From the NCBI GenBank assembly GCA_016234495.1, contig JACRBI010000044.1:1-64000 (forward strand): 64,000 bases of DNA, written 5' to 3'. Numbering within the stretch: the stretch's first letter is position 1; each line of letters begins with the position of its first letter. Both the position numbers and the translations under genes were made by a program. This DNA is from Chloroflexota bacterium (GTDB lineage: Bacteria > Chloroflexota > Anaerolineae > Anaerolineales > Villigracilaceae). This document shows, piece after piece, positions 1 through 64,000 of the stretch. The notes below the pieces were generated by a model, which saw nothing but the letters and a program-made list of their open reading frames with translations, ran no database searches and was not told the DNA's origin.

Positions 1-4
1 AACT

Positions 5-91
5 TTAACGCGAATTACGCTAATTGAGCGAATTTCGCGAAAATTTCAAAAAAATTCGCGCAATTTGCTTCATTCGCCAAATTCGCGTTAA
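5..91. repeat. Palindromic intergenic element, copy 1
   Basis: An 87-bp AT/GC-patchy element starts TTAACGCGAATT and ends with the exact inverse AATTCGCGTTAA. The interior repeats GCGAA/TTCGC words. Related elements lie at 17806, 22505, 28870 and 50927. The flank after this copy (a stretch ending CTACTTTGAG) is also found after the 17806 copy, so the mobile or duplicated unit may be longer than the palindrome. Confidence 0.75.
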
Positions 92-220
92 GGCTTTGCC
101 GCCGTTTTATAAACTTGTCAATCTACTTTGAGAACGCCTTGGCAGAAATACAGGTAGGAATTGGAATTCCGGTTTGGTTACGCATGTGAGATATGCGTGC
201 GGCACCAATTACAACTTAAA

Positions 221-254
221 TAAAAATCCCTGCGAGGGTGTGTCCCGCAGGGAG
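221..254 (-). terminator. Rho-independent terminator of the FHA gene
   Basis: Read on the minus strand, CTCCCTGCG pairs with CGCAGGGA around a short loop and is followed by TTTTTATTT. It sits about 26 bp after the FHA stop codon. Confidence 0.8.
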
Positions 255-279
255 TGTTTGAGCAGGGGGCGGTAAAGAA

Positions 280-873
280 TTACGGACAGGCTCCCGCGCC
301 TCTTAATATCTCGGCGATGATGCTGAATGGGAACATGCACCAGCGCGCTCCGGTCGGGTCTGCATCTACAACGACGAACACCACGATACATAGACAAATA
401 AAAAGCAATATGCCGACCCCAATAAAGATGGGCAGCATGTTCCGCTTTTTGGCAGGCGCGGCAGGGATGCTGGAGACGGGGGGAGGGGAATACGCAGGGG
501 CAGATGGCTGCGCGCGCGGCGCTTCCATCCGCACGGCTTTTCGTGACACGGCAACGGTCGCGCCGGGGTCCTGATTGATCGCATCATACATTAAGACGAT
601 TTGCTCACCCAGCGAAATAACATCTCCGGGCTTGAGCACCACCGGGCCAGCCAGGCGCTGTCCGTTTACGAACGTGCCGTTGGTGGAGCCGAGGTCTTCA
701 AGAACGTATTTGCCGCCCTGAAAGGTCAGGCGGGAATGCTTGCGGGAGATTTCGGCATCGTTGATCGCGACGCTGTTGGACGAGTCACGGCCAATGATCA
801 ACTGGTCGCCTTCAAGAGGAAAGGTAACGCCCGGTGTGGGTCCCGACCGCATTACAAATTGAAAAAGAGCCAT
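280..873 (-). CDS. FHA-domain protein with C-terminal membrane anchor
   Basis: 197 aa. Residues about 20-95 form a forkhead-associated domain, with the typical IIGRDSSN, ISRKHSRL and DLGSTNGTFVNG motifs that bind phosphothreonine peptides. A Pro/Ala-rich linker (about 115-140) leads to one strong membrane helix (about 143-166) and a short tail. The order predicts a cytosolic phosphopeptide reader tethered to the membrane. The gene stands alone, convergent to nothing, with its own terminator. No kinase partner lies nearby, so its client is unknown. Confidence 0.85.
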   Translation of the reverse strand: MALFQFVMRSGPTPGVTFPLEGDQLIIGRDSSNSVAINDAEISRKHSRLTFQGGKYVLEDLGSTNGTFVNGQRLAGPVVLKPGDVISLGEQIVLMYDAINQDPGATVAVSRKAVRMEAPRAQPSAPAYSPPPVSSIPAAPAKKRNMLPIFIGVGILLFICLCIVVFVVVDADPTGARWCMFPFSIIAEILRGAGACP

Positions 874-951
874 CTTAATCCTCCAATGATAAATAATAGC
901 AAAAGACGATTTTTTCCAAGTGTACAGTTTTAGGAAAAAAAAGTCAAATCG

Positions 952-2193
952 CTATTTTTTTTTGTGATGTTTATGTTCGACGATTTCCTCAGTGCGCGGC
1001 TGGGTCTTTATACTGCGCGGCAAATGGATCATGAAGACTGTGCCCACCCCGAGCTTGCTTTTTACTTCGATCCGTCCGCCGTGACCGTGAATGATCTGCT
1101 TGCAGATGGAAAGTCCCAGCCCTGTGCCGGTCACGCGCGATTCGTGCTCGCGGACGCGGAAGAATTTCTGGAACAGGTGCGGCAGGGATTCTTCGGGGAT
1201 GCCCAGCCCTGTATCTTGAATATAAATGACGACATCTTTTTCTGTTTCTTCCGCGCGCAGCAATACCGTCCCGTTGGGACGGTTGTATTTAATGGAATTG
1301 CTCAATAGGTTCAACAGCACCTGCTTGATCTTGTCGCGGTCGGCTTCCAGCAGGGGAAGACGCTCGGACGACTCCACCCGTATCTGGATATTATCTTCAA
1401 TGGCTTTCGACGCCATGACATCCTTGCATTCGTAGATCAAGTCTGCGATGCTGAACGAGCTTTTGCGGAACTGCACACGACCCGATTCGAGCCTTGCCAG
1501 ATCAAGGAAGGAGGAAGCGAGCGCGTTTAGCCGAATGGTTTCATTGTGAATATTGTTGATGATCTGGTCGCGTTGTTCCTGCGACATTTCAGGGCGCAGA
1601 AGCAAATACGTGGCTGTGCTGAGCGACGACAACGGCGTGCGAAGTTCGTGGACGAATTCGGAGATCAGGTCAGATTGCTGGAACAGGCGCGCGTTCTCGA
1701 TCGCAACTGCGGCTTGCGCGCCCAACACCAGCAGCATGGACTCGTCTGCATCAGTGAATTTGCCCCGGTGTTTGTTGAGGGCTTCCAGCACGCCCACGAT
1801 CTTGTTTTTGGTTACGAGCGGTATGCCAAGGATAGACTCTGTGTAAAAGCCGGTGGTTTCTTCCACGTTGGAAAAGAAGCGCGGATCTTCGTGCGCGTTC
1901 ACAACGCGGACTGTCTGCCTGTTCTTTACGATCCAGCCGGCGATGCTTCCTTCGAGCGGAACGACGATGCCGCGCCGCGTGGATGCGTCCAAATTTGTAG
2001 AGATCTGGAAATATAACTGGCGTGAGGTATCGTCATATAATAATATTGAAGCGGCTTCCGCACCGCTGATCTCAGCCGCGGCAAATACAATTCGTGAGAG
2101 CAGCACATCAAGGTCAAGGGTGGAGGCGAGGTCGCGGGCAATGTCAATTAAACGGCGATAGCCATCCAGTCGTTCGGTCTTTATCTCAGCCAT
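952..2193 (-). CDS. GAF-domain sensor histidine kinase
   Basis: 413 aa soluble kinase. A GAF domain occupies about 20-165. The dimerisation/phosphoacceptor helix has FVHELRTPL with His182, and the HATPase domain carries an N box (LLSNSIKYN), G1 (DTGLGIPEE) and G2 (GTGLGLSICKQI). There is no signal peptide or TM segment, so it senses a cytosolic signal. It is the last gene of a minus-strand operon and overlaps the Sir2 gene by 8 nt. The operon's first gene has a receiver domain that is a plausible partner (inference). Confidence 0.93.
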   Translation of the reverse strand: MAEIKTERLDGYRRLIDIARDLASTLDLDVLLSRIVFAAAEISGAEAASILLYDDTSRQLYFQISTNLDASTRRGIVVPLEGSIAGWIVKNRQTVRVVNAHEDPRFFSNVEETTGFYTESILGIPLVTKNKIVGVLEALNKHRGKFTDADESMLLVLGAQAAVAIENARLFQQSDLISEFVHELRTPLSSLSTATYLLLRPEMSQEQRDQIINNIHNETIRLNALASSFLDLARLESGRVQFRKSSFSIADLIYECKDVMASKAIEDNIQIRVESSERLPLLEADRDKIKQVLLNLLSNSIKYNRPNGTVLLRAEETEKDVVIYIQDTGLGIPEESLPHLFQKFFRVREHESRVTGTGLGLSICKQIIHGHGGRIEVKSKLGVGTVFMIHLPRSIKTQPRTEEIVEHKHHKKK

Positions 2194-2962
2194 TCAAAAC
2201 TTTCTCCATGATAGCGGGAAGGATCACTGCCACATCTTCCAAAATAGAAATATCTGCGCGCACGTTCAGATAGGTGGGTGTGTTATTGATAATAATGAGG
2301 TGCGCGCCCCGATCCAGCGCCTGCATTGGCAGTCCCGCCACGGGCAAAACTTCAAGGGATGACCCCGCCACCAGCATCAGGTCGCATTGACGCGCCGCCT
2401 GTTGAGCCTTGTACCACGCCGCCTGCGGCAACTGTTCACCAAACAGGATCACATCTGGTTTAAGCACCTGACCGCATTTTGGGCAATGCGGAATCTCGCC
2501 TTTTTCAACAAACGAAGCAAGGCGAACCTGCGCATCCACTTGATGATAACACTGGGTGCAGGTAAGGGTTTGCATGGTTCCGTGCATTTCAATTACAGTT
2601 TTTGACCCCGCTTTTTGATGTAGTGTGTCAATATTTTGGGTGATGATGGCCGCAAGCCGCCCGGCATTTTCCAACCTGGCTAACGCGCAGTGGGCGGCGT
2701 TTGGCTGGGCGTTGAAGATCTGATCTGCCAGCGGACGAAACCAATGGAAGAATTTTTCCGGCGCTGTGCGAAATGTGTTAAGGGAGGCCACTTCCATCGG
2801 TTCATCGCTGGACCATAAGCCTGTTCCCGTTGAACGGAAATCGGGTATCCCTGACGGAGTGGAAAGCCCCGCGCCCGTCAGCACGACAGCATGTTTGGAT
2901 TGGCGGAACAAGTCCGCGGCGAAATCAATGCTTGTCTGCGTCTGGGGCGAAAGCGGAATCAT
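2186..2962 (-). CDS. cobB: NAD-dependent protein deacylase, Sir2 family
   Basis: 258 aa, normal length for a bacterial sirtuin. It carries the NAD-binding GAGLSTPSGIPDFRS motif, TQNIDTLHQKAG, the catalytic His in EMHG, two CxxC zinc pairs (CTQC, CPKCG) and GSSLEV. It removes acyl groups from lysines using NAD. Start and stop codons overlap both neighbours (ATGA with the CpaE-like gene upstream, 8 nt with the kinase downstream), so the three are co-translated. A link between acylation state and this signalling operon is inference. Confidence 0.94.
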   Translation of the reverse strand: MIPLSPQTQTSIDFAADLFRQSKHAVVLTGAGLSTPSGIPDFRSTGTGLWSSDEPMEVASLNTFRTAPEKFFHWFRPLADQIFNAQPNAAHCALARLENAGRLAAIITQNIDTLHQKAGSKTVIEMHGTMQTLTCTQCYHQVDAQVRLASFVEKGEIPHCPKCGQVLKPDVILFGEQLPQAAWYKAQQAARQCDLMLVAGSSLEVLPVAGLPMQALDRGAHLIIINNTPTYLNVRADISILEDVAVILPAIMEKVLNG

Positions 2963-4122
2963 CGCGCCTTTTCACGCTCAAGGATTGCGTCTGCGATCTT
3001 TAGGAATTGCTGGGATGTCATATTCGTCGGCTGACTCATCACTGCCGGTGTTTGCATGCGCGTCGCCTGCATGAACAGTTCCGGGGCAGGCGTGAGCGTG
3101 GATGCGATGGAGTGTCCCAGTTTTTCCTGTACCTGTGTCCACGCGATTTGTGATTCGGAGCGCTGGCGGTTATTCAAAATTACGCTGATGCTCTTGGGGT
3201 CAATTTGCAGGCTCGCCATGTTTTCGATCAGCAGCTTGGTGTGTTGAATGGTGCTGGGCACGCCTTCGACTACGACAATGCGCTCGCGGCACATCGGCAG
3301 GATCTTTTGCACAAAGGACGGCAGACCAGTCCCGAGGTCCATGACAACGAAGCGGGCGAGCGACGCAAGCCGCGAAACGATCGCTTCGTAATTCGGCACT
3401 TGCGAGGTTAAAGTCACATCGCGCGGGTTTTCAGAAGCGAGGAAAAGTTTCAATCCTGAATTGTGCGGCACCAAAGAAGCCTGCACTTTTTCGCGCGTTA
3501 TTTCCACCACGCTGCCCTGCAACAACTCGGTCAACCCCTTGGGGTTCGGGGCGCCCAGATCCATCCCGAGTGTGCCCTGGCCGGGAGTAAGCTCGGCGAG
3601 AATCACGTCTGATTGAGTGCGGGAAAAAAGCCCGGCGGCCAGATTCGCTGCCAGTGACGAGACCCCCAAACCTCCGCGTACAGAAAGCACTCCGATCACA
3701 TAACCTTGCTTTTCCTGCACAGGGGCAGTGACCTTGGCAGGTTCCTTGTGTACCGTCCGCGCCAGCAAAGCCTTTACGTGCGCCTGTAGTTCGGTGGGGT
3801 GTGTGGGCTTGGTGAGGTAATCATCCGCGCCGACTTCAAAGCCTATGACTTTGTCGTCCAACTGGGTCTTGGCGGTGAACATTAAAATGGGAATGGTTAC
3901 AGTGACCGGGTTTTTGCGTAAACGGCGGGTGACTTCATATCCGTCCATGTCGGGCATCATCACATCCAGCAGGATCAGGTCGGGGCGCTCTTCCAACGCC
4001 TTTGCCAATCCCTGCGAGCCGTTGGACGCCGCGCTGATCTCGTAGCCCTGCCTTTGCAGCATCAAACCAACGAGCCTAAGCGTGTCCACGTCGTCATCGA
4101 TGATCAGAATTTTGTCAGCCAT
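2959..4122 (-). CDS. Receiver domain fused to CpaE/TadZ-like ATPase
   Basis: 387 aa. Residues 1-120 are a complete receiver: acidic DDD near residue 10, phospho-Asp in LILLDVMMPDMDG, Thr in MFTAKT and Lys in LTKPT. Residues about 140-385 are a ParA/MinD-type fold of the CpaE/TadZ kind, but the P-loop reads GGLGVSSLA and lacks the usual lysine. TadZ proteins place the Flp/Tad pilus machine at the pole and often have altered P-loops. Two Flp pilins are encoded 24 kb away at 28123 and 28513. First gene of the Sir2/kinase operon. Confidence 0.85.
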   Translation of the reverse strand: MADKILIIDDDVDTLRLVGLMLQRQGYEISAASNGSQGLAKALEERPDLILLDVMMPDMDGYEVTRRLRKNPVTVTIPILMFTAKTQLDDKVIGFEVGADDYLTKPTHPTELQAHVKALLARTVHKEPAKVTAPVQEKQGYVIGVLSVRGGLGVSSLAANLAAGLFSRTQSDVILAELTPGQGTLGMDLGAPNPKGLTELLQGSVVEITREKVQASLVPHNSGLKLFLASENPRDVTLTSQVPNYEAIVSRLASLARFVVMDLGTGLPSFVQKILPMCRERIVVVEGVPSTIQHTKLLIENMASLQIDPKSISVILNNRQRSESQIAWTQVQEKLGHSIASTLTPAPELFMQATRMQTPAVMSQPTNMTSQQFLKIADAILEREKAR

Positions 4123-4236
4123 TTTCGCCTCTTTTAATAAAAATCGGTCAGTACAGGCGATTATAACGGATAAGTTCTTATTTAATAAATCACCTTGCGC
4201 AAATGTGAGGCAGGTGCGCCGGGGAATTTTTTGATA

Positions 4237-4245
4237 TGCTATAAT
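4237..4245 (+). promoter_or_regulatory. Extended -10 promoter of ssrA
   Basis: TGCTATAAT is a perfect extended -10 box 32 nt before the mature 5' end of tmRNA. No good -35 box is visible, as expected for an extended -10 promoter. The gap fits a short precursor leader removed by processing. Confidence 0.65.
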
Positions 4246-4277
4246 GAAATTGCATAAGGAAAGTCACCGTGCGCCTT

Positions 4278-4662
4278 GGGGATGACAGGCTTCGACGGGA
4301 GAGGCTGGTTCCGAAATGCGAGCCGAGCGCGCGCCGAACTCGTTAACTCAGCGCAAACTTTAAGTGCCAACCGCACTTCATACGCCGCTATGCCCCTCGC
4401 CGCCTAAGGTGAGAACGTAACGGTTGACATCCTAGGATGTCACGTCCGCCGGCACCGTCCTCTACCGGGTGACGGACCGGGCGAAACAAAGGTAGAGTGC
4501 CGCACGCGATTCTGCTAAGTGTGCGAAAGACCAGCAGATGGTCACAGAGTTACCTGCCCGCCGAGATCTCTGTGATGACACGCGAAAGCGTTCGGCAGGC
4601 TACGCTCGTAGAGTTTCGAGGGTCGAATCTTTCGGACGCGGGTTCAATTCCCGCCATCTCCA
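4278..4662 (+). ncRNA. ssrA: tmRNA (ribosome rescue)
   Basis: The 5' end GGGGATGACAGGCTTCGACG and the 3' end GGTTCAATTCCCGCCATCTCCA are the diagnostic tmRNA tRNA-like ends, and the acceptor stem pairs over 7 bp with one G-U. The tag reading frame reads ANRTSYAAMPLAA then TAA, ending in the LAA degron expected for ClpXP targeting. CCA is not encoded. A strong terminator follows at 4667. Single-piece form, not circularly permuted. Confidence 0.96.
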
Positions 4663-4666
4663 CACT

Positions 4667-4701
4667 CATTCAACCAGCAGTTCTGCTGGTTGAATGTTTT
4701 T
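4667..4701 (+). terminator. ssrA terminator
   Basis: Perfect 14-bp inverted repeat CATTCAACCAGCAG / CTGCTGGTTGAATG with a 2-nt loop, followed by TTTTT. Confidence 0.92.
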
Positions 4702-4825
4702 ATAGGAGCAATGCGGCATAAAACGGGAGTACCTTTATCCCTCCCTGAACGACTAATTCTCACATGTATAATCAAGCCCACCCCTTAATTAAATGTTGAT
4801 AAACCGGAAACTTTACGGAGAGAAA

Positions 4826-5611
4826 ATGAAATTTAAACCCCAAAAACCTTTTATATTCCTGGCCGCTGTTCTCACAGTGGCCAGCCTTGCATGCAGTGTT
4901 GACCTGTATGGAACGCCCACCCCCGCGCCGCAATCACCGGCGCAAACTACAGCAACAATGGAACCAGCAGTTGAGTCAACCCAAATCCTTCCGCCAGATC
5001 AAACATTTACAGGCGCCCAGCAATTTTTCACAGATGAATTTGACGTGAACACCGACTACTGGAAATACCTCGTCATCAACGGAGCCAAATCCGAGGTCAT
5101 TGACGGGATCGTTGGCTTGATGTCCGTCCGCCCGATCGGCGGCCTGCTCATCTTTGACCTGCAAGGACCGGGCGCATGGGTCTATGCCACCTATGAACCG
5201 TTCACTTATTCCGATGTCCGCCTGGATGTAAAGGTAAATAACCGCGGCTCCAACAATAACAACGTCAGCCTCATCTGCCGCAAGAGCGACGCCGGCTGGT
5301 ACGAATTTAACATCGCCAACAACGGTCTCTACGAAATCAAGTTCGGCCGGATCCAATCCGACAACACCGTATCCTACACACCGATCGCGGATGGCGGCTC
5401 GACCAAAATCAAATCTGGTCTGGCGGAAAATGAATACGGCATTACCTGTCAGGGCAACACCCTCACCCTTTATATCAATGGCGTTGAAGCCCGCAGGTTG
5501 GAAGACCAGAAATATCTTTTGCCCGAAGGCAAGGTCGGCATCTCAGTCTCCTCTTTCAGAGATGTACCGGTCATCGTGGATTTCTACTGGGTAAAGATCA
5601 GCCAGCCTTAA
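4826..5611 (+). CDS. Lipoprotein with LamG-like domain, paralog 1
   Basis: 261 aa. The ATG at 4826 is preferred to the one at 4793 because GGAGAG lies just before it and the protein then starts with a clean lipoprotein signal (lipobox ASLAC, Cys23). A Thr/Pro/Gln-rich linker is followed by a beta-rich domain (about 70-260) with a YINGVEAR segment and a final FYWVKI strand, resembling the concanavalin/LamG-like family often bound to sugars. First of three tandem paralogs (next at 5619 and 6485). Ligand unknown. Confidence 0.8.
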   Translation: MKFKPQKPFIFLAAVLTVASLACSVDLYGTPTPAPQSPAQTTATMEPAVESTQILPPDQTFTGAQQFFTDEFDVNTDYWKYLVINGAKSEVIDGIVGLMSVRPIGGLLIFDLQGPGAWVYATYEPFTYSDVRLDVKVNNRGSNNNNVSLICRKSDAGWYEFNIANNGLYEIKFGRIQSDNTVSYTPIADGGSTKIKSGLAENEYGITCQGNTLTLYINGVEARRLEDQKYLLPEGKVGISVSSFRDVPVIVDFYWVKISQP

Positions 5612-5618
5612 GGCACTC

Positions 5619-6374
5619 ATGAAACGGAAACAACAACTCTCTCTTGCAATTGCTGGATTAATCTTCTTAACCGCCTGCAACCTCGCAACCGCGACTCCGA
5701 CTCCGCAAGCGGATTTATCCTCCCCGACCGTCCCGACTCAGACTCCGCCCGAGCCTGCCACAGCGACACAGACATTGACCCCCGCCCCAACATTTACTCC
5801 CACGCCTTATCCCAGGAATTTCACCGAAGAATTTAGCTCAAATCTGAATGCATGGGAACTCTTCCAGACAGGCGGATCAAACTCCCCGACGGTCAAGACC
5901 GAAAACAGCATGTTTCGTATTGACATCGCATCTCCCCACACATGGTATTACGCGATCCAAACCACTCATGAATATTCATCTGTAGCCATCAGCGCAAAAG
6001 TAGATGGAAGCCCGTCCGGCTCGATCGGTCTGGTCTGTTTTTACAACGAGTCAAATGGATGGTACGAATTCAACATTGCCAGTGATAAAACATTTAGCGT
6101 ACTCCTCGGTCAATGGCTGGCGGAGGGAGTCGCGCAATATACCCCTCTTATAACTGATACAACAGGCGCGCTCGAATCCGGGAACTTAAATTACGAGATC
6201 GGCCTGGTCTGCCGGAAGGAATCCCTGCTTTTATATATTAATGGAAATCCTTTTGGCGAGGTGGATGTCAGCAAGTATGGGCTTGCCGCGGGCAAGATCG
6301 GCATCACCGCCTCGTCCTTCGATGAGCTTCCAACGACAGCGTTTTTTGACTGGGTGAAGGTAAGCGAAAAATGA
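5619..6374 (+). CDS. Lipoprotein with LamG-like domain, paralog 2
   Basis: 251 aa. Signal peptide with lipobox LTAC, then a low-complexity Thr/Pro linker, then the same beta-rich domain as its neighbours (shared GWYEFNIAS, LYINGNPFGE and FFDWVKV segments). Only 7 nt separate it from paralog 1, so the two are probably one transcript. Likely anchored on the outer face of the membrane. Function unknown; carbohydrate or matrix binding is inference from the fold. Confidence 0.78.
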   Translation: MKRKQQLSLAIAGLIFLTACNLATATPTPQADLSSPTVPTQTPPEPATATQTLTPAPTFTPTPYPRNFTEEFSSNLNAWELFQTGGSNSPTVKTENSMFRIDIASPHTWYYAIQTTHEYSSVAISAKVDGSPSGSIGLVCFYNESNGWYEFNIASDKTFSVLLGQWLAEGVAQYTPLITDTTGALESGNLNYEIGLVCRKESLLLYINGNPFGEVDVSKYGLAAGKIGITASSFDELPTTAFFDWVKVSEK

Positions 6375-6484
6375 AATGCATTACAATATTAACGATTTGG
6401 AAACAAATTTTTCCTTGTATTTGATGGGTGTTTTTGCTATACTTTTTTCGAATTAAAATTCAAGCATAATAAGAGGAGAATCCA

Positions 6485-7285
6485 ATGCGATCACCAGCCC
6501 GACCATTTCTGTTCCTGGTATTTTTTGTGCTCATTGTCAGCCTTGCCTGTTCAGCCCTGAGCGGCGGAGACACCCCCGCCCCCCAGCCGCCGACTGAAGC
6601 GCCCTCCATTCAATTACCGCCGGCGACCCAGCCTTCCATCCAACTCCCGCCCCCGACCGCTGAACCTCAGCAGCCCCAACCCACATCTGCCCTGGTCGAC
6701 GTTCCACAGGATTTCTTCAAAGAGGAATTCAATACGAATTCGAACCTCGGGAATTGGTCATACTTCACAATGGGTGAAGGCAGCAAGGACGATTCCAAAC
6801 TAAGCGTCGAGTCCAGAGATGACGGGTTGCTTTTTGACCTTGGGACACTGGATTTATATGTTTACTATCTTTATGAAGCCCAGCTTTTCTACAAGGATAC
6901 AACGGTCACGCTGGTTGCTGAAAATCAGGGCGTAAACAACAACAATGTCAGCCTGGTCTGCAGATTGAATTACGATAAAGGGGAATGGTATGAGTACAGC
7001 TTTGAAAGCGGCGGCGTATGGTATTTGTATTCGGTCAGCAGTTTCGCTTACAAACGAATGGACAACGGCGGTTCCAATGCCCTTAGGCAGGGGCTGGCTG
7101 TAAATGAATACGGCATGACCTGCGAAGGCAACACCATCACCTTGTATATTAATGGCCAAAAGCTCAAGACATATACTGATAATAAGAACTTCTTTAACGA
7201 AGGACAGGTTGGTTTCAATATTTCCTCCCTGAATGTTTTGCCTGTTACTGTGAATGTAAAGTCTTTTGAAATTTCTCAACCCTAA
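6485..7285 (+). CDS. Lipoprotein with LamG-like domain, paralog 3
   Basis: 266 aa with lipobox VSLAC, a long Pro/Gln/Thr linker (about 30-75), and the shared domain (NNNNVSLVCR, EYGMTCEGNTITLYINGQ). It has its own AGAGGAG ribosome site 8 nt before the ATG and a 110-bp gap from paralog 2, so it may have a separate promoter. Closest in sequence to paralog 1 (both carry the NNNNVSL and EYG-TC-GNT blocks). A terminator follows at 7307. Confidence 0.78.
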   Translation: MRSPARPFLFLVFFVLIVSLACSALSGGDTPAPQPPTEAPSIQLPPATQPSIQLPPPTAEPQQPQPTSALVDVPQDFFKEEFNTNSNLGNWSYFTMGEGSKDDSKLSVESRDDGLLFDLGTLDLYVYYLYEAQLFYKDTTVTLVAENQGVNNNNVSLVCRLNYDKGEWYEYSFESGGVWYLYSVSSFAYKRMDNGGSNALRQGLAVNEYGMTCEGNTITLYINGQKLKTYTDNKNFFNEGQVGFNISSLNVLPVTVNVKSFEISQP

Positions 7286-7306
7286 ATTGACTTGACTTTG
7301 ACCCTG

Positions 7307-7338
7307 AAGCCGTCCCATTTTTATGGGGCGGCTTTTTT
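7307..7338 (+). terminator. Terminator after lipoprotein cluster
   Basis: AAGCCGTCCCAT pairs with ATGGGGCGGCTT (one G-U) around a T-rich loop and runs into TTTTTT. Confidence 0.88.
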
Positions 7339-7426
7339 GATGCACATCCAATAACCTGTTAACGAAATTCTTGCAGACTTCGCTTAATATTACTGATATT
7401 GAAAACTACTAGCAAGGAGTTCTATT

Positions 7427-9334
7427 ATGGGAAAAATCATTGGCATTGACCTTGGCACGACCAACAGCGTTGTCGCTGTCATGGAAGGCGGCACGCCCAC
7501 TGTCATTACGACAGCGGAGGGCGGACGCCTCTGCCCATCCGTGGTTGCGTTCAATAAAAACAGCGAACGCATGGTGGGGCAGACCGCAAAACGACAAGCT
7601 GTGATCAATTCGGATAATACTGTTTATTCCATCAAGCGCTTCATGGGTCGGCATTTTGAAGAGACCAGCGTTGAGCGCGGCATGGTCCCGTTCAAGGTCA
7701 TCGAAGGGCCGTCCAATGATGTGCGCGTCAAACTGCCGGTAACAGGCAAGGAGTATTCTCCGCAGGAGATCAGCGCCATGATTCTGGGCAAGTTGAAATC
7801 AGACGCGGAAGCGTATTTGGGTGAGGCTGTCACACAAGCCGTCATCACTGTCCCTGCTTATTTCAACGACAGTCAGCGTCAGGCAACAAAGGATGCCGGC
7901 AAGATCGCGGGACTGGAAGTTTTGCGTATCATCAACGAGCCGACAGCCTCCGCGCTGGCATATGGCCTCGATAAGAAAAAGAATGAAACGATTTTGGTCT
8001 TTGACCTCGGCGGCGGTACGTTCGATGTGTCCGTCCTTGAAGTTGGCGAAGGCGTGATCGAAGTTAAATCCACGAACGGTGACACCCACCTTGGCGGCGA
8101 TGATTGGGATCAGAAGATCACCAATTGGGCTGCAGACGAATTCAAGAAGGATCAAGGCATTGACCTGCGGGCTGACAAGCAGGCGCTGCAGCGGTTGCGT
8201 GAAGCCGCAGAGAAAGCAAAGATCGAGCTTTCCACAGTGATGGAAACAGAGATCAACCTGCCCTACATCACAGCCGATGCAAGCGGGCCGAAACACCTGC
8301 AACTTAAACTCACGCGCGCAAAATTTGAACAAATGACCGATGACCTGCTCGCGCGCTGCCGCAAGCCTTTTGAGTCTGCACTTAAAGATGCGGGATTATC
8401 CGCCGATAAACTTGACGAGGTGGTACTCGTGGGCGGCTCCTCGCGTATGCCCATGGTCCAGGATTTGGTGCGTTCCTTGACAAACGGCAAGGAGCCGAAT
8501 AAGGGCGTAAATCCCGATGAGGTTGTCGCGATCGGCGCAGCAATCCAGGGCGGCGTGCTCGGCGGTGAAGTCAAGGATATTTTGCTGCTGGATGTTACTC
8601 CGCTGTCACTTGGCGTGGAAACAATGGGCAGTGTCATGACGGTCATGATCGAGCGGAATACAACCATACCTGTGCGCAAGACTGAGACGTACTCGACCGC
8701 CGCAGATAACCAGACCGCAGTCGATATTCACGTTTTGCAGGGCGAACGCCCGATGGCCAATGACAATATGAGCCTCGGAAGATTCCGATTGGATGGAATC
8801 CCACCGGCGCCGCGCGGCATCCCTCAAGTGGAAGTGACCTTTGACATTGACGCCAACGGCATTCTGCACGTCACCGCGAAGGATAAGGCATCAGGCAAGG
8901 AACAAAAGGTGGCCATCACCGCTTCGACCAACCTGAACAAGAACGATATTGACCGTATGGTGCAGGAAGCGCGCAAGAATGAATCCGCTGACAAGGCACG
9001 CCGCGAAATGATCGAAGTGAAAAACAATGCCGACAATCTCGTGTATCAAACTGAAAAGGCATTGCGCGATCTTGGTGACAAGGTGCCCTCCGCAGAACGC
9101 GCCACCATTGAAGGCCAGATCAATGACTTGAAGCAGGCCGCTCAAGGCGATGATATTGCCAGCATCAAGAAACATATGGAGACTTTACAAAATGCCTTCC
9201 ATGCCTTGAGTCAACAGTTGTACTCGCAAGGCGACCCGCAGGGTCAGGCGCAGGGACAACCGCAAGGTGGAGGACAGTCCGCTTCACACGGCCCCGCCGA
9301 TGGCGAGGTGATCGACGGCGAAGTGAAAGAGTAA
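7427..9334 (+). CDS. dnaK: Molecular chaperone DnaK (Hsp70)
   Basis: 635 aa, full length. The N-terminus has [13 protein letters not shown], then the phosphate-2 and adenosine motifs ([23 protein letters not shown]), the substrate domain with [11 protein letters not shown], and a helical lid ending in a Gly/Gln-rich tail with [12 protein letters not shown]-driven folding of client proteins. An AAGGAG site precedes the ATG. grpE and dnaJ are not adjacent, and no CIRCE-type inverted repeat is visible upstream, so heat control by HrcA is not supported here. Confidence 0.98.
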
Positions 9335-9338
9335 AATC

Positions 9339-9375
9339 AAAGACCTCCGAGATTTTCAAAATCTCGGAGGTCTTT
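9339..9375. terminator. Bidirectional terminator between dnaK and surE
   Basis: AAAGACCTCCGAGATTTT is followed by its exact inverse, with A-run on one side and T-run on the other, between convergent dnaK and surE. The stem word GACCTCCGAG/CTCGGAGGTC recurs in hairpins at 50829 and, in variant form (CTCGGAAGT), at 16714 and 47212. Confidence 0.88.
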
Positions 9376-9393
9376 ATTGCTCGGGGGCGTTTA

Positions 9394-10206
9394 TTATTCA
9401 CCGCGCAGGAATTTCTCAAAAGCACTTAATGACACTCGCGCTGTCATATCCAAATTCAGGGGAGTGACCGCAATCATTTTCTTTTTTCGTAAAACATAAA
9501 CATCCGTATCTTCGTCTTTATCCTCAAGTGATGCGGATTCTTTATAAGTGATTACGCCAGGCTCCTCCCACGAGTCACGTTTGGCGGGGACGGGTTCGTA
9601 ATATCGCAGATGCGAGAGTCTCGTCGTTTGCCACCCAGTTGTCGGCGTGGCATGACTCGGCACTTCCACTTTGATCAAATCCACCCCGTCTGAAAATTTC
9701 TTTTCAAGAATCAGCCGCGCAAAATAGGCGGTGAAATATCCAGCGGTTGAAAAATCAATATCTTCGGAATGCGACAAATGATATTGCGTTTCTGTTTGAA
9801 GCGAAATCGCCAGCGATAAAATTCCCATGGCCGCGCCTTCCATTGCCGCGCCGACAGTACCCGAGATGGTAATTCCCAACCCGACATTTTCACCGTAATT
9901 AATTCCTGAAACGATCAGATCGGGTTTATGCGGGACGATCTCCAAAACGCCGTGCAGGACGGATTGAGCGGGTGAGCCGCCCACCGCATAAACGGTCCAT
10001 GCCTGACCGTTGACCTGCACCTGTTCCTTGCGAATGGTCCCATCTGACGTGCTGGGCAAGCTGCGTCCCATGCCCGAAGATTGTTCGCGCGGCGCAGCGA
10101 CAGTGACGTACCCGATCTTTGAGAGTTCACTCGCCGCAGCCCAAAGTCCGGGCGAACGGATGCCGTCATCGTTTGTTAGAAGAATGTGGGGCTTTATTTT
10201 TTTCAT
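9394..10206 (-). CDS. surE: 5'/3'-nucleotidase SurE
   Basis: 270 aa. Metal-binding ILLTNDDGI at the N-terminus, PREQSSGMG, and SGINYGENVG mark the SurE family, which dephosphorylates nucleoside monophosphates. A TATAAT box at 10213-10218 (minus strand) ends only 6 nt before the ATG and no Shine-Dalgarno is present, which suggests a leaderless mRNA. Convergent with dnaK. Confidence 0.94.
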   Translation of the reverse strand: MKKIKPHILLTNDDGIRSPGLWAAASELSKIGYVTVAAPREQSSGMGRSLPSTSDGTIRKEQVQVNGQAWTVYAVGGSPAQSVLHGVLEIVPHKPDLIVSGINYGENVGLGITISGTVGAAMEGAAMGILSLAISLQTETQYHLSHSEDIDFSTAGYFTAYFARLILEKKFSDGVDLIKVEVPSHATPTTGWQTTRLSHLRYYEPVPAKRDSWEEPGVITYKESASLEDKDEDTDVYVLRKKKMIAVTPLNLDMTARVSLSAFEKFLRGE

Positions 10207-10225
10207 GCCGCCATTATATCAACGC

Positions 10226-10270
10226 TGCTCCCGGCAGGACTCGAATACCATCCCTCGATGGGGCGTGAGA
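10226..10270. repeat. Isolated copy of tRNA-3'-end repeat
   Basis: A 45-bp stretch nearly identical to part of the 89-bp tandem unit at 10414 (shared CTCCCGGCAGGACTCGAAT and CCCTCGATGGGGCGTG). On the minus strand it contains the T-arm and acceptor 3' strand of the tRNA-Arg gene at 10633. Confidence 0.8.
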
Positions 10271-10284
10271 GATTGTTTCTTATA

Positions 10285-10370
10285 GGCTTTTTCACCACAG
10301 AGACCACAAAGGTCACGGAAAAAACCTTTAAAAAACTCTGTGGACTCCGTGCTCTCCGTAGTTAATGCTC
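10285..10370. repeat. Interspersed 'CCACAGAG' palindromic repeat
   Basis: CACCACAGAGACCACAAAGG and, 30 bp on, CTCTGTGGACTCCGTGCTCTC form a loose inverted repeat. Variants of the same word pattern lie at 30286-30325 and 63450-63525. Similar elements are widespread between genes in many environmental bacteria (known pattern). No gene is seen here. Confidence 0.6.
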
Positions 10371-10413
10371 TTGTTTGTGCGTTATTTGTACTTATGAAAC
10401 GCTTTCTGAGCCT

Positions 10414-10653
10414 GTAAATGCAAAACCGCCTTTCGATATGAAAGACGGCTTTTGTGCTCCCGGCAGGACTCGAATATTATCCCTCGATGGGGCGTGCGAC
10501 CAGTAAATGCAAAACCGCCTTTCGATATGAAAGACGGCTTTTGTGCTCCCGGCAGGACTCGAATACCATCCCTCGATGGGGCGTGCGACCAGTAAATGCA
10601 AAACCGCCTTTCGATATGAAAGACGGCTTTTGTGCTCCCGGCAGGACTCGAAC
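10414..10653. repeat. 89-bp tandem array carrying tRNA 3' end plus terminator
   Basis: Two full 89-bp units (10414-10502, 10503-10591) and a partial third that runs into the tRNA-Arg gene. Each unit has a minus-strand terminator hairpin (GCCGTCTTTC / GAAAGGCGG then TTTT) and, upstream of it, a copy of the last ~22 nt of the tRNA followed by unrelated sequence (ATCCCTCGATGGGGCGTG). Only the rightmost copy is joined to a complete tRNA. Short ORFs across this array are artefacts of the repeat. Confidence 0.88.
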
Positions 10654-10706
10654 CTGCGACCTATTGCTCCGCAAGCAAGCGCTCTAATCCACTGAGCTAC
10701 GGAAGC
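10633..10706 (-). tRNA. tRNA-Arg (anticodon GCG)
   Basis: 74-nt cloverleaf: acceptor GCTTCCG/CGGGAGC, D stem GCTC/GAGC, T stem GCAGG/CCTGC with TTCGAGT loop. The anticodon loop reads TTGCGGA, giving GCG (Arg CGC). The outermost anticodon-stem pair is a C-U mismatch and G34 is less usual than A34 for this box, so the anticodon call is slightly less certain than the gene. CCA is not encoded. A terminator hairpin follows in the adjacent tandem array. Confidence 0.88.
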
Positions 10707-10798
10707 ATTTTTTATGCGGCTGGTATTTTACTGTACTATCATGGGAGGGTCAAGCAGGAATAGTCCTCCTGCCCGGGCTTTCCTGCCGCTCTGAAGAA

Positions 10799-10966
10799 CT
10801 ATTTAATGAAGAAGGACAGGACGATCAGCGCAGTAAAGAATGTGCCTGCAAGAATCCCGATGCGCGCAAGGTCTTTCTTTACGGTGCTGTAGTCGGGATT
10901 GAATTCAACGGGCGCGGCGGGTGTTGCCATTCGAACTGCTGCTGGTCTTTTGTTTTTCTTAGCCAT
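10799..10966 (-). CDS. Small single-pass membrane protein
   Basis: 55 aa. The ATG at 10966 follows AGGAG at a good distance; the longer in-frame start is not supported. A basic N-terminus (MAKKNKRPAAVR) leads to one C-terminal hydrophobic helix ending in FFIK. It lies 10 bp after the sortase gene on the same strand, so it is probably co-transcribed. Family not recognised. Confidence 0.7.
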   Translation of the reverse strand: MAKKNKRPAAVRMATPAAPVEFNPDYSTVKKDLARIGILAGTFFTALIVLSFFIK

Positions 10967-10976
10967 TTTATTTCTC

Positions 10977-11894
10977 CTAATTTTGTAATCGCGCAAAGAC
11001 GACAATGCGCTGTTTATCAACGAGATATGGATAGCATGAGATCAAAGTTACTGTCGGCGAGCCGGTGGATGCCATCACTTCCACGGCGGTCGGTTCGACC
11101 AGTACAGTGCGGTCTACGATGTAGATGTACTGCCGCTGGCGGGTCGAGATGATGACCTGGTCACCGGGGGCAAGTTTATCCAGATAGCGGAACAACTCAC
11201 CGTAGACGTCGTTATGCGCCGAGAGCACCACGTTTCCGTCACGACCCGGGTCGGCGGAGCCGATATATTGCCCGACTCCCTTTTTGAGCTGTTCCCATCC
11301 ATCTCCTTGCACGATGGGCGCATCCAGATTCAGCGCTGGGATTTGAATGCGAATCCCCTGATCTGGAGCCGGGGTGGGGATGGGAATATTCGCAAGCGAC
11401 TGCACCATGGGCCGCAGGTGATCGGGGATTTCCGCTTCGTTGGGACGCGTGTTGCCTTGCGCGTCCGGCGGGATGTGCCCTGATGGAAGTACAACAGCCA
11501 TGATTAACGGCGTCGGCGTGACGGTCTCTTGTTTGAGCGCGGCGGCTACTTCTGTGTTGAGCGTGCGCAGCAGGCCAAGCCCGTTCAACAGTACGGCGAT
11601 CAAGCCAACGACTGCCAGTACTTCCACGCCCAGCAGGATGCGATCCATTATTTTGCGGCGCGGGTTTGCCGGGAGAGGCTCGGGCGCTGATCCGCTTGAT
11701 TCAACAGTATCAACTATCGGCGCGGAGTGATGCGCCTGCGAGTCGATATCAGCCAGATCGGGCGCAACGGATACGACACGCCCGGTGCGGCGAAAATGTT
11801 CCAGTCGTTCCTTGCGCGCGCCGCGCCTTTTTTCCACCAACAGGCGGCGCAGTTCTTCAACCGAGAGCTCTTCAGGTGCTTTGCGTCTTGCCAT
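10977..11894 (-). CDS. Sortase family transpeptidase
   Basis: 305 aa from the ATG at 11894. Basic cytosolic N-terminus, one TM helix (about 105-125), a Pro/Thr linker, then a sortase barrel with catalytic His in VLSAHND, Cys in TLISCYPY and Arg in DKQRIVV. It joins sorting-signal proteins to a surface acceptor. No substrate with a clear LPXTG-type tail was seen in the window. TATAAT at 11904-11909 (minus strand) ends 9 nt before the start, so the mRNA is nearly or fully leaderless. Confidence 0.9.
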   Translation of the reverse strand: MARRKAPEELSVEELRRLLVEKRRGARKERLEHFRRTGRVVSVAPDLADIDSQAHHSAPIVDTVESSGSAPEPLPANPRRKIMDRILLGVEVLAVVGLIAVLLNGLGLLRTLNTEVAAALKQETVTPTPLIMAVVLPSGHIPPDAQGNTRPNEAEIPDHLRPMVQSLANIPIPTPAPDQGIRIQIPALNLDAPIVQGDGWEQLKKGVGQYIGSADPGRDGNVVLSAHNDVYGELFRYLDKLAPGDQVIISTRQRQYIYIVDRTVLVEPTAVEVMASTGSPTVTLISCYPYLVDKQRIVVFARLQN

Positions 11895-12052
11895 GGCGAG
11901 CGGATTATACCGCAGGCCGCTTGACATGCGTGCTACAATGTATTCAAACAAGAGTAGTCAAGTTTAACGGGTGGTTTCAGACGTATCTTCTTAATTTTTC
12001 GCGGTTCAGAATAGATTCATAAAATGTGGCATTTGGAGAAGGAGCTATTAAA

Positions 12053-12571
12053 ATGGACGCTTGGCTTATCTTCTTGATTTCGCTCTCACGCTGGATTTTA
12101 GGGACAACGTTGCTTCTGGCAGCGTTGACAAAATGGTTTGATATAGCCAGTTTTCAACGCATCATAGTTCGATGGCAATTAGGAAGACAAGAGTGGTCAC
12201 TGATTGTCACATGGGGAATTTCTAGTTTAGAGACGATTATTGGCGTTGCCCTCTTGTTGAATTTTTATTCAAAGATTGTAGCGGTATTTAGCATTGGCTT
12301 GCTTACGGCCTTCACACTTCTTTTATCTTTTCGGCTCATAAAGGGCGAAACAGAAGGATGCGGTTGTTTTGGATCATCAAAAAATGACAAAATTACGCCG
12401 CTAACATTAATTCGCAATATTTTTTTTAATCTTGGTAATCCCAACCGTGGATTGGAATCCCTTCCCTGTTCCATTAGCATTATCAATTGCAGCTATTGTC
12501 TTGGCAAAAAAACAAACATCATCAAGTCAAGGCAGCGCTATGCAGGTTACAGTTTCCTCAACGGCCATTGA
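12053..12571 (+). CDS. MauE/DoxX-like membrane protein, probably frame-disrupted
   Basis: 172 aa as read. Three TM helices and a GCGCFG motif match the MauE/DoxX-like family, whose MauE members help form disulfides in methylamine dehydrogenase. The usual fourth helix is missing in this frame. After an 8-T run at 12420-12427 the frame ends in a low-quality tail. Shifting by one base at that run gives FLILVIPTVDW and LALSIAAIVLA, a convincing final helix, continuing in frame into the next gene. So this is a frameshifted gene, a sequencing error, or a slippage-controlled fusion. The ATG at 12053 follows GGAGAAGGAG. Confidence 0.7.
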   Translation: MDAWLIFLISLSRWILGTTLLLAALTKWFDIASFQRIIVRWQLGRQEWSLIVTWGISSLETIIGVALLLNFYSKIVAVFSIGLLTAFTLLLSFRLIKGETEGCGCFGSSKNDKITPLTLIRNIFFNLGNPNRGLESLPCSISIINCSYCLGKKTNIIKSRQRYAGYSFLNGH

Positions 12572-12935
12572 CTTATCCCGACGGGATTTTTTGAAACAAG
12601 TCGGAAATGCAGGATTGAGCCTATTGGGAATTACCCTGTTAAATCGATTGGGCGTAATGCCCGTTCCAAGCGACCCAAGGTGCCCTTGTACTCAAACATA
12701 CCAACATTACGAAACTCGTTGCGGCACCTTTGGCTGTACATACTCTCAGAGAAAACATCATGTATGGACACGCAGGTGCGAGTCCTGCTATTGTGGTTGT
12801 GGATCAAGTTGTAGAACTGCTTGGGGCAATGGGGTTTATAGCTGTGTGGTTTGTGGTTATGTTTGCGACTCAATTACTCCCAACTGCGGATGCGCGTGCA
12901 GCTATTGCAATCCTTGCGCGTGTAGTTCAGGTTAG
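12540..12935 (+). CDS. Tat-exported cysteine-rich small protein
   Basis: 131 aa from the ATG at 12540. The twin-arginine motif SRRDFLKQ and a hydrophobic helix predict folded export. The mature part of roughly 85 residues contains 18 cysteines, many as CxC or CxxC (for example YCGCG, CGCAC), plus a few Trp. Its place next to a MauE-like protein recalls the disulfide-rich methylamine dehydrogenase light chain, but I cannot align it to that family. A metal-binding, disulfide-rich or modified-peptide role are alternatives. The frame is open upstream into the MauE gene. Confidence 0.7.
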   Translation: MQVTVSSTAIDLSRRDFLKQVGNAGLSLLGITLLNRLGVMPVPSDPRCPCTQTYQHYETRCGTFGCTYSQRKHHVWTRRCESCYCGCGSSCRTAWGNGVYSCVVCGYVCDSITPNCGCACSYCNPCACSSG

Positions 12936-12964
12936 TAATTGCTGTTGACAATGGCTGTATCATA

Positions 12965-13648
12965 ATGTTTTCTAAATATAATTTCTTTATTAAATTTATG
13001 GCCGCGACTTTAATTCCTTTTTACCTTTTTGCATGTCAACCGAACAAGTCGGAAAGGAGCGTCAACAATATGGCTACTCATCAACCTTCTACTCTTATGC
13101 AAGATCATGGCATCCTTTATGTAAGAGACGAGTATCGTCAAGCGCAAATGGGGATTTCAACCGCATTAGGGGGAGGCGAGTTTCGCGATTTAACCACTTC
13201 ACATGAATGGTGGATTGATGTTGACAATTTACAGCGCACTCGCCGTGTCACAATCGAATGGTTGGAAGACGGCCCTCACCTCATCGGGGCTGATGGTTCA
13301 GACGGCAGCAATAGATGGTGGCAGGTAGATATAACCAAGAATATTACACAGGTTCTTTATCATGATGGCAAGAATCCATTCGGATTGCCGAACTTGGATA
13401 TTTTTCTGGGGATTTTCTCCCAAGGCGGGCAGAAACTTATTGAAGCCGTTCAGAAAAAAGATGCAGAACAAATCGGGCAGGCTGAGCAGGCGCCATGGGG
13501 AGAGGTGATATCAATTCTCACAAAAAATTCAGATACAGGGCAGGTCATTACATCGGTTGTCAGAACAGATCCGCCAAACATTTTGATTGAAAGAGTTGTG
13601 GTCGATAAGGATGGAAATTTATTCGAATCGGATCGCCTTACAAATTAG
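12965..13648 (+). CDS. Putative lipoprotein, third gene of MauE-like cluster
   Basis: 227 aa. Hydrophobic N-terminus with lipobox LFAC, then a mainly beta soluble domain with no recognised motif (EWWIDVDNLQRTRR, RWWQVDITKN). It starts 29 bp after the cysteine-rich gene on the same strand, so it is probably co-expressed. The cluster is slightly more AT-rich than its flanks. Function unknown. Confidence 0.7.
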   Translation: MFSKYNFFIKFMAATLIPFYLFACQPNKSERSVNNMATHQPSTLMQDHGILYVRDEYRQAQMGISTALGGGEFRDLTTSHEWWIDVDNLQRTRRVTIEWLEDGPHLIGADGSDGSNRWWQVDITKNITQVLYHDGKNPFGLPNLDIFLGIFSQGGQKLIEAVQKKDAEQIGQAEQAPWGEVISILTKNSDTGQVITSVVRTDPPNILIERVVVDKDGNLFESDRLTN

Positions 13649-13787
13649 GAGTGGCTTGATCCAGCGAAATTGGATTCAGACTTTTGGATGATACCTCCCA
13701 AAGATGTGCCAATTGGCGCAAATAGCCCATAAACAAAATCTGTTTTCCGCTTTTTCAAAAGATATTGCCAAAATCATTCCTCCCCGC

Positions 13788-13793
13788 TATAAT
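13788..13793 (+). promoter_or_regulatory. -10 box of tRNA-Val
   Basis: TATAAT ends 11 nt before the first base of the tRNA-Val gene. Confidence 0.6.
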
Positions 13794-13804
13794 GTCAACT
13801 CTTC

Positions 13805-13878
13805 GGGCGGGTAGCTCAGTTGGTTAGAGCACTGCGTTGACATCGCAGAGGTCGTAGGTTCGAGCCCTATTCCGCCCA
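13805..13878 (+). tRNA. tRNA-Val (anticodon GAC)
   Basis: 74-nt cloverleaf with acceptor GGGCGGG/TCCGCCC (one G-U), D arm GCTC/GAGC, anticodon arm CTGCG-TTGACAT-CGCAG and T loop TTCGAGC. The anticodon GAC reads GUC/GUU. CCA is not encoded. Confidence 0.95.
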
Positions 13879-13918
13879 CAAATTAGCTGTGGCTTTGCAT
13901 TGAATAAGGAGGGTTCCT

Positions 13919-14473
13919 ATGAGGATAAGAGGCGCTACACTTGAGATGACTGTCAGTTTCATCAAGCAGACATTCGGCGAAGATAAGTTCGCACAAGTAT
14001 TAGCTGGCTTGGAAACTGCCGACAGAGCAATATTGTCGAGCAAAATATCCTCCTCAAATTGGTATCCCTTTCGTTCGTATGCGCGGATATTAACAGCCAT
14101 GGATGACATGCTGGGCAACGCAGATGGAAGCCTCTGCCATAAGTGTGGACGGTACGATGCGGAGTACGACCTGAACTCTCTTTTCAAGATTTTTTATAAG
14201 AAAGGGAGTCCGCACTTTATTATCAGTAATGCGATGTTTGTGTGGAGAACGTTTTTTGACTCTGGGCGCGTTGAAGTGGAAAAACCCGGAGACAAAACCG
14301 CGTACTTTAGAGTGCATGGCGCTGATGAATATGCGTCGTCGGTCTGCCGGGAGATCGAAGGCTGGCTGGAAAAGACCACAGAATTATCCGGCGGGCGCAA
14401 CGCATCTGCGAAAGAAACGAAGTGCCGTGTTCATGGCGACAAGTTTTGTGAGTATGTTGTACAATGGGAATAG
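13919..14473 (+). CDS. TIGR02265/V4R-like sensory domain protein
   Basis: 184 aa preceded by AAGGAGGG. The pattern of an N-terminal helix pair (FIKQTFGEDKFAQVLAGL), SSNWYPF, and a C-terminal KCRVHGDKFCEYVVQW resembles the TIGR02265 family and the related V4R/heme-NO-binding-like fold, in which a Cys/GD-C motif closes the domain. No enzymatic motif is visible. A small-molecule sensor or adaptor role is inference. It ends just before the T-box leader of thrS and is probably a separate unit. Confidence 0.6.
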   Translation: MRIRGATLEMTVSFIKQTFGEDKFAQVLAGLETADRAILSSKISSSNWYPFRSYARILTAMDDMLGNADGSLCHKCGRYDAEYDLNSLFKIFYKKGSPHFIISNAMFVWRTFFDSGRVEVEKPGDKTAYFRVHGADEYASSVCREIEGWLEKTTELSGGRNASAKETKCRVHGDKFCEYVVQWE

Positions 14474-14530
14474 CGGCAGTTTAATTTTATAGTACAGGCG
14501 TGCGTTGGCAGAAAGAATGTCCAACAATGC

Positions 14531-14793
14531 GTGAGAATGCGATGACCAAGACGAGTAAGTGAGATTGTTCTGACAGAGAGAAGAAGCCGAGGTTGAGAGC
14601 ATCTTCCAGAAACAGTCACTGAAAACCCCTTGAGAGCATGGAACAGAACAGTGATCAGTAAAGAGCGATCAGCTAGTATGTGAAACGGATGGCTCCGTTA
14701 TCGGCTTAAGAGATGAGTTGTGTTTGGCTCAAATCGGGTGGAACCACGTGAGGTAAAACTCTCGTCCCGTTGTGGATGGGAGTTTTTTGTTTT
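14531..14793 (+). ncRNA. T-box leader controlling thrS
   Basis: A canonical T-box lies at 14731-14748 (TCGGGTGGAACCACG), just before a terminator hairpin with T6 (about 14757-14790). Upstream, the start of stem I shows the GATGACC...AGACGAGTA pattern. Uncharged tRNA should pair with the specifier and with the T-box bulge to prevent termination. A threonine codon ACT at 14618-14620, followed by GAAAACC, is a candidate specifier; ACC at 14625 is an alternative. The downstream threonyl-tRNA synthetase makes the regulatory logic consistent. Confidence 0.9.
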
Positions 14794-14796
14794 AGA

Positions 14797-14856
14797 CTCT
14801 AGACCATGGACGGTGGACAGTTATTGTCCATCGTCTACGGTCCACTGTCCATGAAA
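14797..14856. repeat. Palindromic 'CCATGGACGGTGGACAG' element
   Basis: GACCATGGACGGTGGACAG and an inverse copy (ACGGTCCACTGTCCATG) surround a short centre between the T-box terminator and thrS. A half copy (GATGGACAGTGGACGATAG) lies right after thrS at 16687-16705, so thrS is flanked by related elements. Confidence 0.65.
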
Positions 14857-14872
14857 TAAAGGAGAAGTAAAA

Positions 14873-16681
14873 ATGGCACTGCAAACAGAACGATACGAAG
14901 ATACGCAACTTTATAAGATCCGCCATTCTGCGGCGCATGTGATGGCGCAGGCTGTGCTGGAGATGTTCCCCGATGGCAAGGTGACCATTGGTCCGCCCGT
15001 GGAGAACGGCTTTTATTATGACTTTGACCTGCCGCGCAATCTCACGCCCGAAGACCTGGAATTGATCGAGAAGCGCATGAGACAGATCGTGCAGGGCAGG
15101 CATGAGTTCAAGAAGAAGGTTGTCTCAGCGGAGGAAGCCCGTCAGATTTTTGCAGACCAGCCTTATAAGTTGGAATTGATCGAAGGCCTTGAAAAAGGCG
15201 GACTCGACGAGTACGGCAATCCGCTCAATGAAAAGCCTGAGATATCCATTTATCAGCACGATACATTCACAGACCTGTGCCGCGGTCCGCATGTGGAAAG
15301 CACAAAAGAGATTCGCCAGGACGCATTCAAGCTGATGTCTATTGCCGGCGCATATTGGCGCGGCGACGAAAAGAACAAAATGCTTCAGCGGTTGTATGGC
15401 ACAGCCTGGGAAACCAAGGATCAGTTGAAGGATTATCTGAATCAACTGGAGGAAGCCAAGAAGCGCGATCATCGCAAACTCGGCAAGGAATTGGAAATCT
15501 TCATCTTCGATGATGAAGTTGGTCCCGGTTTGCCGTTGTGGCTGCCCAATGGCGGCATCCTCATCGAAGAGCTCGAAAAGCTCGCCAAGGATATGGAAGA
15601 CAGGGCTGGCTACTTGCGCGTCAAAACGCCGATTCTTACAAAGGAAGATCTCTTTTTGCGTTCAGGTCACCTGCCTTATTATGCCGAGAGCATGTATCCG
15701 CCGATGGAAATCGAAGGCGTAAAGTATTACGTCAAGCCGATGAACTGTCCGATGCACCACAAGATTTTCGGCTCGAAGGGACGTTCCTATCGCGACTTGC
15801 CGATTCGCCTGGCGGAATACGGAACCTGCTACCGTTACGAGAAGTCTGGTGAACTCTTTGGGTTGATGCGCGTCCGCTCGATGCAGATGAACGATGCCCA
15901 CATCTATTGCGGCGAAGATCAGTTCGAGCAGGAGTTTATGGGCGTGGTTGACCTGTATAAAAAATACTTCGAGTTGTTCGGCATCGAAAAATATGTCATG
16001 CGCCTCTCGCTTCACAGCAAAGCCGGGCTTGGCAAGAAGTATGTGAACAACCCCGAATTGTGGGTCAAGACGGAAGAGATGGTGCGCCGCGCCATGGATA
16101 ACGGAGGCGTACCATACGTGGAGCGTGAAGATGAAGCCGCGTTCTACGGTCCAAAGATCGACGTGCAAGTCTGGTCTGCCATCGGCAGGGAGTTTTCGCT
16201 GATGACGAACCAGGTGGACTTTGCTGTGCCGGAACGCTTTGACCTAAAGTTCACGAATAAGGAAGGCGCAGATGAAACTCCACTGTGCATTCATCGCGCG
16301 CCGCTCTCGACGCATGAGCGCATGGTGGGATTCCTGCTTGAGCATTACGCAGGCAACTTCCCTGTGTGGCTCTCGCCTGAACAGGTGCGCGTCATATCCA
16401 TCACGGATGCGCAGAATGAGTATGCGGAAAATATCGCGAAGCAATTACGCGAGAACGGAATCCGCGCTCACGCAGATCAATCGTCACAGCGCATGAACGC
16501 CAAGATTCGTCAGGCGCAGTTGATGAAGGTGCCGTATATGATCGTGGTCGGTGACAACGAAATGCAGGCCGGGCAGGTATCTCTGCGCGTGCGGGATGGT
16601 AGTCAGCAGAACAATATTCCGCTGAGCGAATTTATCGCGCGGGCGAAGGACAAGATCGCGAGACGCGCAAGTGAGTTGTAA
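14873..16681 (+). CDS. thrS: Threonyl-tRNA synthetase lacking TGS domain
   Basis: 602 aa. It begins directly with the editing-side region (IRHSAAHVMAQAV), followed by the class II core with zinc-binding MNCPMHH, motif 2 (GTCYRYEKSGEL), motif 3 (IHRAPLSTHERM) and the anticodon-binding domain. The N-terminal TGS domain (about 60 aa) of typical ThrRS is absent, and the GGAGAAG site before the ATG shows this is not a mis-called start. It charges tRNA-Thr and is governed by the T-box leader upstream. Confidence 0.97.
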   Translation: MALQTERYEDTQLYKIRHSAAHVMAQAVLEMFPDGKVTIGPPVENGFYYDFDLPRNLTPEDLELIEKRMRQIVQGRHEFKKKVVSAEEARQIFADQPYKLELIEGLEKGGLDEYGNPLNEKPEISIYQHDTFTDLCRGPHVESTKEIRQDAFKLMSIAGAYWRGDEKNKMLQRLYGTAWETKDQLKDYLNQLEEAKKRDHRKLGKELEIFIFDDEVGPGLPLWLPNGGILIEELEKLAKDMEDRAGYLRVKTPILTKEDLFLRSGHLPYYAESMYPPMEIEGVKYYVKPMNCPMHHKIFGSKGRSYRDLPIRLAEYGTCYRYEKSGELFGLMRVRSMQMNDAHIYCGEDQFEQEFMGVVDLYKKYFELFGIEKYVMRLSLHSKAGLGKKYVNNPELWVKTEEMVRRAMDNGGVPYVEREDEAAFYGPKIDVQVWSAIGREFSLMTNQVDFAVPERFDLKFTNKEGADETPLCIHRAPLSTHERMVGFLLEHYAGNFPVWLSPEQVRVISITDAQNEYAENIAKQLRENGIRAHADQSSQRMNAKIRQAQLMKVPYMIVVGDNEMQAGQVSLRVRDGSQQNNIPLSEFIARAKDKIARRASEL

Positions 16682-16713
16682 AACAGACGATGGACAGTGG
16701 ACGATAGACAGTA

Positions 16714-16752
16714 AAAAGACCTCGGAAGTATTCAAGACTTCCGAGGTCTTTT
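16714..16752. terminator. Terminator between thrS and membrane protein
   Basis: AAAAGACCTCGGAAGT and its inverse ACTTCCGAGGTCTTTT surround a 7-nt loop between convergent genes, so it can act both ways. Confidence 0.88.
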
Positions 16753-16754
16753 GT

Positions 16755-17306
16755 TTACGGGAATACTTCCTCGGCCATGTCCTTTTTGCGGCGCATCCAC
16801 CAATCTCCCAGACCGAGTGCAAGCGCAGAGCCGACGACCAGAAGGTTAAGGCCATAATCTGGTCCCCACACAACCAGAATGCTCAGTGAGAGCAACGCTA
16901 CCCACGCGGCAAGAAAATATCCAAAAATCAGATGGGACCGTTTGGCAAGCGAAACTTGACGCCACGCCGGATGAACGGTTAATAGTATGCCCGGAATGAG
17001 AATTACAATCAAAAGAAGGTAACCGAGAATATTCCAATAAGGAACAAAGAGCGCATCCTGGATTTTGAGGACAAGTGGGTCAGTAATTGTTGGAAATAAT
17101 GAAACGTACCCTGGTAGCGATTCGACAGGTTCGATATTTTTCACAGAATCAAGATAGGCGGCAGACAAATAAGAACTTTCGAATGCCCTGCAGATGGAAC
17201 TGCCAAGCATCGTGATTGCCGCGCCATAGGCGGCGAACAAGCCTTTTTCCCAGCGCGGAAGTTGTTTTTCGAGACGTTCGATTTTGTCCATGAGATCAGT
17301 TGCCAT
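16755..17306 (-). CDS. Four-TM membrane protein encoded with PadR regulator
   Basis: 183 aa when started at 17306, where the ATG overlaps the end of the PadR gene by 11 nt. An N-terminal coiled helix (MDKIERLEKQLPRWEK) is followed by about four TM helices and a basic C-terminus. PadR regulators are often followed by a membrane protein they control; this translational coupling fits that pattern. Function unknown. Confidence 0.75.
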   Translation of the reverse strand: MATDLMDKIERLEKQLPRWEKGLFAAYGAAITMLGSSICRAFESSYLSAAYLDSVKNIEPVESLPGYVSLFPTITDPLVLKIQDALFVPYWNILGYLLLIVILIPGILLTVHPAWRQVSLAKRSHLIFGYFLAAWVALLSLSILVVWGPDYGLNLLVVGSALALGLGDWWMRRKKDMAEEVFP

Positions 17307-17682
17307 CGTTTCCTCCATTTTGCAAAACATGCTGGATGCGTTCCGCAACCGCGGGATGCTGAAAGATGAGGATGTTGCGCTCGATGAAGCGGCGAAGTAA
17401 TTCACGTCCATCGTCCGTCAGGCGGTAATATTTGCGCGGCGGACCAAGTTTCGATTCCCCGCTCTGGCTGACCACCAGCCCCATATCCTCGAAGCGGTTG
17501 ATGGCGCGATAGTTGCTGTTATCGTCAGCGGAGATCGTTCCTTCGCTGAGGCGCATTACTTCGGCGCTCATCTCATACGGGTAGCAGGGTTTCTCGTCCA
17601 GAAGCAGGAGCAGCCAAAAGGTGAGCAGCCCTTTTTTATAGACACTTTCCCAATTTTCGAGCAGGCGGTCGAGTTCGGTCAA
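17296..17682 (-). CDS. PadR-family transcriptional regulator
   Basis: 128 aa. The winged-helix region contains PCYPYEMSAEVMR, NYRAINRFEDMGLV and GPPRKYYRLTDDGRELL, the latter being the family wing motif. It probably represses its own operon with the downstream membrane protein. An inverted repeat-like AT-rich stretch (TACTATTC...ACTAAAGATAGTATAG) lies 18-60 bp upstream and may hold the operator; this is inference. Confidence 0.9.
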   Translation of the reverse strand: MTELDRLLENWESVYKKGLLTFWLLLLLDEKPCYPYEMSAEVMRLSEGTISADDNSNYRAINRFEDMGLVVSQSGESKLGPPRKYYRLTDDGRELLRRFIERNILIFQHPAVAERIQHVLQNGGNDGN

Positions 17683-17805
17683 TGTGACATCTCCTTCTGT
17701 CTACTATTCTTTAGGTATAATACTAAAGATAGTATAGTTGGACTGAAATAAATTGTCAAGGTTGCATGAGAGTTGAGTGATGGCTTTCTTGAAGTCGAAA
17801 ATTCT

Positions 17806-17891
17806 TTAACGCAAATTCAGCGAATGAAGCGAATAACGCGAATTTTTTAAAATTTTCGCGAAATTCGCCCAATTGGCGTAATTCGCGTTAA
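17806..17891. repeat. Palindromic intergenic element, copy 2
   Basis: 86 bp, starting TTAACGCAAATT and ending AATTCGCGTTAA, with an interior of GCGAA/TTCGC words as in copy 1 (5-91). The following 50 bp (to AGCTACTTTGAG) also resemble the flank of copy 1. The rest of this 345-bp gap contains no gene. Confidence 0.75.
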
Positions 17892-17958
17892 GACTGTGTC
17901 ACAAACTTATAAAACAGCCAAGCTACTTTGAGCAGACAACAGACCGTAAGAGTTATAT

Positions 17959-17995
17959 AAAAAAACTGATGATCCAGGAGGTCACCAGTTTTTTG
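17959..17995. terminator. Terminator after ferric-reductase-like gene
   Basis: AAAAAACTGATGATCC and GGTCACCAGTTTTTT form a near-perfect stem with A-run and T-run on either side, 30 bp past the end of the minus-strand gene. Confidence 0.75.
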
Positions 17996-18027
17996 TTAGT
18001 TTTAAAAATGTTTTTTTGCAGCCTCAG

Positions 18028-18774
18028 CTATCCCTGAGTCGGATTCGGCGCTGCGGGAGCAGGCGTCGCCTTCTTCTGCGGGAAGTATTTGTCGATCACT
18101 GCGGCGAGGATGCGGTACATCAAAAGAAAAAGCAAAATGCCGGCTGAATACCAGTAATAGTTTTGTGCCCACATCATCTTTGTGTCGGTACCGGAATAAA
18201 TTCCATGAAAAATTCCAAGCAGGTACATGCCGAAACTGCCGTAGTGCAAAAAGCGCCACGACTTTGGCCCGATGAGCGGCTTGATGTAGAACGTCAACGC
18301 AATGATGGCCCAGGTGTAAAAACCGATCTGACCGATGCCGATCCAGAACGGGCGATACTCGACGGTGCTGAATGGAATGAGCAATTGCAGCAAAGTGAAT
18401 TTGATGTAATGGTCGCCAAGGATGACGATGGCATGAAAGACCGCGAACGCCAAACCGAGCAGGCTGACATATTCATGAATGGCAAACGCGGCGGGCGCGC
18501 CCGGCCACAATCGCGCCATTTTATTGGTGATGCTTATTCCCAGCGCCATCGAAAGCCAGAGCAAACTCAGCGATACAAAAGCCGTCGCGCGCGAAAGATA
18601 CCAATAGGCCTTCGGCGAGTTGCCGCCCAGCGAGAACGCCATGTTTGGCAGCCAGGCGGGTAAAAGCAATACCGCCACCAGCAGGCCAAGGGTCATGGCA
18701 AACAGGAACATCAAAAATGATTGGATGTTTACCGATGATTCATATTCAACTTGCTCTGAATTATTCATAGCCAT
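18028..18774 (-). CDS. Ferric reductase-like heme membrane protein
   Basis: 248 aa with about six TM helices. Histidines in AIHEYVSL, VFHAIV, RFLHYGS and GIFHGIY are placed as in ferric-reductase-like/MsrQ b-heme proteins, which pass electrons across the membrane. No flavin domain is fused. It lies directly downstream of apbE and the Gly-rich protein on the same strand (7-bp gap), so a membrane electron-transfer unit with a covalently flavinylated partner is likely but not proven. Confidence 0.82.
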   Translation of the reverse strand: MAMNNSEQVEYESSVNIQSFLMFLFAMTLGLLVAVLLLPAWLPNMAFSLGGNSPKAYWYLSRATAFVSLSLLWLSMALGISITNKMARLWPGAPAAFAIHEYVSLLGLAFAVFHAIVILGDHYIKFTLLQLLIPFSTVEYRPFWIGIGQIGFYTWAIIALTFYIKPLIGPKSWRFLHYGSFGMYLLGIFHGIYSGTDTKMMWAQNYYWYSAGILLFLLMYRILAAVIDKYFPQKKATPAPAAPNPTQG

Positions 18775-18781
18775 TTACTCC

Positions 18782-19705
18782 TTACAAATACTCTCTTATT
18801 CGCTTGCTGTATAAAACCTGACCATCTTCAAGAATGACCAGACACGCCAGATCGGGATTGGTCTCCAGCCAGGCGAGACCTTGCACACTGCCGCGGATCA
18901 AAACCGACTTTGCGGCTGTTTCCGCTTCGACGGCAGTCGGCGCCACGACAGTTGCCGACACCACGTCCGACTCGGCGGATGTGCCCGTGTTCGGGTCAAT
19001 GATGTGATGACGCAGCGCCCCGCCCAAAATCCAGCGGCGGCGGTCGGTGGATGATGTGGCCACGCCGCATTTCTGCGTGAAATACATCATGCCGATATAT
19101 CCGCTGCTTCGATCAAACGGTTTATAAATACCGACCTCCCACGGGCTGCCATCGAGCAGGGAACCGCTCATGGCAATATCTCCGCCACAATTCATCAGCG
19201 CCGAGCCGTGATGTTTCAAACGCGCAACCACCTGCTCGGCTGCCCAGCCCTTGGCAATGCCGCCGAAATCCAATTGCAGGCCTTCGGGCAGACAAATGCT
19301 GCGGGTTGACTCATCCCACGAGACAGTATCCAGCGTCCGCACGGCTGACGGCTCGCGCTCGGTTGGGTCGAGAATCTGCCCCAGCATCAAATTAAAATCA
19401 CGATCATAGCCAGACTCAAGCACGGCGCCGGCGACTGTCGGCGTGACCAATCCGCCGGTCGCTTTTTCAGCGAGCACAGCGGATTGGAAAATTTGCCAAA
19501 GAGTCGCGGAAACCGGCACGGGCTGATTGCCCGCCCGGTTTAACCGAGACAACTCACTGTCTACGCGGAAGCGGCTCAGGGTCTGCTCCCATTCTTCGAA
19601 CCAGCCCGGTACATCTGCCAATTCAACTGGAGATCGGTCTGAGCCGTTGTCCACGCAAACCAGCATTTCGGTGCCCATGGCACGGAAGTGCAGGCGATGT
19701 ACCAT
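18782..19705 (-). CDS. apbE: FAD:protein FMN transferase
   Basis: 307 aa. Family motifs include FRAMGTEM at the start, LDFGGIAKGWAAE, MNCGGDIAMSG and a metal-site region HHIIDPNTG with ATSSTDRR before it. It attaches FMN to Thr/Ser of a D-x-x-(S/T)GAT-type site in a partner protein. No such FMN-acceptor domain is obvious in the window. The start codon overlaps the upstream Gly-rich gene stop by 1 nt, and the ferric-reductase-like gene follows, so all three are co-translated. No lipobox, so it may act in the cytosol. Confidence 0.93.
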   Translation of the reverse strand: MVHRLHFRAMGTEMLVCVDNGSDRSPVELADVPGWFEEWEQTLSRFRVDSELSRLNRAGNQPVPVSATLWQIFQSAVLAEKATGGLVTPTVAGAVLESGYDRDFNLMLGQILDPTEREPSAVRTLDTVSWDESTRSICLPEGLQLDFGGIAKGWAAEQVVARLKHHGSALMNCGGDIAMSGSLLDGSPWEVGIYKPFDRSSGYIGMMYFTQKCGVATSSTDRRRWILGGALRHHIIDPNTGTSAESDVVSATVVAPTAVEAETAAKSVLIRGSVQGLAWLETNPDLACLVILEDGQVLYSKRIREYL

Positions 19706-20145
19706 TAAGAGCCGCCTGTGCCTCCGCCCCCGCCACCACCTCCGGGCGGAGGAGCAACTACCACAGAGCCGCCTCCACCTCCGCCTCCACCGGCGGATCC
19801 GCCGCCGGCGGTTGCTCCACCACCGCCACTGGCGGCTCCGCCTCCGCCGCCATTGCCATTACCTTTTCGAGATTGCTGGATTACAACGACCACTGTCTGC
19901 GGTTTGGTTCCGCCGAAATAAACTACTCCGTCGCCGGCTGCGGCCGGATCGGCAACTACAGGTTCAGCCGTCGGGGTGGGAGGTGGCGGCATTGCCGCCT
20001 GTTCCTCCGCCTTCTTCATCGCAGAGACGCGATCCGGTCCTGCGAACAAATTCCAGGCGGCCAAAGTTGTAACCATGGACACTGTGGCGATCGCCACTTG
20101 CACATCATTCCAATTCTTTTTAGGGGCAGCTTTAATTGGTGCCAT
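19705..20145 (-). CDS. Gly-rich membrane-anchored protein
   Basis: 146 aa from the ATG at 20145 (AAGGAG 8 nt before). A basic N-terminus and one TM helix (about 18-38) lead to a Pro linker, a short conserved-looking block (VVYFGGTKPQTVVVVIQQ) and a tail of about 60 residues made almost wholly of Gly with Ala/Ser/Pro. It is the first gene of the apbE operon. The tail is a low-complexity wall/matrix-like segment. Function unknown. Confidence 0.72.
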   Translation of the reverse strand: MAPIKAAPKKNWNDVQVAIATVSMVTTLAAWNLFAGPDRVSAMKKAEEQAAMPPPPTPTAEPVVADPAAAGDGVVYFGGTKPQTVVVVIQQSRKGNGNGGGGGAASGGGGATAGGGSAGGGGGGGGSVVVAPPPGGGGGGGGTGGS

Positions 20146-20197
20146 AAAAATCACTCCTTTTGACCGGGTCTAACCACCCGACACTTTGTTTTTTGGA

Positions 20198-20330
20198 CGC
20201 ACGCGAAGCGAAACGCAGATGGACGCGGATTTTTTGAAAAAGCATAAGCAAAAATGGTTTTTATCAGCGTTTTCCCCTGGCACTGCCCGCCAGGGCAAGT
20301 GAGCGTTCATCAGCGTCCCATCGTTCAAAC
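20198..20330. repeat. Interspersed 'CGCAGATGGACGCGGATT' element
   Basis: Begins GAAACGCAGATGGACGCGGA and ends with an inverse-like TCAGCGTTTTC...TCATCAGCGTCCC. Elements of this wording are common between genes in environmental bacteria (known pattern). It occupies the gap between two minus-strand genes and contains no ORF of note. Confidence 0.6.
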
Positions 20331-20357
20331 TGTCAGTTAACTAGGACCGGATTACCT

Positions 20358-20909
20358 TTAATCATCACCGTCTTCGTGATCGTTCTCGTTTCCGTCTTCG
20401 TGACTATCTTCGCCGCCGCCAGCGTTGGAATTACTGTTGGTGTTGCTGCTTCCCGCGCTGGAGACAGAACTTCCGCCGCCGTTATTGCCGCCGCCATTGC
20501 CGCTGCCGACCCATCCGCTCGCAGCCGGGGCCGCGATATAGGTCACGGGGATTTTCGAAATGGACATGACCTGACCATTCCTGCTGACATAGACAATATC
20601 GCCTGAAGAAAAGGTGACGAGATACGAATCGACCCCGTCAAGTTGTGCAACTTCCGCGGAATACAGGTCGCTGCGCCCGATCACATTGGATGCCAGATCA
20701 GCGGCCTGTTCAATCGTCATGCTGCCGCCCGCGATGCTGTTGGTCGCTGCGGGTGCAGCGGCTTCCACTGGCTGCGCCTGCTGTTGCGCGGCAACTTCTG
20801 TCGGCCCGGCCGAAAGGACGATTTTTTGATAAGCCGAGGCAACTCCAAACATAACGGCCAGCATGAACGTGGTCAATGCGGCTGAAATAAACAATGTACT
20901 TTTTCTCAT
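20358..20909 (-). CDS. Exported protein with PepSY-like block and acidic His/Asp tail
   Basis: 183 aa from the ATG at 20909, which follows AAGGAG. N-terminal signal anchor, an Ala/Gln linker, then a conserved block (AADLASNVIGRSDLYSAEV, YLVTFSSGDIVYVSRNGQV) reminiscent of PepSY-type folds. The C-terminus is Gly/Ser/Asn-rich and ends in repeated HEDG/NENDHEDGDD, a possible metal-binding tail. A shorter paralog without the tail lies at 22607. Part of the apbE neighbourhood; function unknown. Confidence 0.75.
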   Translation of the reverse strand: MRKSTLFISAALTTFMLAVMFGVASAYQKIVLSAGPTEVAAQQQAQPVEAAAPAATNSIAGGSMTIEQAADLASNVIGRSDLYSAEVAQLDGVDSYLVTFSSGDIVYVSRNGQVMSISKIPVTYIAAPAASGWVGSGNGGGNNGGGSSVSSAGSSNTNSNSNAGGGEDSHEDGNENDHEDGDD

Positions 20910-21109
20910 GGGTAGTCTCCTTTTTTGACTGTATACGGGATAAGTCGCCCCAACCCTGAAAGGGTTACTGCCAATAGATGAGAAAGCGCTCAGATAACGC
21001 TGTACTTTCCCCGTAAACAGGACTAAAGTACCACCTATGCAGGCATAAATTTTCAAACGAACACAAAACCTGCGTAGAATTTTGTCATACAAGCCGTAGT
21101 GCAAACATG

Positions 21110-21115
21110 TATAAT
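21110..21115 (+). promoter_or_regulatory. -10 box of leaderless C39-like peptidase gene
   Basis: TATAAT ends 7 nt before the ATG at 21123, and no Shine-Dalgarno is present, indicating transcription start at or next to the start codon. Confidence 0.55.
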
Positions 21116-21122
21116 CCTCCCC

Positions 21123-22475
21123 ATGCAAAAACGATTTAACCGCATCTGGCTGATCCCTGCCGCCATTCTGTTACTGGTCGGCCTTTACTACATCCCGCCC
21201 ATTCACAGCCGCCTCGCATGGCGCGTGGACAACCTGCGCACACAAATAAAATTTTTCTTCAATCCGCCCGATGAAGCCGTCTTTCAACCCGGCGGTGAAA
21301 CCAACCTCACCATTGAAACAGTCATCGCCACAACCCGCGCCGAATATTTATTGACGCTCACACCTCAAGCGACAGAGTCTGCTCAGGCGATTTCCACGCC
21401 CAAGCCGGGACCAACCCTCAAGCCGACGGTCACATCCACGCCTTTGCCTGCTTCCGTTATCCTGAAAGGAGTCAAATACGTCGACCAGCACAACCGCTGG
21501 AATTACTGCGGTCCCGCCAACCTGACCATGGCGCTTAACTTCTGGGGCTGGAAGGGAAACCGCGACGATGTGGCCAAGGTCATCAAGCCCGGCGAAAACA
21601 ACCCAAACATGGATTTCATCGAGCGCGGCAAAATAGACAAGAACGTCATGCCCTATGAAATGGTGGACTTCGTCAATGACACCACCGAGCTTTACGCATT
21701 ATCGCGTTCAGGCGGCGACATGACCCTGTTAAAAAGCTTCATTTCCGCCGGGTATCCGGTGGTGGTTGAAAAGGGCTATTATGAGCGTGACACGGCCGGC
21801 ACCGTCAGTTGGATGGGACATTATCAATTTGTCACCGGGTACGATGACGCTGCAAAGATATTCATTGTGCAGGATACCTATAACGACGGCCCCAACTTCA
21901 AAATAGGCTACGCTGAATTTAACGAAGGCTGGCGGAATTTCAACTATCTTTTCATGGTCGTATATCCCCCGGACAGCGAACAGAAAATTCACGACCTGCT
22001 CGGCAATTGGTCTGACGACAAATGGGCCAATCAACACGCATTGGATATTGCGAACGAAGAGATCAATAAACTGACAGGCATTGACGCCTACTTCGCCTGG
22101 TTCAATAAAGGCACGAGCCACGTCCTGCTTCAACAATATGTGGATGCCGCCACCGCCTACGACCAGGCTTTTTCGATTTACGCCACACTTGATGTGGGTA
22201 AACGTCCGTACCGCATGTTGTGGTATCAGACCGGCCCCTACAAAGCCTATTATTACAGTGGCCGCTACGCCGATGTGATCAATCTCGCAACGATCACTTT
22301 GGACAGCGTCAGCGGCGGCCCATACTTGGAGGAAAGCCTGTACTGGCGTGGCATGGCTTATTACATGGCTGGCAAAACCGCCCTCGCAGTTGATGATTAC
22401 CGTAACGCATTGAAAATCCACCCCAATTGGATACCGGCAACACAGGCGTTACAAGACTTGGGCATTCAGCCATAG
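21123..22475 (+). CDS. C39-like peptidase with TPR tail
   Basis: 450 aa. N-terminal TM helix (about 8-25), a Thr/Pro-rich linker, then a papain-like C39_2 domain with candidate Cys in YCGPANLTMAL, His in GHYQFVTGYDD and the following VQDTYND. The last ~150 residues contain TPR-like helices (AATAYDQAF, YWRGMAYYMAGKTALAVDDYRNAL). Predicted outside the membrane, cutting or binding peptides. No ABC transporter or RiPP precursor is adjacent. Divergent from the two PepSY-like genes around it. Confidence 0.8.
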   Translation: MQKRFNRIWLIPAAILLLVGLYYIPPIHSRLAWRVDNLRTQIKFFFNPPDEAVFQPGGETNLTIETVIATTRAEYLLTLTPQATESAQAISTPKPGPTLKPTVTSTPLPASVILKGVKYVDQHNRWNYCGPANLTMALNFWGWKGNRDDVAKVIKPGENNPNMDFIERGKIDKNVMPYEMVDFVNDTTELYALSRSGGDMTLLKSFISAGYPVVVEKGYYERDTAGTVSWMGHYQFVTGYDDAAKIFIVQDTYNDGPNFKIGYAEFNEGWRNFNYLFMVVYPPDSEQKIHDLLGNWSDDKWANQHALDIANEEINKLTGIDAYFAWFNKGTSHVLLQQYVDAATAYDQAFSIYATLDVGKRPYRMLWYQTGPYKAYYYSGRYADVINLATITLDSVSGGPYLEESLYWRGMAYYMAGKTALAVDDYRNALKIHPNWIPATQALQDLGIQP

Positions 22476-22504
22476 ATCGTTTGGCTCCTGTGTTTTGAAA
22501 ATTC

Positions 22505-22582
22505 TTAACGCGCATGCCGCGAATGTAACGAATTTCGCAAAAAAAGATTCGTGCTATTCGCCCAATTTGCGTAATTTGCGTT
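22505..22582. repeat. Palindromic intergenic element, copy 3
   Basis: Begins TTAACGCGCATG and ends GTAATTTGCGTT, with AACGAATTTCGC and GATTCG words inside. Degenerate copy of the 5-91 element, between convergent genes. Confidence 0.65.
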
Positions 22583-22606
22583 TTGCCTTTCACACCGAGG
22601 CTGTGT

Positions 22607-23008
22607 TTACCTGTGCGACGTGGGCTGATATATGGATAATCCGCCTGTTTTTGATGTGGAAAGAACCTGACCGTCACGGCTGATATACATCAGATCCCCG
22701 GAAGCAAAAGTGGCAAGATAAACGTCAGCGCCGTTGAGCTGGGTGTTCTCTGTCGTGTACAAGTCTGAACGCCCCAGCACTTTGACAGCCAAAGCGGCGG
22801 CGTCATAGATCGTGAATTCCTCTGCCGTTAGGTTATTTGCCGCGATCCCGGCGGATTGCTCCGGTAAGTTTTCCGCTGGCGCGGCAACCGTTGCCGTGGA
22901 CGGAACCGCCGCTTGAATGGCTTTTCGATAAGCTGACAACAAAGTATACAAGGCAAACAATAATGCCGCAGTCAGTATGGCTGATAGAATTAAAGTGCTT
23001 TTTCGCAT
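22607..23008 (-). CDS. Exported PepSY-like protein, short paralog
   Basis: 133 aa from the ATG at 23008 (AAAGGAG before it). It shares MRKSTL at the start, the signal anchor, the VLGRSDLYTTENTQLNGAD and YLATFASGDLMYISRDGQV blocks with the protein at 20358, but lacks its Gly/acidic tail. The two genes flank the C39-like peptidase. A duplicated pair serving one surface system is an inference. Confidence 0.75.
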   Translation of the reverse strand: MRKSTLILSAILTAALLFALYTLLSAYRKAIQAAVPSTATVAAPAENLPEQSAGIAANNLTAEEFTIYDAAALAVKVLGRSDLYTTENTQLNGADVYLATFASGDLMYISRDGQVLSTSKTGGLSIYQPTSHR

Positions 23009-23118
23009 AAAACAATCTCCTTTAGGTATTTCAAGAAGTAGTCGTATTCCTTTCAAAATAGTTACTGCAGGAATTTTACTACCTCAATTTGCCACACAAT
23101 CAAAGAGATGAGCAGATC

Positions 23119-24342
23119 ATGAAAATCCTCCACTTTGCCGACGCGCACATTGACATGGCGAACTACGGCCGCCACGACCCGCAGACGGGTTTGCCTTTAC
23201 GCGTGCTTGATTTCCTCAAGTCGCTGGATACCATCGTGGATACCGCCATCTCGCAAAAAGTAGACCTGGTCATCTTTGCCGGCGACGCCTACAAAGACCG
23301 TTCGCCCGCGCCGACCTTTCAACGCGAATGGGGCAGACGCATCATGCGCCTCTCACAGGCTGGTATTCCTACATTACTATTGATCGGCAATCACGATATT
23401 TCACCGTCCATCGGGCGCGCTCATGCCTTGCAGGAATTCAAAACCCTGCAAGTACCCTTCGTGAAGGTTTTGGATAGACCTTGCCTGCTGAAACAGGATG
23501 GCCTTTGGGGATTGCCACTTCAAGTCATCGCCATACCGTGGATCACGCGCTCGGGGCTGATGGCTGCCACCGGTGAGACGGATTCCACTGAAGCATTCTC
23601 GCGCATAGAAGAAAATATCGGGGACTTAATCGAAGGCTGGCTCAGCGATGCTGACGAATCAACGCCGGTCATTCTCACGGCGCACGCGTCCATTGAAGGC
23701 GCGAAGTTTGGCGGTGAAAGACTTGTGATGCTTGGCAATGACCTTGTGCTTTCGGGGGGGCTGGTGAAGAATCCAAAACTCAGTTACGTGGCAATGGGAC
23801 ACATCCACAAGCCGCAGGATGTGAATGAGGGATTCCAGCCGCCGGTCATTTACCCCGGCTCCATCGAGCGCGTGGATTTTGGCGAAGCCAAAGAGGATCG
23901 CTTCTTTGTCATCGCGGAAGTTGAAAAAGGAAAAGGCACGCGGGTGGATTGGATTCAACTCACAGGGGTGAGAAAGTTCATAGACCGCCGAACAGTTCTC
24001 AGGTCAAATGAGAACGTGAACGAAGCCCTTAAAGACGCATTGCCCAGCCCGCAGGAAATGTCTGAGGCAATCGTGCGCCTGTCGGTTGAATATCCAAGAG
24101 AATGGGATGCGTTGATTGATGAAACTGCTTTGCGAAAATACGTTGAAGGTGTGTTTGAATTTCATCTTGTAAAACGCCCGCAAAGTGAGGCGCGTGTGCG
24201 GATTGCGGAAGGGCAGCTTGTAAGCAGTTTGAGCCCGCTGGATTTGCTGGCGCAGTATTTCGATGCGGCAAAAGTAAAAGATGCGGACGAACTGCAAAAA
24301 CTCGCGCAGGAAATTATCTCCGAAGATACACTTGACACCTGA
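23119..24342 (+). CDS. sbcD: SbcD/Mre11-like metallophosphoesterase nuclease
   Basis: 407 aa from the ATG at 23119. Metallophosphoesterase motifs are HFADAHID, FAGDAYKDR, LIGNHD, LTAHAS and GHIHKPQ, with the SbcD-type capping region after residue 270. SbcD is the nuclease partner of the SbcC ATPase, but no sbcC follows; an MFS gene begins 46 bp later. The last 20 bp overlap a repeat-like run (TTGACACCTGACACTTGAC). The gene symbol is by family, not proven orthology. Confidence 0.88.
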   Translation: MKILHFADAHIDMANYGRHDPQTGLPLRVLDFLKSLDTIVDTAISQKVDLVIFAGDAYKDRSPAPTFQREWGRRIMRLSQAGIPTLLLIGNHDISPSIGRAHALQEFKTLQVPFVKVLDRPCLLKQDGLWGLPLQVIAIPWITRSGLMAATGETDSTEAFSRIEENIGDLIEGWLSDADESTPVILTAHASIEGAKFGGERLVMLGNDLVLSGGLVKNPKLSYVAMGHIHKPQDVNEGFQPPVIYPGSIERVDFGEAKEDRFFVIAEVEKGKGTRVDWIQLTGVRKFIDRRTVLRSNENVNEALKDALPSPQEMSEAIVRLSVEYPREWDALIDETALRKYVEGVFEFHLVKRPQSEARVRIAEGQLVSSLSPLDLLAQYFDAAKVKDADELQKLAQEIISEDTLDT

Positions 24343-24387
24343 CACTTGACCCTTGATACTTGGGCATCCTATCGCCCCGAGGTTGCC

Positions 24388-25671
24388 ATGTCCAAAGAGA
24401 ATTCGCGCTACCGCTGGTTCGTCGTTGCTATTTTCTTCTTCTTCATGCTGCTGCACCAGACTGACAAGTTAATGATCGGCTCGCTGCAAGTGCAGATCAG
24501 CGAAGATTTTCAACTCAACAACAAACAATGGGGGCTGATCAATTCCGGCGCGCTGATCGTCGCCACATTTCTTTACCCGATCTGGGGATATTTATACGAC
24601 CGCTTCTCGCGCACGAAACTTCTCTCACTGGCGTCTTTGATCTGGGGCGGCACGACCTGGTTGAATGCCATCGTGCGCACCTTTGGCGGATTCCTCGCCA
24701 CACGCGCCTCGACCGGCATTGACGATTCATCCTACCCCGGCATGTACACGTTGATCGCAGATTATTTCGGCCCCAACTTGCGCGGAAAAATTTACGGCAT
24801 CCTGCAGCTTGCGCAGCCGCTTGGCTATCTGGTCGGCATGATTCTCGCATTGATTGTCGCGCCGATGATCGGCGGCTGGCGTTCCATTTTTTACATCACC
24901 GGCTCACTGGGGCTGGTCATCGCATTGCTGATCTACTTCGGCGTGCGGGAAATGCCGCGCGGCAAAGCCGAGCCTGAATTTGAGAACATGGCAGAGATGC
25001 AAACCTTCAAATTCTCGTGGGCGGAAGCCAAAGAAATTTTCAAGAAGAAGACCATGTGGTTCATATTTTTGCAGGGCTTCGCGGGCGTCTTCCCCTGGAA
25101 CGTGATCATCTTCTTTTTCTTTGCCTATCTTGAAAAGGAACGCGGCTACGATGCGAACGGCATCCTGTTCACGATGGCGCCTGTCATCCTCATCCTCGCC
25201 AGCGGATATTTTGTCGGCGGCGCGCTCGGTGACTTTGCCTTCAAGTACACCAACAAGGGACGTATTATTGTTTCGAGCATCGGTGTGTTGATGGGCGCGT
25301 TGTTCATGTACCTTGCAATCACCAGCCCGATCGAAGCGAAGAATCAATTCTTCATCTTCATGTGCCTGACCGCCATCTTCATGCCGCTTTCCTCGGCCAA
25401 TGTCATTGCGACGGTTTATGACGTCACCGTGCCGGAAGTCCGCTCGACAGCGCAGGCAGTGGAATACTTCATCGAGAATGCCGGCGCGGCCTTCGCTCCG
25501 ATCATCACCGGCGTCATCGCAGACGCGCTAAGCCTGCAAGCCGCCATCCTGCTCATCTGCACTGTGGCATGGGGCTTGTGTTTCTTCTTCTACCTCGGCG
25601 CGATCTTCACCATCGACAAGGACTCGCACGACCTCCGCGCTCAAATGGCAGACCGCGCAAAATCCATGTGA
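24388..25671 (+). CDS. MFS transporter (anion/hexose-phosphate-like)
   Basis: 427 aa with 12 predicted TM helices. The ATG at 24388 is chosen because the upstream in-frame start at 24346 lies in repetitive TTGACAC sequence. The loop between helices 2 and 3 reads GYLYDRFSRTK, and the region after helix 4 (STGIDDSSYPGMYTLIADYF, RGKIYGILQLAQPLG) resembles the organic anion/sugar-phosphate branch. Substrate unknown. Confidence 0.88.
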   Translation: MSKENSRYRWFVVAIFFFFMLLHQTDKLMIGSLQVQISEDFQLNNKQWGLINSGALIVATFLYPIWGYLYDRFSRTKLLSLASLIWGGTTWLNAIVRTFGGFLATRASTGIDDSSYPGMYTLIADYFGPNLRGKIYGILQLAQPLGYLVGMILALIVAPMIGGWRSIFYITGSLGLVIALLIYFGVREMPRGKAEPEFENMAEMQTFKFSWAEAKEIFKKKTMWFIFLQGFAGVFPWNVIIFFFFAYLEKERGYDANGILFTMAPVILILASGYFVGGALGDFAFKYTNKGRIIVSSIGVLMGALFMYLAITSPIEAKNQFFIFMCLTAIFMPLSSANVIATVYDVTVPEVRSTAQAVEYFIENAGAAFAPIITGVIADALSLQAAILLICTVAWGLCFFFYLGAIFTIDKDSHDLRAQMADRAKSM

Positions 25672-25678
25672 TCTTGTG

Positions 25679-25733
25679 GGGGCACGGCGAGACGATTGAA
25701 CAGTAAAAAATCATCCAGTCCTCGCCGTGCCCC
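25679..25733. repeat. Long inverted repeat after MFS gene
   Basis: GGGGCACGGCGAG pairs exactly with CTCGCCGTGCCCC across a 29-nt centre. There is no T-run, so a terminator role is unsure; it may be another mobile palindrome. Confidence 0.65.
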
Positions 25734-25783
25734 TGCGAACATGAAAATTTAATCTGGCGCCACGATAATTTTTTTGGATGGGG

Positions 25784-25789
25784 TACAAT
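25784..25789 (+). promoter_or_regulatory. -10 box of leaderless membrane-protein gene
   Basis: TACAAT ends 7 nt before the ATG at 25797 with no Shine-Dalgarno between. Confidence 0.45.
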
Positions 25790-25796
25790 TTGCGCC

Positions 25797-26408
25797 ATGA
25801 TTAAAACCAAACCACCCCTCTTTTATTTTTCAATCACTGTCATAATGATTGCCTTGCTGGCTCTCCTTGGCCCGCAAGAAAAATCGCTGGGATCGAATGT
25901 GCGGCTCGTCTATCTGCATGGAGCCTGGGTAATGGCCGCGGAAGTCGCCTTTATCGCCGCGGCTCTCGCCGGACTTTTTGGCTTGCTCCTGCGCAAGGAC
26001 ATTTTCCACGCCTGGTCCGCCGCGCTTGGCCGCACCGGCATCATCTTCTGGCTGACCTATCTTCCGCTTTCACTCTTCGCCATGCAAGCCAACTGGAACG
26101 GACTCTTTCTTGCCGAGCCGCGTTTCCGCCTCGCCATGATCTTTGCGATAACAGGTGTTTTGCTTCAACTTGGTCTGTGGCTTTTCAACATTTCATGGCT
26201 GACATCATTTGCGAACATTCTGTACATCATCGCATTGCGCGTGGTCTTTGCAACCGCGCAAAACATCATGCACCCGCCGCCATCCCCTATTTTCAATTCA
26301 GGGCTGTGGAATGTCATCCTTTTCTTCGTCGGGTTGAATATTCTGGCATGGGTCGCAGGGTATTTCCTGACGCTGTTCTTCCTGTCCTTGCAGCCCAATA
26401 AAGAATAA
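25797..26408 (+). CDS. Six-TM membrane protein of unknown family
   Basis: 203 aa, about six hydrophobic helices. RLVYLHGAWVM near residue 37 resembles the histidine loop of heme-handling CcmC-like proteins, and Arg/His residues recur near helix ends, but the tryptophan-rich signature of that family is missing. The MFS gene starts 5 nt after its stop, so the pair are co-transcribed. Function unknown. Confidence 0.7.
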   Translation: MIKTKPPLFYFSITVIMIALLALLGPQEKSLGSNVRLVYLHGAWVMAAEVAFIAAALAGLFGLLLRKDIFHAWSAALGRTGIIFWLTYLPLSLFAMQANWNGLFLAEPRFRLAMIFAITGVLLQLGLWLFNISWLTSFANILYIIALRVVFATAQNIMHPPPSPIFNSGLWNVILFFVGLNILAWVAGYFLTLFFLSLQPNKE

Positions 26409-26413
26409 CCAGA

Positions 26414-27559
26414 TTGCGAATCCGCTTCCAACTCATTATCTTCATGTTCCTGCGCACCATCCTGAATACCGCCCACAGGATGGTGTATCCATTTCTGCCA
26501 GTCTTCGCGCGTGGCCTCGGCGTGGATATAGCCGCCATGTCCCTGCTGATGACCGCCCGTTCGCTCACCGGCGTGACGAGTCCGTTATTTGCGCCCATTG
26601 CCGATCGGCGCGGACGTAAATTTGGGATGCTGCTCGGCGTCATCATCTTTACTCTTGGCGCAGGGCTGGTTGCCATTTACCCAAATATCTGGACGCTCGC
26701 CGCCGCGCTCATTCTTGCTGTGATTGGCAAATACATGTTCGACCCGTCCATGCAGGCATACTTCGGCGACCGAATTCCCTACGCAAAACGAGGCACAGCT
26801 TTGGCTGTGACAGAAGTTGCGTGGTCAATGGCATTCATCATCGGCGTGCCGGCAATGGGATTGCTCATTGCAAAGTTTGGCTGGTCTGCGCCTTTTCCCG
26901 TTCTGACCGTGCTTGGGCTTTTCATTTTCATCACGATCTGGCGGATAATCCCGCACACAGATGCGCACCACGAACTGACCTCGAATTCACGGGCGGGCTA
27001 CCACGCAGTTTTTTCGTCCAAGCCTGCATTGGCAGGAATCTCCATCGCTTTATTTGCAAGCGCAGGCAATGAACTGGTTAATATCATTTTTGGCGTCTGG
27101 CTGGAGGATTCCTTTGGATTAAGGATCGCCGCGCTGGCGGGCGCATCTGCGGTGATCGGTATTTCGGAATTAAGCGGGGAGGGATTGGTGGCCTTCACAA
27201 CTGACAGACTCGGCAAACCGCTCGCTCTGACCATTGGGCTGGTCGGCAACGCGCTGGCATCGATTCTGCTCCCTGTGATTGGACATACACAAGCCGGCGC
27301 GCTGATCGGGCTTTTCCTGTTTTACATCACCTTTGAGTATGTGATGGTGAGTCACATCCCATTGATGACGGAACTTGTCCCGTCGGCGCGCGCCACGATA
27401 TTATCCTTGAACGTCACGGGGCATTCCCTAGGGCGTGCTTTGGGCGCAATTCTGGCAACATTTATATATCAACAATTTGGTTTTACGTTTGTGGCGTTAA
27501 CTGCTGTGGTCTTTAATGTGGCGGGGCTGCTGGCTTTACACCGTTTGCAAAAGGGATAG
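26414..27559 (+). CDS. MFS transporter
   Basis: 381 aa with TTG as start (no nearby ATG, and the protein starts directly in the first helix). The MFS signature appears as APIADRRGRKFG after helix 2, and 12 helices are predicted. Compact drug-efflux-like form. Flanked closely on both sides by co-directional genes (gaps of 5 and 0 nt), forming a three-gene unit. Substrate unknown. Confidence 0.85.
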   Translation: MRIRFQLIIFMFLRTILNTAHRMVYPFLPVFARGLGVDIAAMSLLMTARSLTGVTSPLFAPIADRRGRKFGMLLGVIIFTLGAGLVAIYPNIWTLAAALILAVIGKYMFDPSMQAYFGDRIPYAKRGTALAVTEVAWSMAFIIGVPAMGLLIAKFGWSAPFPVLTVLGLFIFITIWRIIPHTDAHHELTSNSRAGYHAVFSSKPALAGISIALFASAGNELVNIIFGVWLEDSFGLRIAALAGASAVIGISELSGEGLVAFTTDRLGKPLALTIGLVGNALASILLPVIGHTQAGALIGLFLFYITFEYVMVSHIPLMTELVPSARATILSLNVTGHSLGRALGAILATFIYQQFGFTFVALTAVVFNVAGLLALHRLQKG

Positions 27560-28072
27560 ATGCAGGCGCTTCTTTGTTTTACCGTGGTCTTCTTGTTAAT
27601 TGCCGCACTGTACTTTTTGATTCCGCCTTTCTTCGGGCCGCCATCTGTCCCCACCCGCCATGAACGCATCCGCAAGGCGCTTCGGCTGGCAAAACTTCAA
27701 CCCGGCGAAATGTTGTATGATTTCGGCGCAGGGGATGGGCGCGTGCTGGTGATCGCCGCCAGGGAATTTAACGCCAACGCCGTGGGAGTTGAGATCGGGC
27801 CGGTGCAATGCGCCGTCAGTTTGGGAAATGCCGTTTGGAACAGAGTCAGTTCAAAGGTCAGAATTGAAGCGCGGAATTTTTATCATGCTGATGTAGGCAA
27901 TGCAGATGTCGTCTTTGCGTATCTCACATCCGACCATGCAGTCCGTCTTCAGGAAAAATTGAGAAGGGAATTGAAAAGCGGCGCAAGGGTGGTTACAGTT
28001 TCATTTAATTTTCCTGATTGGCAGCACACACATTTGGATCGGGAAAACCTGATTTTTTTGTATGAGAAATAA
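27560..28072 (+). CDS. Membrane-anchored SAM methyltransferase
   Basis: 170 aa. An N-terminal TM helix (residues 1-25) is followed by a Rossmann methyltransferase core with motif I YDFGAGDGRVLVIAA, an acidic strand end (VGVEIG) and DVVFAYLTSDH. Resembles small RNA/protein methylase-like proteins of the RsmD/DOT1-like group, without the NPPY motif. Its ATG follows the MFS stop with no gap. Substrate unknown. Confidence 0.8.
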   Translation: MQALLCFTVVFLLIAALYFLIPPFFGPPSVPTRHERIRKALRLAKLQPGEMLYDFGAGDGRVLVIAAREFNANAVGVEIGPVQCAVSLGNAVWNRVSSKVRIEARNFYHADVGNADVVFAYLTSDHAVRLQEKLRRELKSGARVVTVSFNFPDWQHTHLDRENLIFLYEK

Positions 28073-28105
28073 AAAGAAGCCCCGTCAAAAGGCGGGGCTT
28101 CTTTT
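28072..28105 (+). terminator. Terminator of MFS/methyltransferase operon
   Basis: AAAAGAAGCCCCG pairs with CGGGGCTTCTTTT around a short loop. It lies between convergent genes and may also stop the Flp pilin transcript. Confidence 0.9.
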
Positions 28106-28122
28106 CAAGCTTGGAACTTGCA

Positions 28123-28278
28123 CTACACTACGCCGAGGCTGGAGTTGATTTTGCTGAAGACGTTGCCGATAATCGGGCCTAAGATCATCAAAGCCGCGAT
28201 AACGACGATAGCTACCAAAACGAGAATCAGCGCATATTCAACAAGACCCTGGCCTTTTTCTTTGGGTGAAAATAACAT
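28123..28278 (-). CDS. Flp-type pilin 1
   Basis: 51 aa. KEKGQGLVEYALILVLVAIV is the Flp/Tad pilin signature: a short basic leader cut before GLVEYAL, the essential Glu at +5 region, and one long hydrophobic helix. AGGAGA precedes the ATG. Assembled into Tad pili after processing by a TadV-type peptidase, which is not in this window. A near-identical copy lies at 28513. Confidence 0.93.
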   Translation of the reverse strand: MLFSPKEKGQGLVEYALILVLVAIVVIAALMILGPIIGNVFSKINSSLGVV

Positions 28279-28512
28279 GGGAAAGTATCTCCTTTCTATT
28301 AGATTTCTCAGGAAGGCCTCCTAAGATTGAATTTATTTTACTTGAACCTTCTGAAATTACAAGTATCCATTGGTCGTTTTCTTAACAATTATGTTAGCCT
28401 TTCGAAAACGAAAGCAATGAATGCGGGGTGATCAATTTTAAAAATTAAATGCCATGATCGGAAATATCCTGTTCAAATCACGGCATTCATTGATCGATGC
28501 GGAACGATTGAA

Positions 28513-28668
28513 TTACACGGCGCCGAGGCTGGAGTTGATCTTGCTGAAGACGTTGCCGATCACCGGGCCGAGAATCATCAAAGCCGCGATAACAACGATG
28601 GCAACCAAAACAAGAATCAGCGCATATTCAACAAGACCCTGGCCTTTTTCCTTGGGTGAAAATAACAT
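28513..28668 (-). CDS. Flp-type pilin 2
   Basis: 51 aa, differing from pilin 1 at only two residues (PVIG for PIIG, LGAV for LGVV). The 5' untranslated regions are also alike (GGCCTCC...AGGAGA), so the whole unit was duplicated. The two genes are separated by 234 bp with no other ORF; each may have its own promoter. Confidence 0.93.
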   Translation of the reverse strand: MLFSPKEKGQGLVEYALILVLVAIVVIAALMILGPVIGNVFSKINSSLGAV

Positions 28669-28869
28669 GGGAAAATATTCTCCTTTCTTTTGGATTTCTC
28701 GGGAAGGCCTCCAGAGATGGTTTTATTGTATCTCCTCAACACAAAAAGGCAAGGAGTTTTGCCTGAAAAAACTGGCAACTATGTTAGGTCTGCAACAACG
28801 AAATTAGTTTCGCACATGTTTCCTCTTGACAGCTTTCTGTGGTTAAATACCCCCTACCAAATACAATTC

Positions 28870-28987
28870 GGACTTACGCAAGGCCACAAGACCAGCCGCG
28901 AATTACACGAATTTTCGCTAATTTCTTAAATAATTCGTGTAAATTCGCGAAATTTGTGGCTAAAATATTTAGAACTGTGTAAGTCCT
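28870..28987. repeat. Palindromic intergenic element, copy 4 (extended)
   Basis: An inner palindrome GCCGCGAATTACACGAATT ... AATTCGTGTAAATTCGCG is bounded by GGACTTACGCA and TGTGTAAGTCC, so the element has nested inverted repeats. It lies in the gap between pilin 2 and hutI. The remaining sequence of that gap (28669-28869) shows no gene. Confidence 0.68.
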
Positions 28988-29010
28988 GATAATAAAAGAT
29001 CGGTGGAAAA

Positions 29011-30285
29011 ATGCTTATCCATTCAGCTTCCCAACTTCTCACTCTTGCCGGCGGCCCGCAGCGCGGACATGCCCTTGGCACGCTGGGCATCATCGAGAAC
29101 GGCGCAGTTGTTGTCCGTGACGAAAAGATCATCGCGGTCGGCACAACTGACGAACTCAAGAATGCCTATCCCGATGAACCGACTCTCGACGCGGGCAAAT
29201 CCGTCCTGATGCCGGGCTTCGTAGACCCGCACACACATCTCATCTGGGCCGGCGACCGCGCCAATGAATTCGAGATGAAGATGGGCGGCATGGCATATCT
29301 TGATATCCTCGGCGCGGGCGGCGGGATCATCTCAACCGTCAAAGCCACACGCACCGCCAGCATGGAAATGCTCATCGCGCAGACCCGTCCGCGGCTGCTG
29401 AAAATGTTCGCGCACGGCACAACCACCGCCGAAGCAAAAACAGGCTACGGCCTGCAAACATCCACCGAACTGCGGCTGCTCAAAGCCCTGCTCGCGCTCG
29501 ATGATGAAAGTCCGCTCGACCTTGCCATCACCTTCCTCGGCGCGCACGCAATCGCGCCTGAATTCAAAGACAATCCACAGGGCTACACAGACGAAGTGGC
29601 CAACACCATGCTGCCCATGTTAAAAGAATGGTGGGAGACTCACGCTCCGCGCCTGCCCCTGCCTTTTGTGGATGTCTTCTGCGAGACAAAAGCATTTGAC
29701 CTTGAACAGTCGCGTCAGATCTTAACCCGCGCAGGGTCGCTGGGATTCCCGCTCAAGATCCACGCGGACGAATTTGACAACCTCGGCGGCGCGGCGCTCG
29801 CCGCAGAACTAGGCGCGGCCTCCGCCGACCATCTGGTGCGGACATCTGATGCGGATATTGCCGCGCTCGCCAAATCGGACACGGTCGCTGTCTCATTGCC
29901 ATGCACGCCATTTGGGCTTGCCGAAAAAGATTACACGCCCGCCCGGAAGATCATCGAAGCTGACGCATTGTTCGCCCTTGCCACCGATTGCAACCCCGGC
30001 ACGACATGGAACGAGTCGATGCAGTTTGTCATCGCTCTGGCATGCCGCGCAATGAAGTTGACGCCCGCCCAAGCCATCGCGGCGTCCACTATCAATTCCG
30101 CCCACGCAATCCGCAGGGCGGACACGATCGGTTCCATCGAGGTGGGAAAACAGGCAGACATGCTCATCCTGTCTGTGCCGGATTACCGTCAGCTGGGATA
30201 TCGCTATGGAACGAACCTCGTCAGGCAAGTCATCAAACGCGGACGGGTGTATTCAGTGGATGTGGGCTATTATCGAACAGCGTAA
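29011..30285 (+). CDS. hutI: Imidazolonepropionase
   Basis: 424 aa amidohydrolase. MPGFVDPHTHLIWAGDR holds the metal histidines and HutI-type AGDR; EAKTGYGL, KIHADEF and ATDCNPGT are further family motifs. It hydrolyses imidazolone-5-propionate to formiminoglutamate in histidine breakdown. No hutH or hutU is in the window. It is followed by an arginase-family gene, an association discussed there. Confidence 0.95.
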   Translation: MLIHSASQLLTLAGGPQRGHALGTLGIIENGAVVVRDEKIIAVGTTDELKNAYPDEPTLDAGKSVLMPGFVDPHTHLIWAGDRANEFEMKMGGMAYLDILGAGGGIISTVKATRTASMEMLIAQTRPRLLKMFAHGTTTAEAKTGYGLQTSTELRLLKALLALDDESPLDLAITFLGAHAIAPEFKDNPQGYTDEVANTMLPMLKEWWETHAPRLPLPFVDVFCETKAFDLEQSRQILTRAGSLGFPLKIHADEFDNLGGAALAAELGAASADHLVRTSDADIAALAKSDTVAVSLPCTPFGLAEKDYTPARKIIEADALFALATDCNPGTTWNESMQFVIALACRAMKLTPAQAIAASTINSAHAIRRADTIGSIEVGKQADMLILSVPDYRQLGYRYGTNLVRQVIKRGRVYSVDVGYYRTA

Positions 30286-30325
30286 AACCTTTCACTTCGC
30301 GTTCTTCGCGGTAACTTTTTAGGAG
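30286..30325. repeat. Half copy of 'TTCGCGGTAA' intergenic repeat
   Basis: CTTTCACTTCGCGTTCTTCGCGGTAAC matches the right half of the element at 63450-63525 in wording. It fills the gap between hutI and the arginase gene. Confidence 0.5.
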
Positions 30326-30331
30326 CTAAAT

Positions 30332-31237
30332 ATGCAAATTGACATCATCGGCGTTCCGATAGACCTCGGCGCAGACCGCCGCGGCGTAGACATGGGACCC
30401 AGCGCGATCCGTTACGCGCACCTGCAAAACAAACTTGAAGCCCTGGGGTACGACGTACAGGACGAAGGCAACGTGGAAGTTCCCATTGCTGAAATGTGCA
30501 AGATCACGAATTCAAAGCTGAAATATATTGACTGCATCATCCCCATGTCGCGGCGCGTGTCGGGCGCTGTCTCCACATCCATACAGGCCAAGAATTTTCC
30601 GCTGGTTTTGGGCGGAGACCACAGCCTGTCGATCGGCTCTGTGCGCGGAGCGGCGCGCAATAAAAAGATCGGCGTGATCTGGATCGATGCCCACGCAGAT
30701 TTCAACACTGCTGAAACCACACCCTCCGGCAATATTCATGGCATGTCGCTGGCGGCGCTGACAGGCTTGGGAGATAAAAGCCTTGTTCAATTATGGGAGG
30801 AGTCGATTCCCGTCATCAACCCGGCCAAGATTGCAATCATCGGAGCGCGCGACCTTGATTCGGGAGAGAAAAAAAACCTGAGCAATGCCGGCGCGCTCGT
30901 CATGGGCATGGAACAAATCGACCGCTATGGCATGGTCTCGGTCGTTGAACGCGCCATCGAGCGCGTCAGCCGCGACGTGGACGGAATTTATCTTTCGCTC
31001 GATCTCGATGCGCTCGACCCGGAACACGCGCCCGGCGTTGGAACTCCCGTCCCTGCCGGACTCTCGCAGCGCGAGACTCATCTCGCCTGTGAATTGATCG
31101 CGGAGACAGGCAAGCTGGTCGGCATGGACCTTGTCGAAGTGAATCCGATTCTTGACGTGCAAAATCGAACCGCCGCGCTCGCCGTGGAATTTGCCCTATC
31201 CGCGCTGGGCCGCCGCATTTGGGGCGGGTTATCATGA
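30332..31237 (+). CDS. rocF: Arginase family ureohydrolase (probable arginase)
   Basis: 301 aa. Mn-binding motifs are LGGDHSLSIG, WIDAHADFNT and SLDLDALDPEHAPG. The N-terminus (IIGVPIDLGADRRGVDMGPS) is typical of true arginase rather than agmatinase or formiminoglutamase. Its position after hutI could instead suggest formiminoglutamase (HutG, same fold), since that enzyme acts on the HutI product. Sequence favours arginase. Its last bases overlap the next gene (ATGA). Confidence 0.88.
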   Translation: MQIDIIGVPIDLGADRRGVDMGPSAIRYAHLQNKLEALGYDVQDEGNVEVPIAEMCKITNSKLKYIDCIIPMSRRVSGAVSTSIQAKNFPLVLGGDHSLSIGSVRGAARNKKIGVIWIDAHADFNTAETTPSGNIHGMSLAALTGLGDKSLVQLWEESIPVINPAKIAIIGARDLDSGEKKNLSNAGALVMGMEQIDRYGMVSVVERAIERVSRDVDGIYLSLDLDALDPEHAPGVGTPVPAGLSQRETHLACELIAETGKLVGMDLVEVNPILDVQNRTAALAVEFALSALGRRIWGGLS

Positions 31238-32004
31238 TGCCGACTCTCTCTGATTTGGAACGACTCGCGCGCGGAGCAGGCGCGATTCTGCGCGACGGGT
31301 ACAACAAGGAACACACGGTTCATTACAAAGGGGTAATTGATCTTGTCACCGAAACAGATCATGCGTCTGAATCATTTTTGATCGGCGAGATTCAGTCGCG
31401 CTTTCCAGACAGTCACATCCTCGCCGAAGAAAGCGGTGAAACCAAAGGAGTCGGCGACGGCATCTGGTACATTGATCCGCTGGACGGCACCGTGAATTAC
31501 TCGCATCATATCCCAATGTTCTGCGTCTCGATCGCCTACGCAGTCAACGGCGTTGTCACACTCGGCGCAGTGTACGAGCCTCTCCGCGATGAAATGTTTT
31601 CAGCCGAACGCGGCAAGGGCGCGCTCATGAATGGCAGGTCAATCCACGCTTCAACCGCAACCGAACTGCAAAAGAGTCTGCTGGTAACGGGCTTTCCTTA
31701 TGACACGTGGAATACAAGCAAGGATAATTTTAAAAATTTTGAAAAACTTGCCAAGATGACTCAAGGTGTGCGCCGCCTGGGATCTGCCGCCCTCGACGGT
31801 TGTTACGTCGCTGCCGGCCGCTTCGACGCGTTCTGGGAGTTGACTCTCCGTCCCTGGGACATTGCCGCCGCTGGATTGATCGCCGAAGAAGCCGGTGCGC
31901 GCGTCACCGCCATAGACGGCTCACCGGATTACATATCCGCGCCGCAATCCATCCTTGCCGCCGCACCGGGCATTTACGAGCAAATGCTGGAACAGTTGAG
32001 TTGA
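31234..32004 (+). CDS. suhB: Inositol monophosphatase family protein
   Basis: 256 aa from the ATG at 31234, overlapping the arginase stop. Metal/phosphate motifs are ILAEESGE, YIDPLDGTVNYSHH and the C-terminal LRPWDIAAAGLIAEEAG. It releases phosphate from inositol-phosphates or related substrates. The start follows the arginase stop by overlap, so the two are translationally coupled; the metabolic link is unclear. Confidence 0.92.
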   Translation: MMPTLSDLERLARGAGAILRDGYNKEHTVHYKGVIDLVTETDHASESFLIGEIQSRFPDSHILAEESGETKGVGDGIWYIDPLDGTVNYSHHIPMFCVSIAYAVNGVVTLGAVYEPLRDEMFSAERGKGALMNGRSIHASTATELQKSLLVTGFPYDTWNTSKDNFKNFEKLAKMTQGVRRLGSAALDGCYVAAGRFDAFWELTLRPWDIAAAGLIAEEAGARVTAIDGSPDYISAPQSILAAAPGIYEQMLEQLS

Positions 32005-32313
32005 AAAAACACATAAACAACTGGAATTTCTTAATTATCCAAAGCAGATGAGGGGTTTTGTACAAAATTGACTTGATGTTTATTTGGCGCAGATAGAACA
32101 GCTTTATCTTGAAGTTGTATCAGGTTTTCTCGTTAGGTTACTTTGAAAGCAAATCTACCTTGTTGCGTCAAATTAGGAAATCTCCTTTTGTATAATGATT
32201 TTGACTTTGGTTGTGAGAGGATGGGCATTGATTCAGAGTGCAAGCAATGCGCAAGTGTGGTGCATGACAGAGCGAATTGTTAAAAACTGATCTGACAGAT
32301 TGAGTGTGATAAT
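32005..32313. other. AT-rich gap without recognised gene
   Basis: 309 bp marking the drop in GC at the left edge of the accessory region. The only open frames are about 20 codons long with no ribosome site. I see no RNA gene or clear hairpin. Confidence 0.5.
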
Positions 32314-32916
32314 TCAAACAATCTGATGCAAATACTTAAGCCTAAATTGATCGTCAGCGATAGTATCTAGCGCATGATGCCAATTATCAACCCGAAAAAT
32401 CATTGGGTGTTGGTGTTCGGTATTCCAAGGGCAATTAAATAGAATAACGGGCACGCCTTTATTTACATAGTCAATGGCTGTTTTTCCATTATCCTCAATT
32501 AATAGCTTAACTGTATCGAACAATTCAATTTTATTGTTTGAATGAATTAAATTATTGTAGGCAATGTTATGCTGATTTAGCCATTCTTTTGTAAGGGAGT
32601 TTGTTTTAGCTGGACGACTTGTAATTAACCAAATTAAATAATTAGCTGAAAGTAATTTCAGAGACTCTTGGGCAAATTGGATTATTGGAGCCTGTAAACA
32701 ATAGTGATCATGAAATAGACCAAAAATAACCCCTTCTTGCTCCGGTGTGATAGGTAGTGATTTGAAGTAATCCCAATAAATTATTTGTTCTCTTCTTGAT
32801 ACGATTCCGTATTCTTGTTCAATTAAATTACGAATGACGTGGTCAGTATTAGAAAGCACATTGTCGATATCTACCCCAATAACAACATTGCCCGATTTTT
32901 TCAGGGAGGGTGCCAT
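32314..32916 (-). CDS. HAD-superfamily 5'-nucleotidase-like phosphatase
   Basis: 200 aa from the ATG at 32916. HAD motif I is GVDIDNVLSNT, motif II LITSRP and motif III/IV LIEDNGKTA, as in the NT5C (5'(3')-deoxyribonucleotidase) and YorS/phage-nucleotidase group. Predicted cytosolic dephosphorylation of a nucleotide. It is AT-rich compared with the backbone and groups with two other minus-strand genes (next two entries) beside the provirus att site. Confidence 0.78.
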   Translation of the reverse strand: MAPSLKKSGNVVIGVDIDNVLSNTDHVIRNLIEQEYGIVSRREQIIYWDYFKSLPITPEQEGVIFGLFHDHYCLQAPIIQFAQESLKLLSANYLIWLITSRPAKTNSLTKEWLNQHNIAYNNLIHSNNKIELFDTVKLLIEDNGKTAIDYVNKGVPVILFNCPWNTEHQHPMIFRVDNWHHALDTIADDQFRLKYLHQIV

Positions 32917-32956
32917 TGAAAACAACCTTGTTTACAAGGTAGTAATTTATAAAACG

Positions 32957-33187
32957 CTAATTAAGTCTTGATGGTTGGAGAAGTTTTGAGAGGCGCTGTC
33001 GAAAACGAATATAGGATAACCTTACAAGATTAACATCAATAAAAGTGTCAATCTCATTCGGCATTAAATCGATAATAGAAGGGTCAAGTTTTTTCTCGTA
33101 TACAATAGCGTCTTGACCGACGATTGTTTTTTTCCACACTAACTTTAAATTAGTGGTCTTAGGAGTTGGAATAGAATGATGGGTCAT
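32957..33187 (-). CDS. Small hypothetical protein
   Basis: 76 aa. The ATG at 33187 follows AGAGGAT. No recognised domain; charged, with a C-terminal basic helix (IRFRQRLSKLLQPSR). It lies between the TM/GAF-like gene (11-bp gap) and the HAD gene (40-bp gap) in one direction, so is likely an operon member. AT-rich. Confidence 0.6.
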   Translation of the reverse strand: MTHHSIPTPKTTNLKLVWKKTIVGQDAIVYEKKLDPSIIDLMPNEIDTFIDVNLVRLSYIRFRQRLSKLLQPSRLN

Positions 33188-33198
33188 AAGATCCTCTC

Positions 33199-34053
33199 TT
33201 ATAATGCTGTAATTATACTAGCGAATCTAGGCAAATACTTTTCGGTTTTCTTTACAAAATCGTCATTAAATACAGTCGGGTGGGTAGAGTCAAAATACAC
33301 TATTCCTAAAAGCTCACTTTTTTCCTTATTTACTATCGGTAAGCAAAGATACGATTTGCGATCAGATGTTAGATGCTCAGCCTGAAACTCAGAGAAATTC
33401 CAGTTGTTTATCATATAGTTTTTAAAATCCTTATGATTGCTAAGGGTTTCCCGCTCAACAGTTGGCTCGTCTCCGCTTACACACTTTAATGCAGTAAGGC
33501 CGATTATACCTACAGGTTTCAATGTGCCACTTTTATCTTTTTTAGATACCTTAAAAGTCCTGTAACGTTTCCCATTCTTGCGGATACCTTCATTATTTCC
33601 ATTGCTTTTAAACAATGTGCTTGTTTTGGGAAAGTAATGGATAACTTGCAGGAGGCGGATAGGAGATTGGCGAGACAATTTGCCTACTGGGATCCAAATA
33701 GTACAGCGTATATCTTTTCTTTTATCACTTCTTGTTCCTATATCTTCACAAAACCATTTAAGAGAACTATATAATTCATCAGATTTTGAATAAATATGAA
33801 TTGAATACCTGTTGATAAGATAACCTACAAGCCACAGGATTAATATTGCCAATATTGGCCAATGAGGCTTCCAAACGCTCCATGATGATAATGTTTTTGC
33901 TGCAACAATTGATTTATATGCCTCTCCAGCAAATTTTCCTAAAATAATTGGCATTGTGAATGTCAGAATAAAACCAATAATCCTAAAAAATTCTTTTGTA
34001 TACCAATAAGTATGCCCTAGTAGGAATTCATAATAATCAGGAATCTTATTCAT
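33199..34053 (-). CDS. Two-TM protein with GAF-like C-terminal domain
   Basis: 284 aa. Two TM helices (about 22-40 and 66-82) with a short loop, then a cytosolic domain whose end (YLCLPIVNKEKSELLGIVYFDS, FVKKTEKYLPRFASII) has the LGV-hydrophobic-D pattern of GAF domains. There is no catalytic domain. GGAG precedes the ATG. It is the first gene of an AT-rich three-gene operon next to attL. A signal-binding membrane protein is a fair inference; a defence role is only a hypothesis. Confidence 0.68.
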   Translation of the reverse strand: MNKIPDYYEFLLGHTYWYTKEFFRIIGFILTFTMPIILGKFAGEAYKSIVAAKTLSSWSVWKPHWPILAILILWLVGYLINRYSIHIYSKSDELYSSLKWFCEDIGTRSDKRKDIRCTIWIPVGKLSRQSPIRLLQVIHYFPKTSTLFKSNGNNEGIRKNGKRYRTFKVSKKDKSGTLKPVGIIGLTALKCVSGDEPTVERETLSNHKDFKNYMINNWNFSEFQAEHLTSDRKSYLCLPIVNKEKSELLGIVYFDSTHPTVFNDDFVKKTEKYLPRFASIITAL

Positions 34054-34202
34054 TGGTATTTCTCCGCCACCATATCAATGCCGTGTTGAAAAATTACATA
34101 TGTGCTTTAGGAAGATTGCACATTAAAGGTCAACTTGCTTTATACCAAGATGTGGTTATTAAAGTATAAAAAGTCAGTCGCGCATTGAAATGTTGATAAA
34201 TT

Positions 34203-34237
34203 GTGGGCCCGGCAGGATTCGAACCTGCGACCAAGGA
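34203..34237. repeat. attL: displaced 3' end of tRNA-Met
   Basis: 35 bp matching the 3' end of the tRNA-Met gene at 43177 with two differences. On the minus strand the T stem is GCAGG/CCTGC here and ACAGG/CCTGT in the intact gene. The two changes form one compensatory base pair. The fragment has no acceptor 5' strand, so it is the original host 3' end pushed away by integration. Confidence 0.9.
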
Positions 34238-34307
34238 CATTTAGCCTTTATTTCTGTTTGGTACTGTTTTCAATTTTCTTTCAAGCTCTTTTGGGGCTTG
34301 TTTTTTA

Positions 34308-34508
34308 TTACCGTTTTCGTTTGGGTAATGCCCCGATTATCAATACTAGGATTACGACAGGCCAAAGGTTCAGGCCGCTATACAATTGTTCTATGCCTGA
34401 AAAGAGTGATAGTGCGTCTGGATAAAATATTTTTGTGAAGATTAGCATACCTCCAAATATAAAAGCCATTAGTGTGATGTTGTAAAGAAATTTTTTCAGG
34501 TAGTTCAT
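34308..34508 (-). CDS. Small two-TM phage protein next to repressor
   Basis: 66 aa with two hydrophobic helices and a basic end (PKRKR). It starts 3 nt after the repressor stop, so it is co-expressed in the lysogen. A superinfection-exclusion-type role is plausible from position only. Confidence 0.65.
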   Translation of the reverse strand: MNYLKKFLYNITLMAFIFGGMLIFTKIFYPDALSLFSGIEQLYSGLNLWPVVILVLIIGALPKRKR

Positions 34509-34511
34509 TTT

Positions 34512-34862
34512 TTATTTTCCCTTTTTTCTTTCCTCTTGAATTTTTAGGCATAGGCGCAAATGTCTTATTGCGTTTTTTCTTTCTTCAATTTCTAATCGTT
34601 CAAGGATATATGCGCCTTCTTTCGTTAGTGCGTCCATTTCAAGTTCTTGTGTCATTAGTCCAGCTTCTCTGAAAACTACATCTGTTGGAATTCCTAGAGC
34701 CTTTGCAATTGCTGACAGTGTTTTACCTTCCGCTCCTCTTGTGCCTGATAGGATGCGTGAAATTTGCCCAGTGCTAATCTTGCTTTTTCTGGCAAGTTCG
34801 CTTTGGGTCATTTTTTGTTCTTCCAGTTTTTTCAACAACCAACTACTAAAGTTATTTTCCAT
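34512..34862 (-). CDS. XRE-family phage repressor
   Basis: 116 aa. The helix-turn-helix spans about 18-45 (MTQSELARKSKISTGQISRI), and the rest is a charged helical tail (EERKNAIRHLRLCLKIQEERK). It is transcribed away from the structural genes, and the shared gap 34863-34985 holds palindromic CTGTCA/TGACAG sites over a promoter. This is the layout of a lysogeny switch. Confidence 0.9.
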   Translation of the reverse strand: MENNFSSWLLKKLEEQKMTQSELARKSKISTGQISRILSGTRGAEGKTLSAIAKALGIPTDVVFREAGLMTQELEMDALTKEGAYILERLEIEERKNAIRHLRLCLKIQEERKKGK

Positions 34863-34912
34863 GTCTCATCTTATCTTTATGTGTTCTGTCTTTGGGAATT
34901 TAGATTTGCCAC

Positions 34913-34961
34913 TTGACAGAATTTTACATCTTCGTTTAAAATTCATTCTGTCAACTGACAG
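34913..34961 (+). promoter_or_regulatory. Provirus early promoter with palindromic operators
   Basis: TTGACA (34913-34918) and TAAAAT (34937-34942) form a good sigma-70 promoter with an 18-nt spacer. TTGACAGAAT at 34913 is the exact inverse of ATTCTGTCAA at 34945. CTGTCAACTGACAG (34948-34961) is itself a palindrome. The repressor probably binds these sites and blocks the promoter. Another GTTCTGTC half site lies near 34882. Confidence 0.7.
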
Positions 34962-34985
34962 TAAAATTTTCCAAAAGGAATAAAT

Positions 34986-35165
34986 ATGTCTGACAAAAGG
35001 GCTTCAAAAATGTATCAATCTTTGACAGATTACTTTCAGTCTTTGAAATGGTTTCAGTGGTTATTAATCAACGGTCAACTGTCAGTTTTGTATCCTTATT
35101 ATTACGATTTTGAAGAACGTTTTTTGAATGCTCGTCTTGATTGGGTCACTATGGGGGTGCTGTAA
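34986..35165 (+). CDS. Small phage early protein
   Basis: 59 aa, starting ATG after AAAAGGAA, directly behind the operator region. Aromatic-rich (WFQWLL, YPYYYDF), no TM helix certain, no recognised family. Its stop overlaps the next start as TAATG, so the two are translationally coupled. Confidence 0.65.
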   Translation: MSDKRASKMYQSLTDYFQSLKWFQWLLINGQLSVLYPYYYDFEERFLNARLDWVTMGVL

Positions 35166-35413
35166 TGCGGAAAATTTCTCAACCTGTTTTATTGTCTACT
35201 CGTTTTTATCCTAAAAGTGTTGGTGTGCTTTATCAGGATGAAACTAAAAAGGGGACACGAATTCGAGTTTATTTGTCGGGTAAGTTGCTTGGCGGGGTGA
35301 TTTTCAAAAATGAAAATGAAACTTGTTATTACTTTGCAATGATGCGTTTATCTCGCAAGATAAAAAGACCTATTCAATATATGGTTTGTTTTTATCCTGT
35401 TTTGCCTATGTAA
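35165..35413 (+). CDS. Small basic phage protein
   Basis: 82 aa from the ATG at 35165 that overlaps the previous stop; an in-frame TTG 24 nt earlier is less likely. Basic, beta-rich (TRIRVYLSGKLLGGVIF). Not recognised; may be a replication or ssDNA-binding accessory protein judging by position. Confidence 0.6.
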   Translation: MRKISQPVLLSTRFYPKSVGVLYQDETKKGTRIRVYLSGKLLGGVIFKNENETCYYFAMMRLSRKIKRPIQYMVCFYPVLPM

Positions 35414-35495
35414 TTTGCGGAATGTCTCCGCTTACGGCTCTCGCGTGCTTGGGCGATGGGTCACAAAAAAACAAGCAAAAAGGATTTTATATCTC

Positions 35496-35735
35496 ATGGC
35501 AACAATTTCATTCAAAGGTATTTGCTCAGGCACGAACGAAAAGGTTTCAACCAAGAAGGGCACGAAGTACAAAATTACGTCCTTCGTTGAAATTCCATCC
35601 CTGAACAAATTCGAAGTGTTTGGTGACCTGGGTCTTTCCCCTCATGATGATCCTCGGGAATACACGTTTGAGGCTGGCATTGTCGGCTTGTCGAATGTGG
35701 TCGTCAAACAAGCATCACCTGCTAAGAAATCATAG
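35496..35735 (+). CDS. Probable phage ssDNA-binding protein
   Basis: 79 aa from the ATG at 35496 (AAAGGA upstream); the frame is open from 35415 but that part has no ribosome site. Size, beta-rich pattern (KYKITSFVEI, KFEVFGDLGL) and position just before the coat genes match the gpV-type ssDNA-binding proteins of filamentous phages. Codon use is GC-rich and optimised like the coat genes, fitting a highly expressed protein. Family match is inferred, not shown. Confidence 0.55.
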   Translation: MATISFKGICSGTNEKVSTKKGTKYKITSFVEIPSLNKFEVFGDLGLSPHDDPREYTFEAGIVGLSNVVVKQASPAKKS

Positions 35736-35782
35736 GCTGTGCACGGCCTCGATAATCTATAAAAAAAAGGAGGTGAAATTCT

Positions 35783-35932
35783 GTGGCCGCTTTTACAACT
35801 CTGATTACTGACGTTTTGGGCGTTTCCCTGACCATCGGTACAACGACCTTGACCCTCGGCGGGATCGCTCTCGGCGTGACCATCCTCGGCGCTGGTGTTG
35901 GCTTCTTCCGCAAGCTCGGCGGGCGTCGCTAA
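35783..35932 (+). CDS. Major coat protein, copy 1
   Basis: 49 aa with GTG start behind a perfect AGGAGGTG site. A short acidic/polar N-terminus (FTTLITDVLG), a long Thr/Gly-rich hydrophobic helix (LTLGGIALGV...GVGFF) and a basic end (KLGGRR) give the pVIII topology, without a cleaved signal as in Pf1-like phages. Codon use is clearly more GC-rich than the flanking phage genes, as expected for a massively made protein. Copy 2 follows. Confidence 0.82.
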   Translation: MAAFTTLITDVLGVSLTIGTTTLTLGGIALGVTILGAGVGFFRKLGGRR

Positions 35933-35950
35933 GTCGCTTCTGCTTTTTCT

Positions 35951-35974
35951 GCGGGAGGGGTAATTCCCTTCCGC
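35951..35974 (+). terminator. Hairpin between coat genes
   Basis: GCGGGAGGG and CCCTTCCGC form a stem with one G-U and a TAATT loop, followed by a moderately T-rich run. It may slow transcription or protect the 3' end of the coat mRNA. Confidence 0.6.
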
Positions 35975-36002
35975 AATTTCATATTTTTATGGAGTGTTTC
36001 GC

Positions 36003-36152
36003 ATGGCTGAATTTACAACCCTTATTACCGATGTCTTGGGCGTTTCCCTGACCATCGGTACAACGACCTTGACCCTCGGCGGGATCGCTCTCGGCGTGGC
36101 AATCCTTGGCGCTGGTGTTGGCTTCTTCCGTAGCCTTGGCGGTCGTCGGTAA
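36003..36152 (+). CDS. Major coat protein, copy 2
   Basis: 49 aa, differing from copy 1 in three residues (A2E, V-T to V-A, K to S). Positions 36036-36098 are identical to 35816-35878 over 63 nt, so duplication or gene conversion is recent. ATG start with GGAG about 10 nt before. Either one is a minor variant or both build the capsid. Confidence 0.82.
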   Translation: MAEFTTLITDVLGVSLTIGTTTLTLGGIALGVAILGAGVGFFRSLGGRR

Positions 36153-36170
36153 GTCGTTTGATTTGGATTT

Positions 36171-36202
36171 GAGGGATGGGATTATTCCATCCCTCATTTT
36201 TT
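36171..36202 (+). terminator. Terminator after coat genes
   Basis: Perfect 9-bp stem GAGGGATGG / CCATCCCTC, then ATTTTTTG. Filamentous phages typically have a strong terminator after the coat gene to set expression levels; its place here fits. Confidence 0.88.
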
Positions 36203-36211
36203 GAGGTGTGT

Positions 36212-36358
36212 ATGGTGCAAACTGTTCAAAGTCTAATAAGTGCATGGTCAATAGATTTTTATGCGGGATGGTCAATCATGGACATCTTTCGGGTGTCTTT
36301 GATTTTGACGGTTGTTGCAATTGTCATAACTTATTTTTTCGATTCGGCAAACAAATGA
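36212..36358 (+). CDS. Small one-TM phage protein (minor coat candidate)
   Basis: 48 aa from the ATG at 36212 (GAGGTG before it). One TM helix (VSLILTVVAIVITYFF) and a short tail. Overlaps the next gene by ATGA. Size and position match pVII/pIX-like end proteins. Confidence 0.65.
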   Translation: MVQTVQSLISAWSIDFYAGWSIMDIFRVSLILTVVAIVITYFFDSANK

Positions 36359-36546
36359 TAACTGTCTTTATTGCCCTCATTTTTTACATTGTCGATCCAA
36401 TGCTTGGAATTATCTTGGCTGTGGGGCTTCCTGCGCTTGTCGCTCTCGATAGCACAGGTGAATATAGTCATGCTTTAGGTGGCATCATGTTCGCTGTCGC
36501 TGTTTATTTTGTTCGCAAAGTTGGCTTTGATCAGGAGGAAGAATAA
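36355..36546 (+). CDS. Small two-TM phage protein
   Basis: 63 aa. Two hydrophobic segments (FIALIFYIVDPMLGIILAV and AVAVYFV) and an acidic end DQEEE. Overlaps neighbours at both ends (ATGA and TAATG). Probable virion or morphogenesis protein by position. Confidence 0.65.
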   Translation: MITVFIALIFYIVDPMLGIILAVGLPALVALDSTGEYSHALGGIMFAVAVYFVRKVGFDQEEE

Positions 36547-36659
36547 TGCAGGATGTTATCTTGGTTATGAATATGCTTGGTATTACTCCGTATGTTGTCG
36601 GGGTGATCGTTGCTTTCGGCGCAATTGCTCTTTATTTCGGTTTCATAAAGCGTTCATAA
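36546..36659 (+). CDS. Tiny one-TM phage protein (minor coat candidate)
   Basis: 37 aa, nearly all one helix (PYVVGVIVAFGAIALYFGF) with a basic end KRS. This is the size of pVII/pIX of Ff phages (about 32-33 aa). Starts within the previous stop. Confidence 0.65.
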   Translation: MQDVILVMNMLGITPYVVGVIVAFGAIALYFGFIKRS

Positions 36660-36660
36660 A

Positions 36661-37785
36661 ATGAAACCTGTAAAGTTATTTGCGTTTCTTGCTGTATCTT
36701 TCTTTGTGGGCTTTTCGTTCATTGCTCCCGCTTCTGTGTATGCGTATCAACTGGCTACCGCGACATTTATTCCCCCTTCGGCAACTCCCACATCAGCGAG
36801 TTATTCTTGTCCTGTGGGCACACCTGCGGGATGGGGAACATATACGCCTTCCCCGCTTTGGGAATTGACATGTGGGAATTGTTCTGTGGTTATGTCCCCT
36901 ACTGTTTCACCTTCTCCATCCGCCTTGCCTACTTGGTCATTGACTGGAACGCCTCCTGTTGGTTGTACGCCTTTTCCCTACAATGTAACTGGATTACCTC
37001 CGACTGGTTGCGAATATGCTCCAACTCAAACGCCTACTCCATTACCGACAAGCACGCCTTCGGCTTGTGGCGGTTTTACTGTCTCGTTTGTTAGTGTAAA
37101 TAATGTTTGGGGAAATGCGGCTGGATCTTTATCGTGTGTTCCCGAGGGTGAAAATTATCGTTGCACTGGCACTTTTACGGGTACGGATATGCACGACACT
37201 ACGGATTATCCGTTCACGTTTGTTTTGCGTTTTACTAATTACATGGGGATGTACATTATTGGTCATGAGGACATTTCGCTCGGTCAATATGGCTTATTCC
37301 CTAATCGTGATATTCAAGTGACGGGGAATAATCAATTTGGGGGATGGATGAACCCTTTGAATGGCTGGTCTTGGAGTGGAAATCAAAATAATTATGATAT
37401 GAGTTTTGGCATCGGTACGGGTGGGGTGTCGGGTACTCCCCAGTTGGTTACCGTTGATTTATTGTTTGCTCGGTCTGCGGCGTGTTCAATTCTTCCAACT
37501 CCGTCTCCTATTCCTACTGTTATGCCTGATACGGGGTATTGTTCTTCCGTAGCTCCCACTATTGACGAATTTGGTTTCGATCTTTTCGTTGCCGATGGAG
37601 CTCCTAATTGCAATATGGGGTGGAATGAATTCGTAGTAGGTGCTTATACCGTTCCCGCTGTTCAAATTTGTTTGCAACCTTCCCAATTTGGAGTTATTCG
37701 CTTGTTTGGTGGTGATTACGAGGTGGGAATTTATGCATTAGCGGCGGCCGCGGCTTTCCTCTGGCGTTTTCTACGGACTGTATAA
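36661..37785 (+). CDS. pIII-like adsorption protein
   Basis: 374 aa. A cleavable signal peptide (about 1-28, ending VYAYQ), Thr/Pro-rich linkers with paired cysteines, a beta-rich central domain and a C-terminal helix (YEVGIYALAAAAAFLWRFLR) that would anchor it until release. This matches pIII minor coat proteins, which bind the host receptor and end the virion. The Pro/Thr-rich linkers resemble those of the host's own lipoproteins. No domain hit claimed. Confidence 0.75.
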   Translation: MKPVKLFAFLAVSFFVGFSFIAPASVYAYQLATATFIPPSATPTSASYSCPVGTPAGWGTYTPSPLWELTCGNCSVVMSPTVSPSPSALPTWSLTGTPPVGCTPFPYNVTGLPPTGCEYAPTQTPTPLPTSTPSACGGFTVSFVSVNNVWGNAAGSLSCVPEGENYRCTGTFTGTDMHDTTDYPFTFVLRFTNYMGMYIIGHEDISLGQYGLFPNRDIQVTGNNQFGGWMNPLNGWSWSGNQNNYDMSFGIGTGGVSGTPQLVTVDLLFARSAACSILPTPSPIPTVMPDTGYCSSVAPTIDEFGFDLFVADGAPNCNMGWNEFVVGAYTVPAVQICLQPSQFGVIRLFGGDYEVGIYALAAAAAFLWRFLRTV

Positions 37786-37797
37786 AAAGGAGTTCAA

Positions 37798-37902
37798 ATG
37801 TTTTCAATAACGATACCTGTTCCAACTGTATTTATATATATTGCCGCTGTGCTCGTTGTTATTCTGATCGCTAAATTCATCATTGGTTGGATAGTCGGAT
37901 GA
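37798..37902 (+). CDS. Tiny one-TM phage protein (pVI-position)
   Basis: 34 aa behind AAGGAG. One TM helix with a Lys near its end. It lies between the adhesin and Zot genes, where pVI is found in Ff phages, but is much shorter than pVI (about 112 aa). It overlaps the Zot start as ATGA. Confidence 0.6.
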   Translation: MFSITIPVPTVFIYIAAVLVVILIAKFIIGWIVG

Positions 37903-38540
37903 TCCTCGGTTCGCGGCTTTTTGAAGAATTGGATCAAGAGCGAATTGTTTGCATTACAGGCTCTTTGTCAGGTGGTAAAACGCGCCTTGCTTTCGACTTG
38001 GCTCTTTTCTATTGGCGGCGTGGGTATCGTCTTTTTTCAAATGTGCCTCATAACTTTGAGAATTGGACAAAGAACGAAAGTTATGACCTTTTCAAAAGTT
38101 TTGTCATTATCGATGAGGGTGGCGAGTACGTCCGTCAATCAAAGGTTGCAAGTTCAATAACTCGCTCGGCTGGTAAGGCAAACTATTATGCAATTTTCGC
38201 GGGTAAACGCCTCCCGCACAAAAATTTACAGGACATTGTTATAAGACCGCGATTTGATTTTTATCAGAATTACGGCATACCCCTGATTTTATGGCGTGCG
38301 GTGGTCAATGCAGATGAAAAATATAAGTTTGTTTTCTTTCAAGCGTTCCCTCAGCTTGTACATGGCACTTATTCAACGCTTACATCGTCGGGGGGTATCG
38401 AGGACGTTTTCGCTCGTGCGGAACGTACTGTACAAATCCTTGCTGAAATGGAAGGTCAAACTGCTGGCGAACAAGCCGAAGCGGGATACACGGGACTTGC
38501 GGACGACCTCTCCGAAGCGTTTGGACAAAGTCTATCCTAA
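37899..38540 (+). CDS. zot: Zot/pI-like assembly ATPase (cytosolic part)
   Basis: 213 aa from the ATG at 37899. Walker A is GSLSGGKT (residues 21-28) and Walker B FVIIDEGGEY; RPRFDFYQNYGIPLIL follows as in Zot proteins. It powers virion extrusion through the membrane. Family members continue into a TM helix and outer domain, but this frame stops at SLS. The missing basic-TM part is encoded right after, in the +1 frame (next entry), so this is either a two-protein version or needs frameshifting. Confidence 0.9.
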   Translation: MILGSRLFEELDQERIVCITGSLSGGKTRLAFDLALFYWRRGYRLFSNVPHNFENWTKNESYDLFKSFVIIDEGGEYVRQSKVASSITRSAGKANYYAIFAGKRLPHKNLQDIVIRPRFDFYQNYGIPLILWRAVVNADEKYKFVFFQAFPQLVHGTYSTLTSSGGIEDVFARAERTVQILAEMEGQTAGEQAEAGYTGLADDLSEAFGQSLS

Positions 38541-39264
38541 GAGGACTTACAAAGGCCGTGACAGAATTTCTCTTGTTCCTCGATGGGTTGCAAACTGGAT
38601 TGTTACGTCTGCCGTTATCTACTTCATGGGGTCGTATATTCTCCGTTTTGCTGGCGTTGATACTGCTGGTTTCGACCCATTCGCGAGGGCTTCATCTTCT
38701 GCGGTGGCTACAGCTACCCCATTACCAAATTATCCGATTAATGACCAGGGTTCCTTTCATGCTTCGTCAAATCCTCAGGATAATTTATTCGCTGATACTC
38801 CTGCTCCTTCTGATGCTGGTGGCGTGGCTGGTGTACAACCGATGACCCAACCGACTTATACACCTTTTCCAACTCTTACACCTTATCCCACTCAACAACC
38901 TTATTTTGGGAGGTTGATTGCGATAGGTTATTCGTATTACTGGCCTCCGTTTGGACCGCCGAATTGCTCGGCTGAGAATTGGCACTCAGATATAAATTTT
39001 TGTGACGATATGACGGCTAGCGGTTTGCAATGGTCTTTGTATGTTGGTCATGGTGTTGCTGTGCCTGTTCAATGGCGAAATGATATTCCACTTGGTTCTA
39101 CTATTCGGGTGCATTCTCCCAAGGAAATGATCGGGGATTATCTCGTCTTGGATTTTTGCGGCGATTGCATCAAACCTGAGGGGCATATTTATTTTGATTT
39201 TCTTGATAATCGCGCTCGTCTCAATTGGACTGTTCCCATGTTGGTGGAGGTAATAAAACCATGA
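38521..39264 (+). CDS. TM protein with 3D-like (double-psi barrel) domain
   Basis: 247 aa if started at the TTG at 38521; the frame is open from 38296 inside zot. Basic segment (KRTYKGRDR), TM helix (NWIVTSAVIYFMGSYIL), Pro/Thr linker, then a C-terminal domain with MTASG, IPLGSTIRV, and YLVLDFCGDC...HIYFDF, the three-aspartate pattern of 3D domains seen in peptidoglycan-lytic and cell-wall proteins. It could be the outer part of pI, the wall-opening factor for exit, or both. No good ribosome site precedes any start. Confidence 0.7.
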   Translation: MDKVYPKRTYKGRDRISLVPRWVANWIVTSAVIYFMGSYILRFAGVDTAGFDPFARASSSAVATATPLPNYPINDQGSFHASSNPQDNLFADTPAPSDAGGVAGVQPMTQPTYTPFPTLTPYPTQQPYFGRLIAIGYSYYWPPFGPPNCSAENWHSDINFCDDMTASGLQWSLYVGHGVAVPVQWRNDIPLGSTIRVHSPKEMIGDYLVLDFCGDCIKPEGHIYFDFLDNRARLNWTVPMLVEVIKP

Positions 39265-39578
39265 CAATCTATAGACCATCTGCCTCTAATCGTCGTCGTG
39301 AAATTTATTGGGATGAAATGTCTCAATCAGATTTGGAATTTATCTATCCGTTGTTGGTGGCTCATAACTCTGCTTACACGGAGGAAGCACTACTCGAAAT
39401 ATCAAACAGGATGGCGTCTGGTCAATGGGATTTTCCTCCTCTCCCCTGTCAATATGATTATGCGGATTGGGTTGTATCCCTTCTTAGTTTGCCTAAAAAA
39501 TTGGTCAATTTTGTACGTTATGGGGTGGGGGAGTGGTTTAGATCGTATTTTCTGCCATTCCTGTTTGGCGGTCGTTAG
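39261..39578 (+). CDS. Phage protein of unknown function
   Basis: 105 aa; ATG overlaps the preceding stop. Acidic N-terminal half (YWDEMSQSDLEFIYPLL, TEEALLEISNRM) and an amphipathic C-terminal helix (KKLVNFVRYGVGEWFRSYFLPFLFGG) that may sit on the membrane. Not recognised. Confidence 0.6.
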   Translation: MTIYRPSASNRRREIYWDEMSQSDLEFIYPLLVAHNSAYTEEALLEISNRMASGQWDFPPLPCQYDYADWVVSLLSLPKKLVNFVRYGVGEWFRSYFLPFLFGGR

Positions 39579-39596
39579 TGTTGATCGAGGTTTTCA

Positions 39597-40184
39597 ATGC
39601 CTGTAATGCTTGATTTGTTTTCTGGTCTTTGTGGTGCTTCCTCCGCTTTTCGTGATGCTGGCTGGACTGTTTACACTGCCGACATCAATCCTGAATTCAA
39701 TCCTGATTTTTGTGTTGACCTGGCAAACTGGTCTTTTCCGTTTGAGCTGAGCGTTGATTTGGTATGGGCTTCCCCTCCTTGTACCTATTTTAGTCGTTAC
39801 ATTCAGCGTGGTGTTTTCAAGAATGAGCCTCTGCCAGATATGACTTTATACAATGCCTCTTGTAGGATCATTCAAGAGTTACAACCTAAATATTATTGTA
39901 TTGAGAATGTGCGCGGGGCTGTTCCTTTTTTTGGACGTGGCTACCGTTCTTATGGTTCTTTCTTCCTCTGGGGCAACTTTCCTGACCTGGCTGTCAATAA
40001 TTCAAAGTTTCATTTTGTGAAGTCTCACGTTACATCAGGACATAAACGGCGCGTAGCTGAACGGGGTTTGATTCCTCGCGGTTTGAGCCAGGCTTTATTG
40101 GATGCGGTTTCTTTCCATCGTTTTTTATTTGAGCTGCCTCCAATAAAATTTGAGCGTTCGCTGAGCTGGGCGCGTCCAAAGTAG
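39597..40184 (+). CDS. Orphan DNA (cytosine-5) methyltransferase
   Basis: 195 aa. Motif I is LDLFSGLCGASSAFRDAGW, motif IV ASPPCTYFSR with the catalytic Cys62, motif VI IENVRG. The target-recognition region and motifs IX/X are largely missing, so it is short (typical C5 enzymes exceed 300 aa). SGHKRRVAERG may stand for motif VIII. No restriction enzyme is adjacent. It may protect phage DNA from host restriction or mark the origin. Activity is unproven. Confidence 0.85.
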   Translation: MPVMLDLFSGLCGASSAFRDAGWTVYTADINPEFNPDFCVDLANWSFPFELSVDLVWASPPCTYFSRYIQRGVFKNEPLPDMTLYNASCRIIQELQPKYYCIENVRGAVPFFGRGYRSYGSFFLWGNFPDLAVNNSKFHFVKSHVTSGHKRRVAERGLIPRGLSQALLDAVSFHRFLFELPPIKFERSLSWARPK

Positions 40185-40216
40185 CCGCGCGGGGGTTGCC
40201 CCCTCGGGGTGCGCGG
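40185..40216. repeat. GC-rich hairpin in phage intergenic region
   Basis: CCGCGC and GCGCGG enclose GGGGGTTGCCCCC and CGGGG, giving a stable stem in otherwise AT-rich phage sequence. Possibly a signal for complementary-strand synthesis or packaging. Confidence 0.6.
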
Positions 40217-40282
40217 CGTTTGATCGCGCGGATGCTCTTGTCTATTGGTCATATTTGAAAAAATGGTTTTGGAAAATTGGAA

Positions 40283-40347
40283 AGTGCAGTAAAGAGGTAA
40301 GCGTTATGGATTTGGCGAAGATGTCGGAGTGCTGGCTTTACTGCACT
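40283..40347. promoter_or_regulatory. Candidate double-strand origin: 12-bp inverted repeat before rep
   Basis: AGTGCAGTAAAG at 40283 is the exact inverse of CTTTACTGCACT at 40336, with 41 nt between, 26 bp upstream of rep. Rolling-circle origins often have such an extruded stem next to the initiator gene. A 21-codon ORF between them (ATG at 40306) is probably chance. Confidence 0.55.
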
Positions 40348-40372
40348 ACTCAGTTTTTGAAAGGTAATTAAA

Positions 40373-41278
40373 TTGGATCAGCCTCATATTATTCGATTTG
40401 CTGAACGTGGTAGTCTTATGGAGTTTTCTCCGAGGTTTTCACTTACTCATCAGGTTAAGCGGACTTGGCGGCGTGGTGAAATTTCTGCGTTTTCTGTTCG
40501 TTCCCGTAGTCGTTTAAATCGTAAGATTTCCATGATTACGCATAATTCTTTACCTTTGTTTGTCACTCTTACTTATCATTTGGAAATTCCTCAAAATTTT
40601 GAGGGGTATAAATATCATCTTCATCATTTCTTTATTCGTCTTTTACAGAAGTTTCCTAAGGCTGGCATTATTTGGAAGTTGGAGTATCAGTGGCGGGGCT
40701 ATGCTCATTTTCATTTGTTCGTTTGGAATGTTTCCGAGGATGATCTAAAAGCATTTGTTCCTCGTGTTTGGAATGAGATTGCTGGTTATGGTTCTGAAGA
40801 TCATCTAAAATGGCACCAAGGGCTTTTAGGAAATGGGAATGAGCATTGTGTTCAGTCTATTCGCTCTTGGAATGGGGTTAAATCGTATGCGTCAAAGTAT
40901 TTTGCAAAAATTGAAAATGATAAGGTTGGTGGTCGTGTTTGGGGAATACGTGGAAGTCATCGGGAAATAGTCGGGCAAAAAGAGAACGGGAAACCTATTT
41001 ATAAACACGTGTCGAATGTTCCTTTTTCCAAGTTGTTGGAATTTCGGTGCTCCTTGGCTGTTGCGTTGCAATTTCGTCAGGCTGTCATGCGTCAATTGAA
41101 TTTTGATTTTCAGCGTTTGGGTTTTTGGTGTGCGAATTATGAAGTAGATTGGCTTTTATTTTTAGATGAAATTTGGAATGCTGAATATGTTAGTTATCAT
41201 CCTCCTGATGATCCTCCTGATTGGGAGATGGGTATTGATATACCTGAAATTGAAGATTGTTTTGAATTATGCAATTAG
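40373..41278 (+). CDS. HUH rolling-circle replication initiator
   Basis: 301 aa with TTG start at 40373 behind AAAGGT; ATG at 40418 is an alternative. Motif 1 is LPLFVTLTYH, motif 2 the metal-binding HUH in AHFHLFVW, and motif 3 has the Tyr-Lys pair in KSYASKYFAK. It nicks the phage origin and stays on the 5' end during replication. One catalytic-type Tyr pair region only. Overlaps the next gene by 10 nt. Confidence 0.9.
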   Translation: MDQPHIIRFAERGSLMEFSPRFSLTHQVKRTWRRGEISAFSVRSRSRLNRKISMITHNSLPLFVTLTYHLEIPQNFEGYKYHLHHFFIRLLQKFPKAGIIWKLEYQWRGYAHFHLFVWNVSEDDLKAFVPRVWNEIAGYGSEDHLKWHQGLLGNGNEHCVQSIRSWNGVKSYASKYFAKIENDKVGGRVWGIRGSHREIVGQKENGKPIYKHVSNVPFSKLLEFRCSLAVALQFRQAVMRQLNFDFQRLGFWCANYEVDWLLFLDEIWNAEYVSYHPPDDPPDWEMGIDIPEIEDCFELCN

Positions 41279-41652
41279 CTGGCCGTCTCAATGGCGCTCA
41301 GCGTATGCGGCTTGGCAGGCTTCTAAACATGCTTTACAAGCCTTCTGAATTGGCGGATGAAATAGGTTTTACAGTTCGGCAAATTTATCGGGTTTATGTT
41401 CCTTGTGGTTGTCCTGTGGTTCGTGATCGTGGTCGGGTTTGGATAAATGGCAAGGCATTTGCTGAATGGTATGAGGTCAGTTATCCAAAGCAAGCACTTT
41501 TAGAAGATGAAGCTTTCTGTCTGACTTGTAAAAAGGCTGTGAAGATGGCGGAACCTGAAAAAAAGAAAAAAGGTAGGCTGTCTTATTGGGTCTGCAAGTG
41601 TCTCGCTTGTGGTCGTAAAATTTCAAGAATTATTGATTTGGAAAGGTTGTGA
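41269..41652 (+). CDS. HTH plus zinc-ribbon phage protein
   Basis: 127 aa. N-terminal MerR/excisionase-like helix-turn-helix (SELADEIGFTVRQIYRVYV, then GRVWINGKAFAEWY) and a C-terminal four-Cys zinc site (CLTCKK...CKCLACGRK). The HTH resembles small DNA-bending directionality factors, so it may assist the integrase or regulate late genes. Overlaps the rep end. Confidence 0.7.
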   Translation: MQLAGRLNGAQRMRLGRLLNMLYKPSELADEIGFTVRQIYRVYVPCGCPVVRDRGRVWINGKAFAEWYEVSYPKQALLEDEAFCLTCKKAVKMAEPEKKKKGRLSYWVCKCLACGRKISRIIDLERL

Positions 41653-41654
41653 GA

Positions 41655-41759
41655 ATGAAAAAGAAGAAAGATTTCAAGGATGTTTTTTTAGAACTTCTTG
41701 GTCTTATGTGGTTATTGCTTTGGGTATGTAAGTTTTGGACTATAAATGATAAATCGTGA
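41655..41759 (+). CDS. Tiny one-TM phage protein
   Basis: 34 aa: basic start MKKKKDF then one helix (LELLGLMWLLLWVCKF). It begins 2 nt after the previous stop and overlaps the integrase start by 14 nt. Coding is plausible but only from position. Confidence 0.45.
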   Translation: MKKKKDFKDVFLELLGLMWLLLWVCKFWTINDKS

Positions 41760-42699
41760 AAATTGGAAAGCAGTAAATCAGTACCTAAAATATCGGCGGG
41801 AAGTTGATCTACTTTCTTCGTCCTCGGTGCGTCTTGAAAAGACCTGGCTTCGTCATCTTCTTGAATGGGCTGATAGTGTTGGGTTTGCGCAAGTCTCTAG
41901 AGTTCGTCCGTCATTTCCTCAGCAGCTTCTTTCTTTGTCGCTTTCTCCTATTTACACAACTCACATAATACGGGCTTCTTATCGTTTCTTCTCTTGGCTT
42001 GTAAAACATCAGCGGGGGTATTCCTCGATTTCGGCGGCTTGGATGGACACTCTCAAAGTTCGGGGGATGGTTATTGAGCATCGAGAGCATGAAGCGGTTA
42101 CCATCGAGGAAATTCGGGCTATTTCCTGCGCTCCTGTTCAAACTATCAGAGATAGGCGAATTCGTGCGTCTGCGGTGTTCTGGTGGCTTTCTGGAATACG
42201 TGTCGGGGCGTTTGTCACCTTGCCAGTTTCAGCCGTTGACCTTGACTTGCTCACGGTTCGCCAGTGGCCGAAGTTGGGCGTCAAAACGAAGTTCAAAAAA
42301 CATGCGACTACATTTCTACTTGATATTCCTGATTTGATTGAAGTTGTCAAAGATTGGGATAAAGAAGTGAGGGCTGCGCGTTCGGTTTTTTGGTTTGCTT
42401 CTTGCGATCCTGAAACGGGACTGATTGATCCAGTAGTTAGAACGGTTGGAGTTCATCGCAATATTCGAGCGGGTAAGGATTTGCGGGATTGGCTCGGGCG
42501 GGTTGGTCTGCCTTATCACTCCCCGCATAAGTTCCGACATGGGCACGCTGTTTATGCTTTGAAACAAGCGAAGGACATTCCAGCACTAAAGGCAATTTCA
42601 CAAAACTTGATGCATTCGAATTTATCTACAACGGACGGGGTCTATGGGATTCTCTCGGACATGGACGTAAAGAAACAAATTCAATCGTTAGGTAAATGA
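41746..42699 (+). CDS. int: Tyrosine recombinase integrase
   Basis: 317 aa. N-terminal SAM-like core-binding domain (1-105), then the catalytic domain with Arg in SGIRVGAFVTLP, HxxR in SPHKFRHGHAVYA, His in LMHSNLSTTDGVY and Tyr nucleophile in that last motif. Integrates the phage at tRNA-Met. It lies at the tRNA-proximal end of the element, the usual arrangement. Inoviruses more often use host XerCD or DDE transposases, so an own integrase is notable. Confidence 0.94.
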   Translation: MINRENWKAVNQYLKYRREVDLLSSSSVRLEKTWLRHLLEWADSVGFAQVSRVRPSFPQQLLSLSLSPIYTTHIIRASYRFFSWLVKHQRGYSSISAAWMDTLKVRGMVIEHREHEAVTIEEIRAISCAPVQTIRDRRIRASAVFWWLSGIRVGAFVTLPVSAVDLDLLTVRQWPKLGVKTKFKKHATTFLLDIPDLIEVVKDWDKEVRAARSVFWFASCDPETGLIDPVVRTVGVHRNIRAGKDLRDWLGRVGLPYHSPHKFRHGHAVYALKQAKDIPALKAISQNLMHSNLSTTDGVYGILSDMDVKKQIQSLGK

Positions 42700-43175
42700 T
42701 TGGGTTTTAGAAAATCCATGGGCGTCGTCCGCGAAGCGTGGTTTTGTCGATGTTACGGGTCGGTTTAGTTGTCCTTGTCCGCCACAAAAACTACCAGTTC
42801 ACTAATGATGCTTGTAATCTATGCTGGCAAGTCAAGCGGGGCGGCGGCGCAATCATGGAGACAAATTGTCTCAATTCCCCCCTTAATGTTGTACCCTGTG
42901 CCCCGTTGCCGAATGCCTATGAGCGGTGTGGAGAATTTCTCAGGGTCGGCAGTGAAAATCCCCTGTCGGGTGGAGTGTAGATAACTCTCCTGAGCGGTGT
43001 GGAGAATTCTAAAGTGTAGGGTTTTGAATTTGTTTTTGAATTTGGTTCTGGGTCACCCGTGACTGGCGGGGGGGTGACCCGTTTCTGCACGGGTTGAGTT
43101 GGGGGAGCGCCAACTCAGTGCGTTCTTGAATTTGATTTTGACTTGGCACGAAATGACATTAAAAAACGGTCAATA
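42700..43175. other. Provirus intergenic region with clustered repeats
   Basis: 476 bp without convincing gene. It holds an 18-bp direct repeat (see next entry), a 9-bp inverted repeat GGGTCACCC (43050) / GGGTGACCC (43072), and TGAGTTGG (43095) / CCAACTCA (43110). In the circular phage genome this region joins attP. Stem-loop clusters of this sort hold the minus-strand origin and packaging signal in filamentous phages. Short ORFs here are not supported. Confidence 0.6.
42920..43008. repeat. 18-bp direct repeat pair in phage intergenic region
   Basis: TGAGCGGTGTGGAGAATT occurs at 42920-42937 and 42991-43008, 71 bp apart. Both copies sit on the integrase side of the hairpin cluster. May be integrase arm sites or iteron-like sites. 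Confidence 0.7.
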
Positions 43176-43210
43176 GTGGGCCCGACAGGATTCGAACCTG
43201 TGACCAAGGA
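43176..43210. repeat. attR within tRNA-Met 3' end
   Basis: Same 35 bp as attL with two differences. It forms the T arm and acceptor 3' strand of the functional tRNA. The phage thus supplies a replacement 3' end. Confidence 0.9.
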
Positions 43211-43249
43211 ATTATGAGTTCCCTGCGCTAACCGCTGCGCCACGGGCCC
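43177..43249 (-). tRNA. tRNA-Met (anticodon CAT), provirus integration site
   Basis: 73-nt cloverleaf: acceptor GGGCCCG/CGGGCCC, D stem GCGC/GCGC, anticodon arm GGGAA-CTCATAA-TTCCT, T stem ACAGG/CCTGT. CAT could be elongator Met, or Ile2 after lysidine change; the missing initiator GGG/CCC anticodon stem excludes initiator tRNA. Its 3' half comes from the provirus. CCA not encoded. Confidence 0.93.
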
Positions 43250-43264
43250 TGCTTAACATGCCAA

Positions 43265-43320
43265 GTGCTCCAGTGTTCAGTGTCACGCAACCTGACACCT
43301 GAAACGTGACACTGAAGCAC
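43265..43320. repeat. 'CCTGACACCTGAAACG' repeat between tRNAs
   Basis: GTGCTCCAGTGTTCAGTGTCACG and CGTGACACTGAAGCAC form an inverted pair around CAACCTGACACCTGAAA. Similar words (TTGACACCTGACACTTGAC) occur at 24330-24355 at the end of sbcD. Confidence 0.6.
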
Positions 43321-43327
43321 TTGTAAG

Positions 43328-43399
43328 AGCGGGAGATGGGATTCGAACCCACGAATATCAGCTTGGAAGGCTGATGCCTTACCACTTGGCGACTCCCGC
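43328..43399 (-). tRNA. tRNA-Gly (anticodon TCC)
   Basis: 72-nt cloverleaf with acceptor GCGGGAG/CTCCCGC, U73 discriminator as usual for Gly, anticodon arm TCAGC-CTTCCAA-GCTGA, T loop TTCGAAT. CCA not encoded. Confidence 0.95.
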
Positions 43400-43496
43400 A
43401 TGTTTATCTATCAGGCCGCTATTATATTGGTGTTTGGATTTTTGAGCAAGTGGAGCGCCGGGCTGCCCAAAATTGATTCCGCAAACACTCCCTTTG

Positions 43497-44243
43497 TCAT
43501 TCCTGCGTCGCTGTCAGGCTGATTAATTCCCACTTTCCGTCAGAGTGGTCTGAGAGGACGCAGGTATATGTAATGGCCAGCTTCGCGTATGACACATCCA
43601 CCCTGTATTGACCGTTATCCAAAAGAATGACGCCGTCCGGGGTAAATCTTTGCGCATCGAACGCAGCGACCTTTTCCTGCTTTTCGACAAACAGGATACA
43701 GGCGTGCCAAGCATTTTCGTGCGGCGATCTTGTCGGAGTGGGGATCGCGTCAATCCGACTCTTCGCGACAAGGGCCAGCCCGTAGATCAGCCCGCAAATG
43801 ATCGCCATGGTGATTATGGCTATTACAAAGTTGATCAGATTTTTCGAATCTTTTTTGGCTGGGACTGTTTTTACCCTTTTGAGATCTCTCCCGCAATATT
43901 TACACCTCGGCGCCCCAACTCGAACGGGTTCCCCGCAATGGGGACATTTAACTTCTTCCACTTTAGGGGGATTAACTTCCGCCGCTGGCGGTGGAACCGG
44001 GGCGGAAGCAGGCTCAAGATGCTGCCTGAGCAGTTGACTAGTTTTTTCGTTTTTTGGGTTTATGCGCAGCATCTGTTTCAAACAGTAGATGCGCTCTTTC
44101 TCGCTGACTGAAGTCTGGTACATCCAGCCCCAGGCGAGTTCGCTCTGCGGGTTTTGTTTAACAGCGGAAATAAAAAACCTGCGCGCTTCCTCCCGCTTTC
44201 CTGCTTTATACGCCGTAATTCCCTGTTGAAGTAGATCATTCAT
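43497..44243 (-). CDS. TPR/zinc-ribbon membrane protein
   Basis: 248 aa. TPR-like helices (residues 1-75: GITAYKAGKREEARRFFISA), a Pro/Ala linker, a double CxxC zinc ribbon (CPHCGEP...CKYCGRD), one TM helix (about 137-160) and an outer domain of about 80 residues with one Cys pair. The order suggests an inner-face scaffold tethered to the membrane. Function unknown. Confidence 0.75.
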   Translation of the reverse strand: MNDLLQQGITAYKAGKREEARRFFISAVKQNPQSELAWGWMYQTSVSEKERIYCLKQMLRINPKNEKTSQLLRQHLEPASAPVPPPAAEVNPPKVEEVKCPHCGEPVRVGAPRCKYCGRDLKRVKTVPAKKDSKNLINFVIAIITMAIICGLIYGLALVAKSRIDAIPTPTRSPHENAWHACILFVEKQEKVAAFDAQRFTPDGVILLDNGQYRVDVSYAKLAITYTCVLSDHSDGKWELISLTATQE

Positions 44244-44407
44244 CGCGCACTCTCTTTGAAAAATACGATTTGCAGTTTTTAGGAACCCGTTGCCGTAGAA
44301 TACACTTTTCCATATTTTTTGTCACGTGTTATTTGTCATCAAACCCCGCTCTTCCCAAAAAGATATTGTCTGCCCCGCCCGCGGATGCCTTCCGCTTTTC
44401 ATACAGT

Positions 44408-44413
44408 TATAAT
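44408..44413 (+). promoter_or_regulatory. -10 box of leaderless rlmD operon
   Basis: TATAAT ends 7 nt before the ATG at 44421; no Shine-Dalgarno between. Confidence 0.55.
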
Positions 44414-44420
44414 ATCAAAC

Positions 44421-45674
44421 ATGGACACAAATTCAACCCCGGTTACATATGACATCCCGCTCGAAAAACTCACCTACGGCGGCGATGCCATGGGACGCCT
44501 GCCCGACGGCCGCGCGGTGTTCGTGCCGTTTGGCTTGCCCGGCGAAACGGTCCGCGTGAGATTGACTCAGCAAAAGCAAAACTTTGCGCGCGGAGAATTG
44601 CTCGAAGTGTTGACCGCCTCTCCGCAAAGGATTGGCCCGAAATGCAAACACTTTACCCAATGCGGCGGATGTCATTACCAAAACCTGTCCTACGAAAATC
44701 AATTGCAGGCAAAGGCCGAAATCCTGTGCGACCAGTTGCAAAGAATAGGAAAGATCGAGAATCCGCCCATCCAGCCGATGGTTGCATCGCCGCTTGAATG
44801 GAATTATCGCAATCACGTACAATTCCATCTGACAGCGGAAGGCAAAATTGGGTTTATCAACTCAAAGGGGAATTCAGCCATGCCCATCGAAGAATGTCAT
44901 CTGCCCGAAACAAGCATTGACTCCTTCTGGCGCGAACTGCAATTTGAATCCAACAAGGATGTTGAGCGCGTGTCCATACGCGCCGGACGTGACGAAGAAC
45001 TGATGGTCGTGCTTGAGTCAGAATCGCCTGAAACTCCCGAACTGGAGATCGAAGCTGACGTCTCCATTGTGCATCTATATGAAGAGCACCCCGTTGTTAT
45101 TGCGGGGCAGGGCTATCTCACCACCAGTGTTCTGGAAAAATATTTTCAGGTATCCGCCGCCTCATTCTTTCAGGTTAATACGGCGATGGCGGAAAAAATG
45201 GTGGAGCACCTGTTTGCTCGTTTACCTGTCTCCCTGTCTACTACTTTACTCGACATTTATTGCGGCGCCGGTTTGTTCAGCAAATTCTTCGCGCCAAAAT
45301 GCGGCAGGGTCATCGGCATCGAATCGTCCGAATCAGCCTGCGAAGATTTTGCGGTCAATCTCGACGAGTTTGACAATGTCGAATTATATGAAGGCGCAGC
45401 CGAAGAAATTTTGCCCGGTCTGGAAAGCCGGATTGTCAGCCCGGCATACATGATCGTCGACCCGCCGCGCGCGGGCATCGAAAGGCACGCGCTGGATGCC
45501 ATCATAAACATCAAGCCGCAGGTTATTGCCTACGTTTCCTGCGACCCGTCCACGCTGGCACGTGACGCGGCGCGGCTCATCAGCGGGGGCTATCGTCTGG
45601 TCGAAGTGACGCCCTTCGACCTGTTTCCGCAGACATATCACATCGAGTCGATTTCAATTTTCGAAAGCATGTAA
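44421..45674 (+). CDS. rlmD: 23S rRNA (uracil-5-)-methyltransferase, RlmD/RumA type
   Basis: 417 aa from the ATG at 44421. TRAM domain at the start, a 4Fe-4S site (CKHFTQCGGCHYQ plus a later Cys), SAM motif DIYCGAGLFSKFF, DPPRAGIERHAL and the catalytic Cys in YVSCDPSTLARD. Methylates a uridine in rRNA (or tRNA in the TrmA-like branch; the target cannot be told from sequence alone). pxpB starts at the next base after its stop, so it heads the pxp operon. Confidence 0.92.
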   Translation: MDTNSTPVTYDIPLEKLTYGGDAMGRLPDGRAVFVPFGLPGETVRVRLTQQKQNFARGELLEVLTASPQRIGPKCKHFTQCGGCHYQNLSYENQLQAKAEILCDQLQRIGKIENPPIQPMVASPLEWNYRNHVQFHLTAEGKIGFINSKGNSAMPIEECHLPETSIDSFWRELQFESNKDVERVSIRAGRDEELMVVLESESPETPELEIEADVSIVHLYEEHPVVIAGQGYLTTSVLEKYFQVSAASFFQVNTAMAEKMVEHLFARLPVSLSTTLLDIYCGAGLFSKFFAPKCGRVIGIESSESACEDFAVNLDEFDNVELYEGAAEEILPGLESRIVSPAYMIVDPPRAGIERHALDAIINIKPQVIAYVSCDPSTLARDAARLISGGYRLVEVTPFDLFPQTYHIESISIFESM

Positions 45675-46328
45675 ATGCTCAAGCCTCTCGGCGATTCTGC
45701 TTTGCTTGTCGAACTCGGCGACAAAATAGACCCCGCCATCAATCAACGCGTTCATACGCTCAATGCGCTTCTGCAATCGAAGGACATCACAGGCATCATC
45801 GAAACTGTCCCCGCATATTGCACACTGCTCATTCACTATGACCCGTTGATTTTGACATTGGATCAAGTGACTCGTTGGGTGCGGGATAAACTGACTCAGG
45901 TTGATGATTCGCTTAATAGAAAGCCGCGCCAACTCGTAGTCCCGACTCGATACGGCGGCGCATCCGGCCCTGACCTGGAAACTGTCGCAGTCTCGAAAGG
46001 CATTTCCGCCGCTGACGTAGTCCGCATCCACAGCGAACGTGAATACACCGTGTACATGATGGGATTCACGCCGGGCTTTCCGTATTTGGGGACGTTGGAT
46101 GAGCGCCTTGTCATGCCGCGTTTGGAGACGCCGCGCACGCTAGTCAAAGCGGGGACAGTTGCCATTGCCGGCTCGCAGACGGGGATTTACCCGCTTGATT
46201 CGCCCGGCGGCTGGCACCTCATTGGCTGGACTCCGCTGAAATTGTTCGACCCGCACAGCGACTCTCCGTTTTTGTTTATACCCGGCGATCTCGTTAAATT
46301 TATTCCGATTGAGGATGACCATGCTTGA
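45675..46328 (+). CDS. pxpB: 5-oxoprolinase subunit PxpB
   Basis: 217 aa KipI/PxpB family: GDSALLVELGD at the start, RVHTLNALL, and GFTPGFPYLGTLDERL, with AGTVAIAGSQTGIYP and GGWHLIGWTP near the end. With PxpC and PxpA it opens 5-oxoproline (pyroglutamate) to glutamate using ATP. The start follows the rlmD stop with no gap, and the end overlaps pxpC by 8 nt. Confidence 0.94.
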   Translation: MLKPLGDSALLVELGDKIDPAINQRVHTLNALLQSKDITGIIETVPAYCTLLIHYDPLILTLDQVTRWVRDKLTQVDDSLNRKPRQLVVPTRYGGASGPDLETVAVSKGISAADVVRIHSEREYTVYMMGFTPGFPYLGTLDERLVMPRLETPRTLVKAGTVAIAGSQTGIYPLDSPGGWHLIGWTPLKLFDPHSDSPFLFIPGDLVKFIPIEDDHA

Positions 46329-47277
46329 GGTAATGGATGTTTCCGGCATGGTCACGTTTCAAGATTCAGGCCGGTATGGGTTTGCAGGTTTTGGCGTCCC
46401 AACCTCCGGCCCAATGGACTGGTTCGCACATCGCGCCGCAAACACCTTGGTTGGAAACTCAGTCGATGCGGCTGTGATCGAAATTGGTTTGGGGGAGGTA
46501 GTCTTTCGCGCAAAACGAAATTGCGTTCTGGCAGTCAGCGGCGCGGGGTATGAAGTTCAAAACTACATTTGGACCTTTCCATTATGGACTTCGTTCTTCG
46601 TGCGCGCAGGCTGGCATGTGCATCTCAAAAAGAAAAACGGCGGCAATTGGGCATACCTCGCAGCCGCCGGCGGATTTGAAGTTGAGTCTGTTTTGGGTTC
46701 GCGTTCCACATATTTGCGCGGCGGGCAGGGCAAGGCCATTCAATCGGGAGATGTTTTGCAGTGCGGCAAACCTTCGGCTGAGTTGATGAAACTCGCGGCG
46801 CGAAACTTCAGCGCTGAAAAATACATGCCGTACAGCCAGTCGCCTGTGGTTGAGGTGATCGCCGGCCCGCAAAAAGATTGGTTCACAGAAGAAGGCTGGC
46901 AAATTTTTTTGAACAGCGAATACACGTTGAGCAAATCATTTGACCGCATGGGCTACCGGCTTGAAGGAAATCCAATTTCACACAGCGCCGGCGCAGACTT
47001 GATCTCGGAGGGCATGACGATGGGCAGTGTGCAAGTCCCTGCCAATGGGCTGCCGATCGTGATGATGGCAGACGCTCCCACGACAGGCGGGTATCCAAAG
47101 ATCGCAAGCGTGGTGAAGACAAGCCTGCCGCTGCTGGCGCAGTGCGAGGCGGGCGCGAGTAGAATCAGGTTTAAAGAAACAACGGTGGAAGAAGCGCAGG
47201 ATAAGCTAATAAGACTTCCGAGTTCTTTAAGAACTCGGAAGTCTGGAGTCGAAGATGAAAATAGACTTGAATTGTGA
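46321..47277 (+). CDS. pxpC: 5-oxoprolinase subunit PxpC
   Basis: 318 aa, KipA/biotin-dependent carboxylase-like family: TFQDSGRYGFAGFGVPTSGPM, LVGNSVDAAVIEI, FDRMGYRLEG and DAPTTGGYPKIASV. The last ~20 residues (LPSSLRTRKSGVEDENRLEL) are encoded by a 33-bp palindromic element (47212-47244) and look like an added tail. The end overlaps pxpA by 23 nt. Confidence 0.93.
   Translation: MLEVMDVSGMVTFQDSGRYGFAGFGVPTSGPMDWFAHRAANTLVGNSVDAAVIEIGLGEVVFRAKRNCVLAVSGAGYEVQNYIWTFPLWTSFFVRAGWHVHLKKKNGGNWAYLAAAGGFEVESVLGSRSTYLRGGQGKAIQSGDVLQCGKPSAELMKLAARNFSAEKYMPYSQSPVVEVIAGPQKDWFTEEGWQIFLNSEYTLSKSFDRMGYRLEGNPISHSAGADLISEGMTMGSVQVPANGLPIVMMADAPTTGGYPKIASVVKTSLPLLAQCEAGASRIRFKETTVEEAQDKLIRLPSSLRTRKSGVEDENRLEL
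47212..47244. repeat. Palindromic element inside the pxpC 3' end
   Basis: AGACTTCCGAGTTCTT and its exact inverse AAGAACTCGGAAGTCT with a 1-nt centre. Same word family as intergenic terminators at 16714 and 9339, but here it lies in coding sequence, 10 bp before the pxpA start. Confidence 0.85.
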
Positions 47278-47989
47278 CCTCGGCGAAGGCGCCGGCAATG
47301 ATGAAGCCATCATGCCGCACATCACATCTGCCAACATCGCCTGCGGATTCCATGCCGGTGATGAGCATGTGATGCGCGGGACGGTGAAATTAGCCATGCG
47401 GCATGGCGTGAATATTGGCGCGCACCCGGGCTGGAAGGACAGGGAAAACTTCGGCAGGCTTGAGATGAATGTCTCTGCTGATGAGGCTGAACGTATCGTT
47501 TTTGAACAGATCAAAATTTTGGCAGAGATCGCAAAAGCGGAAGGGGCGGTGCTGAGGCATGTCAAGCCGCACGGGGCGCTATACAATCAGGCGGCGAAAG
47601 ACCGCGTGCTGGCAGATGCCATCGTGCGGGCGGTAAAAAGAGTCAGCGTGGATCTGATTCTCGTTGGGCTGGCAGGCTTGGGGTTGTGTGATGCGGGTCT
47701 TGCAGCGGGGATTCAAGTCGCAGGCGAGGGATTCCCCGACCGGGCATACAATCCTGACGGCACGTTGATGTCACGCAGCATTGCCGGCGCGGTGATCGAG
47801 TCGCCGCAAGAAGTGGCGAAGAACTCGGTGAAGTTGGTCAGGGATGGAATTATGTTTGGGGAACGCCGCGTGTTTGTGGATACTTTGTGTTTGCATGGAG
47901 ATAACAAACGCGCAGTAGAAAATGCAATTCTACTGCGCGAGGTGCTGCACAAAAATGGAATTGAAGTCATGTCATTGCGAGGGCGTTAG
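47255..47989 (+). CDS. pxpA: 5-oxoprolinase subunit PxpA
   Basis: 244 aa LamB/YcsF family: MKIDLNCDLGEGAGNDEAIM, SANIACGFHAGD, HVKPHGALYNQ and AGEGFPDRAY. Completes the PxpABC enzyme encoded by this operon. The ATG lies inside the pxpC end. A ribosome site would fall within the palindromic element just upstream, so translation may depend on pxpC (inference). Confidence 0.95.
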   Translation: MKIDLNCDLGEGAGNDEAIMPHITSANIACGFHAGDEHVMRGTVKLAMRHGVNIGAHPGWKDRENFGRLEMNVSADEAERIVFEQIKILAEIAKAEGAVLRHVKPHGALYNQAAKDRVLADAIVRAVKRVSVDLILVGLAGLGLCDAGLAAGIQVAGEGFPDRAYNPDGTLMSRSIAGAVIESPQEVAKNSVKLVRDGIMFGERRVFVDTLCLHGDNKRAVENAILLREVLHKNGIEVMSLRGR

Positions 47990-48059
47990 CCCGAGGCAAT
48001 CCCCTTATCAATTGGAGATTGCTTCGTCGGAAAGAGCATTCTCCTCGCAACGACATGAA
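47968..48059. repeat. 'GTCATTGCGAGG' palindromic element, copy 1
   Basis: ATGTCATTGCGAGGGCG...GAGATTGCTTCGTCGG...CTCCTCGCAACGACATG: inverted ends with a GAAGCAATC core. The left end overlaps the pxpA stop region. A second copy lies at 61828-61923. Elements of this wording are known from many bacterial genomes. Confidence 0.78.
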
Positions 48060-48060
48060 A

Positions 48061-49956
48061 TTAATCTTCTGCGATCACGATCAATTTATCTTCTGAAGTA
48101 AATGTAACCTTGTCCGCTTTTTTCGGGTTGGTGTGAACGCCGTAGGATTTTTCGGCGTCGTGGTTTTCGCTCATCATGCGATAGCCAATGGCGGTCTCGC
48201 CGCGGCGGCGGGCGGCTTCGGTGACGGTGTAGAAATTAACGGGCTGGCCGGTTGCCACATAATCGCTGATCGGCTTGAGATAAATTTCCGCGCCTTCAGG
48301 GTCAAAGATGTCATCGAACACGCCGAGCAATTCAGCGTTCTCTGAAAGCTGCGCCATCATCAAGCTGATGAGATGTTCGCTGACGATGAAGTCGTCCACC
48401 CTGGCGGCTTCGGCCAGTTCACGGTTGCGCAGGTCGAGCATTTCGCTGACGATGGAGAACGGGGTTTCGTCGCGTTCGGCGATGTCGCGCAGATGCAGCA
48501 ATGTGACGAGCGTGATCGCGTCCGCTTCCTGCGGTTCGAGATGGCTGTATGCCAGCACGATGACGTGGTCATATTCGGCGGCTTCAAGTTTTTCAAGCAG
48601 GCTGCGATCGCGGATGTCGCCAGTTTGTGTGACGATCTTTTGATTCTTCAGCTTTCCGCTGTCCATGCGGATTTGTTTTTCGAGTTCGAAAATATCCGAG
48701 ACCACGGTCACCTGCGAACCTTTGGCGACGTAATTATCCAGTTCGCGGATGATGGTGGAGCCGGAGCGGTTCCAGCCGAGGATGAGAGCCTTCTCCGGCC
48801 TGGGACTGGCGGCTTTTCCGTTGGTCTGAATCAGGCTTTCGTCCAGCGGGATGCGCGAAAGGTTTGAAAGATGAATCTTGTCGTCATCTTCTGCGATGGC
48901 AAAGATCTGGTCACCGGGTTCGATGCGCGTGTCCATAGCGGGACTCATCGCAACTGTTCCATCGGCTTTGCGAATGCCCATCAACGTGGATGTTTCAAAA
49001 GCCAGCAGGGCTTCGCCATAGGTCTTGCCCGAAAGCGCGGTTTCATTTTTAAAATAAATTTCATCGCCGCCGAAATTCATCAACTCGGTATAGACGAGGG
49101 AGAGTCCGCTCTGGCGCGAGGTTTGCGCGACGACGCGCGCGATGAGCTCATTGGTAAGAATGGGTTGGACGGTGTCCTTCGCGCTGAGCATCTTGACCAC
49201 GTCCATGTTCTTCGGGTCGCGGATCTGCGTGACGATGTGATACGGCTCCGCGTGGCGATTGGGGTTGTTGGTGATTGCCAGCACAGATTTGATGACATGC
49301 GTATCCGGGTCTGCGCCTTCCGCCAGCACGATGATCGAACGCGCGGTGTGCGGGCTGGCGATCTCAAGGTCAGTCAGGTCAATGGGACTTCCCGAGCGGC
49401 AGATGACTTTCGTGTTTTTGGTGTCGGGGATGCGTTCAGAGAGCGCATCTTCCATCTCGACCTTGTCCTGATCGGCCAATACGACGATGACTGCGCCGCT
49501 TTTTCTGCTTTCGTTGGCAAGGATGATTTCCGAGATGACAGTGAACACTTGCGGAGTCCAGCCGAGGATGACAGTGTGATCGTTTTCAAGGACTTGCGAA
49601 CGTCCCTTGCGGAGTTCATCGAGTTTATCTTCCAAACCGTTGTTGATGATGCCGATGAGGGCGCTGACGACGAAGATGCCCCCGAATGTCACCGCCAGCA
49701 TCATCAGCATGAAGAAGAAACTGCCGCTGTCGCCGCCCATTGTGCCCGAGTCGAGCGTACGCAGAAGAGCCATCCATACCAGGTCGTACAGCGTTTCGTC
49801 ATTGGGGGCGCTGCCGGTAATTTTGACAATCACCGCCACGATAAAAATAATGACGGCAGATAGAATAAACAGGGCAGTGATTAATGCGCCTGCGCCGCGA
49901 GCCATGTAATTGTCAAACCAATATTGAAACTTTTGCTTGAAAGTGGGTGTCTTCAT
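48061..49956 (-). CDS. CASTOR/POLLUX-type ion channel with RCK-like domains
   Basis: 631 aa. Two or three TM helices in the first 115 residues with a pore-like segment (ALLRTLDSGTMGGDSGS), then two tandem Rossmann-like NAD-binding/RCK regions (HTVILGWTPQVFTVISEI; KALILGWNRSGSTIIREL). The layout matches bacterial homologs of plant CASTOR/POLLUX channels, which conduct K or Ca ions. Stands alone. An overlapping 330-codon plus-strand frame is a shadow. Confidence 0.88.
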   Translation of the reverse strand: MKTPTFKQKFQYWFDNYMARGAGALITALFILSAVIIFIVAVIVKITGSAPNDETLYDLVWMALLRTLDSGTMGGDSGSFFFMLMMLAVTFGGIFVVSALIGIINNGLEDKLDELRKGRSQVLENDHTVILGWTPQVFTVISEIILANESRKSGAVIVVLADQDKVEMEDALSERIPDTKNTKVICRSGSPIDLTDLEIASPHTARSIIVLAEGADPDTHVIKSVLAITNNPNRHAEPYHIVTQIRDPKNMDVVKMLSAKDTVQPILTNELIARVVAQTSRQSGLSLVYTELMNFGGDEIYFKNETALSGKTYGEALLAFETSTLMGIRKADGTVAMSPAMDTRIEPGDQIFAIAEDDDKIHLSNLSRIPLDESLIQTNGKAASPRPEKALILGWNRSGSTIIRELDNYVAKGSQVTVVSDIFELEKQIRMDSGKLKNQKIVTQTGDIRDRSLLEKLEAAEYDHVIVLAYSHLEPQEADAITLVTLLHLRDIAERDETPFSIVSEMLDLRNRELAEAARVDDFIVSEHLISLMMAQLSENAELLGVFDDIFDPEGAEIYLKPISDYVATGQPVNFYTVTEAARRRGETAIGYRMMSENHDAEKSYGVHTNPKKADKVTFTSEDKLIVIAED

Positions 49957-50180
49957 TTCTTATCTTCTCCTCGCACTTTGAATATGGGCGCTATTATAAA
50001 AGCATATTGACGGCAGGTCATGGGAAATGAGTTTGCAATCATTTTGCATTTATACTTGTATTGGGCGGTGCGACAAGCCGCAAAGTTAAGAAAACTATAA
50101 TCTATTACAGGTAACATCAACGCGATATACAAAGTCTATTCAGAGCTGCAATTATCGCACTTTGGAAAGTGAGGTGAATC

Positions 50181-50822
50181 ATGTTTTCATTCGAAGGTTT
50201 TGACCGCCGCAAAGAAGAGGATCGCATCCGCGAGGAAGGCAGGCTTCCCCCCGGACAATCGTTGACATTAAAGTTCCCCGTTTTGCATTATGGTCCCGTG
50301 CCGTCGTTCAACGCCGCCACTTGGGACTTCCGCGTCTGGGGCGAAGTGGAAGAGGAAAAGCGCTGGTCGTGGGACGAGTTCAATCAACTGCCGCGCGCGA
50401 AGATTCAAATGGACATTCATTGCGTCACGCGCTGGAGCAAAGCCGATACAGTTTGGGAAGGCGTTTCAGTCAAAACGATGGTGGATAATGGCCTGATCAA
50501 GATCAAGCCGACAGCCACTCATGTCATGCAGCACGCCGAATATGGATTCACGGTCAACCTGCCGCTGGAAGTTGTTCTGCAGGAAAATTTTCTGCTCGCC
50601 ACCCATTTAGACGGCGAACCGATCACGCCCGATCACGGCTATCCCTTGCGCGGCATGGTGGGCTTCATCCCCTCTAAAAAGGATTTGGAAACGCCATATC
50701 TATGGAAGGGTGCCAAGTGGATCAGGTCGCTGGAGTTCATGCCGCGCGACAAACGCGGATTTTGGGAACAGGCCGGCTATCACAACCGCGCGGATATCTG
50801 GCGCGAAGAACGATTTGGGTAG
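50181..50822 (+). CDS. Cytosolic sulfite-oxidase-fold molybdoenzyme
   Basis: 213 aa. The molybdopterin-binding core has the ligand Cys in MDIHCVTRWS, WEGVSVKTMV, EYGFTVNLPLE and HGYPLRGMVGF. It lacks a Tat signal and the dimerisation domain, so it is a short cytosolic type related to YedY/MsrP. A GAGGTG site precedes the ATG. Substrate unknown. A cytochrome b561 gene lies downstream on the other strand. Confidence 0.9.
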   Translation: MFSFEGFDRRKEEDRIREEGRLPPGQSLTLKFPVLHYGPVPSFNAATWDFRVWGEVEEEKRWSWDEFNQLPRAKIQMDIHCVTRWSKADTVWEGVSVKTMVDNGLIKIKPTATHVMQHAEYGFTVNLPLEVVLQENFLLATHLDGEPITPDHGYPLRGMVGFIPSKKDLETPYLWKGAKWIRSLEFMPRDKRGFWEQAGYHNRADIWREERFG

Positions 50823-50828
50823 TATCAA

Positions 50829-50867
50829 GACCTCCGAGTTTTTCACAAGAAACGCTCGGAGGTTTTG
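50829..50867. terminator. Terminator after molybdoenzyme gene
   Basis: GACCTCCGAG and CTCGGAGGTT flank a 19-nt centre, followed by TTTG. Stem wording as in the 9339 terminator. Confidence 0.8.
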
Positions 50868-50926
50868 TTTGAATTAATTTGGTTCTCCCGTTTTTGGCGG
50901 GTTGAAACGACGAGAGAAATTTTTTT

Positions 50927-50996
50927 GCCGCCAATTACACGAATTTTCGCGAAATTGGCTTGAAAATCCGCGCAGATTAGCGAAATTCGCGGCTAA
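50927..50996. repeat. Palindromic intergenic element, copy 5
   Basis: GCCGCCAATTACACGAATTTTCGCG ... GCGAAATTCGCGGC: close to copy 4 (28870) in wording. Lies between convergent genes. Confidence 0.65.
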
Positions 50997-51031
50997 GATT
51001 TTGTACTTTCCCGTTAAAAACGGTAGTGCCA

Positions 51032-51571
51032 TTAATTTTTACCGAACCACATGCGCGCCAACAAATTATCCTTTTTGATGAATTGATGATACAAAGCCGC
51101 GCCGAAATGCAGAAGCACCAGCAGCAGCAGCAGCGTCGAAGTCAATCCATGACCCAGACGCGGCAGGTATTCAAAGAAATCCTGCGGATATGGCTGTGCG
51201 CCGCTGAACACCGCCGGCAGGTTTACCTGCTGAAACAAGCCAAACCCGCTGAGAGCCATGCCAAGCATTAATAGGTAAAGCAGACCATGAGTGGCTTTTG
51301 CAACAATATCCAGAAAGCGGTTGTCCTTGTTGGTGTCGGCGGCAGGCCGCTTGAACGAAAAAAGCATGATCAGCCGAATGACAAGCAATATGGCAATTGC
51401 TCCGCCAATGTACGTGTGGCTTTGCAGCATCATCGGTTTTTGCGGGTCCGTAGACGGGACGCCGGGCATGGCGAACTTCCCAACCATCAGCATCATCAAA
51501 ACAAGCAGAGCGGTCAGCCAGTGAATTACAACATGGGCAGGGTGGTATCTTTTCGGGGTCGCTTCAGACAT
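51032..51571 (-). CDS. Cytochrome b561 family protein
   Basis: 179 aa with four TM helices. Heme-ligand histidines in VVIHWLTALL, MLQSHTYIGGAI, ATHGLLYLLM and LLHFGAALYHQF are placed as in bacterial cytochrome b561 (CybB-like). Carries electrons between quinone and a partner across the membrane. Partner not adjacent. Confidence 0.9.
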   Translation of the reverse strand: MSEATPKRYHPAHVVIHWLTALLVLMMLMVGKFAMPGVPSTDPQKPMMLQSHTYIGGAIAILLVIRLIMLFSFKRPAADTNKDNRFLDIVAKATHGLLYLLMLGMALSGFGLFQQVNLPAVFSGAQPYPQDFFEYLPRLGHGLTSTLLLLLVLLHFGAALYHQFIKKDNLLARMWFGKN

Positions 51572-51692
51572 GGTTTCCTCCAGGAGAATAAAGTTTCCAT
51601 TATGACGTTTTTATATTGCAATCGCTTACATATAAACTTGGAGTAAAATACCTGCATCACAAATCTTCCCAGTTGTCATCATCAATTTCTGG

Positions 51693-51842
51693 ATGAATAA
51701 ATACATCGAGAAGCAGCAGGTAAACTCAAGCGTATTACTTGAAGCTGCCAGGCAGCCTGCCCGGTTTTTGATTTTACTTGCTGATAAAATTATTGAAATA
51801 GACCCGCAGGAATCAATGTGGGTTAAAGCACATCTTACATAA
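51693..51842 (+). CDS. Possible small protein before ssb
   Basis: 49 aa ORF in the 299-bp gap upstream of ssb. Amphipathic pattern (SSVLLEAARQPARFLILLADKIIEID), no clear ribosome site (TTCTGGATGA). May be real or chance. No other gene is seen in the gap. Confidence 0.35.
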   Translation: MNKYIEKQQVNSSVLLEAARQPARFLILLADKIIEIDPQESMWVKAHLT

Positions 51843-51870
51843 TTTATCTTCACATACCCTCGGAGGAAAA

Positions 51871-52305
51871 ATGAGCTATCAAAAGATTATCATCACCGGC
51901 AATTTGGGGCGCGACCCTGAAATGCGCTATCTCCCATCAGGCCAGGCTGTTACAAGTTTTTCTGTTGCAGTCAACGAGTCCTATACCAACGCAAATGGCG
52001 AGAAGGTAAAGAAGACCATCTGGTTTCGCGTGACTGCCTGGGGCAAACAGGCTGAAATCTGTAACCAATATCTAAAGAAAGGTTCGCAAGTTCTTGTCGA
52101 TGGACGCATGAGCGCTGATCCATCCACTGGCGGACCAAAAGTTTGGACAAAACAGGACGGCACCGTAGGCTCGTCTTTTGAGGTCACTGCAGCTACAGTT
52201 CGTTTCCTCTCAACACGTGGAGATGATAATGAAGGCGGTCCCGTCGCAGGCGGGGGCGGCATGGGAATGGCTGAGCTTCCCCCCGAAGACGATATTCCGT
52301 TCTAG
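51871..52305 (+). CDS. ssb: Single-stranded DNA-binding protein
   Basis: 144 aa. OB fold with SYQKIIITGNLGRDPEMRY, WFRVTAWGKQAEICNQYLKKG and VDGRMSADP, a short Gly-rich linker, and the acidic tip PPEDDIPF that recruits repair and replication partners. GGAGGA precedes the ATG. Coats ssDNA in replication and repair. Followed by a strong hairpin, then DUF3467 and translin-family genes. Confidence 0.97.
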   Translation: MSYQKIIITGNLGRDPEMRYLPSGQAVTSFSVAVNESYTNANGEKVKKTIWFRVTAWGKQAEICNQYLKKGSQVLVDGRMSADPSTGGPKVWTKQDGTVGSSFEVTAATVRFLSTRGDDNEGGPVAGGGGMGMAELPPEDDIPF

Positions 52306-52314
52306 TTCATGAGC

Positions 52315-52357
52315 GAAGCAGGTCTGACAGGTCGCGCTGGTTTGTCAGACCTGCTTC
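52315..52357 (+). terminator. Hairpin after ssb
   Basis: GAAGCAGGTCTGACA and its exact 15-bp inverse around a 13-nt centre, then TTCAAATTT. Weak T-run, so it may be a partial terminator within the operon. Confidence 0.6.
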
Positions 52358-52377
52358 TTCAAATTTGGATAAACCCC

Positions 52378-52713
52378 ATGACCACTCCCCAACAACCCCC
52401 CAAAAACGCCGGCCCCGTGCTTGAACTTCCCCCCGAACTTGAGCTTGTCTACGCCAACCTTGCGCGCATCGCTCATTCACCTGCTGACATTGTCATTGAC
52501 TTTGCACATCTGCTGCCCGGCGAACCAAGGGCATGGATCCGCTCGCGCGTGGTCATGACCCCGCTCAGCGCAAAATTACTGGTACGGGCGCTTGCCGAAA
52601 ATATTGCACGATACGAGGCGGCCTTTGGCGAGATCAACATCCCCGCCAGCAGCACACTTGCCGATAACCTTTTTCGTCCCTTTCAACAGCCGCCCGAACC
52701 GCCGAAAGAATAA
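52378..52713 (+). CDS. DUF3467 protein
   Basis: 111 aa from the ATG at 52378. Motif ELVYANLARIAHSPADIVIDFAHLLPG and VVMTPLSAKLLVRALAENIARYE fit the DUF3467 family, whose role is unknown. Gap of 6 bp to the translin-family gene, so co-transcribed with it, and perhaps with ssb. Confidence 0.85.
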   Translation: MTTPQQPPKNAGPVLELPPELELVYANLARIAHSPADIVIDFAHLLPGEPRAWIRSRVVMTPLSAKLLVRALAENIARYEAAFGEINIPASSTLADNLFRPFQQPPEPPKE

Positions 52714-52719
52714 CACCCC

Positions 52720-53409
52720 ATGCACAAACTTGAACAGATCACAGACGGCATCCGCAAGGTGTTTGACGCCCGCACCTCAGCCCGCGACCATGCGCTCGCG
52801 CAAGCCCGTCAATTAACACGCGCCTGTTCACTCGCCATCCGCGCCGTCCACCGCGATGAACTGGATGTCATGAACGGGCATTTACTCGAAGCCAGTCAAT
52901 TGGCTGACACCCTGCGTGACTCCCTTGCCAATTTCCCTGACCTGTTCTACGCGGGATACACCCAGGATGCGCTCAAGGAATTTGTGGAAGCGAACGTCAC
53001 CTGCGCTTTGATTCGGAACGAGCCGCTTCAGACTCCCGAAGGGCTGGTCGTTGAACCTGCGACATATCTCAACGGGTTGGCGGAAGTCGTCGGCGAGCTG
53101 CGCCGCCGCATCTTGGATATTCTGCGACACGGCTATTCACAGGAAGCCGAACGCCTGCTTGGCTACATGGATGAAATCTATTCTGTGCTGGTCACCATGG
53201 ACTACCCGGACGCGATCACCAACGGCCTGCGCCGCCAAACTGACCTTGCACGCAGCATCATCGAAAAGACGCGTGGTGACATCACCTTCAGTCTGCGCGG
53301 CGAGCACCTCACTCAAGCCATCAGCCAGTTAAGCGCCCAATTAAACAGCGACCCGGTCAACGGTCAGGCAGGAAGCGCGAATCCACTGAATCCAAAAGAG
53401 GATCATTAA
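52720..53409 (+). CDS. Translin-family protein
   Basis: 229 aa, all helical. FYAGYTQDALKEFVEANVTCALIRNE and ATYLNGLAEVVGELRRRILDILRHG match translin proteins, which form ring oligomers that bind ssDNA or RNA; in eukaryotes they form the C3PO nuclease with TRAX. Acidic nuclease residues of TRAX were not identified. Bacterial members are little studied. The placement after ssb supports a nucleic-acid role. Confidence 0.82.
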   Translation: MHKLEQITDGIRKVFDARTSARDHALAQARQLTRACSLAIRAVHRDELDVMNGHLLEASQLADTLRDSLANFPDLFYAGYTQDALKEFVEANVTCALIRNEPLQTPEGLVVEPATYLNGLAEVVGELRRRILDILRHGYSQEAERLLGYMDEIYSVLVTMDYPDAITNGLRRQTDLARSIIEKTRGDITFSLRGEHLTQAISQLSAQLNSDPVNGQAGSANPLNPKEDH

Positions 53410-53413
53410 AGGC

Positions 53414-54028
53414 ATGGCGAAAGGCGGCCGCCGCTATCCTCTCGTTATCTATACCCACATGCTGGACCGCTGGTGGCCTGCGATCCTGCTGCTCGGGCTT
53501 GCATTACTTGGATTATCGTGGGCGATTTATAGCTGGGGCTTTGAAGAATGGCGCTGGCTTGCCTTTGCCAGTATCGGCGGGCTGACAGTGTTTGCCGGCT
53601 TCATGATGCTGGTGTTGCGGAAGAGTGCATATGTGCAGCCTTTCAGCGATCATCTTAAATTGGCAACGCCCTTTTTACGACTCAATATTTCCTATAAAAG
53701 ATTTTTGCGTTCCACCTCGGCAAATATGGGGGCGATGTTTCCGCCAAACTCCGTTTCAAAATGGCAGGCCGATATCATTCAACCCGTTGCGAAGATGACC
53801 GCGCTTATTATCGAATTGAATGCCTACCCCATGCCGCGATCATTTTTGCGTTTTTTTCTGTCGCCGCTCTTCTTCAAGGATAAGACTCCGCATTTTGTGA
53901 TTCTGGTCGATGACTGGATGAAGTTTAGCTCCGAATTGGAGAGTATGCGTATTGCCGCGGATTCCCCAACCCCGCAGAAAAAGCGCGATAACTCGATCCT
54001 TTCCAAATTACCAAACAAGAACAAATGA
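53414..54028 (+). CDS. Two-TM protein of unknown function
   Basis: 204 aa. Basic N-terminus, two close TM helices (about 22-42, 50-68), then a cytosolic beta-rich domain with conserved-looking NISYKRFLRSTSANMGAMFPP, like a membrane-linked PH-like or YdbT-type fold. Overlaps the next gene start by ATGA. Operon member with translin. Confidence 0.7.
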   Translation: MAKGGRRYPLVIYTHMLDRWWPAILLLGLALLGLSWAIYSWGFEEWRWLAFASIGGLTVFAGFMMLVLRKSAYVQPFSDHLKLATPFLRLNISYKRFLRSTSANMGAMFPPNSVSKWQADIIQPVAKMTALIIELNAYPMPRSFLRFFLSPLFFKDKTPHFVILVDDWMKFSSELESMRIAADSPTPQKKRDNSILSKLPNKNK

Positions 54029-54441
54029 ATATTTATTTTGCATGTTCCATAACGGGCGGGCGCGAATTTGAATCCGCGTATCAGACGATCGTTGCCGCAT
54101 TGATGGAGGATGGGCATGAAATCCCAACTTCACATCTGGCGCAATCGGAAGTCATGGAAAATGAACGTGCGCTTGCGCCTTGTGATGTTTACGAGCGCGA
54201 TGTGAATTGGATAAAAAATTGCGACGTGCTGATTGCAGAGGTCAGCGTGCCGTCGCATGGGGTGGGGTATGAGATCGCCTTTGCCTTGGGAATCGGGAAG
54301 CGTGTTTTGTGCCTGCACCAGCAGGATAGAAAAGTATCAAAGATGATCACTGGCAATTCAGACCCCGCGCTCAAAATAAATCCCTACTCAACAGTGGAAG
54401 AGGCTGTTTCACAGGCGCGCAATTTCCTGAGCAGCCTGTAA
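54025..54441 (+). CDS. Nucleoside 2-deoxyribosyltransferase/DNPH1-like protein
   Basis: 138 aa. MNIYFACSITGGREF, YERDVNWIKNCDVLIAEVSVPSHGVGYEI with the catalytic-type Glu, and a short C-terminal helix are typical of the nucleoside deoxyribosyltransferase superfamily, closest to the 2'-deoxynucleoside 5'-phosphate N-hydrolase (Rcl/DNPH1) group. It probably cleaves the base from deoxynucleotides (nucleotide-pool cleaning). Last gene of the ssb/translin cluster. Confidence 0.85.
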   Translation: MNIYFACSITGGREFESAYQTIVAALMEDGHEIPTSHLAQSEVMENERALAPCDVYERDVNWIKNCDVLIAEVSVPSHGVGYEIAFALGIGKRVLCLHQQDRKVSKMITGNSDPALKINPYSTVEEAVSQARNFLSSL

Positions 54442-54577
54442 AGTATTTGTGATTATTATCACATTCAATCTGTGACATTCAACGATGGTTGAAAAAATCG
54501 AAGTCGGCTATTATATGGGCGGAGACGGAACATAGACACCTCCAAAATGCTCCTCCCTGTCTCCTCCTTTGGCGAAA

Positions 54578-54607
54578 GTTGCCGCCGAGTGCACACTCGG
54601 CGGCAAC
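54578..54607. terminator. Perfect 14-bp palindrome between convergent genes
   Basis: GTTGCCGCCGAGTG and its inverse with a 2-nt centre; little T-run on either side. May act as terminator for the convergent genes, or be a palindromic element. Confidence 0.55.
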
Positions 54608-54641
54608 ATGTTTAAGTTCCATCCTTGTTGAGAATTGATCT

Positions 54642-56090
54642 TTATTCCTGCGTGGGGAGCAGCACAATAAAGGACGATCCCTTTCCCTTGCTCGATTCCA
54701 CCCACACGCGCCCCTGATGACTGTCCACAATTGATTTGACAATGGCCAGCCCAAGGCCGGAACCTTGCACCCCTTCCGGGACATTGGTGGCGCGGTAGAA
54801 TTTTTCGAATATATGGCTTTGCTCCTCGGGCGGGATGCCGGGGCCGTTATCTTCAACCTTTAATATGATCTGCTGTTCCTGCATGGATATGCTCACCCGA
54901 ATAGCGCCGTCATTCGGGGTGTATTTGATCGCATTGCCGATCAGGTTGTCCACCATCTGACGGATGCGGATCGGATTGGCGCGGATGGAATGTATGGTCT
55001 GGGTCAGCTCTTGTGTGAGCTGTAGGTTCTTTCCCTTGATTTGAGCGTCAAACATGTCCAGCGAATATTTCAAAACGCCTTCAAGGTGGACGATTTCACG
55101 GCGTGTGTCAAAGCCAGCCTCAAGCCGTCCCAGATCAAGCAGGTCATTTACCAATGCAGTGATGTGTTGGATGCTTCCCTGCAGCCGCTTGATAAACTCA
55201 GTTTGATTCTCGTTCAATGGACCGGTGCGTTCGATCAACTCTGTGTAGCCCAGGATGGAAGTTAAAGGGGAACGCAGGTCATGTGATACCGTGTGAATAA
55301 AGTCGCTCTTTAATCGGTCAAGTTCCTTGAGGTAGGAAATGTCCTGCATGGTCACAGCTGCGCCGATCTTGGGGATGGGCGTGTACTGGGCATTGAACAC
55401 ACGGCCATCGTCAAAATTGATCTCATGATATTTCAACGGTCCTTCTGTTGAGCGGGCCAATAAGGCTTTCAGGTCTGCATTTGAGATCACATCGGTCAAG
55501 AACCAGCCTGTGAGCTCTCTTTCGTTCAGGTTGAAGATCTCGCGGATGGCGCGATTCACAAACAGGATTCTTTGATTCGAGTCGACCACGATGACGCCAT
55601 CCTGAATGTTGGCAATGATCGCTTCGAGTTTATTGCGTTCCGCCTCGGATATCTGCGCTTTTTCAGCCAGCGAAGATGTGGTGCGCTTAACTTCATGGCG
55701 CAGCCAGTCTCCCAATTTTCTTCCGCGCGAGAGACTCCTTTGTACTTCATCAACAATATCCGCCGTTTTGAGCGGGGGATAAAGATAACCGTTCAATCCC
55801 AGCTTCAGCGCAGATTTGGCAAGCTCGGCTGAATCCCGGTCTGTATATAAAATAATGGGCAGGGTGGGGAAGCGCTCGAGCATGTCCTTTGAAATGGACA
55901 AGCCGTCTCTATCGGCGAATTTTTCGCCAACGATCATCAAGGCGGGTATGGCTTCCTGCACCGATTTATTCAGCCCGCTTTGATCACTGGCGCGCGCCAC
56001 TTCATACCCGGCGGCGTGTAAGGCGCGATCCATTAAATCCAAAATTGGAGCCGGGTCAAGCGCCAGAAGAATCAAATCTTGTTTTGACAT
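54642..56090 (-). CDS. Pseudo-receiver/PAS histidine kinase
   Basis: 482 aa. Residues 1-125 fold like a receiver but the phospho-Asp region reads LMIVGEKFADRDG, and the acidic pair and Lys are absent, so it cannot be phosphorylated normally. A PAS domain follows (about 160-265, VDSNQRILFVNRAI), then the kinase with His in FIHTVSHDLRSPL, N box LIGNAIKYTPN, G1 EDNGPGIPPEE and G2 GSGLGLAIVKSI. Cytosolic. 19 bp downstream of the GAF partner, so co-expressed. Confidence 0.9.
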   Translation of the reverse strand: MSKQDLILLALDPAPILDLMDRALHAAGYEVARASDQSGLNKSVQEAIPALMIVGEKFADRDGLSISKDMLERFPTLPIILYTDRDSAELAKSALKLGLNGYLYPPLKTADIVDEVQRSLSRGRKLGDWLRHEVKRTTSSLAEKAQISEAERNKLEAIIANIQDGVIVVDSNQRILFVNRAIREIFNLNERELTGWFLTDVISNADLKALLARSTEGPLKYHEINFDDGRVFNAQYTPIPKIGAAVTMQDISYLKELDRLKSDFIHTVSHDLRSPLTSILGYTELIERTGPLNENQTEFIKRLQGSIQHITALVNDLLDLGRLEAGFDTRREIVHLEGVLKYSLDMFDAQIKGKNLQLTQELTQTIHSIRANPIRIRQMVDNLIGNAIKYTPNDGAIRVSISMQEQQIILKVEDNGPGIPPEEQSHIFEKFYRATNVPEGVQGSGLGLAIVKSIVDSHQGRVWVESSKGKGSSFIVLLPTQE

Positions 56091-56109
56091 GGGGCAGGTT
56101 GTTTTCTTT

Positions 56110-57261
56110 TTATTTTTTTGTGATGATGGTTTTTTCAGAAGAACGGGAAATTCTGTTTAACGCAGCCTGGACAGATTCCAGCGCCTTTTTTTGCTCGGCA
56201 TTCAGCGCGCCGGGCATTTCGGTTAACACCAGGTTGAGGGGATAAGTGGCCGCCTGTAATTCTCCGTGGAGCGTATCCCGCGCTGATTCCATGACTGCCT
56301 GATGATGCTTTTCGTTTGCGCGGGCATTTTCGGTTGTCTGCGCCAGCGCGCGGAATAAACGCGCATTCACCAGCGAAATGGACGCGTAATCTGCCATGGC
56401 TTCAAGCAGGATCTGTGTCTCACGGGCGATCTCGCGATTTGTCTTCCTGACAAAGATCAACAGCCCGATCACCTCGTTTTGAATTTTGATTGGGATCACC
56501 CCGACCGCCTTCCCCAGCGCGGCGATCTTGAACTTTTGCAGCGGGTCGCCGTTCATGACAAGGCTTTCGCCCGAAAGTGATACCAGCGAACTGATGCCAT
56601 CGTCCACAGGCTGATTCATTTTCTTCGCCCATGCTTCGGGTAGATTTCGTTGTGCGCGGAGCACAAAAGTATTCGTGCGTTCATCGCGCAACGACAGCCA
56701 GCAAATATCGGCTTCTGCCAGCTGCGAGGAGCTTTCAAGGATGCGGTCAAAGAGTACCCGCTGGTCAGTGATCGACACCACCGCCTTTGCCGTGGAAATG
56801 ATCGTGGTCAGATCGCGCAGCCGGCGTTGTTGTTCCTCATTCGCTGCTTTTAATTGGCTGTCGAGCTTATGACGTTCGCGTGCTTCCTTTGTCTGACCCA
56901 GGGCGCGCTCCACGATGGAGACAACTTCGGTATCACGCGCCGGCCAGAAGATGACGTCTGACGCGCCGAGACGGAATGCCTGAATCGCGTCCGTTTCCTG
57001 CCCTTTTTCGGCGATCACAATTAACGGCGACTTGATCCCATGCGAAGTCAACGCGGTCAGCAGATCCTTCCCGCTCAAGCCTGGTAAATTTAAATTTGCC
57101 AGGATCAGGTCCGGGGGAGTCTGAACCGCGCGTTTGAGCGCAGAAGCCGCATCGCCTGTCACAGTCACCTTGTATCCGAGCGGCTGGAGCGATTGTCTTC
57201 CGATCAAATCAGCAATATCTGGATCACTTTCAACAATTAATATTTGTTCCCCGGGCGCCAT
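56110..57261 (-). CDS. Pseudo-receiver/GAF signalling protein
   Basis: 383 aa. N-terminal receiver-like domain (LIVESDPDIADLIG) with Asn instead of the phospho-Asp (LILANLNLPGLSG) and no conserved Lys (IFWPARD). A coiled helix (about 125-150) leads to a GAF domain (about 155-300), then a C-terminal helical region (AEQKKALESVQAALNRISR) resembling a dimerisation helix without kinase domain. Probably a sensory partner of the kinase encoded next to it. Confidence 0.82.
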   Translation of the reverse strand: MAPGEQILIVESDPDIADLIGRQSLQPLGYKVTVTGDAASALKRAVQTPPDLILANLNLPGLSGKDLLTALTSHGIKSPLIVIAEKGQETDAIQAFRLGASDVIFWPARDTEVVSIVERALGQTKEARERHKLDSQLKAANEEQQRRLRDLTTIISTAKAVVSITDQRVLFDRILESSSQLAEADICWLSLRDERTNTFVLRAQRNLPEAWAKKMNQPVDDGISSLVSLSGESLVMNGDPLQKFKIAALGKAVGVIPIKIQNEVIGLLIFVRKTNREIARETQILLEAMADYASISLVNARLFRALAQTTENARANEKHHQAVMESARDTLHGELQAATYPLNLVLTEMPGALNAEQKKALESVQAALNRISRSSEKTIITKK

Positions 57262-57331
57262 GGGTTTATCCTTCGCGTGATTCTATCACCTTTTCGAGTA
57301 CAATCTTTCCTATAAATTTTACAAATTTGAC

Positions 57332-59542
57332 ATGGATGCGCAACCTTACATTTCTGGATTTAGACCCGCAGACACTGGACCTCTCTCAAGATTTTTGCCC
57401 GCCCTTGAGGATGGGGTTATCTCTGCCTGGCTTTCGCATCTCAACTTGACTGGAAGCTGGCTGCTCGACCCATTCGGATTCTCCCCGCGGCTGGTGCTGG
57501 AGGCCGCGCGCAGCGGGTACCGTGTGCTGGTCACAGCGAACAACCCTGTCACGCGCTTCATGCTGGAAGTGTTCGCGCACCCGCCGGAACAATCGGAATT
57601 CACCGCCGCGCTTGCCGATCTGGGTGCGGTAAAAAAAGGGGAAGAAAGACTCGAAACTCATCTTCAGTCGTTGTATCTCACCACTTGCGAAAAATGTAAC
57701 CAGCAGATTTACGCCCAGGCTTTTGTGTGGCGCAAGGGCGCAGACGCGCCCCATGCCCGCATTTATGAGTGCAAGCATTGCGGCGACTTTGGCGAACGCG
57801 CTGTCACCGACGATGATGTGGAACGGGTAAAAAGAATCGCCGCGACAGACGGCTTGCACCGCTCGCGCGCATTTGAAAAGGTGGTCGCATTAAATGATGA
57901 AGACCGCATTTATGCAGAGGAAGCCATACAGCACTATTTGCCGCGCCCGCTGTATGTGCTCACTACCATTATTAACCGTCTCGATAATTTGACTCTTTCT
58001 CCTGAAAGAAAGCGCGCGCTGACCGCGCTCGTCCTGCTGACCTGTGACGCGGGCAACACGATCTGGGCGCACCCGGCCGAACGTCCGCGGCCAAAGCAAT
58101 TGAGCACGCCGAATCAATTCCGCGAGCAGAATGTGTGGATGATGCTCGAGCGCGGATTAAGCCTGTGGGAAGAAACAGGCGCACCCGTCACGGTTGAGGC
58201 GTGGCCTACGAAAATCCCTGAGAGCGGCGGCATCCTAATCTATGAGGGGCGCCTGAAAGACCTCGCGAACATCGTCAAAAAAGAAATTCCAATTGCGGCA
58301 GTCATCGGTTCTGTGCCGCGCCCCAATCAGGCGTTTTGGACATTCTCTGCCTTGTGGGCGGGCTGGTTGTGGGGCAGGGACGCGGTTGAGCCGTACAAGG
58401 TTGCGCTGCGCCGCCGCCGATATGATTGGGCATGGAATGCGACCGCCCTGCATTCGGCGTTCAGTCATTTGTATGAATTGCTTCCTGACGATGTTTTATT
58501 TTTTGGGCAATTGCCTGAGCCTGAACCTGCTTTTCTGACATCCGCTTTTACCGCCGCGAGCGCTGCTGGTTTTTTGCTGCAAAGCATTGCGCTGCGTACC
58601 GAGCACGACCCGGTGCAGGTTGTCTGGAAAAAAGCGCAAAAACGAACAACGCAAATTGCAGATGTAAATATTTTGCGAAATGCCATTCATGAAACCCTGA
58701 CAATGCGCGGCGAGCCCGCCAGTTATATGCACATCCACGCGGCGGGATTAATTGCGCTGGCGGAAATGAACGCGCTCAAACCGCCTGAACTTGAGTTTGA
58801 TGCGGCGCTGCGCAAGACTCATGCCTTGTTCGAGTCGGCATTGAAGGATAAAAGGTTTGAACATTATTCAGCGGGTGAGCATATTGAAACAGGTTTGTGG
58901 GGACTTCGCTCCGATCAACCAAATCAGAATGAGGCGCTCTCAGACCGCGTGGAAATGGCCATCGTCACATACCTGCAAAAGAATCAAAAGGCGATCTATC
59001 TTGAAATTGAAAATGATTTGTATTCGCGCTTCACAGGTTTGCTCACCCCGTCAAAAGGCTTGATCTATGCTGTTTTGAATTCGTACGCAGAAAAAGAATC
59101 AGGTTATTGGAAACTGCGCTCTGAAGACCTCGCATTCGCGCGGCGCGGGGAACTGAATGATATTTCAGCGTTGATCGGATCGTTCGGAGAAAAAATTGGC
59201 TACAAAATTCGCAGGGAGGACAAACTTTTATTATGGGAAGACGCGCAGCGCGGCAGCCCTGCGTACACGTTTTATGTGATGGCCTCCGCGTTGATCAGCC
59301 GCGCGCTGGATGGCGCCGCCCCCGAGACAATCCTTGTCATTCCCGGCGGGCGCGCTGCGCTCGTAGCTTACAAACAAAGCAGTGACCCTTCGCTTGCGCT
59401 GCGTTTGAAAAATGTACGGGTGGTGAAATATCGTTTGCTGCGCTCCATTTCCGAGGTCCCGATTTTGACGCGCGAGTTGTTCGATGCGCAGATCGCCAGC
59501 GACCCCGTCGAACAATCCAGCGGGCAGATGATGATGTTTTAG
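57332..59542 (+). CDS. DNA-methylase-like protein with degenerate catalytic motif
   Basis: 736 aa. The start resembles Zn-ribbon DNA methylases (DUF1156-like): LLDPFGFSPRLVLEAARSGY as motif I region, and a zinc site CEKCNQQI...CKHCGDFG. Where those enzymes have DPPY, this protein reads IGSVPRPNQAFWTFSALW, so methyl transfer is unlikely. A C-terminal region of about 250 residues is unmatched. May have become a DNA-binding or structural protein. Alone, no restriction or defence partner seen nearby. Confidence 0.65.
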   Translation: MDAQPYISGFRPADTGPLSRFLPALEDGVISAWLSHLNLTGSWLLDPFGFSPRLVLEAARSGYRVLVTANNPVTRFMLEVFAHPPEQSEFTAALADLGAVKKGEERLETHLQSLYLTTCEKCNQQIYAQAFVWRKGADAPHARIYECKHCGDFGERAVTDDDVERVKRIAATDGLHRSRAFEKVVALNDEDRIYAEEAIQHYLPRPLYVLTTIINRLDNLTLSPERKRALTALVLLTCDAGNTIWAHPAERPRPKQLSTPNQFREQNVWMMLERGLSLWEETGAPVTVEAWPTKIPESGGILIYEGRLKDLANIVKKEIPIAAVIGSVPRPNQAFWTFSALWAGWLWGRDAVEPYKVALRRRRYDWAWNATALHSAFSHLYELLPDDVLFFGQLPEPEPAFLTSAFTAASAAGFLLQSIALRTEHDPVQVVWKKAQKRTTQIADVNILRNAIHETLTMRGEPASYMHIHAAGLIALAEMNALKPPELEFDAALRKTHALFESALKDKRFEHYSAGEHIETGLWGLRSDQPNQNEALSDRVEMAIVTYLQKNQKAIYLEIENDLYSRFTGLLTPSKGLIYAVLNSYAEKESGYWKLRSEDLAFARRGELNDISALIGSFGEKIGYKIRREDKLLLWEDAQRGSPAYTFYVMASALISRALDGAAPETILVIPGGRAALVAYKQSSDPSLALRLKNVRVVKYRLLRSISEVPILTRELFDAQIASDPVEQSSGQMMMF

Positions 59543-59565
59543 CCGCGTTGTACACATGGAGTTTC

Positions 59566-60576
59566 ATGTTCAAAAAAATAATTTTTGTCAGTCTGATTCT
59601 TTTAACATCCTGCATTTCAATCAAAAGCGACTCAACGACGCCGACCCCGGAACAATCGGGGTTTATCACAGCCACCCTTCCGCCGACAAGACCCGCGTTT
59701 GTTCCAGCCACATTAACTCCATCACCTGCCGCGACGGTCCGCTCCACGCTTGCGGTCACGTCGCCTGCGAACTGCAAAGACAGCGCGGTGCTGCTGCGCG
59801 ATGTGACCATCCCCGACAATACTCAAATGAAGGCTGGCGAAAAATTCACCAAGACATGGGAATTTCAAAACACGGGCAAATGCCAGTGGAAGGAATACGC
59901 TCTGGCTTTTGATTCTGGCGACCAAATGAATGCTCCTCTTTCCGCGCCCGTGCCTGATACTGCTCCGAATGAGAAGGTCCAAGTCTCTGTAGAGTTGACC
60001 GCGCCCGCGGCTGACGGCGCATACACCGCTAACTTCACATTGAATGACTCGTCTGGGAACAGCCTTGCCATTGGAATTGAAAAAACATTTTGGGTAAAGA
60101 TATTGGTTGGAAATATTTCGCCGCAAGCGACAGGCGCGAGCACGCCTTTTGTGCCCGGCGGCGGGAACAGCAACTGCGCCTATACCCAGAATGGCGGATA
60201 TGTTCAAGAAGTGATTTCATTGATCAATCAGGCGCGCACCAAGGCAGGACTTCCTGCACTGTCTGTTAATTCGCAATTGACGGCCGCGGCGCAAGGTCAT
60301 AGCGCGGACATGGCCTGCAATAATTTTCTCGGGCATACCGGCTCCGATGGTTCATATATCAACGACAGACTCCTTCGCGCAGGCTTTACATCGTTCAGCT
60401 TCAGCGAGATCATTGCCATCGGCACGCCGCAAAATGCAATGAGTCAATGGCAGGCGGACGCTCCGCATTGGGATACTGTTCTTGATTTAGGAATGACTGA
60501 AATCGGTGTTGGGTATGCGTATTTTGCCAGCAGTGATTTCGGCGGATATATTACGGTGGATATGGGCGGGCAATAG
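59566..60576 (+). CDS. CAP-domain lipoprotein with Ig-like domain
   Basis: 336 aa from the ATG at 59566. Lipobox LTSC, Thr/Pro linker, an Ig-like NBR1-type domain (about 75-180: DNTQMKAGEKFTKTWEFQN, CQWKEYAL), then an SCP/CAP domain (VISLINQARTKAGLPALSVN, AAAQGHSADMACNNFLGHTG). CAP domains in bacteria are secreted and of varied function (lipid binding, protease-like). Located outside the membrane. Confidence 0.85.
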   Translation: MFKKIIFVSLILLTSCISIKSDSTTPTPEQSGFITATLPPTRPAFVPATLTPSPAATVRSTLAVTSPANCKDSAVLLRDVTIPDNTQMKAGEKFTKTWEFQNTGKCQWKEYALAFDSGDQMNAPLSAPVPDTAPNEKVQVSVELTAPAADGAYTANFTLNDSSGNSLAIGIEKTFWVKILVGNISPQATGASTPFVPGGGNSNCAYTQNGGYVQEVISLINQARTKAGLPALSVNSQLTAAAQGHSADMACNNFLGHTGSDGSYINDRLLRAGFTSFSFSEIIAIGTPQNAMSQWQADAPHWDTVLDLGMTEIGVGYAYFASSDFGGYITVDMGGQ

Positions 60577-60596
60577 AGGCGGATCGCGACCCGTCC

Positions 60597-61808
60597 CTAC
60601 AAAACCACATTTGGCATCTTTGGTTGATAATCAGGGAAGATTTCATTTGTGGCAGAGTTATTCAATCGCCTGGTCAAAATCTCAGAAAGCACATCGCGGT
60701 AATCGGTTGTGACAGCCAAGTCCCCCGGCCCAATCAGTTGACCTTCCGCCAGCCCCGGCCACTGCCCGTGGACCTTGCCTCCGTCCACATTGCTGCCGAG
60801 CACCATCATCATGCTGCCGTGGCCGTGGTCTGTGCCGAGGCTGCCATTTTCAGAAGCACGCCGCCCAAACTCGGACATGGTGACAGTGGTGAGTTGATTT
60901 TGATGGTCAGCCATATCGGCATGGAAGGCGGCGAGACCTTCGGCGAGGTCTTTCATAAGATTGGGCATGATGCCAGCGGATGAACCTTGCGCGAAGTGCG
61001 TGTCCCAGCCGCCAAGGTCAATGGCAGAGACTTCGAGTCCCACTTCCGCTTTGATGAGCATGGCGGTTTGTTTGAGGGCGAGGCCGAATTCAGAATCAGG
61101 GTAATTGGTAACACCTGCACTTGCGCCAGGTGCAAGTGTTGGTGATTGGTAATTTTGCACATCGAGTTTTTGGAGAGTGTCCATGATGGATAGAGTCTCT
61201 TGGCCCAAGGCGTCATTGGCATAGACGGTTTCAAGCGAAGCACGCATTTGCTGCAAGATGCGCTGATCACCGCCGAGGTGGAAGTCCGCGATGGAGCGCA
61301 GGGCGGAGACTGGCACGCTTCCGCTCAAACTGCGTTGCGGACGAGTTCCCATTCCCACGGCACGCAAGGGTGATGAGTTGCCTGTGTTCAATGTGGCGAG
61401 ATGACGTCCGATCCAACCTGAGGCGGGCGTGTTGATCGCGCTTGCGACGCCGCGCTCCATGAGTTCCATCGCTTTGAAGTGACTACGAGATTCGTCAGGT
61501 GCGCCACAGGCATGGATGATGGCAAGCTGTTCACTCTGCCATGCTTCGAGCAGCGGACTCATGTTTGGATGAAACCCAAAAAATCCATCCAGGTCAACTG
61601 TCCTTTCCTCTTTCTTCTTTTTTGAATCATCAGGCCGCGCAATTCCCAACGAAGGCCGCAATTGATAATACGCGTCTTCACCATGCGGCACGACCATGTT
61701 GAGCACATCCGCTGCGCCGCGGAGAAAGACAACGACAAGTGTGTCTCCGCGCGGGGCGGTGTTGACTGGGGCAAAGGATAAGCGGGGAAGCCAGGTTTGG
61801 GTAAACAT
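60597..61808 (-). CDS. DUF1501 family protein
   Basis: 403 aa. LVVVFLRGAADVLNMVVPHGED at the start, VTMSEFGRRASENGSLGTDHGHGSMMMVLG near the end, the sulfatase-like DUF1501 signature. Usual members have a Tat signal, missing here, so it could be exported with its partner DUF1800 protein encoded upstream. A coding hairpin (AACACCTGCACTTGC / GCAAGTGTT-type) lies at 61109-61143. Confidence 0.88.
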   Translation of the reverse strand: MFTQTWLPRLSFAPVNTAPRGDTLVVVFLRGAADVLNMVVPHGEDAYYQLRPSLGIARPDDSKKKKEERTVDLDGFFGFHPNMSPLLEAWQSEQLAIIHACGAPDESRSHFKAMELMERGVASAINTPASGWIGRHLATLNTGNSSPLRAVGMGTRPQRSLSGSVPVSALRSIADFHLGGDQRILQQMRASLETVYANDALGQETLSIMDTLQKLDVQNYQSPTLAPGASAGVTNYPDSEFGLALKQTAMLIKAEVGLEVSAIDLGGWDTHFAQGSSAGIMPNLMKDLAEGLAAFHADMADHQNQLTTVTMSEFGRRASENGSLGTDHGHGSMMMVLGSNVDGGKVHGQWPGLAEGQLIGPGDLAVTTDYRDVLSEILTRRLNNSATNEIFPDYQPKMPNVVL

Positions 61809-61827
61809 TTATAAACTCCTAAAAAAT

Positions 61828-61923
61828 ATATGTCGTTGCGAGGAGGGCTTTAGCCCGACGAAGCAACCTCATCCTTGAACTGGAGATTGCTTCGTCGCCA
61901 AGAACGCTCCTCGCAATGACATA
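61828..61923. repeat. 'GTCATTGCGAGG' palindromic element, copy 2
   Basis: ATGTCGTTGCGAGGAGGG...GAGATTGCTTCGTCGCC...CTCCTCGCAATGACAT, the same structure as 47968-48059, here filling the gap between the DUF1800 and DUF1501 genes. Confidence 0.82.
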
Positions 61924-61924
61924 A

Positions 61925-63433
61925 TCAACGCCATTGAAACGCAGGCGAAGCGATGATGCTCGCGGCGATGATTTGGCGAGTCTCTTCTTCGGTGGCGCCT
62001 GCTGCTCGGACGGAATCAATTATTTCGTTACGGGCGAAGCGTTCTAACGGGTTGCCCAATAATAAAGATGTAAGCGAATCCACATCGTCTTGCAAAATGC
62101 CAGTCGAAGAGACATCCAATAAATTTTGCAAATTATGTTTCGTGTCGTTGAGTTCATTGCGAATCAGCGCGAAGGCAAATTGCCAGCGCGGCATAAGGTT
62201 GCCCTGCCAGGCCTCACTGTAGTCGGGGTAGCCATCGGGCGTGGGCCAGTTGAAATAAAGCTGCCCCATGCGGACGAGATAATCATGCAGCGCGATGCCA
62301 TCGGTTTCAACGTTGAGCATACGCAGCGCAGACAAAAGAAAATTGACGGGGCGTTTGTATTTGGGTTCTGCAAACCCTAAAGGTTTTTGAAAACCTTTAG
62401 GGTTTAATCCTTCAAACAGGATGACTCGCAAAACAGATTTGATATCGCCATTGGTGCTGAGAAAAGTTTGCGCGGCTTTTTCGATAAGCGCCTGCGGCGG
62501 GTTATCGGCGATGAAGCGACGCGCAAGTTTTGTGCAGATAAATTTCGCGGTGGATGGATGCTTGACCAGCATCTCGATGACTTGCTCCGCCTCTTTAATA
62601 CCCGACGGTTGGATCGAAAGACCCAAAACATTTTTCTCACCTGTGTCATGCAGGTCTTCCTTGAAGACGAAATCGCCAAGCCAGAAATGTTCTTTCACAT
62701 TCCAACCCGTGAGACAACGCGCAAGTTCCATCACATCTTTTTGAGAGTAACCGCCATCCACGCCGAGAGTATGGAGTTCCATCAACTCACGCGCATAATT
62801 TTCGTTGGGATGACTTTTCTCGTTGGCCTGATTATCGAGATAGATCATCATCGCTGGTGAATGTGCAGACGCCCATACAAGGTCACGGAAATTACCGAGC
62901 GCATGTTTGCGAATCACTTCGCGGTCGTCCACGGTTTTGAGGAAGAATTCTTTTTCCTTATCCATGAAGATGTTGAAGTGGTCGCTCCAGAATTCGACCA
63001 TCACTTCATAGAGTTGACGCTTGCTATAAAGCTGTCGCAGGAGAGTGGCTTGACGCAATTCGTTCGGGACTTTCTCACGGTCGTAGCCGTCGAATAGTTG
63101 GTTGCTGATTCCTTCGAGTTCGTTGGCTTGCATGTTGAGAGTTTTGAAGGTTGAAAGTTGAAGGTCGCAGGTTAGGTCATTAATGGATTCGTAGTTGAGT
63201 TGTTCTTCGATGTAGGCTTGCAAACCGATCTCTGCGAAGCGGGCGCGTTCCTCAACCCTTGCGCCGAAGGTGATGCGGTTCAGCGCGAGGAAGTCACTTG
63301 CGGAAAGCGCAGTCCACGGGACGGTGGGAAGGTCGCCAGTCATCTTTCTATACAAAGGAGCGCAGGAAGACAATGCGGCACTGGCGGTAATAAGCGAGGC
63401 AAGTTTGAGGAAGTCGCGGCGGGAGAGAGTCAT
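61925..63433 (-). CDS. DUF1800 family protein, Tat-exported
   Basis: 502 aa from the ATG at 63433. Tat signal with TLSRRDFLKLAS and a lipobox-like SSCAP. Contains ALNRITFGAR, WSDHFNIFMDKE, NENYARELMELHTLGVDGGYSQKDV, all typical of DUF1800. Usually paired with DUF1501, as here. Residues GLNPKGFQKPLGFAEP are encoded by a perfect palindrome (62372-62405), an apparent insertion in the coding sequence that keeps the frame. Confidence 0.9.
   Translation of the reverse strand: MTLSRRDFLKLASLITASAALSSCAPLYRKMTGDLPTVPWTALSASDFLALNRITFGARVEERARFAEIGLQAYIEEQLNYESINDLTCDLQLSTFKTLNMQANELEGISNQLFDGYDREKVPNELRQATLLRQLYSKRQLYEVMVEFWSDHFNIFMDKEKEFFLKTVDDREVIRKHALGNFRDLVWASAHSPAMMIYLDNQANEKSHPNENYARELMELHTLGVDGGYSQKDVMELARCLTGWNVKEHFWLGDFVFKEDLHDTGEKNVLGLSIQPSGIKEAEQVIEMLVKHPSTAKFICTKLARRFIADNPPQALIEKAAQTFLSTNGDIKSVLRVILFEGLNPKGFQKPLGFAEPKYKRPVNFLLSALRMLNVETDGIALHDYLVRMGQLYFNWPTPDGYPDYSEAWQGNLMPRWQFAFALIRNELNDTKHNLQNLLDVSSTGILQDDVDSLTSLLLGNPLERFARNEIIDSVRAAGATEEETRQIIAASIIASPAFQWR
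62372..62405. repeat. Perfect palindrome inside the DUF1800 gene
   Basis: AAACCCTAAAGGTTTT and its exact inverse with a 2-nt centre. It has the look of a terminator-type element but sits in frame in coding sequence. Confidence 0.88.
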
Positions 63434-63449
63434 GGCAAATTCTTTTTTG

Positions 63450-63525
63450 AACCGCAAAGAGCGCAAAGGTCGCTAAGAAAATCTGTTTAAATTCTTTGGG
63501 TTCTTCGCGTGCTTGGCGGTAATTA
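63450..63525. repeat. 'ACCGCAAAGAGCGCAAAGG' palindromic element
   Basis: ACCGCAAAGAGCGCAAAGG on the left and GGGTTCTTCGCGTGCTTGGCGGT on the right form a loose inverted repeat. Related words at 10285 and 30286. Fills the gap between two minus-strand genes. Confidence 0.65.
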
Positions 63526-64000
63526 AGCTTGTGTTGGAATGGTTGCTGCCACGGGCTGTGGTTTTTCTCTGGGATTCCAGTTGAGCAACGCAAATCCAGT
63601 TGCGCCGAAAGCGATGATGAGCATGGGAATCCAGACGAAGAGCCAACCGATGAGTGGGAAGAAGGCGGCGAGTTCGAGGATGACCGAGCCGCGGACGAAT
63701 CCGCTCAATGGAGAGACAGCGGTGTGTTTGGAGAGTCTTGCTCCGAGGTGAGCAGCGATGCCCGCTGAGCCAATGGATGAAATGGCAAGTGATGCGCCAA
63801 GCAAAATCCAGCCGATGAATTTTGCGGGACCAAAGGGCAAAGCAAGCAGGATGACGATTGGAATGGTGACAGCAACGACAATGACAAGTCCCATCCAAAA
63901 GGTTTGCATGGGTGTCTTTTCAACGCGGGCATGTGCGCGTGAAATCAGCGCGGGGAATAACAGCCATAACGCAGTCAGCATGGCAGGGAACGCGATGCCG
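63523..64000 (-). CDS. Membrane protein, cut by window edge
   Basis: At least 159 codons; the frame stays open to the last base, and the residues before Met at 63981 (GIAFPA) continue the helix, so the true start is outside the window. About four TM helices, with basic loops (ARVEKTP) and an end reading NPREKPQPVAATIPTQA. Family not recognised. Confidence 0.7.
   Translation of the reverse strand, partial: GIAFPAMLTALWLLFPALISRAHARVEKTPMQTFWMGLVIVVAVTIPIVILLALPFGPAKFIGWILLGASLAISSIGSAGIAAHLGARLSKHTAVSPLSGFVRGSVILELAAFFPLIGWLFVWIPMLIIAFGATGFALLNWNPREKPQPVAATIPTQA

Follow-up and report, generated by a model that had tools for sequence, protein, structure and literature searches.

The repeat array behind a tRNA-Arg gene of a Chloroflexota bacterium belongs to a repeat family that is widespread, and apparently undescribed, in one environmental order of bacteria, which we infer to be the Anaerolineales. 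The array lies in the window, the whole 64,000-nt stretch of contig JACRBI010000044.1 (assembly GCA_016234495.1) analysed here. Members of the family share the arrangement P-Q-D-(P'-S-Q'-D)n, in which P-Q is the end of an RNA gene and D the DNA behind it. In each repeated unit, P' is an approximately 11-nt copy of P, Q' repeats the tail of the RNA gene, and S is a net insertion of 16–19 bp (counted by eye) made of a C-run, a loop of 2–6 nt and a G-run.

Repeat mapping, TRF and shuffle controls bore out the 89-bp array at tRNA-Arg that a sequence-only reading had proposed. TRF reported a period of 89, 2.7 copies and a 98% match; direct repeats occupy 10411–10499 and 10500–10588, with a partial copy at 10589–10652 and a 45-nt copy at 10226–10270, and the 42-nt core occurs three times in the window against 0.00 expected from shuffles. 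Read on the tRNA strand, the locus runs tRNA-Arg(GCG)-D-(P'-S-Q'-D)-(P'-S-Q'-D)-(143-bp dispersed repeat)-S-Q'-surE (Table 1). What had been taken for an isolated copy is thus a true copy but not a separate one: it is unit 3 of the array, split off by a repeat (10268–10410) whose core has 33 further matches across the genome. Insertions of the dispersed-repeat type also lie within arrays of three other genomes (G003, G032 and G052, by eye). Because the copies differ by SNPs and arrays in other genomes sit on contigs longer than 1 Mb (G016, G020, G217, G357), a short-read assembly artefact, which had been named as a possible refutation, is unlikely. A T-box leader (RF00230) lies elsewhere in the window, at 14533–14772.

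Table 1. Features of the tRNA-Arg array and of the probable integrative element at tRNA-Met, in window coordinates
Feature	Position	Strand	Basis
tRNA-Arg(GCG), intact, parent gene of the array	10632..10706	-	ARAGORN, Rfam RF00005
D1, DNA 3' of tRNA-Arg, terminator-like hairpin	10592..10632	-	sequence; identical copies 10503-10543, 10414-10454
P' of unit 1 (GGTCGCACG), near-copy of tRNA just 5' of T-loop, recurrent GG→CG	10582..10590	-	sequence
S insert of unit 1 (CCCCATCGAGGGAT + GGTA)	10564..10581	-	sequence
Q' of unit 1, copy of tRNA-Arg last 20 nt	10544..10563	-	sequence
D of unit 1	10503..10543	-	sequence
P' of unit 2	10493..10501	-	sequence
S insert of unit 2 (CCCCATCGAGGGAT + AATA)	10475..10492	-	sequence
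Q' of unit 2	10455..10474	-	sequence
D of unit 2	10414..10454	-	sequence
MITE-like dispersed repeat, 143 bp, inserted in P' of unit 3	10268..10410	.	33 other genomic matches; ends set by eye
S insert of unit 3 ("isolated copy")	10246..10263	-	sequence
Q' of unit 3; array ends after it	10226..10245	-	sequence
surE, next gene, marker of the orthologous locus	9394..10206	-	PF01975, E 3.4e-46
Integrase-like protein, 317 aa	41746-42699		sub-threshold match
HUH Rep-like protein	40373-41278		above threshold
DNA methylase-like protein	39597-40184		above threshold
nSTAND3-like protein	37887-38540		sub-threshold match

A conserved insert defines the units. The sequence-only reading derived the copies from the 3' end of the tRNA, correctly, since each unit has the last 20 nt of tRNA-Arg (TTCGAGTCCTGCCGGGAGCA), accompanied by a near-copy of the ~11 nt preceding the T-loop. 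It overlooked the defining part: the conserved 18-nt non-tRNA insert S, again a C-run, loop and G-run, which separates P' from Q' and in the window reads CCCCATCGAGGGAT plus four nucleotides. The terminator-like hairpin of D is plain in the sequence, yet it is absent from the list produced by a consensus terminator scan. A retro-copy of mature tRNA was rejected as the source of the units, since the copies continue past the tRNA end into D and carry no added CCA.

Units follow their own RNA gene closely and with a sharp edge. When one drawn member of each other kind of RNA gene competed with the local gene, the local gene was the sole best match for Q' in 34 of 42 first units, shared first place in 5 and lost in 3. 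A nine-nucleotide P' matches its parent at seven or more places in 76% of cases against 2.2% in shuffles. With an offset of 0–2 nt chosen per array and 2 of 83 arrays skipped for weak match, the mismatch between P' and parent drops from 0.86 at position 12 before the T-loop to 0.15 at position 11 and is low further in. This drop marks P' as an 11-nt piece and places S at the junction of P and T-loop. Within P', mismatch peaks at 0.32 at the second-last position, where GG→CG occurs in 20 and GG→TG in 4 of the 81 arrays. Among species of one genus the T-stem and acceptor of tRNA-Arg and tRNA-Met differ, and the array copies change to match (L123–L172).

Copy number and split point vary around this design. 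Spacing between strict units is 55–114 bp in 84 of 86 cases, the others being 178 bp (G258) and 229 bp (the window, with its inserted repeat); a tRNA-Met array in G028 has 53-bp spacing. More than one strict unit is present in 43 of 100 arrays collected among the matches listed, and G357 holds six S at 62-bp spacing in near-identical units. Slippage, which the earlier reading had suggested, or unequal exchange probably sets copy number. At some genes the split falls elsewhere: S stands before the T-stem at tRNA-His, at the anticodon-stem/variable region at tRNA-Val(TAC) and inside the T-loop at tRNA-Pro and tRNA-Val(CAC), and the off-pattern genes include two tRNA-Pro and two tRNA-Val. Besides the common S, two loci, L096 (G234, tRNA-Gly) and L165 (G031, tRNA-Arg), contain units with different inserts, CCCCCTAAGGGGGCGTG and CCCACAAGGGGACGATG.

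The same design recurs within the window's genome and throughout its order. A second array lies at tRNA-Ser(GGA), divided between two contigs, and a third, with a variant S, at tRNA-Lys(TTT); in all three, tail, D and P' come from the local tRNA, and the 14-nt S core is identical between Arg and Ser. Templating of S from elsewhere in the genome was rejected, as a search with the 16-nt window S allowing two mismatches found just one two-mismatch site; later searches brought up a 13-nt match that has no RNA gene (L193) and the array with the variant S. A scan of GTDB representatives returned 17 stretches, 16 labelled Anaerolineales, Anaerolineae, Anaerolineaceae, Anaerolinea or Chloroflexi/Chloroflexota and one, from Fibrella, judged chance. 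CCCATCGAGGGAY occurs at 76 places in 26 of 57 genus genomes, against one place in one genome for the reversed control; 6 of 15 newly read loci with this sequence had no RNA gene and were taken as chance. Exact CCCCATCGAGGGATR is present in 25 of 400 order genomes (control 0).

An S-independent search led to a broader definition of the insert. Two T-loops 52–81 nt apart were found in 67 of 301 phylum genomes, most of them neighbouring tRNAs by eye, and the search recovered arrays with other S loops in G072 and G120, on which we based a generalised S (C-run, loop, G-run, A-Y-N-N-Y-ATTCG). Of 400 order genomes, 84 contain this pattern, spread over 27 of 130 genera, and 0 contain the reversed pattern; in a phylum sample it occurs in 14 of 21 order genomes versus 1 of 230 others. 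In G109, G128, G134 and G652 we also saw T-loop-like repeats resembling neither neighbouring tRNAs nor S arrays, G652 holding two copies 80 nt apart.

S occurs overwhelmingly in arrays at RNA-gene tails. For the first S type, 82 of 92 occurrences in fetched loci belong to such arrays: 64 follow a same-strand tRNA at a distance of up to 700 nt, 3 are assigned to rnpB and 15 to pieces of arrays at a contig end or a tRNA half, the remaining 10 being judged chance. Exact matches without an RNA gene that were judged chance are L086, L097, L098, L099, L193 (a 13-nt match), L195, L202, L206, L215 and L217. The 100 arrays collected with the generalised pattern come from part of the matches listed and are not a random sample; 83 of them have a complete tRNA 12–249 nt upstream, where only upstream tRNAs on the same strand were counted. 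The other 17 comprise 10 fragments at contig edges, 2 arrays that follow tRNAs split by an integrase (L093, L355), 1 at tmRNA, 1 chance match (L086) and 3 others (L268, L272, L364). Among the matches listed in both sets, arrays occur at 22 kinds of RNA gene: 20 tRNA anticodon types, tmRNA and rnpB. The last two are the sole extent to which the array proved unrelated to tRNA, an outcome that the sequence-only reading had named as evidence against itself. Array and flanks are alike at two tRNA-Asn genes 56 kb apart on one contig (L312 and L313; G331:C6:52100-53300 and 108400-109500), which are either a duplication or the ends of an element.

Comparison of orthologous loci revealed that tail copies and S occur together. 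A tail copy within 330 nt was allowed to differ at no more than 5 of 19 positions, and S at no more than 3 of 14; the search for tail copies did not use S. At tRNA-Arg, 16 of 49 genus genomes have a tail copy, all 16 with S, and 33 have neither. At tRNA-Met, 4 of 32 loci have both, 27 have neither and one has a five-mismatch "copy" without S, which we take as chance; it is the only exception among 21 tail copies, 20 of which have S. No tail copy was found at 32 tRNA-Gly loci, where the S near 4 goes with the tRNA-Met behind. In a quickly built surE tree with 41 rows, which left out 9 of 50 loci (8 lacked surE in the stretch and 1 lacked a complete tRNA), the 14 occupied rows require at least 10 state changes, to be read as "many" rather than ten because a single gene tree can mislead through exchange. 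Loci L163 and L164 form a clean occupied/empty pair at one site, compatible with loss or gain. The earlier expectation that tail copies come and go at the tRNA is borne out by these occupied and empty sites.

The sequence-only reading proposed that the array may be the scar of satellite integration: ordinary tRNA-targeting integrative elements would have lost their cargo, and slippage would have followed. We consider this very unlikely. Its alternative, a decoy for integrases, is possible. The 3' ends of tRNA, tmRNA and other RNA genes are classic integration sites, which speaks for such scars, as do integrase genes directly behind tRNA-Arg in G006 and G035 (PF00589; in G044 by eye only) and an S array bordering phage genes. 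The latter is on viral contig IMGVR_UViG_3300005259_000061 (L367), where positions 1–140 hold two S units, followed by terminase, endolysin, portal and head genes; another match in the viral scan (L092) was rejected as chance. Yet the 12–249 nt between a complete tRNA and the first S in 83 of the 100 arrays leave no room for cargo, the edge of P' is sharp at 11 nt, and one S design serves 22 kinds of RNA gene.

Probable integrative elements also end in plain tRNA copies. Within the window, 34201–43249 is a probable ~9-kb integrative element at tRNA-Met (Table 1), bounded by a plain tail copy at 34201–34240 without S (other end 43176); this copy differs from the window's tRNA-Met at two paired T-stem positions, which makes it a probable, not a proven, far end. 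In G006 the probable far end of the tRNA-Arg integrase element, on another contig, is likewise a plain repeat, and we rejected that element as an S-ended one. S is thus missing from the copies that probably end elements, yet present in 20 of 21 tail copies, which counts against the cargo-loss scar.

Neutral processes alone are quite unlikely to have produced the family. Slippage duplications at highly expressed RNA genes, with S arising by templated polymerase error (a snap-back between C-run and G-run), would need no S-specific enzyme, and they fit the hairpin-like form of S with its C and G runs, the local origin of the units and their fluid copy number. Two families, one represented by G357 and G331 and the other by the window's genus, share an identical 14-nt S, however, which repeated error would hardly yield, any more than the constant AY-NNYA-TTCG join; the near-restriction to one order is a further point against it.

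Selection for a functional nucleic-acid element is possible but on the doubtful side. The S hairpin would be bound by protein or act in read-through RNA, for example by insulating stable RNA genes or blocking integrases, with the tail copies as its frame and slippage multiplying the units. S retains its C-run and G-run while its loops change; the runs belong to the S search pattern, and the loops do not. A purine as first and an A as last loop nucleotide are a feature of stable mini-hairpins, and 24 of 34 distinct loops have both versus 9.9 in within-loop shuffles, a test whose p-value is optimistic because the loop variants are related. In L133 and L145, S is intact although Q' has three mismatches to its tRNA, and the GG→CG or GG→TG changes in P' of 24 of 81 arrays weaken the T-stem. 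Against such a function, the element is missing at the same gene in many close relatives (33 of 49 tRNA-Arg loci), and many units lie behind a terminator-like hairpin and may be untranscribed.

Folding tests add weak or no support for a functional element. Four whole P'-S-Q' units folded no better than shuffles, two whole units gave z of −0.95 and −1.66, three short S pieces with strong stems −1.07 to −1.88, and the window's S 0.07, no better than shuffles. Rfam, at the gathering and E-value levels, gave no match covering a unit above the gathering score; only the tRNA itself reaches that score in the locus. With no unit match in Rfam and these folding results, we rejected a structured RNA. 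An S hairpin is still likely, if unproven.

We tentatively favour site-specific recombination at RNA-gene tails as the maker of the cassettes, with unequal exchange multiplying them afterwards. An arm of the RNA gene would serve as the recombination core, with 11 bp of P, the 7-bp T-loop and 11 bp on the right side. Tyrosine recombinase cores have this 11 + 7 + 11 geometry, and the start of S coincides with the arm/overlap border of the T-arm core, where a tyrosine recombinase would cut. Such an enzyme would recognise S on the cassette side, and recombination of P|Q with S|Q would insert or remove a cassette. The RNA gene would stay whole, as the cassette would bring an identical tail, and copy number would then shift mainly via slippage or unequal exchange. 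This geometry and the gene-preserving logic place recombination first among the explanations.

Several observations sit uneasily with the recombination model. A double-stranded DNA circle of 53–114 bp would be very stiff; a P' beside S is unexpected for an ordinary attP; and the differing split points at tRNA-His, tRNA-Val and tRNA-Pro are not explained by a fixed cut at the T-loop. Occupied/empty pairs fit deletion through recombination between Q copies no less than they fit insertion. No recombinase was tied to S, and no responsible enzyme was found in this analysis. PF00589 genes run directly up to the 3' half of a tRNA, which an S array closely follows, at tRNA-Lys in L176 (G016) and L355 (G297) and at tRNA-Met in L177 (G331), but these junctions look like anticodon-loop rather than T-loop sites, and the integrases are therefore not obviously the agents.

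None of the loci examined could be established as a cargo-bearing element that ends in S. S stands without an RNA gene upstream in L268/L326 and L272/L327, on short contigs, and L364 may be a chimera or a deletion. L326 (G348) has S near 2635 and L327 (G213) near 2038, the latter flanked by a DUF4411 and IrrE-like pair on one side and an HNH endonuclease on the other. A more specific version of recombination, which we regard as somewhat improbable, is an order-specific system that acts on a small hairpin, possibly in single-stranded DNA, and installs cassettes downstream of stable RNA genes; tRNA-targeting integrases, which are many, may then find landing pads or traps in the split P'-S-Q' sites.

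S arrays resemble several known systems in part. For att duplications, integrons, REP/BIME, MITEs and CRISPR, the comparison draws on their generally known traits. Duplications made at tRNA genes by tyrosine integrases likewise copy the tRNA tail downstream and keep the tRNA whole; unlike S arrays, they have no S and no separate P', and an integrase and cargo lie between the copies. Integron cassette arrays also consist of tandem units, each with a hairpin-like site, whereas S arrays hold no cassette genes and their units copy the tail of a local RNA gene; the cassette-gene criterion alone sets the two apart. REP/BIME and MITEs are short non-coding repeats with palindromes, as S arrays are, but S sits at RNA-gene tails with flanks templated by the neighbouring RNA gene and is not dispersed independently of RNA genes. 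CRISPR shares direct repeats, a near-constant period and a fixed anchor; S-array units, by contrast, are near-identical within an array, with no variable spacers.

The nearest published case comes from Dehalococcoides, also a member of the Chloroflexota. In the parts of the published account drawn on here, tandem direct repeats of ssrA, 20 bp long and plain, bound genomic islands with cargo, and sixteen islands have an integration module with a serine recombinase (PMC3146451). As there described, those repeats resemble S arrays in that the 3' end of a stable RNA gene is repeated downstream, several times in a row, and differ in that S-array units are 53–114 bp long, lack cargo and each contain the S insert and P'. 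Searches of an open-licence library gave no description of the S sequence or of tRNA-tail arrays. S arrays lack a tested hallmark of tRNA att scars, of REP/MITE and of CRISPR; of two integron hallmarks, they lack the one that was tested. We therefore rate the family as a new kind.

A strict grammar of local RNA tail, 11-nt copy and hairpin-like insert, found in about one-fifth of sampled order genomes, points to a process, not known before, that writes DNA next to the genes for tRNA, tmRNA and RNase P RNA. S arrays may also explain why several of the assemblies studied break behind tRNA genes, the window's own among them. Since tRNA and tmRNA genes are favoured by phages and genomic islands, the process could bear on the competition between cells and mobile elements.
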